DNA from: a virus
Length of the DNA: 23,502 bases
IMG/VR virus record: IMGVR_UViG_3300037119_007624
Location: 1 to 23,502 of that record
Strand: one strand, 5' to 3'
The position numbers and the translations under genes were made by a program. The notes below the pieces were generated by a model, which saw only the letters and a program-made list of their open reading frames with translations, had not been told where the DNA came from and did not search any database. Positions 1 to 23,502 of this stretch are shown here, piece by piece (positions within the stretch are counted from its first letter, which is position 1; the number at the start of each line of letters is the position of its first letter).

Positions 1-1
1 G

Positions 2-85
2 CTGGCCCAGGGGATCGCGCACCAGATGGACGCCGAGGGGGCGATCGACTGGGGCATCCCCTACCGGTGGATGGCCGACCGGTGA
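2..85 (+). CDS. C-terminal end of an unknown protein (partial)
   Basis: The window opens inside a plus-strand reading frame whose last 27 residues run up to a TGA at 83-85. Third codon positions are almost all G or C, as in the genes that follow, so the frame is very probably coding. The visible tail is acidic and ends in WMADR. It is too short to place in a family. The stop overlaps the GTG of the next gene by four bases (GTGA), which suggests translational coupling and one shared plus-strand transcript. The start lies outside the window. Confidence 0.6.
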   Translation: MAQGIAHQMDAEGAIDWGIPYRWMADR

Positions 86-249
86 GGCACTGGAGCACCC
101 CCAGCATCGTCGTGGTGCTCGCGATGGTGCTGTCGGTGGCCTGGGTCGCGATGTGCGTCGCGTTCGGCTGGCCGATCTTCACGATCTACGTCGGCGCGGT
201 CGTGATCGGTGGTCTGGTCGGCGGCGCTATCGCCGTGGCCTGGCAATGA
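82..249 (+). CDS. Small two-helix membrane protein, 55 aa
   Basis: A 55-residue protein starting at GTG 82, which overlaps the upstream stop as GTGA; an in-frame GTG at 67 would add five residues. It has two hydrophobic segments, about residues 8-30 (rich in V, L, A, M) and 33-54 (rich in V, G, A, I), separated by a short turn around GWPIF. It is therefore probably a hairpin-like inner-membrane protein with little soluble sequence. Its stop overlaps the next ATG (ATGA). I do not recognise the family. Small membrane proteins of this kind are common in actinophage early regions, but this one lies beyond the convergent terminator from the lysis and tail genes, so a holin role is not supported. 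Confidence 0.55.
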   Translation: MRHWSTPSIVVVLAMVLSVAWVAMCVAFGWPIFTIYVGAVVIGGLVGGAIAVAWQ

Positions 250-452
250 GGGCCCGGTTGGACCCCCGGTCGGCCGCGGAGCGGAAATACTGGGCCCAGT
301 TCCTCGGCTGCCCGGACTGCGGGGCCGAGGCCGAGGATCCGTGCCGGGACATGCGCCGCCCGTGGACGGACACCATCACCTCGATGCCGCACAAGCACCG
401 ACCACGCAAACGCACGAGACCACGGCGGAACGGGAGGAAACACCTGAGATGA
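246..452 (+). CDS. Small zinc-finger-like basic protein, 68 aa
   Basis: A 68-residue protein whose ATG overlaps the upstream TGA (ATGA). Residues about 23-34 carry CPDCGAEAEDPC, followed by His residues near 53 and 55. This resembles the short Cys-Cys-Cys-His zinc-binding proteins that are abundant in actinophage early regions. The C-terminal 20 residues are strongly basic (many R and K), which would suit nucleic-acid binding. It ends with TGA 450-452, overlapping the next ATG as ATGA. The exact role is unknown; zinc binding is inferred from cysteine spacing only. Confidence 0.6.
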   Translation: MRARLDPRSAAERKYWAQFLGCPDCGAEAEDPCRDMRRPWTDTITSMPHKHRPRKRTRPRRNGRKHLR

Positions 453-826
453 CCATGATATTCGGCCAACTGTGGGACGCCCCGATCTGCGAGGACGCGA
501 TCAAAGTGCCGACCCCGGTGCGGATCTTCTGCCTGTCCTGCGCGGAGCGGATCCTCGACGGCGACCGGGGGTTCCTGCACCCCACTTATGCCGAGCGGAT
601 GGAACCCAAGTACGTCGTCGCCGGCACCGGGTCCCGGCTGCTGACCGCCACCCACCGGGAGTGTCAGATGCTGCACGAGGTGGGGCACCTGGTCGGGGTG
701 TGCCGGTGCACCGACTGGGACACCAACTCCCGGGAGGCCGCCCTGGAATGCCAGCGCCGGGTCGACGCCGGCGACCTGTCCCGGGCGATCCGGGAGGCGC
801 ACGCAGCCCGGGGCGTGACCAGCTAG
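449..826 (+). CDS. Cys/His-rich hypothetical protein, 125 aa
   Basis: A 125-residue protein starting at ATG 449. A GGAGG ribosome site lies about ten bases upstream, and the ATG overlaps the previous stop (ATGA). A second in-frame ATG at 455 is a possible alternative. It carries a CLSC pair near residue 30, a His-Arg-Glu-Cys element near residue 72, and a CRC motif near residue 86, suggesting one or two bound zinc ions. The C-terminal third is helical and charged. I do not recognise the family. It is the last plus-strand gene of the left cluster and faces the minus-strand late operon across a 144-base gap. Confidence 0.65.
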   Translation: MTMIFGQLWDAPICEDAIKVPTPVRIFCLSCAERILDGDRGFLHPTYAERMEPKYVVAGTGSRLLTATHRECQMLHEVGHLVGVCRCTDWDTNSREAALECQRRVDAGDLSRAIREAHAARGVTS

Positions 827-832
827 AACGCG

Positions 833-908
833 AAAATCGGCCCCGCGCCGACCGCGAGCAACCGGCCTCAAGAGGGGACCGTGCTCAAGCGGTGGCGCGG
901 GGCCATTT
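833..908. terminator. Large imperfect hairpin in the convergent gap, probable bidirectional terminator
   Basis: An 11-base perfect inverted repeat, GGCCCCGCGCC at 839-849 and GGCGCGGGGCC at 894-904, forms the base. With single-base or two-base bulges the stem continues through ACCGC/GCGGT (851-855 with 889-893), GAGCA/TGCTC (856-860 with 882-886), and an inner CGG/CCG plus CCTC/GAGG tip. A-rich sequence (834-837) on one side and TTT (906-908) on the other extend it. It sits between convergent gene ends at 826 and 971, the expected place for a two-way terminator. It is unusually long for a plain terminator, so another structural role is possible. Confidence 0.6.
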
Positions 909-970
909 CAACCCGGGCGTGGGACAGCGCCGTCTGACGAGGACGGCCACGACCGGGCAGTAGGGGGTAG

Positions 971-3364
971 CTAAACGAACGCCGGGGTGCCACCCAAGGC
1001 TTGCCCAACAAGATCGGGCTCAGCGGCGCTCGGGGAGAGCACGACCGGCTGCCCGGCCCGCGGACCGGGGGTGAGCACTGGTCGCCCGGCGCGCGTCGAC
1101 ACGACGAGCGGTACCCCCGCCCGCACAGTCGGCGCGGCGGTGGGACGGCCTGCGGTGGGCGGCCACGCGATGCGGATGTAGCCGAACATGGTGGCCACCG
1201 CGTAGAGCACCGCGGCGTACGCGGCGGCCCCGCCGGTCAGGGTGCCGATCACGGTGATGATGCTGCTCACGGGCCCCACGGCGATGCCGGCGGCGACCAA
1301 CGTGCCCACGGCGCCCAGGGAGCCGACGCCGTACACCGAGACGCCGCCGGCAGCCGTGAGCGTGGCCAGGGCCAGTAGCGTGGCGGCGCTCGGCGAGATC
1401 CGCTGACCCGATGAGGTCAGCGTTGCGGCGGCGAGCAGCATGGTGGTGGTCAGGCCGGCGACGTCGCCAGCGGCCGACAGGGTGAGCACGGCCGCCAACT
1501 GGGCGGTGCCGAGCTTGGTCACCAGGCCGGCGGAGGTCAGCACGGCGACGACCGTCAGCGACGTGGCACCCAGCTCGGTGACGACCCCGGCCGGCGACAG
1601 GGTGGCGACGACGGCCAGCGACACCGCGCCGAGGTAGCCGGCGACCGCGGCCGAGGACAGCGTGGCCACCACGACCAGCACGGTGGGTCCCGTCACCCCA
1701 CCCACGGCGCCCGACGCGCTCAGCGTGGCAACCACGGCCAGCACGGCCGCACCAGGCAGCCCGGGCACCCCGGCGCTCGTGAGGGTGGCGAGGGCGGTCA
1801 GGTTCGCGGTGCCGAACCTGGTCTGCAGGCCCGCCGAGCTCAACGTGGCGACGGCGGTCAGGGTGGCGACGCCGAGCTTGGTCACCAGACCGGCCGAGGT
1901 CAGCACGGCGACCGCGGCCAGGCTGACCGCCCCCGGGCCTGCAACGACACCGGAGGCGGTCAACACGGCCACTGCGGCCAGCGTGGTGCCACCGAGGACG
2001 GACACCACGCCGGTGGTGGTCAGGGAGCCGAGCGCGATCATGTTGATCGTGGTCTGGCCGGCGATGCCGCCCGCCGCGGACAGTGATCCGAGGGCGGCCA
2101 GGTTCGCGGTGCCGAGCTTTGTCACAGTCCCGGCGGCGGACACCGTACAGAGGGCGGCGAGGGTGGTCGTGCCCAGCTCGGTGACGATCCCCGCACTGGA
2201 CAGGGTGGCGACGACGGCCAGCCCGGCTGCGGCCACGCTCGTGGCGGCCCCTGAGCCGCTCAGGGTGGCCACGACGGACAGGTTCGCGGCGCCGAGCTTG
2301 CCCACGACACCCGACGCGCTCAGCGTGGCGATGGCGGCCAACGCGGCGGCCCCGAAGTAGCCCGCGGCGCCCGCGCTCGACAGGGTGGCGACGGTGGTCA
2401 GGTTCGCGGTGCCCAGCTCGGTGACCAGACCGGCCGAGCTCAGGGTGGCCACCACGGACAGGGTGGTGGCGCCGAGTTTGGTGACCACGCCGGCGGACGT
2501 GAGCGAACCAACCGCCGCCAGCGTGGTCGTGCCGAGAACGATGACGGCGCCCCCGACAGTCAGCACACTGACCGCCGTTAGGGCCGTTGCGGCCACCGCA
2601 GTCACCGCCCCAGCGGCGCTGAGAGTACCGATGGCAGCGAGGTTCGCAACCCCCAACTTGGTGACCAGCCCGGCCGAGGTGAGCACGCCCACGGCGGCCA
2701 GGTTCGCGGTGCCCAGCTCGGTCACCAGACCGGCACTGGTCAGCGTCGCGACGGCCGCGAGAGTGGCGGCACCGGGCAGGCTGACCAGGCCCGCCGAGCT
2801 CATCGTGGCCACCGCGGCCAGGGTGACGGCGCCCAGCTCGGTCACCACACCCGCCGAGCTCAGGGTGCCGACCACGGCCAGGTTCGCGGTGCCCAGCGTG
2901 GTCACCAGCCCGGCGCTGGTCAGGGTCGCCACGGCGGGCAGGGCGGTGGCGCCGAAGTAGCCGCCGGTTCCTGCGCTCGTCAGCGTCGCGATGGCCGGCA
3001 GGGTCGCCAGCCCGAGCTTGGTCACCAGCCCGGCGGAGGTCAGCGTGGCGACGGCCGGCAAGGTGGCCGCGCCTGGGATGCTGACGGTGCCCGCCGAGGT
3101 CATCGTGGCGACCGCGGCCAGGGTGGCCGCCGCCGGCTGGGCCTTGGTCCCCGCCGAGGTCATCGTGGCGACCGCGCCCAGGGTGGTGGCCCCCAGCTTG
3201 GTGACCACACCCGCCGAGGTCATCGTGGCGACCGCGGACAAGGTCGCCGCTGCCGGCTTGAGCACCGGGTCGGCCACCGAGGTCACGGTGGCGACCGCGG
3301 ACAGGGTGGCGGCACCGACGTGGGTCGGTGGCCCCGACGCGCCGAACAGCGGGAGGAGGGGCAC
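971..3364 (-). CDS. 797-aa protein of about 34 tandem 20-residue repeats, candidate tail fibre
   Basis: A 797-residue protein starting at GTG 3364, about nine bases after a GAGGAGGG ribosome site. Residues about 17-698 are tandem 20-residue units with a consensus close to GAATLAAVATLTSAGLVTKL. The units are almost only A, G, V, T, S and L, with one frequent charged residue (K or E) next to the last Leu. The final 100 residues differ: a degenerate unit, an aromatic stretch (FGYIRIAW), then three RAG-x-P-x-(V/L) elements in a Pro-rich tail. It is the last gene of the late operon, after two paralogous structural proteins, where phage fibre genes often lie. A beta-rich fibrous protein is my inference. 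Actinophage minor tail proteins with short repetitive Ala/Leu/Gly/Thr motifs are known, but I cannot assign this to a named family. Confidence 0.75.
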   Translation of the reverse strand: MPLLPLFGASGPPTHVGAATLSAVATVTSVADPVLKPAAATLSAVATMTSAGVVTKLGATTLGAVATMTSAGTKAQPAAATLAAVATMTSAGTVSIPGAATLPAVATLTSAGLVTKLGLATLPAIATLTSAGTGGYFGATALPAVATLTSAGLVTTLGTANLAVVGTLSSAGVVTELGAVTLAAVATMSSAGLVSLPGAATLAAVATLTSAGLVTELGTANLAAVGVLTSAGLVTKLGVANLAAIGTLSAAGAVTAVAATALTAVSVLTVGGAVIVLGTTTLAAVGSLTSAGVVTKLGATTLSVVATLSSAGLVTELGTANLTTVATLSSAGAAGYFGAAALAAIATLSASGVVGKLGAANLSVVATLSGSGAATSVAAAGLAVVATLSSAGIVTELGTTTLAALCTVSAAGTVTKLGTANLAALGSLSAAGGIAGQTTINMIALGSLTTTGVVSVLGGTTLAAVAVLTASGVVAGPGAVSLAAVAVLTSAGLVTKLGVATLTAVATLSSAGLQTRFGTANLTALATLTSAGVPGLPGAAVLAVVATLSASGAVGGVTGPTVLVVVATLSSAAVAGYLGAVSLAVVATLSPAGVVTELGATSLTVVAVLTSAGLVTKLGTAQLAAVLTLSAAGDVAGLTTTMLLAAATLTSSGQRISPSAATLLALATLTAAGGVSVYGVGSLGAVGTLVAAGIAVGPVSSIITVIGTLTGGAAAYAAVLYAVATMFGYIRIAWPPTAGRPTAAPTVRAGVPLVVSTRAGRPVLTPGPRAGQPVVLSPSAAEPDLVGQALGGTPAFV
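1271..3316 (-). repeat. In-frame 60-base tandem repeats (about 34 units)
   Basis: The coding sequence repeats with a 60-base period that stays in register almost throughout; units 1 and 27 are 21 residues long. Units are diverged at DNA level but keep strings such as those encoding TSAGLVTKL or SSAGLVTEL. Conservation is highest for the ATLTSAG core and lowest at the last four residues of each unit. Units ending VTKL or VTEL dominate; GYF, SLP, GKL and similar endings occur irregularly. Confidence 0.9.
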
Positions 3365-3396
3365 CGGTCAGCCCTCCTCGCGCGCTCGTATGGGAC

Positions 3397-4083
3397 TCAG
3401 GGCCTGGTGAACTCGTCCCAGTCGATCGTTGCCACCCACCGGTCCGTGGTGGGGTTCCCCGCCGGGGTGCCAGTGGTGGCGCCCTCCAGGGACACGCACA
3501 GCCCTTCCCCTGGGTACAGAGTCACGTCGGTGGCACCCTCGAAGAACGTCCCGGTGTCGATGTTCTCGTAGGCGTCCATCACAGCGCCCGTGGTCGCAGC
3601 GAGTAGCCGGGGTGACCACACCTGCTCCAGGACCAAGGTCGGGGTCAAGGTCAGCGCGACGGTGGAGCTCGTCCCGTCCGCCGACGCGTCCCCCCACGCG
3701 GTGACCGCCGCGTTGGAGTAGGCCAAGCTGGCCAGCGGCGTCTTCGGGAGCACCGTGCCCGGGATCGGGAACGCGCCGAACAGATAGCAGCGGATGATCG
3801 GCGGCACCGTCGTGATGATCTTACTGACGGTGGCGAACTGGTCGACCCGGATCCGGTTGACGTTGAGCATCACGGGGGAGGAGGCGGCGTTGTGCAGCGC
3901 GAGGATGACCTGGCTCGCGGTGGCCCGGCCCGGGGTGAGGAAGGTGTTGGCTCGGCCGGAGAACCACACGATGCGGTCGTAGACCGGGACGACGAACTCG
4001 TCCCAGGAATCGGTGGACGTGGTCCCTTGGCGATACCCGCGGGGTTCCACTCCGCTCGTCGCGGTGGCGTCAACCTCCCCCAT
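3397..4083 (-). CDS. Structural protein paralogue B, 228 aa
   Basis: A 228-residue protein starting at ATG 4083 with a GGAGGTGGG ribosome site just upstream. It is clearly homologous along its whole length to the gene immediately before it (4104-4772). Shared blocks include GRANTFLTPGRA, LALHNA, VPPIIRC, VTAWGDAS followed by DGTSS, and a C-terminal GNPTTDRW block ending in TRP. It has no signal peptide or membrane segment, and the composition (T, V, S, A rich, beta-like) suits a virion protein. I do not recognise the family. Its position between LamG-like and repeat proteins suggests a tail tip or fibre component. Confidence 0.75.
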   Translation of the reverse strand: MGEVDATATSGVEPRGYRQGTTSTDSWDEFVVPVYDRIVWFSGRANTFLTPGRATASQVILALHNAASSPVMLNVNRIRVDQFATVSKIITTVPPIIRCYLFGAFPIPGTVLPKTPLASLAYSNAAVTAWGDASADGTSSTVALTLTPTLVLEQVWSPRLLAATTGAVMDAYENIDTGTFFEGATDVTLYPGEGLCVSLEGATTGTPAGNPTTDRWVATIDWDEFTRP

Positions 4084-4103
4084 GTCCCACCTCCACTTAC
4101 ACC

Positions 4104-4772
4104 CTAAGGCCGGGTGTATTCTTCCCAGTCCACGGTCGCCAACCATCGGTCGGTCGTCGGGTTACCGGTGGTCACGGTGGCCTGGTCCAGGAAGACGCAC
4201 ACCCCTTCCAGGGCGCGCAGCGTGATGTCCGAGTCGCCCTCCATGAACAGGCCCGAGTCGATCGGCTCGTATCCCACGGCGGTGAATACCCGCGGCGCCC
4301 AGAGCTGGGAGACGTTCGACCCGGCCGGGACGGTGATCGTCAGGGCGGTGCCCGAGCTGGTCCCGTCGACCGAGGCGTCGCCCCACGCGGTGACCGACGA
4401 GTTGGACGACAGCGCCGAGTCCAGGGAGACCTTGCTCAGCACGGTGCCGCCGGTGGGGACGGCGGTGAACTTGTGGCAGCGGATGATCGGCGGGACCACG
4501 CCGACGGCCTTGACCGCGGTGTTGAGCACGTCGACCCGCAGCCGGTTCACCGACACGATCACCGTCGAGGAGGTGGCGTTGTGCAGGGCGAGGATCTTCT
4601 GCGCAATCGCGGCCCGGCCAGGGGTCAGGAAGGTGTTCGCCCGGCCCCAGAATGTGGTGATCCGATCCTTGGTGGGGATCACGAACTGGTCCCACGAGTC
4701 GGTGCTGGTCGTCCCGCGCCGGTAGCCGCGCACCTCGACACCGGACACGGCCGTGCTGTCGACGTCACCCAT
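4104..4772 (-). CDS. Structural protein paralogue A, 222 aa
   Basis: A 222-residue protein starting at ATG 4772, shortly after a GAGGTGA ribosome site and eight bases past the stop of the LamG-like gene. It is the first of a tandem pair with 3397-4083; the starts (MGDVDSTAVSG and MGEVDATATSG) and ends (VDWEEYTRP and IDWDEFTRP) align almost residue for residue. The copies differ most in the middle (about residues 60-110) and near residues 150-180, and A lacks a few residues found in B near the C-terminus. The function is unknown. A virion role is inferred from operon position and beta-rich composition. Confidence 0.75.
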   Translation of the reverse strand: MGDVDSTAVSGVEVRGYRRGTTSTDSWDQFVIPTKDRITTFWGRANTFLTPGRAAIAQKILALHNATSSTVIVSVNRLRVDVLNTAVKAVGVVPPIIRCHKFTAVPTGGTVLSKVSLDSALSSNSSVTAWGDASVDGTSSGTALTITVPAGSNVSQLWAPRVFTAVGYEPIDSGLFMEGDSDITLRALEGVCVFLDQATVTTGNPTTDRWLATVDWEEYTRP

Positions 4773-4780
4773 CGGTCACC

Positions 4781-6133
4781 TCACGGCCTGAGTAGGGATG
4801 CAGCGGAGCTGTGCCGGGCGCCTTCCGGTGGGGCCGGCACGTCGCCCCACGGGATCGGCGGGCCGTCCGCGATCCCAGCCGGGGCCACACCCACGGTCAG
4901 GTGGTTGCCGTTGCCCGAGTGGTCGTAGACGTCGGCGCCGCCGACGAACGGGTACCAGCGGTTGAGGTTGGTAGTTCTCACCGGCGCGTATTGCGCCAGC
5001 TCGGCGGCGACCTCGGCCGGGGTCAGCTCCGCGCCGTAGAACTTGACCGCGGCCAGGCAGCCGTCGATGTACGGTGTGCCACCGTCGTCCCGACCGAGGT
5101 AGAAGTCCCCGGGGGAGGCGAGGGCGTTCATGGTCGCGGTGGTGTACTTGGTCAGCGAGGCCGGGTTGGTGCCGATGTAGAGGTTCGCGTTCGTGCCCGA
5201 GAGGGAGAACGCGTTGGCGTACCAGGTGCCCACGGTGGTGGCGTGCCCGCCGAAGTCGGTGGTGGTGTAGGTGCCACCGTCCTCGATGCCGACGGTGGTC
5301 CCGTCGGCGGCGGTGTAGAGGTTGGTCCAGATCGTCTTGGCGGCGTTGAGCACCGCCCAGATCCCGTTGATCACGTTCCGGTCCACGTTGATCTTGAACC
5401 AGCAGATCATGGTCCAGGCGCCGGTGGGAAAGCCCGCGTTCGACCGGTAGCCCTGGTTGTTGGCGGTGATCCGGACCGCGCCCTTGGGGGAGGCGGGGAG
5501 CACCTCGACGGCGACCGCGCCGTTCCAGTCCGACGGGGCGATCGTGTAGCCGACGGTGGTCGTGCCCGCCACGGACGGGGTGGTGGACCCGGCGCCGTTC
5601 CCGGCCGCCGACGAGCCGTTGACCGCGCGCTGCCAACGCCGGGTCTGCCCGGTGCCGGTAGCGGTGAACGCGCTGGCGGTGGCGCCGTTGCACACGGCGT
5701 CGATGACCATGCCGCCGACGGTGCAGCCGGGGACCGCCACCGATGCCGGGGACGCGGTCCCGAACGCCTTGGTCAGGCCCCGGAGTACGCCGCCGCCGGT
5801 CACGGACACCGACCCGCCCAGGGTGGCGGTGGTCGTGTTCCCGGGGGTCAGCTCGACCGTGGACGCCCCGGCCGGGGGGTTCTCCAGGACGAAGATCGCC
5901 GGCCCGCCGTTGACGGTGTTGTTCGAGCCCTGGGTGCCGACCACGGTCATCGGCCGCCCGGCGTAGGTGCAGGATGCGCCCACCTCCGGCGCCCCGCCGC
6001 TGCCGCCCATCGAGGCCATGACGAACACGTGGCTGCACCCGGCCCCGGCGGTGTGCGTCCACGTGAGGACACCGCTGGCCACCGATGCCCCGGCGGAGCT
6101 GGGGCCCACGGCGTCGAAGGCAACGGCCACCAC
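4781..6133 (-). CDS. LamG/concanavalin-like tail protein, 450 aa, candidate receptor-binding protein
   Basis: A 450-residue protein with a GTG start at 6133 (GTG 6130 is equally possible) after a weak G-rich ribosome site. Residues about 1-120 form a beta-rich module seen in phage and secreted proteins, with the strings TYAGRPMTVVG and VFVLENPPAGASTVEL. Residues about 225-430 look like a concanavalin A/LamG domain: WTMICWFKI, a GTWYANAFSLSG strand pair, then DFYLGRDDGG, YIDGCLAAVKFYGAELTPAE and RWYPF near the end. Such domains often bind sugars, so a host-surface contact is plausible but inferred. It is preceded by an intergenic hairpin, so it may be partly separate from the upstream genes. 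Confidence 0.7.
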   Translation of the reverse strand: MVAVAFDAVGPSSAGASVASGVLTWTHTAGAGCSHVFVMASMGGSGGAPEVGASCTYAGRPMTVVGTQGSNNTVNGGPAIFVLENPPAGASTVELTPGNTTTATLGGSVSVTGGGVLRGLTKAFGTASPASVAVPGCTVGGMVIDAVCNGATASAFTATGTGQTRRWQRAVNGSSAAGNGAGSTTPSVAGTTTVGYTIAPSDWNGAVAVEVLPASPKGAVRITANNQGYRSNAGFPTGAWTMICWFKINVDRNVINGIWAVLNAAKTIWTNLYTAADGTTVGIEDGGTYTTTDFGGHATTVGTWYANAFSLSGTNANLYIGTNPASLTKYTTATMNALASPGDFYLGRDDGGTPYIDGCLAAVKFYGAELTPAEVAAELAQYAPVRTTNLNRWYPFVGGADVYDHSGNGNHLTVGVAPAGIADGPPIPWGDVPAPPEGARHSSAASLLRP

Positions 6134-6162
6134 GCACCCCCAGCGTCCACGTCACGGGCCCC

Positions 6163-6196
6163 GCCGCCCGACCCCTGCGGCAAGGGGCCGGGCGGC
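6163..6196. terminator. Strong GC hairpin between fibre and LamG-like genes
   Basis: GCCGCCCG (6163-6170) pairs with CGGGCGGC (6189-6196). After one A/C mismatch, CCCCT (6172-6176) pairs with AGGGG (6183-6187) around a six-base loop. It lies in the 82-base gap between 6216 and 6133. No T tract follows on the minus strand, which is common for actinobacterial terminators. It may be an attenuator or an RNA-processing site instead. Confidence 0.5.
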
Positions 6197-6215
6197 GAGT
6201 GGGTGTCTCTCGGGC

Positions 6216-6605
6216 TCAGGTGGCGCCGAGGACGATCGAGCCGGCGGCGAAGGACAGCGTGTCGCCCAGCGCGGTGGTCTTGTTCGCGGTGAGCCCCCCG
6301 AACCACTTGCGCACCGGGGAGCCGGTCGAGTCGAACAGCTCGATGGCCACCACGGTCGCCGCGGGCATGTTGAGGAAGGTGCCCACCGTCGTGTTCGAGC
6401 ACCCGGTGCCACCGGACGCGGTGGTCCACACGGTGATCGACTGGCGGGCGTAGGAGCCACCGGTGACCTCGGTGCCGGTGGCCGCCGCGGTGCCGATCAC
6501 CGTGAACAGCGCCAGCTTGATCGGGGTCACCGTCGCCAAGTAGGTGGTGGTGCCCATCGAGGCGTTGAGGAACCGGTCGGACTCGCCGGTTGCGAGCACA
6601 GGCAT
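6216..6605 (-). CDS. Small tail fibre-like protein, 129 aa
   Basis: A 129-residue protein starting at ATG 6605, three bases past the upstream stop, with a GGAGGG ribosome site inside the end of the upstream gene. It is rich in T, A, G and V. The motifs GGSYARQSITVW and VAIELFDSTGSPVRKWFGGL resemble small fibre proteins encoded in actinophage tail clusters, where a similar Y/R-x-x-(I/V)-x-W string and a C-terminal LxxGDxLxFxxGxI ending are common. It has no signal peptide. The family assignment rests on remembered motif similarity. The hairpin downstream would end or reduce transcription after this gene. Confidence 0.6.
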   Translation of the reverse strand: MPVLATGESDRFLNASMGTTTYLATVTPIKLALFTVIGTAAATGTEVTGGSYARQSITVWTTASGGTGCSNTTVGTFLNMPAATVVAIELFDSTGSPVRKWFGGLTANKTTALGDTLSFAAGSIVLGAT

Positions 6606-6608
6606 GAC

Positions 6609-6866
6609 TCAGCCCTCCAGGAGGTCGGCGTGGTTGGCGGCCAGGTACTCGGCCTGCTCGGGACTGATCAGGTGCTCGCGGAACGCGTCGCCGGTCACGC
6701 CCTGCGCGGTCTCGGTCTGGGCGACGCAGGCCTCGCACGGCGGGTTCATCCGGGCGTGGCAGTCCATGTGGTAGCCGACCTCGGAATGGTCGGGCAGGGT
6801 GATCACGTGCCGGGGGTCGGTGTCGACCTGCCCGCACGCGAGGCAGTTTCTGACGGGCAAGCTCAT
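6609..6866 (-). CDS. Zinc-ribbon-like protein, 85 aa
   Basis: An 85-residue protein. I chose ATG 6866 because a GGAGG site lies nine bases upstream; an in-frame ATG at 6902 would start inside a hairpin. Two Cys pairs, CLAC near residue 8 and CEAC near residue 45, flank HMDCHARM near residue 33, a layout that suggests one or two bound zinc ions. Similar small proteins with a CxxC, an HxDC and a second CxxC occur among actinophage tail genes. The C-terminal 30 residues are acidic and helical. The role is unknown; it could be a virion part, a chaperone or a regulator. Confidence 0.65.
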   Translation of the reverse strand: MSLPVRNCLACGQVDTDPRHVITLPDHSEVGYHMDCHARMNPPCEACVAQTETAQGVTGDAFREHLISPEQAEYLAANHADLLEG

Positions 6867-6899
6867 CGCGTTGTTCCTCCTGGTAGCGGGCATGACGAA

Positions 6900-6928
6900 C
6901 ACCCCCGCGGCCGGTGGCCACGAGGGTG
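6900..6928. terminator. Intergenic hairpin upstream of the zinc-ribbon gene
   Basis: CACCC (6900-6904) pairs with GGGTG (6924-6928), then CG with CG after one mismatch, then GGCC (6909-6912) with GGCC (6916-6919) around a three-base loop. It sits in the 78-base gap between the 134-aa gene and the zinc-ribbon gene. There is no T tract on the minus strand. Confidence 0.4.
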
Positions 6929-6944
6929 CGGAGTGGAGCTCTAA

Positions 6945-7349
6945 CTAGGGACGGGCCGCGTCGGGATCGACGCGGATGACGCCGAACACGATCTCGGTGG
7001 CGTCCCCGGTGGGGTCGATGACGTCGAGGCCGTACTCGCCGACCGTCCAGTCCCAGCCCAGCGACATGGCGCCGGTGATGGCCACCAGCGCGGCCCCGGT
7101 GGTGACCGGGTCGACGGCATCCGGCAGCGGCGGCACGGCCGAGGTGATTCCCCAGGTGATGGTGCCCGCCGCGGTGGACCAGGCCTGCAGCACGACCTCG
7201 TCCTCGTCGACCCGGCGGACCTTGGCCCGGGCAGACCAACCACCGGCCAGGGTGGGGTGCGGGACCGGGTCGCCGTCCCCGTCGAAGACCGGCACGGACA
7301 GCGTGAGGGTGTTCCCGGACCGCACGGTGAAGTCGAAGCGCACGGCCAC
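6945..7349 (-). CDS. Hypothetical beta-rich protein, 134 aa
   Basis: A 134-residue protein starting at GTG 7349, six bases after a GGAG site. The N-terminal half reads FDFTVRSGNTLTLSVPVFDG and then alternates hydrophobic and polar residues, typical of beta sheet. Small phage proteins of this layout occur near fibre genes and sometimes resemble N-terminal baseplate or fibre-attachment domains. I cannot assign a family. It directly follows the holin-like gene, with ten bases between them, and is followed by a hairpin. There is no signal peptide or transmembrane segment. Confidence 0.55.
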   Translation of the reverse strand: MAVRFDFTVRSGNTLTLSVPVFDGDGDPVPHPTLAGGWSARAKVRRVDEDEVVLQAWSTAAGTITWGITSAVPPLPDAVDPVTTGAALVAITGAMSLGWDWTVGEYGLDVIDPTGDATEIVFGVIRVDPDAARP

Positions 7350-7359
7350 GGGGTGCTCC

Positions 7360-7938
7360 TTAGCAGGTCGGTTGGTAGGTGACCTCGTCGCTGGGGGGCT
7401 GGTCGCCCGCCGGCATCGGCAGCTGCGCGCCGCGGGCGTGCCGGCCGGTCTGGCCGACGAAACTGCCCGGATCCCCGGAGAGCATCTCGTCCACCGGGTA
7501 CGGCCAGGGCGTCGGGTCGGACACCGTGTCGATCACCGTGTCCGGGTCCGGGGTGTGCAGGTCCGGCGGCACCACGACCATCCCGGGCGGCGGTGGGCTC
7601 GGTACCCGGGACACGATCTGGGTACGCGCGTACGCGGCGAACGCGGCGGTCACCGCGGTCATGATGGTCGACTGCAGATAGGGGCTCAGCGCGAACCCGA
7701 AGGCCAGCGCCAGCGCCATGCCGGCCTGCACGAACCCGAGCACCGCCGGCGGTACCCGGTCGGCGGCGGCGAACGCGGCGGTGAGCAGCCCGGCCGCCGC
7801 GACGACCACGGCGTTGACCGCGCCTTGGAGCTCGGCGGAGAACGGGGCGTAGAACGCGGTGCCCAGCTGGGTGAGCACGGCGATCAGGCCCAGCCACAGC
7901 GCGGAGTCGCGCAGGAACACGGTGCGGAAGGCGGTCAT
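7360..7938 (-). CDS. Holin-like membrane protein with Pro-rich tail, 192 aa
   Basis: A 192-residue protein whose ATG 7938 overlaps the upstream stop (ATGA). Residues about 12-110 contain three to four hydrophobic segments: LWLGLIAVLTQLGTAFYAPF, then GAVNAVVVAAAGLLTAAFAA, then VLGFVQAGMALALAFGFALS, and a weaker one near TAVTAAFAAYA. The arrangement, including the LALAFGFALSP string, resembles actinophage holins encoded next to tail or lysis genes. The last 80 residues are Pro/Asp-rich and hydrophilic. Holins release endolysin at a set time, but no separate endolysin gene is visible here, so the holin call is an inference. Confidence 0.55.
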   Translation of the reverse strand: MTAFRTVFLRDSALWLGLIAVLTQLGTAFYAPFSAELQGAVNAVVVAAAGLLTAAFAAADRVPPAVLGFVQAGMALALAFGFALSPYLQSTIMTAVTAAFAAYARTQIVSRVPSPPPPGMVVVPPDLHTPDPDTVIDTVSDPTPWPYPVDEMLSGDPGSFVGQTGRHARGAQLPMPAGDQPPSDEVTYQPTC

Positions 7939-8534
7939 GGGTGGGTCCAGTTCTGCATCATCGCGGCCCGGGCGTCGGGGAGTCGGATCGCCCGGGTGCA
8001 CACCGCGCGGTGCAGGTCGTTGGCCATGTTGTTCTTGGCCTGCGCGCCCCGGGGCCCACTGCGCGGTTCGGGCCAGAGGTTGCGGGGGTCGGCCGGGGAC
8101 CCGCCGAGGGACAGCGGGATGAGGTGGTCTTCCTCCAGCTCGGCGTTGGGCACCGTGCCCAGGCCGTAGCGGGCCTTCTGCTGGTTCTTGAGGTTGGTGG
8201 TGTAGGCCGAGGGGGGTCGGACGGTCTTGGTCCAGTTCGGCTTGCAGATCGTGGTGTCGAGGGTCTGTTCGGTGACGTCGGGGTTGTGCGCGCCCGGGGT
8301 GCAGCGCAGGTCCGCGCGGCCGTCCACGACCGTGCACGGGCCGGCGTAGGGCTCCGCCGTCGGGGACAGGCCCACGGTCGGGGTAGGCGGGGCTGCGACG
8401 GGGGCGGCCGGGGTGGTCGAGGTGCCGATGGGGGGCAGCGGGGTGGGCGGGTTGGGGCTGCAGCCGCCGACCGTGATGACCACGATCAGCGCGACCGTTC
8501 CCCACCAGTACGCCCTTCGATTGGACATCATCAT
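7935..8534 (-). CDS. Lipoprotein with HNH-like DHLIPL motif, 199 aa
   Basis: A 199-residue protein with three tandem ATG starts (8534, 8531, 8528) and no clear ribosome site. Residues about 7-25 form a lipoprotein signal ending in the lipobox VGGC, followed by a Pro/Thr-rich linker to about residue 60. The rest matches a widespread bacterial secreted family: a CTPGAHNPDVT element, TICKPNWTKTVRPPSAYT, then EEDHLIPLSLGG, DPRNLWPEP and a final Lys/Asn/His-Cys region. The DHLIPL/NLWPEP pair resembles an HNH nuclease core with His near residue 137, but I know of no proven activity. It should sit on the outer face of the membrane of a lysogen or infected cell. A 10-bp-stem hairpin precedes it, so it may have its own transcript. 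Confidence 0.75.
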   Translation of the reverse strand: MMMSNRRAYWWGTVALIVVITVGGCSPNPPTPLPPIGTSTTPAAPVAAPPTPTVGLSPTAEPYAGPCTVVDGRADLRCTPGAHNPDVTEQTLDTTICKPNWTKTVRPPSAYTTNLKNQQKARYGLGTVPNAELEEDHLIPLSLGGSPADPRNLWPEPRSGPRGAQAKNNMANDLHRAVCTRAIRLPDARAAMMQNWTHP

Positions 8535-8550
8535 GTCATGTTACGGCATG

Positions 8551-8586
8551 GGGCCGCGCGACGGGAGCTCCCCGACCGCGCGGCCC
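8551..8586. terminator. Strong GC hairpin upstream of the HNH-like lipoprotein
   Basis: GGGCCGCGCG (8551-8560) pairs perfectly with CGCGCGGCCC (8577-8586). The 16-base loop itself contains the palindrome GGGAGCTCCC (8563-8572). It fills most of the 61-base gap between the stop at 8596 and the start at 8534. No T tract follows. It could end upstream transcription or act as a leader structure for the lipoprotein gene. Confidence 0.5.
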
Positions 8587-8595
8587 GCACATCGC

Positions 8596-9009
8596 TCACT
8601 GCGCGACGGGAGGTTCCGGCTCGGCCGGCAGCTGGGTGGCCTCCGGCGGGGCCGGCTCGGGCGTCGCGGCCTGGTGGCTGGCGGCGATCTTCTCGGTCTC
8701 CGCGGACAGCTTCGACACCTCGTCCTTGACCAGGTCGGCCACCGCCTGCACCTCGGCCTCGGACACCTGACCCTGGGCCTGGGCCTTGGTCAGCAGGTCG
8801 TCGATCGCGGCGATCAGGGCCGAGTCGGTGGCGGTCAGCGCCGCCACCTGGGCCTGGAGATCCTCGAATGCAGCCATAGCGTGGTGCTCCGTTCTCAGGT
8901 TGTACTCCCACAGATCGGTCTGATCCGCGGACAACTGGGCGATCTGATCCTGGAGGCTGTCGTTGCGCCGGCGCAACGACATCACCCACTGGCGCATCTC
9001 CGCGATCAT
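8596..9009 (-). CDS. Coiled-coil protein, 137 aa
   Basis: A 137-residue protein. ATG 9009 overlaps the upstream TGA (ATGA) and has a GGAG site nearby; an internal ATG at 8877 also has a GGAG, so a shorter form of 93 residues could be made. Residues about 8-35 and 45-110 show heptad-like spacing of L, I, V and A with many charged residues, which predicts long coiled coils. The last 25 residues are a Pro/Glu/Ala-rich tail. It has no signal or membrane segment. Coiled-coil proteins of this type accompany actinophage minor tail genes, but the function is unknown. Confidence 0.65.
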   Translation of the reverse strand: MIAEMRQWVMSLRRRNDSLQDQIAQLSADQTDLWEYNLRTEHHAMAAFEDLQAQVAALTATDSALIAAIDDLLTKAQAQGQVSEAEVQAVADLVKDEVSKLSAETEKIAASHQAATPEPAPPEATQLPAEPEPPVAQ

Positions 9010-9248
9010 TGCGTGCTGCTCCACAGGTAGTCCTCCTCGCGCCGGATGTAACGACCGGTGATCAGCCACCCGCCGCCGTCGTGCTCGCGCTCCAGCTGCG
9101 GGTCGTCGCAGGTGGCCTCACGGAGGAGCCCGTAGATTTCCGCGATGGCCTCGTCCACCTCCCGGGAGGGGCGGGCGTCGCTGACGTAGCGAGTGATCAC
9201 CAGCTCGTGCGCGGGCCGCTCCGGAACGCTCTCGTCGGGTTCCGTCAT
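9006..9248 (-). CDS. Hypothetical acidic protein, 80 aa
   Basis: An 80-residue protein starting at ATG 9248 with GGAGG six bases upstream, 12 bases past the stop of the pseudo-sortase gene. It is rich in D, E and R. A predicted helix around VDEAIAEIYGLLREA is followed by a beta-like GGGWLITGRYIRREEDYLW ending. It has no recognised family, signal or membrane segment. Its stop overlaps the next ATG, so the two are probably co-translated. It lies inside the envelope-directed module and could be a partner of its neighbours, but nothing in the sequence shows this. Confidence 0.6.
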   Translation of the reverse strand: MTEPDESVPERPAHELVITRYVSDARPSREVDEAIAEIYGLLREATCDDPQLEREHDGGGWLITGRYIRREEDYLWSSTQ

Positions 9249-9260
9249 GGCGGCCTCCGC

Positions 9261-9866
9261 TCAGGTGGTGAGGGCTCCGAAGGCCACCACGTTGTCCAGG
9301 GCCCCCCGGCGTGCGGTCTTGACCCCGTCCCCGACGGTGACCAGGCGCAGGGTCGGCATGGCCTGGTCGCTGTAGACCCAGTCGGTGGGGAACCGCTCCG
9401 CGTCGACCCGCTCGGTGTGCAGGATCGTGTAGCGACTAACGGTCCCATCGGAGCGGTGAACGGTCACCGTGTCGCCCTCGGTGACCTCACCCAGGTGGGC
9501 GAACAGGCCCGGCTGACCGCCGCCGCTGACCCGGCCGAGAATCACCGTGGGGGTGGTGGCGGTGGGGGCGCTGGCCCGCCAGTAGCCACCCTGCAGGGGC
9601 TGGGCCGCGGGTGGGGTGTCCACGGTCCCGTCGGGTCGCAGCCCGAGCGGGATCAGCATCGCGCCGACGATCCCGATGCGTTTGACGTCGACCGTGACCG
9701 GCTCCGCCAGCGGGGGCCGGGCCAGCACGTACGGGGGCACCGGGTCGTCATGCTGGCCGGCTGCAGTGGGTGGCTGCGGGGCCCCACTACAGCCGGCCAG
9801 CAGCACCAGGGCGAGCGTCGCTGACAGAAGGGCGATCACCCGCCGGGTGCGGGGAAGGAGTCTCAT
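9261..9866 (-). CDS. Sortase-fold lipoprotein lacking catalytic His and Cys (pseudo-sortase), 201 aa
   Basis: A 201-residue protein starting at ATG 9866, overlapping the stop of a 23-codon mini-ORF (ATGA). Residues 1-26 are a lipoprotein signal: basic RTRR, a hydrophobic core, lipobox LLAGC with Cys26. Residues about 55-199 follow actinobacterial class E/F sortases: an IGIVGAMLIPLGLRPDG start, TPTVILG, LFAHLGEVTEGDTVTV, FPTDWVYSD, PTLRLVT and a DNVVAFG end. In active members the strings are GHVD and LITCGG. Here they read GRVS (Arg112 for His) and LVTVGD (Val178 for Cys); Arg186/187 remain near the usual Arg site. Transpeptidase activity is therefore unlikely. A membrane-tethered binding or decoy role is inferred. 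Confidence 0.8.
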   Translation of the reverse strand: MRLLPRTRRVIALLSATLALVLLAGCSGAPQPPTAAGQHDDPVPPYVLARPPLAEPVTVDVKRIGIVGAMLIPLGLRPDGTVDTPPAAQPLQGGYWRASAPTATTPTVILGRVSGGGQPGLFAHLGEVTEGDTVTVHRSDGTVSRYTILHTERVDAERFPTDWVYSDQAMPTLRLVTVGDGVKTARRGALDNVVAFGALTT

Positions 9867-9934
9867 GCGCCGCCGGGGCCCGGAGCGGACATCAGGGAGC
9901 TGGGCCCCGGGCGCAGGGCGGATCGGGCGGGCAT
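9863..9934 (-). CDS. Possible 23-aa leader mini-ORF upstream of the pseudo-sortase
   Basis: A short frame from ATG 9934 has a GGAG site five bases upstream and ends with a TGA that overlaps the pseudo-sortase ATG (ATGA). The peptide is rich in P, G, A and S and shows no domain. The pseudo-sortase ATG lacks its own clear ribosome site, so coupling through this mini-ORF would explain how it is translated. The hairpin at 9873-9910 lies inside it. It may be a leader with no functional peptide. Confidence 0.35.
   Translation of the reverse strand: MPARSALRPGPSSLMSAPGPGGA
9873..9910. terminator. GC hairpin in the leader of the pseudo-sortase gene
   Basis: CCGGGGCCC (9873-9881) pairs perfectly with GGGCCCCGG (9902-9910) around a 20-base loop. 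It lies in the 80-base gap between 9947 and 9866, immediately before the pseudo-sortase start. It has no T tract. It could be a terminator, or a structure whose unfolding depends on translation of the mini-ORF. Confidence 0.4.
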
Positions 9935-9946
9935 CGCGACTCCATT

Positions 9947-10450
9947 TCAAGGCGGGGATGGAGCGTTCACGAGGTCTAACGAGGCGCCCGACGGGAGGAT
10001 ACGGGGAACGTCGAGGGGAGCATCGCGGGGAGCGTAACCGGTCCCCACGACGATCACCCCGGCCGGTGGCAGTGGGGGTTCGGCCTGGCTGTTGGAGTAG
10101 GCCAGGAACGTCGCGAGGATGGCGAACGCCAGCCCGACCCCGGCCACGATGTGCGCCCACAGCGCGCTCGCGCCGCGGTCCCGGCTCTCCGCGGCGGTCA
10201 TCCGCACGGTGACCTCGTCCAGGCCGTTCTCGATCCGCTGCAGCGTGCCCTCAATGTCGGCGACCCGGGTGTTGACGTGGGTGATCACGGCTTGGCGGGC
10301 CGCCGCGTTGGCCTCGGCGGCGGCGGCGATCTCCCGACGCAGCGCGATCATGTCCCCGCGGAGCATGGCGAGCTGACCGGCGGTGTGCACGCGGAGCGTC
10401 TCGATGGTCCACCGGCGCGGGACTCCGCCACCGTTGCCGACGTCGGTCAC
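9947..10450 (-). CDS. Coiled-coil membrane-anchored protein, 167 aa
   Basis: A 167-residue protein starting at GTG 10450, overlapping the upstream stop (GTGA). Residues about 15-90 are helical and charged with coiled-coil character (LRREIAAAAEANAAARQAV, then VADIEGTLQRIENGLDEVTV). A single transmembrane segment follows at about 97-118 (LWAHIVAGVGLAFAILATFL). A Pro-rich segment of about 48 residues ends the protein. Phage proteins with this cytoplasmic coiled coil plus one membrane helix are often found next to lysis genes, but I cannot name a family. It opens the membrane and lipoprotein cluster, and a hairpin-containing gap follows it. Confidence 0.65.
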   Translation of the reverse strand: MTDVGNGGGVPRRWTIETLRVHTAGQLAMLRGDMIALRREIAAAAEANAAARQAVITHVNTRVADIEGTLQRIENGLDEVTVRMTAAESRDRGASALWAHIVAGVGLAFAILATFLAYSNSQAEPPLPPAGVIVVGTGYAPRDAPLDVPRILPSGASLDLVNAPSPP

Positions 10451-10773
10451 GGCTTGCCCCGACGCTGCGGCCGGGCCACCAGCTCATACCCGGCGGTGCG
10501 CAGGGCCTGCTGCAGCCGCTCGGCGGCGGCGACGTCGGGGGCGCCCCCGGCGGCGACCAATGCGGTGATCGTCGGCTCGGGGGCGTCATCGGACTGTAGC
10601 GGGCGCACCTGGGTGACCGGCAGCCCGGCCTGCCCGGCGCCGTCGAGGTCAACCACCACGCTGGGCGGCAGGTAGGCGACCACGGTCCCGCGAGACACCT
10701 CCGCGCCGCGCTCGTCGCGGACCAAGACCCGCTGCTTGTCGCGCACCCACTGCGGGTAGTCGGGGATCTCCAT
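10447..10773 (-). CDS. Hypothetical protein, 108 aa
   Basis: A 108-residue protein starting at ATG 10773 with a GGGAG site four bases upstream, 11 bases past the stop of the 191-aa minor tail gene. The N-terminal half (about residues 14-60) looks like a small beta barrel with VLVRDERG and GTVVAYLPPSVVVDLDG. The second half is helical (AAAERLQQALRTAGYEL) with a basic C-terminus. It has no signal peptide or membrane segment. The family is unknown. The position at the end of the minor tail genes suggests a virion-associated or assembly role, without direct support. Confidence 0.6.
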   Translation of the reverse strand: MEIPDYPQWVRDKQRVLVRDERGAEVSRGTVVAYLPPSVVVDLDGAGQAGLPVTQVRPLQSDDAPEPTITALVAAGGAPDVAAAERLQQALRTAGYELVARPQRRGKP

Positions 10774-10784
10774 GGCGCTCCCGC

Positions 10785-11360
10785 CTAGTAGTCGACGCCG
10801 GTGCCGGCAGGAATGCCCTGGTCGGTGACCCACAGCGTGGGCGGCCACACCCCGCCGGTGGTGGCGCTGTAGATCCCGTAGGTGCGCCCCGAGTAGCAGT
10901 AGACCGCCAGCATGCAGCGCAGCGTGGTGCAGGTGGGCGGGCACGGGAACAGCGCGTCGACCACGCCCTCGCGGACGTTGCTGTTCTGCCCGACCAGGTG
11001 GGTGATCTGCCGCAGGATCGCCGAGCCGGACGCGATCGGTGCCGACCCGTCGATGGTGTAGTAGAGCGTCACGAGGGTCAGGGCGTCGCCGGTGCCGTCC
11101 ACCCAGGCCCCGACTCGGCCGCTGACCTGGTAGAGCCGACCGGGTGTGACGGTGGCGGTGACACCGACCACGGCGCGGTCGACGGGACCGGCCAACCCGC
11201 TGATGTTGCCCGCCGCGCGGACACGGTAGGCCACGATCCCGGTGCTGTACTGGGACCGCAGGGTGGCGCTCGGGATGGTCCGCCGGCCCTGCTCGGCGAC
11301 CTGGCGTTGCAGCGCGGCCAGCTGCTGCCCCGGGTCCAGGGGCACCTCGATGCGGCCCAT
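10785..11360 (-). CDS. Minor tail protein candidate, 191 aa
   Basis: A 191-residue protein starting at ATG 11360, sharing one base with the upstream stop (TGATG). It opens with MGRIEVPLDPGQQLAALQRQ, a short helix, then becomes beta-rich. A cluster of Cys residues (CPPTC, LRC, VYCYSG) lies near residues 149-165. The tight coupling to the preceding tail gene and the beta-rich sequence support a minor tail or fibre role. An N-terminal helix followed by beta sandwiches is usual in actinophage minor tail proteins. I do not recognise a specific family. Confidence 0.6.
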   Translation of the reverse strand: MGRIEVPLDPGQQLAALQRQVAEQGRRTIPSATLRSQYSTGIVAYRVRAAGNISGLAGPVDRAVVGVTATVTPGRLYQVSGRVGAWVDGTGDALTLVTLYYTIDGSAPIASGSAILRQITHLVGQNSNVREGVVDALFPCPPTCTTLRCMLAVYCYSGRTYGIYSATTGGVWPPTLWVTDQGIPAGTGVDY

Positions 11361-12517
11361 CAGGGGCTCACCAGCACCGAGGTGGTCTCCAGGCTGGCCG
11401 ACGCCAGGGTGTGCGTGACCCCGATCAGCCGCTGCGGGTAGACCCCGTCGACGATCCAGCTGTCGTCGGTGACGGCGAACAGCGCATTGTCCCCCAGTGC
11501 CCAGGTCCCGATCTCCGGGAACGATTCCGGGTCCACCTCGATCGTCCAGGTCCGGGCCGGGACCATGTTGGCGGTGACGAACGCGGCGGCCTGGCGGTCC
11601 AGTACGGGCTGCTCGGTGACCGAGGCGACCGAGGGCACCGCGGCGGTCTGCTCGGCGCTGCGCTCCAGCATGGGCCACCCCCGCGCGGTGTAGGTCAGAT
11701 CCTGGGCCACCCCGACCATCGGTGTGTCCGAGGAACCGGCGCTGTTCCCGGTCACGTAGCCGCGGAAGGCCATCCCCGAGGAGTCCCCGACCTCGGCGAT
11801 CGAAGTGATCGAGGTGGGGAAGTCCCAGGCCCAGGGCGAGGTGACCAGCCCGAGCCGGGGGTTGCCGATGTCTACGGTCCAGCTCAGGTTGCGCTGGAAG
11901 CTGTCGAGCACCGCGGTGAACCGGATGTCCGGGCCACCGGCCTCCTCGGAGAGCTGGGTGAGCCGCTCCAGCACCGAGGCCAGGTCCGCCGCGGTGTAGG
12001 TGCGCACCGTGTCGATCACGACCGGGGAGGTGGCGGCCGGCAGGTTCAGCGGCAGCGTCCGGCCGGTCCCGGTGGAGCCCAGTAGCAGCAGCGCCCGGGC
12101 GGTGGAGAACGGGTCGAGGCTGTAGGACACGTCGGCGCCGGTAGCCAGCGGGGTGAGCTCGAACCCGGCGGTGAGCACGGTCCGCGCGTCGAACACCTTG
12201 GCGATCGAGGTGCAGCCGAACTGGATGGTCGACCGGTCCGCGGCCACGTCGTGGGTGACCACCGGCCCGGCCCACAACGGCTGGTTGTTCCGGCACAGCA
12301 CCAGGCTCAGGTACCAGTGCGCGCCGGCCACCGAGCGGGCCCGGACCTGGTTGGAGTTCTCGGTGATCAGGTTGTCGGCCTGCAGCGGGCAGGTGATGGT
12401 CATCGTGCCGGTACGGGACAGGTCCAGGCTGTCGGTCCAGGTGAAGTCCGACATCGGCAGCTCGTCGAGGACTTCCCCGGTCGTCGTGCGCGCGATCAGG
12501 CACGAGTAGGTGGCCAC
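11360..12517 (-). CDS. Minor tail protein, probable baseplate hub/tail-associated protein, 385 aa
   Basis: A 385-residue protein starting at GTG 12517, four bases past the upstream stop. It begins MATYSCLIARTTTGEVLDEL, then shows a beta-rich N-terminal module (SLDLSRTGTMTITCPL, then WYLSLVLCRNNQPLWAG and STIQFGCTSIAKVFDAR). That layout is typical of the siphophage hub-like (gp27/Tal-type) fold at the tail tip. A helix-rich insert lies near 185-205 (LASVLERLTQLSEEAGG). The C-terminal part returns to beta strands, ending HTLASASLETTSVLVSP. It has no enzymatic motif. The hub assignment is inferred from order and N-terminal pattern; minor tail protein is the safe call. Confidence 0.7.
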   Translation of the reverse strand: MATYSCLIARTTTGEVLDELPMSDFTWTDSLDLSRTGTMTITCPLQADNLITENSNQVRARSVAGAHWYLSLVLCRNNQPLWAGPVVTHDVAADRSTIQFGCTSIAKVFDARTVLTAGFELTPLATGADVSYSLDPFSTARALLLLGSTGTGRTLPLNLPAATSPVVIDTVRTYTAADLASVLERLTQLSEEAGGPDIRFTAVLDSFQRNLSWTVDIGNPRLGLVTSPWAWDFPTSITSIAEVGDSSGMAFRGYVTGNSAGSSDTPMVGVAQDLTYTARGWPMLERSAEQTAAVPSVASVTEQPVLDRQAAAFVTANMVPARTWTIEVDPESFPEIGTWALGDNALFAVTDDSWIVDGVYPQRLIGVTHTLASASLETTSVLVSP

Positions 12518-12521
12518 GCGA

Positions 12522-13640
12522 TCACGTGATCTCGACGGTGCCCTGGATGACCAGGATCCCGGGCAGCGCGTAGCCGCCGGCCACGGTCGGGAACCCGGTC
12601 CCGGCGATCACCCCGGAGTCCAGCGACATCATGTAGGTGTGCAGGTCCGAGCGGCTGGTGCTGTAGGGAAAGTAGAGGTTCATCACCGTGGAGCTCGGCG
12701 GGATGAACGCCTTGCCAAGGTAGATCGCCTGCAGCACACCGGCGGGCCAATGCGCGTTGAGCTTGGCCAGGATCTGGGTCTCCTCCTGCGGCGCCGAGGT
12801 CAGCCCCGGCGGCAGGGTGGACCACACGTCGCCCCAGGTGGCGCCCATGGAGGCGCCGGCGCGGAAGATGTAGCGCAGGTGCAGCACCTTGCCGATCACG
12901 ATATAGCGACCGATCGCCGAAGCCCCGGCCCCGCCCAACGGGGTCGACCCCGAGGACGAGGTCAGGGTCGGGGTGAACGAGGTCCAGGCCATCGGGGTGG
13001 CCACGGTCACCCAGGTCGAGGTCAACCACACGTCGACCACGCCGGTGGCGGTCACCCGCAGGTCCCCGGTGTAGGACCCGGCCCGGGCCAGCGCCGCCGC
13101 CCCGATCGCCACCCGCAGCCCGCCGGCGGCCCGGGTGAACGGGCGCACGTCGGTCAGGGTCAGCGTGCCGTTGGTGGCGCACAGGATCTGGTAGAGGGCG
13201 ACGTAGCCGGCCGGGGTGGCCGGGACCGCCGGGGACGCGGCCGGGGTGCCGTCCACGGTGATCAGCTCGAACAGCTTGACGCCGCTGGCGTCGACGTCGG
13301 TGTCCCGGACCCGGGCGCACAGCACGTCGATGCGCGGGTTGCCGGCCGGCGCGGTGAGGCTGACGTTCGCCGCCGAGGGCCAGGTACACACGTAGGTGCC
13401 ACCCCCGGAGGTGGTCAGGATGCAGTGCCCGGCGGCCACCGACACCCGCGGCGCACCCGCGGTCCCGTTGGAGGTCGGCAAGAACGGGGTCACGCCACCG
13501 GGCAGCACCCCGGTCTCGGCGACGGTGTTGCTGGTGGGGTCCCGCCCGACCAGCGCGGACAGGGCGTAGCGGGCCTCGGACATGTTCAGCGCGGTGTTGA
13601 CGAACCACGGGTCGACAGTGCTCGCGACGGCGGTGCCCAT
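12522..13640 (-). CDS. Minor tail protein, 372 aa
   Basis: A 372-residue protein starting at ATG 13640; a GGAGATGAG ribosome site overlaps the stop of the Dit-like gene. Residues about 1-185 carry a module common in actinophage baseplate or fibre proteins: an early EARYALSALVGRD string, VSVAAGHCIL, NPRIDVLCARVRDTDVD, GTPAASPAVPATPAGYVALY, then LTLTDVRPFTRAAGG. Residues about 215-372 form a beta-rich C-terminal domain with GRYIVIGKVLHLRYIFRAG and a terminal VIQGTVEIT strand, perhaps the receptor-facing part. It has no signal peptide. The order distal tail protein, then this gene, then hub-like gene is unusual but plausible. Confidence 0.7.
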   Translation of the reverse strand: MGTAVASTVDPWFVNTALNMSEARYALSALVGRDPTSNTVAETGVLPGGVTPFLPTSNGTAGAPRVSVAAGHCILTTSGGGTYVCTWPSAANVSLTAPAGNPRIDVLCARVRDTDVDASGVKLFELITVDGTPAASPAVPATPAGYVALYQILCATNGTLTLTDVRPFTRAAGGLRVAIGAAALARAGSYTGDLRVTATGVVDVWLTSTWVTVATPMAWTSFTPTLTSSSGSTPLGGAGASAIGRYIVIGKVLHLRYIFRAGASMGATWGDVWSTLPPGLTSAPQEETQILAKLNAHWPAGVLQAIYLGKAFIPPSSTVMNLYFPYSTSRSDLHTYMMSLDSGVIAGTGFPTVAGGYALPGILVIQGTVEIT

Positions 13641-13644
13641 CGGC

Positions 13645-14577
13645 TCATCTCCAGGCGGATCGGTAATGCACGGTCATGGTGGGAGCGCCGGCCGAGGTGC
13701 CGTAGAACACCAGCGGGCGGACCGTTCCCGGGGGCAGCACCGGCCAGCCCCCGAACAGGGTGATCTGCCCGCGGCGGCTCAGGGTGCCGGCCTGCACGGC
13801 CGCGTGCCCGGGGATGATCAGGCCGCCGGTGGTGGGCTGCGGCTGGTCGTCGCAGTTGAGGTACAGCGAGACCCCGTCGTCGACGGTGCCGGTGAACGTG
13901 ACCTGGGTGCCGGTCACGGTGTCCATCACCGACGGGTTGTCCACCGGCCCCAGGAACTCGATCACCGGCCCGACCGGCGCGGTGCCGGGGTTGGCCGGGT
14001 AGACCAGGGCCGGACCGCCGCCGAACCCCGCGGAGATCCCCGGCGCGGACGCCGAGATCCCGGAGCCGCCGGCGTCGATGCCGCTGCTGCCCGGGTTGAA
14101 CAGCGGGGTGGAGATGGCCGACACGGTGGCCGCAAACTTCCGCGGGTCCGGGGCGACGAGCTGCACCGAGAACTCCAGCGAGTTCCAGTTCCGGTCCTTG
14201 CTCAAGATCGCACCGTCGAGCTCGACCGCGGCGGTGTAGGCCCCGGTCTCGTCGGTCACGGTCAGCGGGTAGAGCAGCGTCGGGTCCGGGCACATGCCCA
14301 TGAACTCCTGCTGCGCCCGACGCATCAGCACGGTGCTCGGGGCGGTGATCGCCACGACCAGCCCGACGGTGCGGATGTCGCGGTAGTTCGCCGCCCGCCA
14401 CACCCCGTCCGTGGTGACCCGCGGGGTGCGCATCGGCTTGGTCGCCGCCGAGCCGAACCAGCCGGTCTCCTCGGTGCACACCCACTCGACACCATCGCTG
14501 TCGAGGTAGGGCGCGTAGTCGCCGACGTTGGCCAGCAGGTGGTGCGACATCGTGAAGGTGTCCAAGGTCAGCAGCAC
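13645..14577 (-). CDS. Distal tail (Dit-like) minor tail protein, 310 aa
   Basis: A 310-residue protein starting at GTG 14577 with a GAGGAGGG ribosome site, 12 bases after the tape-measure stop, where siphophage distal tail genes normally lie. It contains typical elements: WFGSAATKPMRTPRVTTDGV in the first third, then RTVGLVVAITAP, RRAQQEFMGM, a beta barrel with VELDGAILSKDRNWNSLEFSV and VAPDPRKF (about residues 125-150), a Gly/Ser-rich linker (165-190), and a C-terminal beta sandwich (about 200-310). Dit proteins form the ring that joins tail tube to tip. The name rests on position and these motifs. Confidence 0.75.
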   Translation of the reverse strand: MLLTLDTFTMSHHLLANVGDYAPYLDSDGVEWVCTEETGWFGSAATKPMRTPRVTTDGVWRAANYRDIRTVGLVVAITAPSTVLMRRAQQEFMGMCPDPTLLYPLTVTDETGAYTAAVELDGAILSKDRNWNSLEFSVQLVAPDPRKFAATVSAISTPLFNPGSSGIDAGGSGISASAPGISAGFGGGPALVYPANPGTAPVGPVIEFLGPVDNPSVMDTVTGTQVTFTGTVDDGVSLYLNCDDQPQPTTGGLIIPGHAAVQAGTLSRRGQITLFGGWPVLPPGTVRPLVFYGTSAGAPTMTVHYRSAWR

Positions 14578-14589
14578 CGGACCCTCCTC

Positions 14590-17500
14590 TCAGGCCTGGC
14601 GGGCGGCGAAGGCCTGGCGCCGCTCGAACTCGGCGAACGCCCGCTGCGGGGTCCACCCGGTGTCGTGCAGGTGCAGGTGGCTCTCGCCGCCGGCGGTCCG
14701 CGGGTTGCGGGTGAGGTGGGTGACCAGCCGATCGAAGCTCCGCGTCTGGTCCGCGGTGAGCACCCGCTCCGGCATCCCGGTCCCGTTGATCACGGTGGTG
14801 ATGCCGGGGGGCAGGTAGCCGCCGGTGTCGAAGCCGCCGTACTGCCCGACCAGCCCGGTGGCCTGGTTCATCCGAGTGGCGTAGCGATCCGGGAACGCGG
14901 AGCGCTGGATGCTCTGCGCGAGCCGACCGGGATCCTGCGCAAACCAGTTCCAGGGGAACCCGGCGAAGAACTTGCCGGCCGCGTAGGTCACGTTGGTCAG
15001 CTGCGCCGGGCTGCCCCAGCCCATCGAGGGCCGCTGCTGGAACACACCCAGCGAGTCGTGGTCGACCGCCACCTTGAGGTTGCGCAGGTTGGACTCGACC
15101 AGCCCGGTGGCCACCCCGATGATCGCGGCCTGCCGGGCCCGGTCCCCGAACCGGCCACGAGCCACATCGGAGATGATCTTGACGATGCCCGGGGCCTCGT
15201 CGCTGGTCGCACCCGTCGCCGCCCCGCCCGCCGCGGTGGCCTCGGCGTCCTTGCTCACGGCCACCTGGAACAGCCGGTCGAGCACCTTCTTGATCGCGCC
15301 GGCGGCCATGTTCCCGCCGAACGTCTTGCCGGGGATGGCACCGATCGCGGTGCGGACCGGGTCGATGACCGAGCGGGCCTTGTCGGTGAGGTAGGTGACG
15401 ATGGCCCCGACGGCCGTGCCGAGTGCCCCGAGTGCGATCCCGGTGCCGCCCCGGGCCAGTCCGGCCGCGGTCATAGCCCAATGAACGTGATCATAGTGTC
15501 CACTGCGGACAGTGGGGTTGTAGACGTGGTGGCGGCCGTCCTTGACGTTGTACGGCCCCGGCGTGTGGATCAGCTCGGAGATCGAGCCCCCGAACTTGTC
15601 GTAGATCCACTTGTCGATGGCGCGCATGTCGCCGCCGGCGATGTCGATGGCCTGGCCGGTGTTGTGGTAGCTGCCCGGCTCATTGCGCACCGAGCTGGAC
15701 AGCCGGGCGTACGGGATCGCGGCATGGACGATGGCCCACATCGCCTTCCACAACCCGCTGTCCCCGCCGCCGACCGGCGCCCCGAACACCGCACCGGTCT
15801 CCGGGGGCCGGATGAACCGCACCGGGTTCTCGTGCGCCCGGTTGATCGCGTCCATGGCCTGCGGGCCCATCGCGGCGGTGGCCTCCGGGCGCACGATGTA
15901 CTCCCCGCCGGCCAGCAGGTAGGGCTGGTTGCCGCGCCGCGCCGGGATGGAGTCGTGGCCGGGGCTGTAGCCGGGCAGCTGCCCGGACACAGGTGTCCCG
16001 TCGTACTCGTCCACGTAGCCGCCGCGGGCCAGGTTGCGGGAGCGCTGCAGGGCGCCGCCGACCCCGCCGGGGCCCGGGTTGGGGATCCGCGGGATGGAGA
16101 TGGTGATCTCGAAGCCGAGCGCCTTGGCCAGCCCGGACAGCGCCCCGCCGAACCCGTTGAGGATGTCGATCACCGAGTTGACCCCGCCGATGAACGCCCG
16201 GCGCATGCCGTCGAACATCGCGCCCTGCCAGCCCTCGACATCGAAGCTGATCATGTCGAGCCAGCCGTGGATGGCGTTGAACAGGGACATCATCGCCGTG
16301 TCGACGATGATCTTGGCCTGGTTGCCCCAGTTCCCGAAGGCGATCAGGTTGTCGGTGATCCAGATGCTGAACGAGGTCTTGGTGTCGGTGTTGGACTTGT
16401 CGACCCCGCCGATCCGCTCGCCGGCCCAGGTGCCCAGCTTGCCGGCCTGCTCGCCGACCCACACGCCGAGGTCGACGACGGTGTCGGTGCCCCACTTCTT
16501 GAGGTTGGTCTTCGAGGTGCCGGTGAACCAGTCGACGAGCTTGAACGCCGAGCCGGTCCAGGTGCCGACCGTGACCACCGCGTCGGTGCCCCGGGTCTTG
16601 AGATCCTTGTTGGTCTCCACCCCGAACGAGTTGATCAGACCGAGGGCGCCGCCGGTCCACAGCGCGATGTTCGCCAGGTGCCCGGCGCCGGTGGCCTTAG
16701 TGGTCTTGTTCTGCTCGTCCCCGGCGCTGTTGAGGACCTTCTCGGCCTTCCCTTTCCAGTCCAGGAGGTCGAGCAAGGACCCCGCGAGCTCCTTGGACAT
16801 GGCCTTGGTGAAGCGCATGACTGGGCTGTTCTCGAACTGCGATGCCGACGGGCCGAAGGTGGACTCCCCGGTGGTCAGGGTGTGCCAGATCCGGTCCAGC
16901 TCGCTGCGGCCCCGGAGGCCGAACGCCTGGTCCGCCGCCGCCGCCGCGTCGCTGGAGACCTGCTGCCCGATCGTCGGGCCCTGTCCGAACTCCAGCTTGG
17001 GCGACCGGGACCGCTGCAGCGCGCTCTGGTTCGCCGGCACGTTGTTGGGGTCCTCGCCGGCCAGCTTGTGCAGCTCGTCGCTGACCAGTTTCGCGGCGGT
17101 GAACGCCGCGCCGAATGCCAGCGCGATGAGCCCGATGTTGGTCACCGCGCCGGTCACCCCACCGGCGGCGGACAGCACCTTGATCGAGTCGACGGCGTCC
17201 TTGAGCCCCTTGCCCCCGTTGACCAGCCCGGCCACCATCTCGGCGGACTTGAACAGCAGGAAGAAGTCGATCAATGCGATGAGCACCGGCTGCGGGATCT
17301 TGGCCAGCTCCGTCATCACGGCCTGCAGGATGATCAGGTTGGGGGCGCTGGCCAGCGCGATGATCATGCTGCCGACGACGTCGCCGAGCTTCTTGAGGAT
17401 GTCCCAGATCCGCGGCCCGTTCTCCTTCACGTACGCCATGAAGTCGTTGAACTTCGAGTTACCTCCGCTGGCGGCGGACTGGCCGAAGTCGGCGAACTTC

Positions 17501-19893
17501 TTGGTGATCCCCTCGATGCCCTCGTTCATGGAGCGGAAGAACGGGCGGAACGCCTCGGCCAGCCCGGAGAACCCGGTGAAGATGTTGCCGGCGATCCGGC
17601 CGAAGGTCCGGATGGCGCCCGGCGCCTCCTCGGTCAGGTAGTCGATGAACCGCTTCCAGATCGGCCCGCCCAAGGCGTCGCCGGCGTCGATGGCCACCTG
17701 CCCCAGGGCCCGGGAGGTGACGTCGAGCAGCCGCTTGATGCCGTCGAAGGCGGGCTCCGCGCGCCGGGCCCCCTCGATGATCCCGGGCAGCAGCCCCTCC
17801 GCGGCGGTCTCCCGGAGCTCGGCGAACTTGGGCTTGAGCTCGGCCAGGTAGAACTCGACGAACTCGCGCCCGGCCGGGGTCAGCTTGGCCAGCGCGGCGG
17901 CGTAGGCGTCCGCTCCCTTGGCGGCGGACTCGGCGGCCGGGGCGGCGTCGAGCTGAGCCCGCTCCAGGGCCCGCTGCGCCGACTCCACCCCCGCCACGGC
18001 GGTGGCGATCGACGCGTCGGCCTGCCGGTGCTGCTCGGCGGCGGCCATCTTGGCGGCGGTGATCTGCTCCTCGGCCGCGATGTGCTGGGCGGCCTGCGCA
18101 CGGCGGGCCTCGGCGAGGGCCAGGGTGGCCTTCTCGGTGCCCTCAGCGGCCCGGGTGACGCCTTCCTGGGCCCGCACGACACCCGCGGAGCCCTCGATGC
18201 CTTCGGCGTCGGCCTCGCGCTGCTGAGCGGCCAGCTGCACCCCGCGGGCCTTGGTCTCGATCAGGTGCTGGGTGGCCTCATCCAGCGCCAGCTGGTCCTT
18301 CTCCAGCTGCAGCCCGGTGATGTGCTGCGCCCGGTCCAGCTCGATCTTCTCCCGGGCCTCCCGGAGCCGGATCTCCGCGCCGCGGGTGGCCAGCGCGTTG
18401 TCGGCGAGGGAGAACGTGAGCTGTTCGAGCTGCTCGCGGGCGGCCTTGCGGGCGTCGGTGAGCGCGATCTGGGCGGTCCGCTCGCCGCGCTGCGCGGTCT
18501 CCAGGGACTGCTCCGCGGTGGTGACCCGGGCCGCCGCGGTGGCCGCCCCGTCGGCACCGGCGCGCACCGCCGCGTCCACCCGCGCCTGCGCGGCGACGGC
18601 CCCGGCGGCGGCCGACGCGCGGGCGTTGGCGAGGCGACCGACGGCGTTGGTAACCCCCTCCTCGGCGTTGGTGATCGCCATCGCGTGCACCTGCGCCTGG
18701 CGGGCGGCGACCTCCTGCTGCTGCGCGGAGACCCGACCGGTGGCGGCGGACTGGGCCTGCATGGACTCGTTGGCCTTGAGCGCGGTCCCGATCCCGCCCA
18801 GGCCCAGCGCGAGGGCACCGACCCCGGCCACCGCGATGGGCAGCCCGGTGAGCAGACCTCCGGCGCCGCCCAGCAGGGTGGCGCCGATCGGGACGGCCAG
18901 CGGGCCCAGCAGCAGCATGCCGCGCTGCAGGTTGGACATCTCCGCGCCGGCCTCGGCGAACCGGGCGGCCAGCGACCGGATCCCGCCCTCGGCGATGCTG
19001 GTGTCGGCGTCGACGTGGAACGTCACGTCGCGGCTGGCGTAGGCCCGCAGCGCGTCGATCTCGGCGATGGCCTGCCCGGTCTCGGCGCGGACCAGCATCG
19101 AGGTGTCGCCGCCGGCGAAGGTCTGCCCGTCGAGGTCGAAGTCCCGCCCCCCGGAGAGCTGGGCCATCGCGGCCCGCTGCGCGTCGAGGTCGGCGAGGAA
19201 CCGGTTGGAGTTGGCCGCGGTGACCGACTCGGCGCGGCTGCGCAGATCCTCCAGCCCCGCCTTGAGCTGGGCCAGCTTCCGCTCGGCCGGGTCGATGTCG
19301 ATGTCGATCACACGCCGGGCCTCGACCGCGGACTCGATCTGCCGGTCCAGGGCCTGCACGTCGGCCTGCGCCTTGGCGGTGGTGACCTGCAGCTCGTGGC
19401 GGGTCCGGAAGACGTCCTCGTACTCGCCCTTGAGCCGCTCGATGTCCGCTTCGACCCGCTCGGTGTTGCCGCCGATGGAGATCCGGGCCACCCGCTCGCG
19501 GGTGAGCTTCTGCAGCTCCTCGTCCAGCCGCGCCAGGTCGGCGTCGAAGTCGCTGGTGTCGATCGAGGCCTTGGCGTCACGGAACGCGGTCTCGTACTGC
19601 CGCTTGAGCTCGGCGATCTTGAGCTCGGCCTCGGCGGCGTTGGCCGACAGGTTGGGGTCACCGATCGCGGCGAGGGCCTTGTCGATGGACTTCTTGGCCT
19701 GCTCGCCGAACGTGGTGCCGTACTTCTCCCCCTTGGTGACCGCCTGCGCCTCGTCGACCTGCGGCTCGACCTGGACCTCGTACTTGGACCGGATGGCCTT
19801 GAGCTGGGCCTCCATGTCCTTCTGGAACTCGTCGAGGCTCGGCCGGACCTCGGCGTGCGCGGTGCCCGCGCGGAATCCTGGACCTCCCGGCAT
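14590..19893 (-). CDS. Tape measure protein with two murein-hydrolase-like domains, 1767 aa
   Basis: A 1767-residue protein starting at ATG 19893 (GGAG six bases upstream). Residues about 20-290 and 380-720 are long Ala/Glu/Gln/Arg-rich helices. Hydrophobic segments lie near 322-370 and 840-940. A peptidase-like domain at about 1375-1475 carries SYHNTGQAIDIAGG and GHYDHVHW, the H-x6-D and H-x-DHVH pattern of M15/LAS-type zinc peptidases. A second domain at about 1560-1680 carries ATGLVESNLRNL and SLGVFQQRPSMGWGSPAQL, the actinobacterial transglycosylase-like pattern, with its Glu intact. The C-terminus has PERVLTADQTRSF, typical of actinophage tape measures. The protein sets tail length and probably aids wall passage. 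Confidence 0.92.
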   Translation of the reverse strand: MPGGPGFRAGTAHAEVRPSLDEFQKDMEAQLKAIRSKYEVQVEPQVDEAQAVTKGEKYGTTFGEQAKKSIDKALAAIGDPNLSANAAEAELKIAELKRQYETAFRDAKASIDTSDFDADLARLDEELQKLTRERVARISIGGNTERVEADIERLKGEYEDVFRTRHELQVTTAKAQADVQALDRQIESAVEARRVIDIDIDPAERKLAQLKAGLEDLRSRAESVTAANSNRFLADLDAQRAAMAQLSGGRDFDLDGQTFAGGDTSMLVRAETGQAIAEIDALRAYASRDVTFHVDADTSIAEGGIRSLAARFAEAGAEMSNLQRGMLLLGPLAVPIGATLLGGAGGLLTGLPIAVAGVGALALGLGGIGTALKANESMQAQSAATGRVSAQQQEVAARQAQVHAMAITNAEEGVTNAVGRLANARASAAAGAVAAQARVDAAVRAGADGAATAAARVTTAEQSLETAQRGERTAQIALTDARKAAREQLEQLTFSLADNALATRGAEIRLREAREKIELDRAQHITGLQLEKDQLALDEATQHLIETKARGVQLAAQQREADAEGIEGSAGVVRAQEGVTRAAEGTEKATLALAEARRAQAAQHIAAEEQITAAKMAAAEQHRQADASIATAVAGVESAQRALERAQLDAAPAAESAAKGADAYAAALAKLTPAGREFVEFYLAELKPKFAELRETAAEGLLPGIIEGARRAEPAFDGIKRLLDVTSRALGQVAIDAGDALGGPIWKRFIDYLTEEAPGAIRTFGRIAGNIFTGFSGLAEAFRPFFRSMNEGIEGITKKFADFGQSAASGGNSKFNDFMAYVKENGPRIWDILKKLGDVVGSMIIALASAPNLIILQAVMTELAKIPQPVLIALIDFFLLFKSAEMVAGLVNGGKGLKDAVDSIKVLSAAGGVTGAVTNIGLIALAFGAAFTAAKLVSDELHKLAGEDPNNVPANQSALQRSRSPKLEFGQGPTIGQQVSSDAAAAADQAFGLRGRSELDRIWHTLTTGESTFGPSASQFENSPVMRFTKAMSKELAGSLLDLLDWKGKAEKVLNSAGDEQNKTTKATGAGHLANIALWTGGALGLINSFGVETNKDLKTRGTDAVVTVGTWTGSAFKLVDWFTGTSKTNLKKWGTDTVVDLGVWVGEQAGKLGTWAGERIGGVDKSNTDTKTSFSIWITDNLIAFGNWGNQAKIIVDTAMMSLFNAIHGWLDMISFDVEGWQGAMFDGMRRAFIGGVNSVIDILNGFGGALSGLAKALGFEITISIPRIPNPGPGGVGGALQRSRNLARGGYVDEYDGTPVSGQLPGYSPGHDSIPARRGNQPYLLAGGEYIVRPEATAAMGPQAMDAINRAHENPVRFIRPPETGAVFGAPVGGGDSGLWKAMWAIVHAAIPYARLSSSVRNEPGSYHNTGQAIDIAGGDMRAIDKWIYDKFGGSISELIHTPGPYNVKDGRHHVYNPTVRSGHYDHVHWAMTAAGLARGGTGIALGALGTAVGAIVTYLTDKARSVIDPVRTAIGAIPGKTFGGNMAAGAIKKVLDRLFQVAVSKDAEATAAGGAATGATSDEAPGIVKIISDVARGRFGDRARQAAIIGVATGLVESNLRNLKVAVDHDSLGVFQQRPSMGWGSPAQLTNVTYAAGKFFAGFPWNWFAQDPGRLAQSIQRSAFPDRYATRMNQATGLVGQYGGFDTGGYLPPGITTVINGTGMPERVLTADQTRSFDRLVTHLTRNPRTAGGESHLHLHDTGWTPQRAFAEFERRQAFAARQA

Positions 19894-19905
19894 GATCTGC
19901 TCCGA

Positions 19906-20663
19906 TCAGCCGGGGGTCCCGGACTCAGGTGGGGTGATCATGCGGGCGACCCGGGCCTGCCGAGCGGCTTCCCGGGCCCGGTTGTACGCCCGGTCGGCCG
20001 CGGTGACCGGACGCGGGAAGGGGGCGGGCTGATCGACCTGGCCGTCCTCGCTGTTCGCCGCGACGGTCACCGCGGTCAGGACCCGCAGCGCCTCCACCGC
20101 GGCCACCAGCATCTGGTATTCGCGGCTCCAGCCCAGCAGGGTGGGCGGCGGTGGGTCCCCGGTCCGGGCCAAGAACCCCTCCCAGTCCAGCGACTCGTCG
20201 TCGGCCAACGCGGCCTTGTAATGGCCGTGCTGGGGCAGTAGCGACGCCAGCCGTTCGAGCTTGGAGAACGGCAGGTCACCGGAGAAGAAATCCAGGATGT
20301 CGATGCCCAGCTCGTGGTGGAGGTCGTATTCCAGCTCCGGGCCGTAGCGGTCGATCAGGTCGATCAGCCCGTCACTTCCCCCGTGCTCACCCCCCAGGCC
20401 TCACCCATGTCCTTGAGGATGGTCAGGATCAGATCGCCGGGGGCGTCGTCGAACAGGGCGATGAGCTCCTGGGCCTTCTCGTCGCCGAACAGGGCGGCGA
20501 TGCAGGAGTCGGAGTCCTCGGCGCGCAACGCATTCCGAAACGCCTTCTGCTGGCGCCCGGTGGGGAAGTGAACTTCGAGGGTGTCCCCGGAGGGCAGCGG
20601 GATCTCCAACGGTTCCCGCCGCGCCTCCTCGACATACTGATCGAAGCTCTTGAGCTTCTTCAC
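19906..20663 (-). CDS. Frameshifted tail assembly chaperone (G-T type), 252 aa
   Basis: A -1 frameshift near the end of the 99-aa chaperone frame joins it to a downstream frame ending at 19906. That frame has no start codon near its beginning, yet it encodes a typical T-domain: LIDLIDRYGPELEYDLHHEL, GIDILDFFSGDLPFSKLERL, LLPQHGHYKAALADDES, then WSREYQMLVAAVEALRVLTA and a helical, Arg/Ala-rich end. The layout matches lambda G/GT and its actinophage counterparts, which wrap the tape measure during tail assembly. An upstream TGA in the -1 frame confines the shift to about 40 bases at 20364-20404. A separate T product starting at ATG 20208 is a less likely alternative. Confidence 0.85.
20364..20663 (-). 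CDS. Tail assembly chaperone (G type), 99 aa
   Basis: A 99-residue acidic protein starting at GTG 20663, overlapping the upstream stop (GTGA), with GGGGAG nearby. It begins with the KLKSFDQYVEEARREPLEI string, then a small beta motif (GDTLEVHFPTGRQQKAF) and helices (DSCIAALFGDEKAQELIALF, then GDLILTILKDMGEAWG). This matches the short first product of actinophage chaperone pairs, encoded just before the tape measure. It should be the abundant form, with a minority of ribosomes shifting to make the longer product. Confidence 0.88.
   Translation of the reverse strand: MKKLKSFDQYVEEARREPLEIPLPSGDTLEVHFPTGRQQKAFRNALRAEDSDSCIAALFGDEKAQELIALFDDAPGDLILTILKDMGEAWGVSTGEVTG
20376..20395 (-). promoter_or_regulatory. 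Programmed -1 frameshift window with two candidate slippery runs
   Basis: On the minus strand, GGGGGG (20390-20395) and GGGGGAA (20376-20382) lie between a TGA in the -1 frame and the TGA of the zero frame. Either lets a GGG-decoding tRNA slip back one base. The GGGGGAA run is, from memory, closer to slippery sites used in phage chaperone genes. Neither is a perfect X-XXY-YYZ heptamer, so the exact site is undecided. Confidence 0.6.
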
Positions 20664-20818
20664 TCACTCCCCCGGGGCGCCGGCGCCGGTGGGGACTTGG
20701 GTGCCGGCTGCTTGTCGGCCAGCCGGTAGCCCTGGCACTGCAGGTCGTTGGCCTCCTCCGCGGTGCCGGCCACCCACGGGTTGCCGTTCGGGTCGACCAG
20801 GTGGATCTCCTCGGCCAT
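20660..20818 (-). CDS. Small protein between major tail protein and chaperones, 52 aa
   Basis: A 52-residue protein starting at ATG 20818 with a GGAG site seven bases upstream. The first 35 residues read EEIHLVDPNGNPWVAGT and EEANDLQCQGYRLAD, a small beta-alpha motif followed by a Pro/Ala/Lys-rich tail. A short gene of this sort often lies between major tail protein and chaperone genes in actinophages. Its function is not known to me. The stop overlaps the chaperone GTG (GTGA), so the two are probably coupled. Confidence 0.65.
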   Translation of the reverse strand: MAEEIHLVDPNGNPWVAGTAEEANDLQCQGYRLADKQPAPKSPPAPAPRGSE

Positions 20819-20870
20819 GGTGGCGCTCCTTGTCTCTATGTATCGGTCATCAGGACACTGCAGGTCAGGG

Positions 20871-21530
20871 TCAGGAGAACTGCATGGCGGCGGTCCGCGA
20901 GTTCCACCCGGGGCCACCGTAGAGGTGCCGCACGGAGTAGCCGAGGACGCCGTCGGTGTAGGCGGTGTAGGTGACGTCGCGGTTGATCGAGTCCACCCCG
21001 TCACTGATCTTGATGTTGCCGACCGAGGTCATCGTGACCCGGGGCAGGTCCATCGCCACGAAGATCGAGTCGGTGCCGGTGCCGTCCGTCCACAGGATCA
21101 GCATCCGCAGCGGAATGGTGGTCGGGCGCACCGGCTCGGTGAAGTTGAGCTCACCGGTGGACACCGTGAGAATGGTGCCGCCGAGCGAGACCGTGTGGTA
21201 GCTCTCCAGCGTGATCCGCTTGGTCTCCTGCATGGAGAACTTGACCGTGACCTCATTCTTCGTGATGTCGTTCCGGGTGGGCACCAGCTGGCCCACGGAC
21301 ATGGTCGGAACGGTCGCGATCTGGCGGGCCACGTCGATGCCCTGCGCCTTGTCCAGGAAGCCGACATCGACATACCCGGCGGGCAGCGCATTGAGCGCGT
21401 TCGCCACGCCGGCGCCGGTGGTCAGCGCGGTGGGCGGGGTGACGGTCATCGGCGCCAGGAACACGTCGGCATCGAGGGACTTGCGAATGAAGTCGGTGTT
21501 GCGCTGCTGAACGGACGTATACGTGACCAC
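20871..21530 (-). CDS. Major tail (tube) protein, 219 aa
   Basis: A 219-residue protein starting at GTG 21530, six bases after a GGAGG site; this start gives the conserved-looking VTYTSVQQRNTDFIRKS opening. It has the composition and order of siphophage tube proteins: a loop with LNALPAGYVDVGFLDKAQG, then strands NEVTVKFSMQETKRITLESY, LTVSTGELNFTEP, LRMLILWTDGTG and VTMTSVGNIKISDGVDSINR, ending YGGPGWNSRTAAMQFS. Hexameric rings of this protein stack to form the tail tube around the tape measure. It lies between the tail terminator and the chaperones, as expected. The 98 bases upstream hold no promoter I can recognise. Confidence 0.85.
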   Translation of the reverse strand: MVTYTSVQQRNTDFIRKSLDADVFLAPMTVTPPTALTTGAGVANALNALPAGYVDVGFLDKAQGIDVARQIATVPTMSVGQLVPTRNDITKNEVTVKFSMQETKRITLESYHTVSLGGTILTVSTGELNFTEPVRPTTIPLRMLILWTDGTGTDSIFVAMDLPRVTMTSVGNIKISDGVDSINRDVTYTAYTDGVLGYSVRHLYGGPGWNSRTAAMQFS

Positions 21531-21628
21531 AGTGGACCTCCGAAGGGGAACTACTTGGTGTCCGGCGGACTCACCCGGCCGGTGGACGTGCAGAACGGCA
21601 TTGCGGAGTGGCCTTGCGCTGTGACCGC

Positions 21629-22030
21629 TCAGGCGGGCCGCAGCCGTCGCATGGACAGCTGGTAGACCGCCACGACCAGGCGTAAGTCCTGGTCGGGGTA
21701 GGGGATGAGCATCGGGGACGCGATGCTGATCGTGTAGTCGATGCAGGCGGTGCCCCCGTCGAGGGGGACCCCGGTGTGCACGGCGGCCAGGATCAGCTGC
21801 CGGGCCCGTTCGGCCAGTGACCACGCCCCGGGCCGGTCGGTGGCGAACACCGCGATCTCCAGGTGGGCGTGGTCGGTCAGCCCGTCGTCGTCGCCGCCGA
21901 CGCGGGTGAGCGCGATCAGCGGCGGGACCAGGGTCACCGGGGTGGCGGTCACCACGGTCACCCCCAGCGGGGCGAGCACCGCGCGGCCGACCTGTTCGGC
22001 GTCGGGGTAGACCCCCAGCAGCTCGGTCAC
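21629..22030 (-). CDS. Tail terminator protein, 133 aa
   Basis: A 133-residue protein starting at GTG 22030, overlapping the gp10-like stop (GTGA); the longer open frame upstream is only the shadow of that gene. It begins VTELLGVYPDAEQVGRAVLA and shows alternating strands and helices: PLIALTRVGGDDDGLTDHAHL, EIAVFATDRPGAWSLAERAR, then DYTISIASPMLIPYPDQDLR and a terminal LVVAVYQLSMRRLR. These are the size, order and pattern of actinophage tail terminators, which cap the finished tube and join it to the head. Confidence comes mainly from gene order and the (R/D)VGG-x6-D-x-A pattern. Confidence 0.75.
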   Translation of the reverse strand: MTELLGVYPDAEQVGRAVLAPLGVTVVTATPVTLVPPLIALTRVGGDDDGLTDHAHLEIAVFATDRPGAWSLAERARQLILAAVHTGVPLDGGTACIDYTISIASPMLIPYPDQDLRLVVAVYQLSMRRLRPA

Positions 22031-22782
22031 ACCACCCGCCTCCTCGTGGCCCCCTGCAGGCCGGCGACGGGGCGGACCCCGACCTGGCCCTGCAGCCGCC
22101 GGCGACGGGCCCGGATCCGGACGTCGTTCGGGGATCCCGCCGGGGGTGGCTGGGTGCCGGCCGCCGGTGGGGGCGTACCGCCGGCGTAGGTGCTGACGGC
22201 ACCGCCGGCTGCCGCGCCGCCGAGCACGGACAGCCCTCCCAGCCCACCGACGCCGACACCCAGGTTGTAGCCGCCGCGCGGGCTCAGGGCCCGGCGCAGC
22301 GACGGACGGGACGGCAGGTACGTGGACGCCTTGAACGGGCTCGACCCGGGCAGGATCCGGCGCAGGATGTAGCCCCCGGTGTAGCGGCCCCGGTTGCGGC
22401 GGACCACCCGGCGTTTCAGCCCGCCCTGCGGGATCCGGCCGGGGCCGAAGCTCCGGGCGGGCCGCGGGTGGGTCTCGGTGCGGTCGTTCACCGCGTCCGC
22501 GGACCGGCCCAGGGTGTGGTAGCCGTAGTCGAGCTCCACCCGGGTGGCGTAGGGCAGCGTGGAGGCCACCGCGTAGGCGGCCCGCCCGTGGCTCTCGTAC
22601 GGGCCGGTAATCTCGATGGAGTTGCGGTACAGCCCCGGGTGCTCGTCGTCGAACGGGCCGCCGACCGGGGCGATGGACTGGGCGTGCGCCTTGAGCTGTT
22701 CGGCCTTGCGCAGCGCGACCACGGCCGCTTCCGGGCCGCGCAGCCACGCCTCGGCGCCGTGGTAGTCCGGGTCGTAGCGCAT
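22027..22782 (-). CDS. HK97 gp10-like neck protein with extended C-terminus, 251 aa
   Basis: A 251-residue protein starting at ATG 22782, eight bases after GAGGAGGG. Residues about 1-110 resemble HK97 gp10-type proteins: helix AVVALRKAEQLKAHAQSIAP, then GLYRNSIEIT, RAAYAVASTLPYATRVELDY and a short GYHTLGRSADAV. Family members are usually about 120-150 residues. Here a long basic, Gly/Pro-rich extension follows, with many Arg in 120-145 and 225-251 and a hydrophobic Gly/Ala/Leu segment (GVGVGGLGGLSVLGGAAAGG) at about 175-195. It acts at the head-tail joint. The extension may hold a membrane-active or flexible part; this is inferred from composition. Confidence 0.7.
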   Translation of the reverse strand: MRYDPDYHGAEAWLRGPEAAVVALRKAEQLKAHAQSIAPVGGPFDDEHPGLYRNSIEITGPYESHGRAAYAVASTLPYATRVELDYGYHTLGRSADAVNDRTETHPRPARSFGPGRIPQGGLKRRVVRRNRGRYTGGYILRRILPGSSPFKASTYLPSRPSLRRALSPRGGYNLGVGVGGLGGLSVLGGAAAGGAVSTYAGGTPPPAAGTQPPPAGSPNDVRIRARRRRLQGQVGVRPVAGLQGATRRRVV

Positions 22783-22800
22783 CCACTACCCTCCTCGGTC

Positions 22801-23058
22801 ATGGCGGACGACGAACTCCGGTCTCGCGCCCGGGTGGCCGGCAGCCAGTACGCGACCGAGCGGGCGCTGCGGTCCCTGCACCACGAGCTCGGGGACCCGC
22901 CGCCGGACCCGGTGCGGCTGGAGACCGAGGCGCTGCTGTTGATCCACGGGCTCTACCTGGCGGGCTGGTACCTGCGCCCGCTGACCCAGATCGACATCGT
23001 GGAGATCACCCCGTTGCCCGGATCAGCGCGAAACGGTGCGCCGGGGCCCAGCCGGTGA
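22801..23058 (+). CDS. Reverse-oriented small gene inside the late operon, 85 aa
   Basis: An 85-residue plus-strand frame from ATG 22801. Nearly every codon up to about 23020 ends in G or C, while minus-strand frames here are broken or read as Ser/Arg-rich nonsense, so coding is on the plus strand. The product opens MADDELRSRARVAGSQYATE, continues with ERALRSLHHELGDPP, then a hydrophobic LLLIHGLYLAGWYLRPL helix and a DIVEITPLPG strand. The last 53 bases overlap the 3' end of the stopper gene. The ATG lies 18 bases from the divergent gp10-like start and has no ribosome site, so it may be leaderless. I do not recognise the family; a cargo (moron) gene is likely. Confidence 0.65.
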   Translation: MADDELRSRARVAGSQYATERALRSLHHELGDPPPDPVRLETEALLLIHGLYLAGWYLRPLTQIDIVEITPLPGSARNGAPGPSR

Positions 23059-23347
23059 ACGGGCTGCCGTAGGTCCGGGCGTCGCCGTCGACGTTCCACC
23101 GGGTGCCGTCCGGGAACTCCACCAGGTCCGACGGCTGCACATCCGACCCCGGTGGGGCGTGCACCCACAGCCGGGTGACCACGGTCGCGCGGTTCCCGCC
23201 CTCGGTGGTCTCCACCGTGGACCGCCGGGTCACCGCGCAGCCGGGCACCCGGTGCGTGGCCAGCGACGTGTAGTCGCCGTCGTCGTCGCGCTGGCGGCGG
23301 ATCACGGTCAGCGTCTGGCCGTGCACGAACGGGGCCCCGGGGCTCAC
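23006..23347 (-). CDS. Head-to-tail stopper protein, 113 aa
   Basis: A 113-residue protein starting at GTG 23347, overlapping the upstream stop (GTGA). It shows the pattern of actinophage head closure proteins: an early FVHGQTLTVIRRQRDDDGDY strand-loop, VETTEGGNRATVVTRLWVHA, a PPGSDVQPSDLVEFPDGTRW block and the C-terminal VDGDARTYGSPFTGWAPAH string followed by ALIRATG. Such proteins seal the portal channel until the tail joins. Its 3' end overlaps the convergent plus-strand gene by 53 bases. The gene order connector, stopper, gp10-like, terminator supports the call. Confidence 0.78.
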   Translation of the reverse strand: MSPGAPFVHGQTLTVIRRQRDDDGDYTSLATHRVPGCAVTRRSTVETTEGGNRATVVTRLWVHAPPGSDVQPSDLVEFPDGTRWNVDGDARTYGSPFTGWAPAHRFALIRATG

Positions 23348-23502
23348 GAGTGCAGCTCGATGGTGCGCCGGCCCCCGGAGCGGTAGGCGTTGAGCACGGT
23401 GCGGTCCGCGGCGCCCAGCGCGAGCGGACCCGACGCGGGCTGGCGGTCCCCGGCGATCCGGTAGGAGTCGTCCCCGACGCTCTCCGCGGCCAGGTAGCCT
23501 TC
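23344..23502 (-). CDS. Head-tail connector/adaptor, C-terminal 52 residues (partial)
   Basis: The right edge cuts a minus-strand gene whose last 52 residues are visible, including GYLAAESVGDDSYRIAG, an acidic-hydrophobic stretch, then LGAADRTVLNAYR and a short RRTIELHS end. G/C at third positions is consistent. In actinophages the gene before the stopper usually encodes the adaptor that joins portal to stopper, and the S-x-GD-x-SYR-x-AG pattern with a late L-x-Y/F-R element fits such proteins. The stop overlaps the stopper GTG (GTGA). The call rests on position and a short motif. Confidence 0.6.
   Translation of the reverse strand, partial: EGYLAAESVGDDSYRIAGDRQPASGPLALGAADRTVLNAYRSGGRRTIELHS

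Follow-up and report, generated by a model that had tools for sequence, protein, structure and literature searches.

A gene in the late operon of a phage is probably the worn-out, vestigial half of a two-gene cassette. Its product descends from a class F sortase but has lost both catalytic residues, and the gene for a secreted protein (the cargo), which directly precedes an intact sortase gene in a sister phage, has here shrunk to 23 codons. The sequence analysed is a 23.5-kb virus record (23,502 nucleotides, 71.6% GC), called the window throughout.

Genomic setting

The minus strand of the window carries genes for a tail assembly chaperone, a tape measure protein, Dit and minor tail proteins on the same strand as the gene of interest (Table 1), bearing out the phage late operon proposed in the first-pass annotation. 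The relatives of the tape measure protein come mostly from phages of actinobacteria; at the DNA level, none of the deposited phages resembled the window. Class F sortases are present in 74 of 80 Pseudonocardiaceae genomes, and this family is the likely host group.

Table 1. Features of the window around the sortase-like gene
Feature	Position	Strand	Basis
Class F sortase homologue, catalytically defective, predicted lipoprotein, 201 aa (coordinates include the stop codon)	9261..9866	-	NCBIfam, Pfam, AlphaFold2 model, Foldseek
Signal peptide and lipobox, residues 1-26, LLAGC, predicted lipidated Cys26	9789..9866	-	sequence; weak Pfam LPAM_1
Codon 112, Arg (CGG), catalytic His column (CAC in L012)	9531..9533	-	alignment
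Codon 178, Val (GTC), catalytic Cys column (TGC in L012)	9333..9335	-	alignment
Loop past the catalytic Cys site, residues 179-190	9297..9332	-	alignment, model
23-codon remnant of the partner (cargo) gene, MPARSALRPGPSSLMSAPGPGGA*	9863..9934	-	comparison with L012
Upstream neighbour, coiled coil and one hydrophobic segment, syntenic in L012	9947..10450	-	
Downstream neighbour, 80 aa, syntenic in L012	9006..9248	-	
Minor tail protein (phrog_1885), fixes late-operon context	11360..12517	-	
Tape measure protein	14590..19893	-	

Several other products on this strand were recorded. A C-terminal stretch of the tape measure protein (residues ~1566-1687) resembles endolysins. Positions 7935-8534 encode a 199-aa predicted lipoprotein with a VGGC lipobox and an HNH-like motif (EDHLIPLSLGG...NLWPEP) conserved in the sister phage, possibly a surface nuclease. 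The coiled-coil protein of 8596-9030 weakly matches the C-terminus of a head maturation protease (Mu I protein), a match out of place after tail genes. A fibre-like protein (6216-6605, Pfam Gp80) is 97% identical to its sister-phage counterpart, the most conserved of the genes compared. The adjacent genes at 3397-4146 and 4104-4772 are apparently paralogous (repeat families D17 and D19) and their products matched no family, and the 797-aa frame at 971-3364 contains tandem repeats of about 20 residues (60 nt) with a weak QSOX thioredoxin-like match.

Fold and class of the window protein

The window protein matched the NCBIfam class F sortase profile (NF033748) with E=4.1e-33. Its score of 114 bits lies below the NCBI naming cut-off of 166 bits, a threshold missed likewise by the sister-phage sortase (140.5 bits) and by some intact cellular members of class F. 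The Pfam Sortase match (37.3 bits) is above its cut-off of 26.6. The original assignment to class E/F can be narrowed: the protein belongs to class F, not to class E. A search of PDB sequences with phmmer returned no match. An AlphaFold2 model built on an alignment of 11 locus-derived sequences reached a mean pLDDT of 78, with core ten-residue blocks mostly above 83 and low confidence in loop residues 181-188; a single-sequence model was dropped as too poor (pLDDT 41). Foldseek comparison of the alignment-based model with the PDB gave 263 matches, the best 50 of which are all sortases, drawn from classes A, C, D and E; the top match has E=6.6e-7 and a probability of 1.00. Profiles, model and structural matches agree with the sortase fold first read from sequence motifs.

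Searches aimed at viral proteins were less productive. Nothing was found at E<0.1 among predicted viral structures, PHROGs gave no meaningful match (a weak Rz-spanin hit was restricted to the signal-peptide region), and the PADLOC models of anti-phage defence gave none. Among 50,697 deposited phage records, no relative of class F was present. A viral scan by short exact patterns of the window protein was also empty because the patterns searched are not shared, and a 12-row alignment contained no stretch conserved enough to serve as a scan pattern.

Class F includes the housekeeping sortase of Propionibacterium acnes and SrtF1-4 of Actinoplanes missouriensis, and its physiological role is described as unknown (PMC13251363). 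The window protein shares with actinobacterial class F sortases the profile match, the fold, the order of conserved motifs and an N-terminal membrane or lipid anchor. It differs from them in its replaced His and Cys, its location in a phage late operon and the deletion of its partner gene. Because a check for the two defining catalytic residues found neither, this class F descendant should not be called a sortase.

Loss of the active site

We scored family columns on 54 other class F sequences, counting the sister-phage protein separately. All 54 have His in the catalytic His column and Cys in the LxTC column, where the window protein has Arg112 and Val178, exactly the replacements read in the first-pass annotation. 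The damage extends into the following loop: Gly180, invariant in the 54 sequences, is Asp, and the conserved Asp183 and Tyr189 are replaced by Lys and Ala. When only family-conserved positions kept by the sister phage are considered, the window protein is altered at 5 of 6 active-site positions and at 3 of 25 elsewhere (Fisher p=0.0018). The alignment reveals no conserved Arg after the Cys; Arg174, present in 85 of 95 sequences, is retained. Residues 186 and 187, singled out earlier for inspection, are not conserved positions of the family.

A sortase-fold protein might still act by an unusual route, with another residue completing a Cys/His pair or a non-cysteine reaction on an anchored protein, and the preserved fold leaves room for this. 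The only Cys in the protein, however, is Cys26 of the lipobox, and its His residues (39, 124, 137 and 150) do not occupy the catalytic column; therefore no alternative Cys/His pair is available. Gly180, Asp183 and Tyr189 are gone as well, making such activity extremely improbable. The protein is accordingly predicted from its sequence to be inactive, as first proposed.

The LLAGC lipobox, together with a weak Pfam LPAM_1 match, predicts a lipid-anchored protein. This agrees with the original reading of a lipoprotein, though not with treating the anchor as a special feature: by a simple pattern test, about half of the family members examined have a lipobox.

An intact sortase and its partner in a sister phage

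Scanning with the window's minor tail protein turned up L012 (IMGVR_UViG_3300018469_000176), which belongs to a viral contig of 62.7 kb and shares the window's gene order; this synteny confirms the setting among phage structural genes. Profiles for tyrosine and serine integrases found no integrase in L012. Its ortholog is 70% identical to the window protein, aligns with it over 201 residues with zero indels, occupies the same place in the tail operon and likewise has a lipobox (LSAGC) and an ATGA overlap with an upstream frame. Unlike the window protein, it keeps both catalytic residues (in GHVN and LVTCGG) and has a full-length partner. This partner, a 165-aa protein encoded directly upstream, overlaps its stop with the start of the sortase gene (ATGA). 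It is predicted to be secreted by a Sec-type signal peptide (AFA|QD, placed by eye), and its C-terminus, SQLPVGGADTGGA, finishes in LPVGGADTGGA.

At the corresponding place in the window, the upstream overlapping secreted cargo is reduced to 23 codons. Compared with L012, about 426 nt are gone in frame, breaking the signal-peptide core, whereas the start, the first codons, the stop and its ATGA overlap with the sortase-like gene are kept. A GGAG precedes the start in both phages. No other frame in the window carries the cargo C-terminal motif.

The window sequence is the only copy seen, in a single virus record, and sequencing, assembly or strain mixture could in principle have created both the substitutions and the deletion. 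Relative to L012, the changes CAC to CGG and TGC to GTC are two-base changes and the neighbouring loop is altered too, so the catalytic replacements are not single-base errors. Several codons differ independently by two bases while the frame stays intact, the changes concentrate at functional positions, the deletion preserves frame, start and stop overlap, and the flanking genes diverge normally, all of which makes an artefact very unlikely.

A recurrent cargo-plus-sortase cassette

An upstream frame with the motif P-x-GG-V/A-x-TG was found at 21 of 55 class F sortase loci, compared with 7 of 1069 other same-strand frames and 1 of 1309 opposite-strand frames; the contrast is somewhat inflated, as the controls are mechanical ORFs rather than genes, and the motif had been noticed in some of the 55 loci before counting. 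The motif occurs in two forms, one with a membrane segment and then basic residues after it, the other nearly C-terminal and starting only 9-15 residues before the end. Phages carry the tail-less form.

Besides L012, eight viral contigs encode a class F sortase, all with His and Cys and seven with a lipobox. The upstream secreted proteins end in VPRGGVATGGGPA (L052), VPVGGVATGA (L055), YPVGGVETGGGPA (L056, where the pair lies between terminase and portal genes) and VPVGGVATGDGSSL (L057), and those of L051, L053 and L054 have the related ending RVDTGLGG or RIDTGLGG. Integrase profiles (tyrosine and serine) matched in the contigs of L052, L054 and L055. In L059, a further contig, cargo, sortase, endolysin and holin follow one another consecutively; locus L074 in a Pseudonocardiaceae genome, a prophage, has an identical sortase and cargo end. 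This prophage resembles the window in its late-operon setting, lipoprotein sortase and adjacent tail genes of the same kinds, but its sortase and cargo (ending VPVGAPETGGL) are intact and precede the lysis genes. The arrangement also occurs on a bacterial scaffold. In Pseudonocardia sp. MH-G8 (L002), an Excalibur-domain protein ending in PLPVGGVATGAGPGQQS is encoded just upstream of a lipobox class F sortase that is 34% identical to the window protein; there the catalytic residues are intact and no phage genes were noticed in 10 kb.

Phages thus carry a sortase-plus-cargo cassette, the pairing of the two products being suggested by these shared arrangements. The cassette appears to have gone unnoticed in the deposited phage records and viral structures searched, and a literature search, with most subscription papers outside its coverage, found nothing on phage-encoded class F sortases. 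The homologue search proposed at the outset did yield viral and prophage relatives, but with His and Cys intact; among these viral proteins, only that of the window lacks both.

Decay versus retention

A tree of 56 sequences joins the window protein and its L012 ortholog as sisters (support 100/100); the end branch of the window protein is 0.43 long, that of L012 0.017. Viral sortases are scattered over several places in this tree, a pattern that fits repeated gene exchange between viruses and cells. With two outgroups, the window sortase showed more changes of its own than L012 did (18:6, p=0.023; 18:4, p=0.004), the count against the family as a whole being 26:15 (p=0.12). Neighbouring genes gave mostly balanced counts, with single outgroups sometimes unbalanced (for example, 26:10). 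A cargo gene cut to 23 codons and an active site lost on a long branch look like decay of the cassette. Against this we count the open frame, the lack of indels, the ordinary dN/dS, the modest outcome of the rate test and the persistence of Cys-less homologues elsewhere.

Some of these points bear on the alternative that the dead, lipid-anchored fold has been kept for a new role, in which it would bind host class F substrates or lipid II, compete with the host sortase or change phage adsorption to the infected cell. The frame, the lipobox and the conserved core (3 of 25 positions altered outside the active site) are retained, and 201 codons have accumulated no indel. The probability of zero indels under neutrality ranges from about 0.15 to below 0.01 with the assumed indel rate, mildly favouring past constraint. 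By contrast, neutral simulation at about 71% GC indicated that the lack of stops carries no information, and the pair's dN/dS of 0.56 is in the usual range for this operon. Beyond the active site, conserved positions have held only slightly better than variable ones (p=0.07), which speaks against a retained role, as do the long branch, the joint loss of active site and cargo gene, and the single known sequence of this type.

Inactive homologues in host genomes lend the alternative some support, as do class F sortases being usual in the likely host group. We examined 40 Pseudonocardiaceae class F relatives, deliberately chosen for low scores. Seven of the 40, from seven genomes (L101, L104, L106, L107, L108, L110 and L112), have Ala, Thr or Val in place of the catalytic Cys but keep the His, and are probably a stable inactive family. 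Two others (L113 and L114, with VGRIESN), lipoprotein-like and with the loop after the Cys deleted, keep the Cys but share with the window protein the replacement of His by Arg in this motif. None of the 40 has lost both residues. Inactive members of class F can therefore persist in cellular genomes, and a non-catalytic role for the window protein is possible. On balance we regard a retained pseudo-enzyme as rather unlikely. The first-pass suggestion that a dedicated pseudo-enzyme might block the host sortase or keep out other phages loses its footing with L012, in which the sortase is intact and overlaps the very partner that is deleted in the window.

Proposed history and significance

We favour decay of the cassette and propose the following: 1) in intact relatives, the first gene would encode a secreted cargo ending in a P-x-GG-x-x-TG signal, and the second, whose translation is apparently coupled to that of the first, a class F sortase with a lipid anchor; 2) this sortase would use its Cys to cleave the signal, attaching the cargo to the host envelope; 3) in the window phage, the cargo gene would have lost its ~426 nt in frame; 4) the sortase, left without purpose, would then have lost its catalytic His and Cys and residues of the loop, although the frame, the lipobox and the greater part of the fold core survived; and 5) translation through the 23-codon leader should still yield an anchored protein, which cannot catalyse transpeptidation and most likely has no important function.

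By analogy with the known chemistry of sortases, an intact cassette may serve to display a protein of the phage on the wall of its host, perhaps to exclude superinfecting phages. A broader scenario, in which actinobacterial phages repeatedly carry such envelope-coating cassettes and some drop the cargo and redeploy the inactive, anchored sortase to compete for, or bind, the substrates of host sortase, strikes us as doubtful.

For the family, these loci point to likely substrates of class F sortases: secreted products of neighbouring genes that end in P-x-GG-V/A-x-TG, some with a membrane tail after it and some lacking one. The window copy resembles a natural knockout, and the joint loss of cargo and active site supports the pairing of the two genes. 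If the pairing is correct, phages may covalently dress the surface of their hosts, with superinfection exclusion or host conversion as possible consequences.
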